Positions 1-7,310 of a stretch of DNA of 7,310 nucleotides are shown piece after piece. The position numbers were made by a program, and so were the translations under genes. Origin of the DNA: JBHIER01 sp046760705 [NCBI: bacterium] (lineage in GTDB: Bacteria; JBHIER01; G020348925); assembly GCA_046760705.1 (NCBI GenBank), contig JBHIER010000162.1:1-7310 (forward strand), in the 5' to 3' direction. The notes below the pieces were generated by a model. It had not been told where the DNA came from, did no database searches, and saw nothing but the letters and a program-made list of their open reading frames with translations. Within the stretch, counting starts at the first letter, position 1. Every line of letters begins with the position of its first letter.

Positions 1-92
1 CCGATCCTCAAGCCTCTAAAAATTCCCAGGGTTACTTTATTTTTGAGTCAATTCGACAAGTCCTTTGCCTCAGAGACCCCCCGATATTTTGA

Positions 93-121
93 TTGACAAT
101 CGAACGGGCATGGTTTATATT
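93..121 (+). promoter_or_regulatory. Sigma70-type promoter of the secDF operon
   Basis: A perfect -35 box TTGACA (93-98) is followed by a 17-nt spacer and the -10 box TATATT (116-121, five of six consensus bases). Transcription would start around base 128 and give a leader of roughly 55 nt before secD. A purine-rich ribosome binding site, GAGGA (169-173), lies 10 nt upstream of the secD ATG, and a second AGAGG (177-181) sits too close to be the main one. Bases 1-92 show two short open frames but no recognisable gene end, and I saw no yajC in the visible leader. The promoter call rests only on hexamer match and spacing. Confidence 0.72.
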
Positions 122-183
122 TGACGTTCGCCTATTCTCAGGTGTAAGCGCACAGAACGGTTGAAAGTGAGGAAACAGAGGAC

Positions 184-1971
184 ATGTTAAGAGGCAATTG
201 GAGAGTCGTTCTCATTTTGGTGACTATTGTAGCCGCCGCCTATTATCTCTATCCTACGTACCGGTGGTATAGCCTTTCTGCTCAGGAACGGGAGTTGGCC
301 CGGCTGGTCACCCTCCCCCGCGAGAGCCTGACTGAGGAACAGCTCAAGACGGTCGATGGGCTGAGCGAGACCGAGAGCGAGCGGTACGTGAGACTTTACA
401 GATACAAGGAGAAAGCTTTAACACTGGGGTTGGATCTTCAGGGTGGCATGCATCTGGTCCTTGAGGTTGACAGAACCGGCCTCTCGCCGGACGAAGCAGA
501 GGATGCTACCGACCGGGCTCTGGAGATTATCAGGAACCGGGTAGACCAGTTTGGGGTGGCCGAACCGGTCATCCAGAAGCAGGGCGACCATCGAATCGTC
601 GTTCAACTCCCCGGGCTCAAGGACGAGGCCAGGGCCAAGAATCTCATCGGCCGCACGGCCCTTCTGGAATTTACGTTGTTAAAGAAAGGTGAACTCGTCC
701 AGACCCTGTTGGAGGAGATCGATGGGGCCCTGTCGAAGTCGCTGGCCGACAAGCTGGGAAAGGAGACGACCCAGGAGGGGGCCGAACCCGGTCCAGCCGG
801 GGAGATGGCCCAGACAGAGGCCGATACCGGGGAGAAAGAGACGGACATAATCAGTGAACTGTTCGAGGAGACCCAGCCGGAATCGGGAGCGGCCGAGCTC
901 GAAGAGGATATCTTCGTCGAAAAACCCTTCACATCTCTGCTGGGCAATCTGGGGGGTGACCTCGCGGTTGCGGCCACCAATCGGCTGAAAGTGGAGCGGC
1001 TTTTGGCCGATTCGGCGATTCAGAGAGTGATCCCGCCCGACGCCCAGTTCCTTTGGTCGAGCGAGACGGTGACCGTGCGGGACAGGGAATATTACAGACT
1101 ATATGTGACGAACAGGGAACCTGGATTGACCGGAAAGTATATCGCCGACGCCCGGCCGACCTTGGGCAGCGGCATGGATCCCGAGGTGGCCAACAGACCG
1201 ATCGTCCAATTCAGTACGACCGATGAAGGGGCCAAGATCTTCTCCCGATTGACCGGAGCGAACATCAAAGAGCGGCTGGCCATCGTTCTCGACAAAAAGG
1301 TCTTCTCGGCCCCGGTCATCGAGTCAAAACTGAGCAAAGACTCCATCATCAAGGGCAACTTTACCATGGAGGAGGCCAGGGATCTGGCCATCGTCCTGAG
1401 GGCCGGTGCCCTGCCGGCCCCTATTGACGTGATCGAAGAGCGAACCGTCGGCCCTTCCCTGGGAAGGGATTCTGTTCATCTGGCGAAAGTGTCGGCAGCG
1501 ATCGGCACGGCTTTGGTGGTCATATTTATGGTCGTCTACTACGGGATGTCCGGGGCCATCGCCGACTTCGCCCTGGCGTTGAACATATTCTTCATTCTGG
1601 GCGTACTGGCCGGATTTCGTGCCACCTTGACCCTACCTGGTATTGCCGGAATCATTCTGACCGTGGGCATGGCCGTGGATGCCAACGTGCTCATCTATGA
1701 GCGTATCCGCGAGGAGCTGCGCACAGGCAAGACGGTTCGCAGCGCCATCGATAACGGCTACGCCAGGGCCTTCCGGACCATCCTCGATGCCAATGTGACG
1801 ACCATCATTACGGCTGCTGCTCTGTACAAATTTGGGACCGGCCCGATCAAGGGTTTTGCCCTCACCCTGATCATCGGCCTGTTGGCCAATATGTTCACCG
1901 CTATCCTGGTGACCCGGGCCATTTTCGATTTTATTACGACGCGATGGGAGGTTAGGAAACTCAGCATTTAG
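184..1971 (+). CDS. secD: Protein translocase subunit SecD
   Basis: SecD works with SecF (and usually YajC) on the periplasmic side of SecYEG, where it uses the proton motive force to pull preproteins through the inner membrane. The 595-residue product has an N-terminal membrane helix (about residues 7-25) and the SecD signature LGLDLQGGMHL (81-91) opening the large periplasmic domain. It then has the TVGPSLG motif (421-427) before a C-terminal bundle of five membrane helices (about 434-585). The helix-4 motif GMAVDANVLIYERIREE (495-511) contains Asp499, which by motif position should match the proton-transport aspartate of E. coli SecD, and AF.TI.DANVTT follows at 529-540. Residues about 168-248 form a low-complexity acidic stretch rich in Glu, Thr, Gly and Pro, probably a flexible insertion in the periplasmic domain. 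The ATG is chosen because of the leader ribosome binding site and because the first helix starts directly after it. secF follows after 26 nt, so the two are very likely co-transcribed. Confidence 0.97.
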   Translation: MLRGNWRVVLILVTIVAAAYYLYPTYRWYSLSAQERELARLVTLPRESLTEEQLKTVDGLSETESERYVRLYRYKEKALTLGLDLQGGMHLVLEVDRTGLSPDEAEDATDRALEIIRNRVDQFGVAEPVIQKQGDHRIVVQLPGLKDEARAKNLIGRTALLEFTLLKKGELVQTLLEEIDGALSKSLADKLGKETTQEGAEPGPAGEMAQTEADTGEKETDIISELFEETQPESGAAELEEDIFVEKPFTSLLGNLGGDLAVAATNRLKVERLLADSAIQRVIPPDAQFLWSSETVTVRDREYYRLYVTNREPGLTGKYIADARPTLGSGMDPEVANRPIVQFSTTDEGAKIFSRLTGANIKERLAIVLDKKVFSAPVIESKLSKDSIIKGNFTMEEARDLAIVLRAGALPAPIDVIEERTVGPSLGRDSVHLAKVSAAIGTALVVIFMVVYYGMSGAIADFALALNIFFILGVLAGFRATLTLPGIAGIILTVGMAVDANVLIYERIREELRTGKTVRSAIDNGYARAFRTILDANVTTIITAAALYKFGTGPIKGFALTLIIGLLANMFTAILVTRAIFDFITTRWEVRKLSI

Positions 1972-1997
1972 CAGGTATCGGTTCGCGCGGAGGGAAG

Positions 1998-2951
1998 ATG
2001 CGATTTTTCAAAGAGACACACATCGATTTTGTCGGCAAAAGAAGGGCGGCGTTCGGCCTCTCTTCGGCCCTCATTCTTATCGGACTCCTCTCCCTCGGCC
2101 TTCATAAAGGCCCGAAATTTGGGATCGACTTCATCGAAGGAACCCTGTTGGAGCTCCATTTCAGCCCACCGGTGGCCACCGCCGAACTGAGGGAAGCCCT
2201 GAGAGATGTCGCTGTCGGTGACAAACGGATGGATTTGAGCAGGTCTGAGATCCAAGTGTTCAGCGACCGACGCGACGTGCTCCTCAAGGTCGAGGAGCGG
2301 GAGAGGGGGACATCGGTGGCCGAGGCCATCAAGGCGAAATTGCGGGGGACGTTCCCCGATCGTATCCCGGCCGACGAGGGGGAGTGGCTCCGGCGCCAGG
2401 AGAAGGTCGGTCCGAAAATCGGAGGCGAACTGAAAAGGGCAGCCGTCTTCGCCATCTTCTGGTCGTTGCTCGGAATCCTCATATATATCAGCATTCGATT
2501 CCAGCCCAAGTTCGCTGTGGCAGCAATTGTGGCCCTCTTCCACGACGTGCTCATCACTGTGGGCGTCTTTTCAGTCTTAGAGAGGGAGATCTCCCTGGCC
2601 GTTGTGGCTGCCCTGTTGACCATTGTCGGCTATTCACTGAACGATACCATTGTGGTTTTCGACCGCATCCGCGAGAACTTGAAGGCCCTCCGCCGGGAGA
2701 AGTATCCAACCATTATCAACACCAGCATCAATCAGACCCTGAGCAGAACCATTCTTACGACCGGAACAAGCTTTGTTGTTGTGCTGGTTCTCTTCTTCAA
2801 GGGTGGAGAGGTGATCCACAACTTCGCCTTCGCCCTCTTGGTGGGAATTTGTGTGGGAACGTACTCCTCGATCTTCGTCGCCAGTTCCACCTTAGTGGAG
2901 TGGCACGCTTCCTCCGAGAGGAAGAAACTGGAGAGGATCAGACGGAGATAG
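1998..2951 (+). CDS. secF: Protein translocase subunit SecF
   Basis: SecF is the partner of SecD in the accessory Sec complex of the inner membrane. The 317-residue length is normal for a stand-alone SecF. An N-terminal helix (about 17-35) is followed by the family motif at 41-50, which reads FGIDFIEGTL where GIDFxGGT is usual. A short periplasmic domain then leads to VGPKIGGEL (137-145). Five further membrane helices carry FHD (181-183) and the signature GYSLNDTIVVFDRIREN (211-227), followed by the N..INQTLSRTI region (241-252) typical of the family. The C-terminus is strongly basic and cytoplasmic. The ATG has a good GGAGGG ribosome binding site at 1989-1994, only 3-5 nt away. It lies 26 nt after secD with no terminator between them. 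I see no clear terminator after the stop codon. Confidence 0.97.
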   Translation: MRFFKETHIDFVGKRRAAFGLSSALILIGLLSLGLHKGPKFGIDFIEGTLLELHFSPPVATAELREALRDVAVGDKRMDLSRSEIQVFSDRRDVLLKVEERERGTSVAEAIKAKLRGTFPDRIPADEGEWLRRQEKVGPKIGGELKRAAVFAIFWSLLGILIYISIRFQPKFAVAAIVALFHDVLITVGVFSVLEREISLAVVAALLTIVGYSLNDTIVVFDRIRENLKALRREKYPTIINTSINQTLSRTILTTGTSFVVVLVLFFKGGEVIHNFAFALLVGICVGTYSSIFVASSTLVEWHASSERKKLERIRRR

Positions 2952-3006
2952 GGATCGGCTTGTCGAAAAAGTGGTCGAGTTCCGAAGCCCTTACGCATTA
3001 CCGTCC

Positions 3007-3155
3007 ATGTACATTGATGATTTCATCTTGTTGCCCGATATCCTTGAAAAACTGGCCGTCAAACACCGGGTCACGCAGGACGAGGCTGCACAGCTCTGAT
3101 CTTGAGTGCGCGAGTTCTGGATAGGAAGGAGCGAAGACGGTATGAACAAAAGTAA
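3007..3155 (+). pseudogene. Internally deleted BrnT-like toxin gene (remnant)
   Basis: Two pieces of one toxin gene lie end to end in different frames. The first (3007-3099) encodes 30 residues beginning MYIDDFILLPDILEKLAVKH and continuing to DEAAQL before a TGA. This resembles the N-terminus of small BrnT-like toxins, where the equivalent segment runs on into a conserved EVFF-type region. The second piece begins at 3099 in another frame, reads ILSARVLDRKERRRYEQK and stops at TAA 3153-3155. This resembles the C-terminus of the same toxins (Ser-Ala-Arg followed by a basic KERRRYE tail). The family is normally about 90 residues, so roughly 40-50 central residues are missing, with the junction near 3093-3100. 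The loss also breaks the frame, so no working toxin can be made. The tail overlaps the antitoxin start by 14 nt, the usual toxin-then-antitoxin order. The family name comes from motif recognition and was not searched. Confidence 0.75.
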
Positions 3156-3423
3156 TGATACACAACTGTCCAGCATCTCGAAGGCGCGCCCGCTCGAAGA
3201 GATTGCTGACTTTTGGGATACTCATAGTCTGGCCGACTATTGGGACAACACTCACGAGGTTGAATTCGAAATCAGGGCCAAACGTAGAAGACGGGTAACA
3301 CTTGACCAAGAGGTTTTTACCAGGATTGAGGCTCAGGCCCGCGCCCGTGGTATTTTGCCCGAAACATTGGTCAACCTATGGTTGGCTGAACGACTACATA
3401 GAGATAGGGTAAGCGAACGATAG
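3142..3423 (+). CDS. CopG/BrnA-like ribbon-helix-helix antitoxin
   Basis: This 93-residue protein resembles the CopG/BrnA-like antitoxins that pair with BrnT-like toxins, neutralising the toxin and repressing their shared operon. The N-terminal half carries the acidic and aromatic signature EEIADFWDTHSLADYWD (19-35), followed by the basic run RAKRRRR (45-51). The C-terminal half fits a ribbon-helix-helix DNA-binding fold: strand RVTLD (51-55), helix EVFTRIEAQARARG (57-70), then PETLVNLWLAERL (73-85). I prefer the ATG at 3142 over an in-frame GTG at 3106 because AGGAAGGAG (3123-3131) lies 10 nt upstream and the signature begins just after it. The start overlaps the end of the toxin remnant by 14 nt. 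The gene appears intact although its toxin is destroyed, so it is now an orphan antitoxin, perhaps still a regulator or a decoy for related systems. Confidence 0.85.
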   Translation: MNKSNDTQLSSISKARPLEEIADFWDTHSLADYWDNTHEVEFEIRAKRRRRVTLDQEVFTRIEAQARARGILPETLVNLWLAERLHRDRVSER

Positions 3424-3653
3424 TCAGAAGAGCGAACACGCCTGACAATTTACCGCAGTCGACCGCTTATGCGGCGGCTGAGATCAGTCGTTATACGAAT
3501 TTGGCTGGACCCGCCATATGTGGGATTCTACTCGGAATGACATGGCTGTGTTTATGCGTCTTATCTCTTAGAGATAGTTTGATCTGCAACATCACGCAGT
3601 ACCTCTGGGGGTTGAGTTCAATCACGTAGGACCCATCTTCATGAGGCCCTCTC
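3424..3653 (+). other. Intergenic stretch without a convincing gene
   Basis: This stretch separates the antitoxin from the DUF456 gene. One frame stays open from 3408 to the TAG at 3627-3629 and contains a hydrophobic run, but its only ATG (3537) would give 30 residues, has no ribosome binding site, and matches nothing I recognise. It could be a relic of a decayed gene. No clear promoter was found for the downstream DUF456 gene. An inverted repeat at 3562-3576 is listed separately. Confidence 0.5.
3562..3576. repeat. Short inverted repeat TATCTC-TTA-GAGATA
   Basis: A perfect 6-bp inverted repeat with a 3-nt centre lies between the antitoxin and the DUF456 gene. The stem is AT-rich, and only GTTT follows rather than a run of T, so it makes a poor intrinsic terminator. 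It could equally be a regulator-binding site or chance. Confidence 0.3.
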
Positions 3654-4124
3654 ATGGCCATTATCGGTCAGATTTTTTTCTGGTTGTTCATCAACCTGCC
3701 TGGCACGTTCCTCATGGCTGGTGTTGCTTTTGTCTACGCCCTCTTGACCCGCTTTGAAACATTCACCCCATCCGTCCTGATCGCCCTTCTGGGGCTGGCC
3801 GCTCTGGCCGAGCTGATCGAATATGTGATCGGAACGTTCATCACCGTTAAGCACGGCGCATCGAGGTGGGGTGTTCTTGGGGCTATCGGCGGGGGCATCC
3901 TGGGGGCCATCTGGGGCACGCCTATCATGCCTGTTGTGGGCACCGTCATCGGCGGGTTCCTCGGGGCCTACCTGGGAGCTTTCCTCTTGGAATACCTCAA
4001 TTACAAAAATACGGAAAGGGCAGTCCAGGCCGGCTACGGGGCCTTTGTCGGCAAAATCGGTGGGAGTCTCTCCAAACTGATCGTAGCCTTGGCTATGATC
4101 ATCATCATGGTTCAAAGAATGTGA
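3654..4124 (+). CDS. DUF456 family small membrane protein
   Basis: The 156-residue product is very hydrophobic, with likely membrane helices at about 5-29, 40-62, 73-95, 93-115 and 138-153. Its pattern matches the DUF456 family: the segment LAELIEYVIGT (51-61), then KHGASRWGVLGAIGG (66-80), then two glycine-zipper-like helices, GAIGGGILGAIWG (76-88) and GTVIGGFLGAYLGAF (96-110). It ends with a GAFVGKIGG region and a final hydrophobic helix. The biochemical role of DUF456 is unknown. The glycine spacing suggests tight helix packing in the inner membrane. An in-frame TGA at 3642-3644 rules out an earlier start, and GAGG (3643-3646) lies 7 nt before the ATG. The next gene starts 8 nt after the stop, so the two are probably co-transcribed. 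Family assignment is by recognition of the pattern, not by search. Confidence 0.8.
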   Translation: MAIIGQIFFWLFINLPGTFLMAGVAFVYALLTRFETFTPSVLIALLGLAALAELIEYVIGTFITVKHGASRWGVLGAIGGGILGAIWGTPIMPVVGTVIGGFLGAYLGAFLLEYLNYKNTERAVQAGYGAFVGKIGGSLSKLIVALAMIIIMVQRM

Positions 4125-4132
4125 TAGGTCAA

Positions 4133-7100
4133 ATGAGAAAGATCGGCTTTTCGCTCATCGGTTGTGCGCTCTTGCTCAGTCCGGCCTGGGCCGAGGCCCC
4201 TCAGGTGACGAATGTGAATATCAAACCGAGGCCGGCTTACGGCCCTCAGGCGTTGGTCGGTTACGGTGACTACTCCGATCCCGACCACGATTACGAATCA
4301 GGGTCTGAGTATCGCTGGATCAAAAACGGTGCCCAGATCTCTTCTGGAAAAATCTCCCAAAGCTTTCTGGCTTCCTTTGACGGAGGCTTGAACACCACCG
4401 ACGGCGAAGCTCCTCTGGTCTCACTCGCGATAGAATTTACCACCGGGAAAACAGGGCGATTGTCTCGTATTCGACTCCGAAGGCACCCGGCTCGCTTACG
4501 CTGCCCCAGGGAACTTGGACACCGAATCTGGGGCCGTCGATTTCTGGCTTCAGTTGCTTTACCCCATCACCGACCCGATTTACGACGACTGGAATCTCCT
4601 CCTCCATTATCCGACAGACGAAGGATACCTCCTGGGTATGGAGTTTGGAGGGGACCGGATTTACGGGACCACCTATCTGCCCAGCGGCTACGTCGACCCC
4701 TGGGTGGAGCAGGCTCCCGATTGGGGCCCGGGCCAGTGGCACCACCTTGCCTTCTGCTGGAGCGCGGTCGACTCGCTGCTCACCGTCTATTATGACGGGA
4801 GATTGGTCGGTCAAGCTCAGGGATATTACCCGCCGCCGGGGCAGGGCGACCGATTCTACATCGGCTCCGATGAATGGGGCGGACGCCAGGCTTACGCTTC
4901 CATTGACGAGTTCCGACTACACAACCGCTTTTTAACAGAATCGGAAGTGGCCGCCCTTTACCGATACGGATGGGTGACTCACCTCGGTGAGACCGTTCTC
5001 GACTCGACGCACTTTGCTCCGGGAGACACCATCGTCTTCCAGTACATCCCCAAAGACGGTGGCTCTTTCGGAGATCCGGCCAATTCGCCACCCCTGGTGG
5101 TTGAGCCTGTGCCCATCCTCGACTCCGGCCCGCCGTCTGGCCTTTTGGCGGCCGGGACTTCAACGCTGGAGCTCTTTCTCTTAACCACTCAGGCCGCCGA
5201 GTGCCGATGGGGGGAGTCCTCACAGGTTCCGTATCATACCATGACCCGGGTCTTTTCCGGCCTCGGGACCACCCACCATTCCTTTGTTGTCAACGGCCTC
5301 TCCGATGGGGAGTACTTGAACTTCGGGGTTAAGTGCTCCTGCTGGGTTGAGGGGTACGATCCTGACGGCTACTCTCTCGACCTCCGTTATCGAGTGCTGT
5401 TGCCGTACAACCCTCCCTTTCCCCGAATTGCCAATCACCGGACCAACTTCGACCCGGCTATTCCCCTCGACTTCTATGCTGGATACGACTACATCGATGT
5501 GGCCCCATGGGATATCACCCAAGCCGAAATTGATGCCATCCACACCCTCAATCCCCACGTCAAAATCTTAGCTACCCTGGACGCCACCTACGGCGGCCCT
5601 CTCCAGGATCGGGCCCTTACCGCTCAGCCTGGAGAGCCGGAGTACAACTGGCTGCTTCGGAACACGGCCGGGGCTGTCATCCTCATCGACTTCTGTGGCC
5701 ATCCCATGTTCAACCTCACCGACACCACTCTGGCCGACTACATGGCCGACTTCAACTACGAGCGGTTTCTTGACTGCGGCCTGGCTTTTGACGGCATCTT
5801 CTTCGACCGCATCCATCAAGATATCTCCTGGTTCTCCGACGACATCGACTCCGACCTCAATGGGGTGGCCGACGATCCGGCTGATCTTGATTCCCGCTGG
5901 CTGGCTGGAATGTACCGTTTCCTGTCTCGTCTGCGAGAACATCTGCCCCACGCCGTCATTACGGGCAACGACGCCGCCCTCATATTTACGCCATATCTCA
6001 ATGGCAGAGAGTATGAGTGGGAGACGACGGCCATTCTCGATTTCTCAGAATGGGGCGTCAGTTGGGACAGCCTCCTGGCCGGTTATCTCCGATGGAACGA
6101 AGAGGGCCTGTCTCCAGCGGTGACATTTATCATTACGAGTTCCCCGACGTGGCTGATCGAAAGTTATGGTCTTTATCCCCGGGAAAAGATTCCCCCTGAC
6201 TCCCTGGAGTGGGCCAGAACCCGGTACGGTCGTGTCCGCTTCGGGCTGTGCACCGCCCTCATGGGCGACGGGCTGTCCATGTACGACTTCGGCACCACCT
6301 GGCACGGCAACTTGTGGTGGTACGATGAATATGACGTTAACCTCGGCTATCCCTCTGGCGAAGCTTACAAATATCTCGACGCTACGGTCGTTATCGATTC
6401 CTTCGATTTTGAGGACGGGACGGCCACCGGTTTCAGATTGAACAACTGGAACGGAATGTCCGCCTCTGTTACCTCTGATCCGGGTGAAGTTGTGGCGGGT
6501 AATTACTCCATAAAGGGAACAAATACCGATCCTGAAGGGCGTTGGAACGAATTTTTGCACACCGATCCGGGGGTGATCGGTTTAGATCCTTTAGAGACAT
6601 ACACAGTTAGCTTTGATTATAAAATACTGGCCGAGGCTGTTCAGGGATGCTTTTACTTTTTGGTCAGGACCCAGACCGGAGGTGAGGAGTACGACACCGG
6701 TGGACTTGAGTTTGACCCTCCGATAGGAGTTGTCGGCTCGCAAAGCGTGAGCTTCACCCTCGGTGATTTCACCGATTACTATCTCATCTTCGGCATTGAG
6801 TATGACGGGTCGATCTCTGTGGACAACATCACCATCTCCAGGGGCGAGGGCGGGGTCTGGCGCCGCGACTTCGACAACGGCATGGCCCTGGTCAACTCCT
6901 CCCCCGACTCGGTGCCCGTGGCTCTGGAAGGGCCATATCGGAAGCTCGCGGGGCTGCAGGCCCCGGACTACAATGACGGCTCTCTGGTCACCAGCCTCGT
7001 CTTGCCCGGACACGACGGAATCATCCTGCTAAAAGAGCTGCCACCTACCCAAAAGGGCGACGTCAACAGCGACGGCCAGGTTAGCATCCTCGACGTCGTC

Positions 7101-7235
7101 CTCGTCATCAACATCATTCTCGGCACCTACGAACCTACGTCTGATCAACTTTGGGCGGCCGACATGAACGATGACGGCAGCGTCGACATCTTGGATGTGG
7201 TGGAGATTGTGAACGAGATTTTGGGCGAAATTTAA
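4133..7235 (+). CDS. Secreted multidomain dockerin protein with putative glycosidase domain (frameshifted)
   Basis: Correcting one extra base near 4448-4451 gives about 1,033 residues; numbering follows that. A signal peptide (1-20, cut after AWA) is followed by an Ig-like part with SDPDHDYESGSEYRWIKNG (about 47-65). A LamG domain (about 85-275; GQWHHLAFCW, DGRLVGQ, SIDEFRLHNR) interrupts it, and the Ig-like strands seem to resume at VLDSTHFAPGD (288-298). An FN3-like domain (about 325-425; CRWGE, HSFVVNGLSDGEY) precedes a TIM-barrel-like region (about 430-750) resembling putative glycosidases such as GHL15. Its possible acidic catalytic residues lie in FDGIFFDR (552-559), GREYEWE (624-630) and WWYDEYDVNLG (728-738). 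A jelly-roll carbohydrate-binding-like domain (about 755-903), a small beta domain (905-968) and a type I dockerin (975-1030) complete it. Both dockerin calcium loops, DVNSDGQVSILD and DMNDDGSVDILD, keep their ligands. The upstream frame ends at 4795. The downstream frame alone could start only at TTG 4515, inside LamG and without a ribosome binding site. The substrate is unknown, and no cohesin is in the window. Confidence 0.8.
4448..4451 (+). other. Frameshift site (+1) within the dockerin gene
   Basis: The frame from ATG 4133 makes sense up to FTTGK at about 4436-4450, then turns into Arg-rich text (RLSRIRLRRH) typical of an out-of-frame read. The frame that is sensible downstream has a TAG at 4431-4433 and reads GDCLVFDSEGTRLAY from about 4455, a normal LamG opening. 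Removing one A from the AAAA run at 4448-4451 joins them as GKQGDCLVFD. The homopolymer is short, and the surrounding bases do not form a known recoding signal. Confidence 0.8.
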
Positions 7236-7270
7236 AAATCTATTGACGACTTGCCGGTTCTGGGGCCTCA

Positions 7271-7295
7271 CAAGCGGTGCGGAGTCTCCGACTTG
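7271..7295. repeat. Imperfect inverted repeat after the dockerin gene
   Basis: Arms CAAG (7271-7274) and CGGAG (7280-7284) are mirrored by CTCCG (7286-7290) and CTTG (7292-7295), with an internal bulge and a very tight centre. No T-run follows, so it is not a convincing intrinsic terminator. The rest of 7236-7310 shows no gene. Confidence 0.25.
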
Positions 7296-7310
7296 CGCAT
7301 GACATATAAG

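What the first reader, a model, noticed from the sequence alone, without database searches (positions are those of the whole stretch)
4133..7235. A large dockerin-bearing putative glycosidase is split by a +1 frameshift near its N-terminus
The signal peptide and first Ig-like strands are in one frame and the remaining 900 or so residues in another. The crossover is confined between the TAG at 4431-4433 and about 4470. The whole downstream frame stays open and well conserved in motif, including both calcium loops, so decay would have to be very recent. A single-base indel in the assembly is the simplest explanation. A new pseudogene is possible, and recoding is least likely because the site matches no known slippery sequence.
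Basis: partly seen in the sequence, partly recalled or inferred. Interest (0 to 1): 0.6.

Follow-up and report, generated by a model that had tools for sequence, protein, structure and literature searches.

The report
Frameshifted dockerin-bearing sugar-cleaving enzyme gene
A gene for a large secreted sugar-cleaving enzyme is split by a shift of reading frame near its start; the relatives found carry it unbroken, so this looks like an ordinary recent mutation or a sequencing error rather than a new kind of gene control.

Summary
The gene's start (4133 to about 4450: leader-like peptide, first part of an N-terminal domain) lies in one frame; the rest (to 7235: Laminin_G_3, GHL15 glycosidase barrel, CBM-like sandwich, type I dockerin) lies in the +1 frame. 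Codon usage and an ortholog-profile scan both put the crossover at about 4442-4469. The two full-length orthologs found (38% identity, no dockerin) each read in one frame, so the ancestral gene was probably continuous. Nothing found favours recoding: downstream RNA folds like shuffles, and neither ortholog is split. The long frame's first start codon (TTG 4515) lies inside a domain, without a leader. The barrel shows no decay (23 of 24 invariant columns kept). I see one recent frameshift, real or an assembly error; reads would decide and none were held. I lean slightly to a real mutation: within 1.5 kb upstream lie a toxin gene with an internal deletion of about 136 nt and a DUF456 gene with a nine-codon deletion, and longer homopolymers keep frame. 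Ordinary finding. In passing: the closest genome found has a very large cohesin and dockerin repertoire.

The parts
4133..4450 (+). 5' part of the gene in frame 2: leader-like peptide (about 4133-4192, by eye) and first part of the N-terminal domain; the frame runs on out of register to a TGA ending at 4795
   Evidence: no signal-peptide predictor was run
4431..4433 (+). TAG in the downstream frame: upstream limit of that frame
4442..4469 (+). crossover zone of the two frames (profile scan 4442-4460; codon usage 4444-4469)
4452..7235 (+). 3' part of the gene in frame 3, open to the stop; first start codon TTG 4515
4506..4952 (+). Laminin_G_3 (concanavalin-like) domain, 63.5 bits
5541..6371 (+). 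GHL15 (PF14885) glycosidase-like TIM barrel, 48.6 bits; conserved Asp at 5805-5807 and Glu at 6015-6017
6399..6698 (+). CBM_4_9-like beta sandwich (22.6 bits, below the 25.9 cut-off; model matches CBM4/CBM22 structures)
7053..7223 (+). type I dockerin, 48.5 bits, profile 1-57 of 57
3654..4124 (+). DUF456 gene, 8 bases before 4133; lacks nine codons near its N-terminus that ten aligned homologs have
3007..3155 (+). remnant of a toxin gene (name BrnT-like recalled; Pfam matches neither piece): first 30 and last about 20 residues survive in different frames, middle lost
3145..3423 (+). CopG-type antitoxin gene, intact (PF12441, 36.5 bits against 28; NCBIfam BrnA only 22.6 against 60)

Best explanation
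The stretch 4133-7235 was one gene for a secreted, multi-domain, dockerin-bearing GHL15-type glycosidase that closely followed a DUF456 gene. A recent small indel at about 4442-4469, most simply one base, has put it out of register. If the sequence is correct, ribosomes starting at 4133 make a 220-residue fragment ending in unrelated residues. The long frame could be read only from internal starts (the first is TTG 4515) without a leader, so the enzyme should not be exported and the allele should be null. Shown: the two frames, collinearity with one-frame orthologs, intact downstream domains. Inferred: that the change is in the genome (slightly favoured), its size, and that it abolishes function.
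For: Two full-length orthologs in single ORFs of 1133 and 1121 aa; pieces collinear with them; joined pieces score 11 bits above the sum of the parts; codon usage switches at the same place. Decay in the same 1.5 kb: a toxin gene shorter by about 136 nt than the intact toxins of 94-97 aa beside the antitoxin in 5 of 5 loci examined (of 11 antitoxin matches), and a nine-codon loss in DUF456 seen in 1 of 11 aligned sequences. Homopolymers longer than those at the site (T7 at 3673, G6 at 951 and 5209, several A5) keep frame. The closest genome found has another dockerin gene at the same place and no GHL15 copy, so the slot varies.
Against: No reads and no second genome with this allele. The 933 downstream codons hold no stop, and 23 of 24 columns invariant in the 25 other aligned members are kept, so a real inactivation must be young, which fits an assembly error as well. 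The neighbouring lesions are of unknown age and another kind and do not prove this one real. The ortholog evidence for the N-terminal piece rests on two distant sequences, one of them weak (E 0.012).
Confidence: 0.52

Rival explanations
1. Assembly or consensus error: the organism's gene is continuous and the contig is out of register at the crossover.
For: Downstream frame open and family residues kept; orthologs continuous; one isolated small event in an otherwise clean gene; no reads to confirm it.
Against: Runs at the site are only 3-4 bases; T7, G6 and A5 runs elsewhere in coding parts keep frame; larger deletions occur close by.
Confidence: 0.4
2. Programmed +1 frameshift: ribosomes shift at the junction and make a full-length secreted enzyme at a set fraction.
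For: By inspection, the run of A at the site would let a tRNA re-pair after a +1 slip; the downstream frame looks constrained.
Against: 2 of 2 orthologs use one frame; the 100 nt downstream fold like shuffles, z 0.16, 99 of 200 shuffles at least as stable; the next zero-frame codon is a sense codon, ACA, 13 of 1912 codons counted; a three-term paper search (programmed frameshift, glycoside hydrolase, dockerin) returned 0.
Confidence: 0.03
3. Two separate proteins: a short secreted domain and a leaderless enzyme from an internal start such as TTG 4515.
For: AGGGA lies at 4508-4512, just before TTG 4515; both frames are open.
Against: The start lies inside the LamG domain; no leader by eye; a dockerin enzyme is expected outside the cell; past the crossover the upstream frame has unfavourable codon usage and its profile alignment ends at residue 106; 0 of 2 orthologs have this arrangement.
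Confidence: 0.03
4. Strain mixture: the shift is a real variant in part of the population and the contig happened to follow it.
For: Fits a young, otherwise undecayed allele.
Against: Not tested; no reads held.
Confidence: 0.02

Closest known systems
   Same: Collinear N-terminal region, LamG-like domain, GHL15 barrel and C-terminal sandwich; 38% identity over about 870 residues
   Different: Continuous frame; no dockerin found in L001 by Pfam, and the one dockerin match of G003 lies on another contig
GHL15 (Pfam PF14885, hypothetical glycosyl hydrolase family 15)
   Same: Over the curated cut-off; DGxFxD and the Glu of the NGx motif region kept
   Different: A paper search for GHL15 returned 0, so no activity is known to me; 34 of 46 loci found bear Patescibacteria-type names
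Solved TIM barrels 8rg3/8rg5 (PbFucA, labelled GH114-type) and GH168 endo-fucanases (9jof, 9nhf)
   Same: Profile match E 3e-9 to 8rg5 with both acids aligned; model TM about 0.6 by target length
   Different: 14-18% identity; substrate cannot be inferred; a cycloisomaltooligosaccharide glucanotransferase (3wno) also ranks second with TM 0.27 by target length
Single-indel pseudogenes of accessory secreted enzymes (general knowledge)
   Same: One frame change, rest intact
   Different: Reality of the change not verified by reads

Membership tests
Type I dockerin | Duplicated calcium-loop module matching PF00404 | tested here: met
   48.5 bits against a cut-off of 22.9, profile 1-57 of 57
Type I dockerin | Binding to a cohesin | not testable with these tools
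   No binding data; the closest genome found has cohesins, the window's own genome is not held
GHL15 glycosidase-like | Match to PF14885 over the curated cut-off | tested here: met
   48.6 bits against 27
GHL15 glycosidase-like | Conserved family residues including the two acids | tested here: met
   23 of 24 columns invariant in 25 other sequences kept; 11 of 17 columns of 90% or more kept
GHL15 glycosidase-like | Glycosidase activity | not testable with these tools
   Needs an assay
Pseudogene | Frame broken relative to intact orthologs | tested here: met
Pseudogene | Further lesions or relaxed constraint | tested here: not met
   933 codons open, conserved residues kept
Pseudogene | The lesion is in the genome and not only in the assembly | not testable with these tools
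   No reads or own genome held
Programmed +1 frameshift | Two-frame arrangement conserved in relatives | tested here: not met
   0 of 2 full-length orthologs; no close relative was available
Programmed +1 frameshift | Stimulatory RNA structure just downstream | tested here: not met
   4455-4554: z 0.16
Programmed +1 frameshift | Slow or stop codon at the shift site | tested here: inconclusive
   Next zero-frame codon ACA is a sense codon, 13 of 1912 codons counted

The most novel reading that the evidence does not exclude
A +1 recoding site in the leader-proximal domain sets how much of a dockerin-bearing glycosidase is exported; it would be peculiar to this lineage, for which no close relative with the gene was found.
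Probability: 0.03. Interest if true: 0.7.

Novelty: new member of a known kind. Interest (0 to 1): 0.12.

Why it matters
Mostly for annotation: a mechanical ORF list gives a leaderless 906-aa ORF at 4515 and a separate ORF over the start, hiding what was one secreted dockerin-type glycosidase gene. If the shift is real, it adds to a small cluster of gene decay downstream of secF. The domain set (LamG, GHL15, CBM-like, dockerin) and the cohesin-rich closest genome may deserve study; the frameshift itself changes no open question.

Tried and rejected
Recoding: looked for two-frame relatives, downstream RNA structure, codon rarity and literature; nothing in favour. Internal start: the first is TTG 4515, inside a domain. 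Ig domain in the N-terminal piece: no Pfam match. The joined peptide scores 66.8 bits with Laminin_G_3 against 63.5 for the downstream part, and the match still begins after the junction, so Pfam says little about the join. A -2 step scores nearly as well as +1 (110.7 against 112.5 bits), so the indel's size is not proved.

Same locus elsewhere: phage records gave two weak matches in secD and secF; viral contigs none; plasmids 6 Rhodococcus records over residues 800-866 or so. Of 98 genomes around G061, 3 matched part of the query and none the whole. Of 98 around G001, 21 matched, only G001 and G003 over nearly the full length. A phylum search returned one genome. These sets are unnamed, their kinship is not told, and they largely overlap. 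Codon-substitution tests of selection were not tried: the orthologs are 38% identical. Papers: listings only for (36, 46 and 58 returned 0); passages of PMC12054363.

Full report
What is there. The window reads secD (184-1971), secF (1998-2951), a toxin remnant and CopG-type antitoxin (3007-3423), DUF456 (3654-4124) and the split gene (4133-7235), all on the + strand. The 5' part of the split gene begins 8 bases after the DUF456 stop with a leader-like peptide (by eye) in frame 2. The long 3' part is open in frame 3 from just after the TAG at 4431-4433 to the stop ending at 7235. Pfam finds Laminin_G_3 (63.5 bits), GHL15 (48.6), CBM_4_9 (22.6, below its cut-off), Dockerin_1 (48.5) and a sub-threshold Lipase_GDSL_2 match (16.7 against 32.9) in the 3' part, and nothing in the 5' part.

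Are the two parts one gene? Very probably. One scan of genome contigs gave 46 loci. One, L001 from a Ca. Fermentibacteria MAG, matches nearly the whole length (residues 13-887, 38% identity); 34 of 46 bear Patescibacteria-type names and match from the barrel region on; three (L038, L044, L046) match only at the dockerin end. Both are continuous ORFs, of 1133 and 1121 aa. A profile of these two matches the frame-2 peptide at positions 17-111 and the frame-3 peptide at 121-994. In a scan of crossover points, +1-joined peptides reach 112.5 bits against 82.3 and 18.8 for the parts apart, best at 4442-4460; -2 joins reach 110.7. Codon usage trained on 1912 codons of the window's genes switches frame, with the best crossovers at 4444-4469. 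The N-terminal match is modest (E 5e-7 to L001; 0.012 to L062) and rests on two distant orthologs.

Where the window comes from. No genome is held for it. SecD is 81% identical to that of G061, in which L038 lies (record CP070758.1, titled Gemmatimonadota bacterium isolate bin29 chromosome). By score the next of 59 genomes searched is at 57%. In G061 the order secD, secF, DUF456 is kept, but DUF456 is followed 9 bases later by another ORF of 815 aa with a dockerin (peptidase-like by eye). No blastn match continues past DUF456, and no GHL15 copy was found in G061. The slot after DUF456 is therefore variable.

Is the break real? It cannot be settled here. For an error: the event is small and single, the 933 downstream codons are open, and 23 of 24 columns invariant in the other 25 aligned members are kept (11 of 17 at the 90% level; I aligned 25 of the 43 loci that matched). 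For a real mutation: decay lies close by. The toxin gene beside the antitoxin keeps only its first 30 and last about 20 residues, in different frames, while 5 of 5 loci examined (of 11 antitoxin matches in 7 of 96 genomes) hold an intact toxin ORF of 94-97 aa there; the spacing implies a loss of about 136 nt. DUF456 lacks nine residues that 10 of 10 aligned homologs have (ten loci of 22 matching genomes). Longer homopolymers in coding frames (T7 at 3673, G6 at 951 and 5209, several A5) are unbroken. I give a real, recent mutation 0.52 and an assembly error 0.40.

Is it recoding? Unlikely (0.03). Neither ortholog shares the arrangement, the 100 nt downstream fold like shuffles (z 0.16), and the codon after the run is a sense codon. 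Conservation within the lineage could not be tested, since no close relative with the gene was found.

What the enzyme is. Residues 320-870 of the long frame were modelled (mean pLDDT 76.6, pTM 0.70, 26 sequences; many sandwich blocks at 57-75). Foldseek's best PDB matches include TIM barrels labelled PbFucA, GH168 endo-fucanase and a Planctomycetota protein (TM about 0.6 by target length, 14-18% identity), cycloisomaltooligosaccharide glucanotransferases with low TM, and CBM22/CBM4 for the sandwich. A profile search reaches 8rg5/8rg3 at E 3e-9 and 4e-9, with the Asp of DGxFxD and the conserved Glu aligned. A GH114/GH191 paper describes an aspartate nucleophile and a glutamate acid/base (PMC12054363, passages only). 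A glycosidase with this acid pair is plausible; mechanism and substrate are inference.

Verdict.

Noticed in passing
G061 (CP070758.1), whole genome: The closest genome found has 81 cohesin matches (73 over the Pfam cut-off) and at least 148 dockerin matches (150 of 525 candidates scored); in at least six ORFs a cohesin is followed within 100 bases by a dockerin. From memory this rivals the largest cellulosome genomes. G001 and G003 have 0 cohesins and 4 and 1 dockerins. Two paper searches (listings only) showed no title naming such a genome.
   Followed up: partly
window 3007-3155: Toxin gene (BrnT-like, name recalled) reduced to its two ends by an internal deletion of about 136 nt, with the antitoxin (3145-3423) intact.
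   Followed up: yes
window 3685-3691: DUF456 lacks nine codons near its N-terminus compared with ten homologs, in frame.
   Followed up: partly
window 4125-4133 and L061:4857-4866: A dockerin-bearing gene follows DUF456 within 10 bases in both the window and G061, but the two differ (GHL15 glycosidase against a peptidase-like protein by eye): a variable slot behind secDF-DUF456.
   Followed up: no
L002-L045: GHL15 barrels with the invariant motif WWYDEYDV occur in many Patescibacteria-type MAGs (34 of 46 loci by record title), small-genome bacteria where I did not expect them.
   Followed up: no
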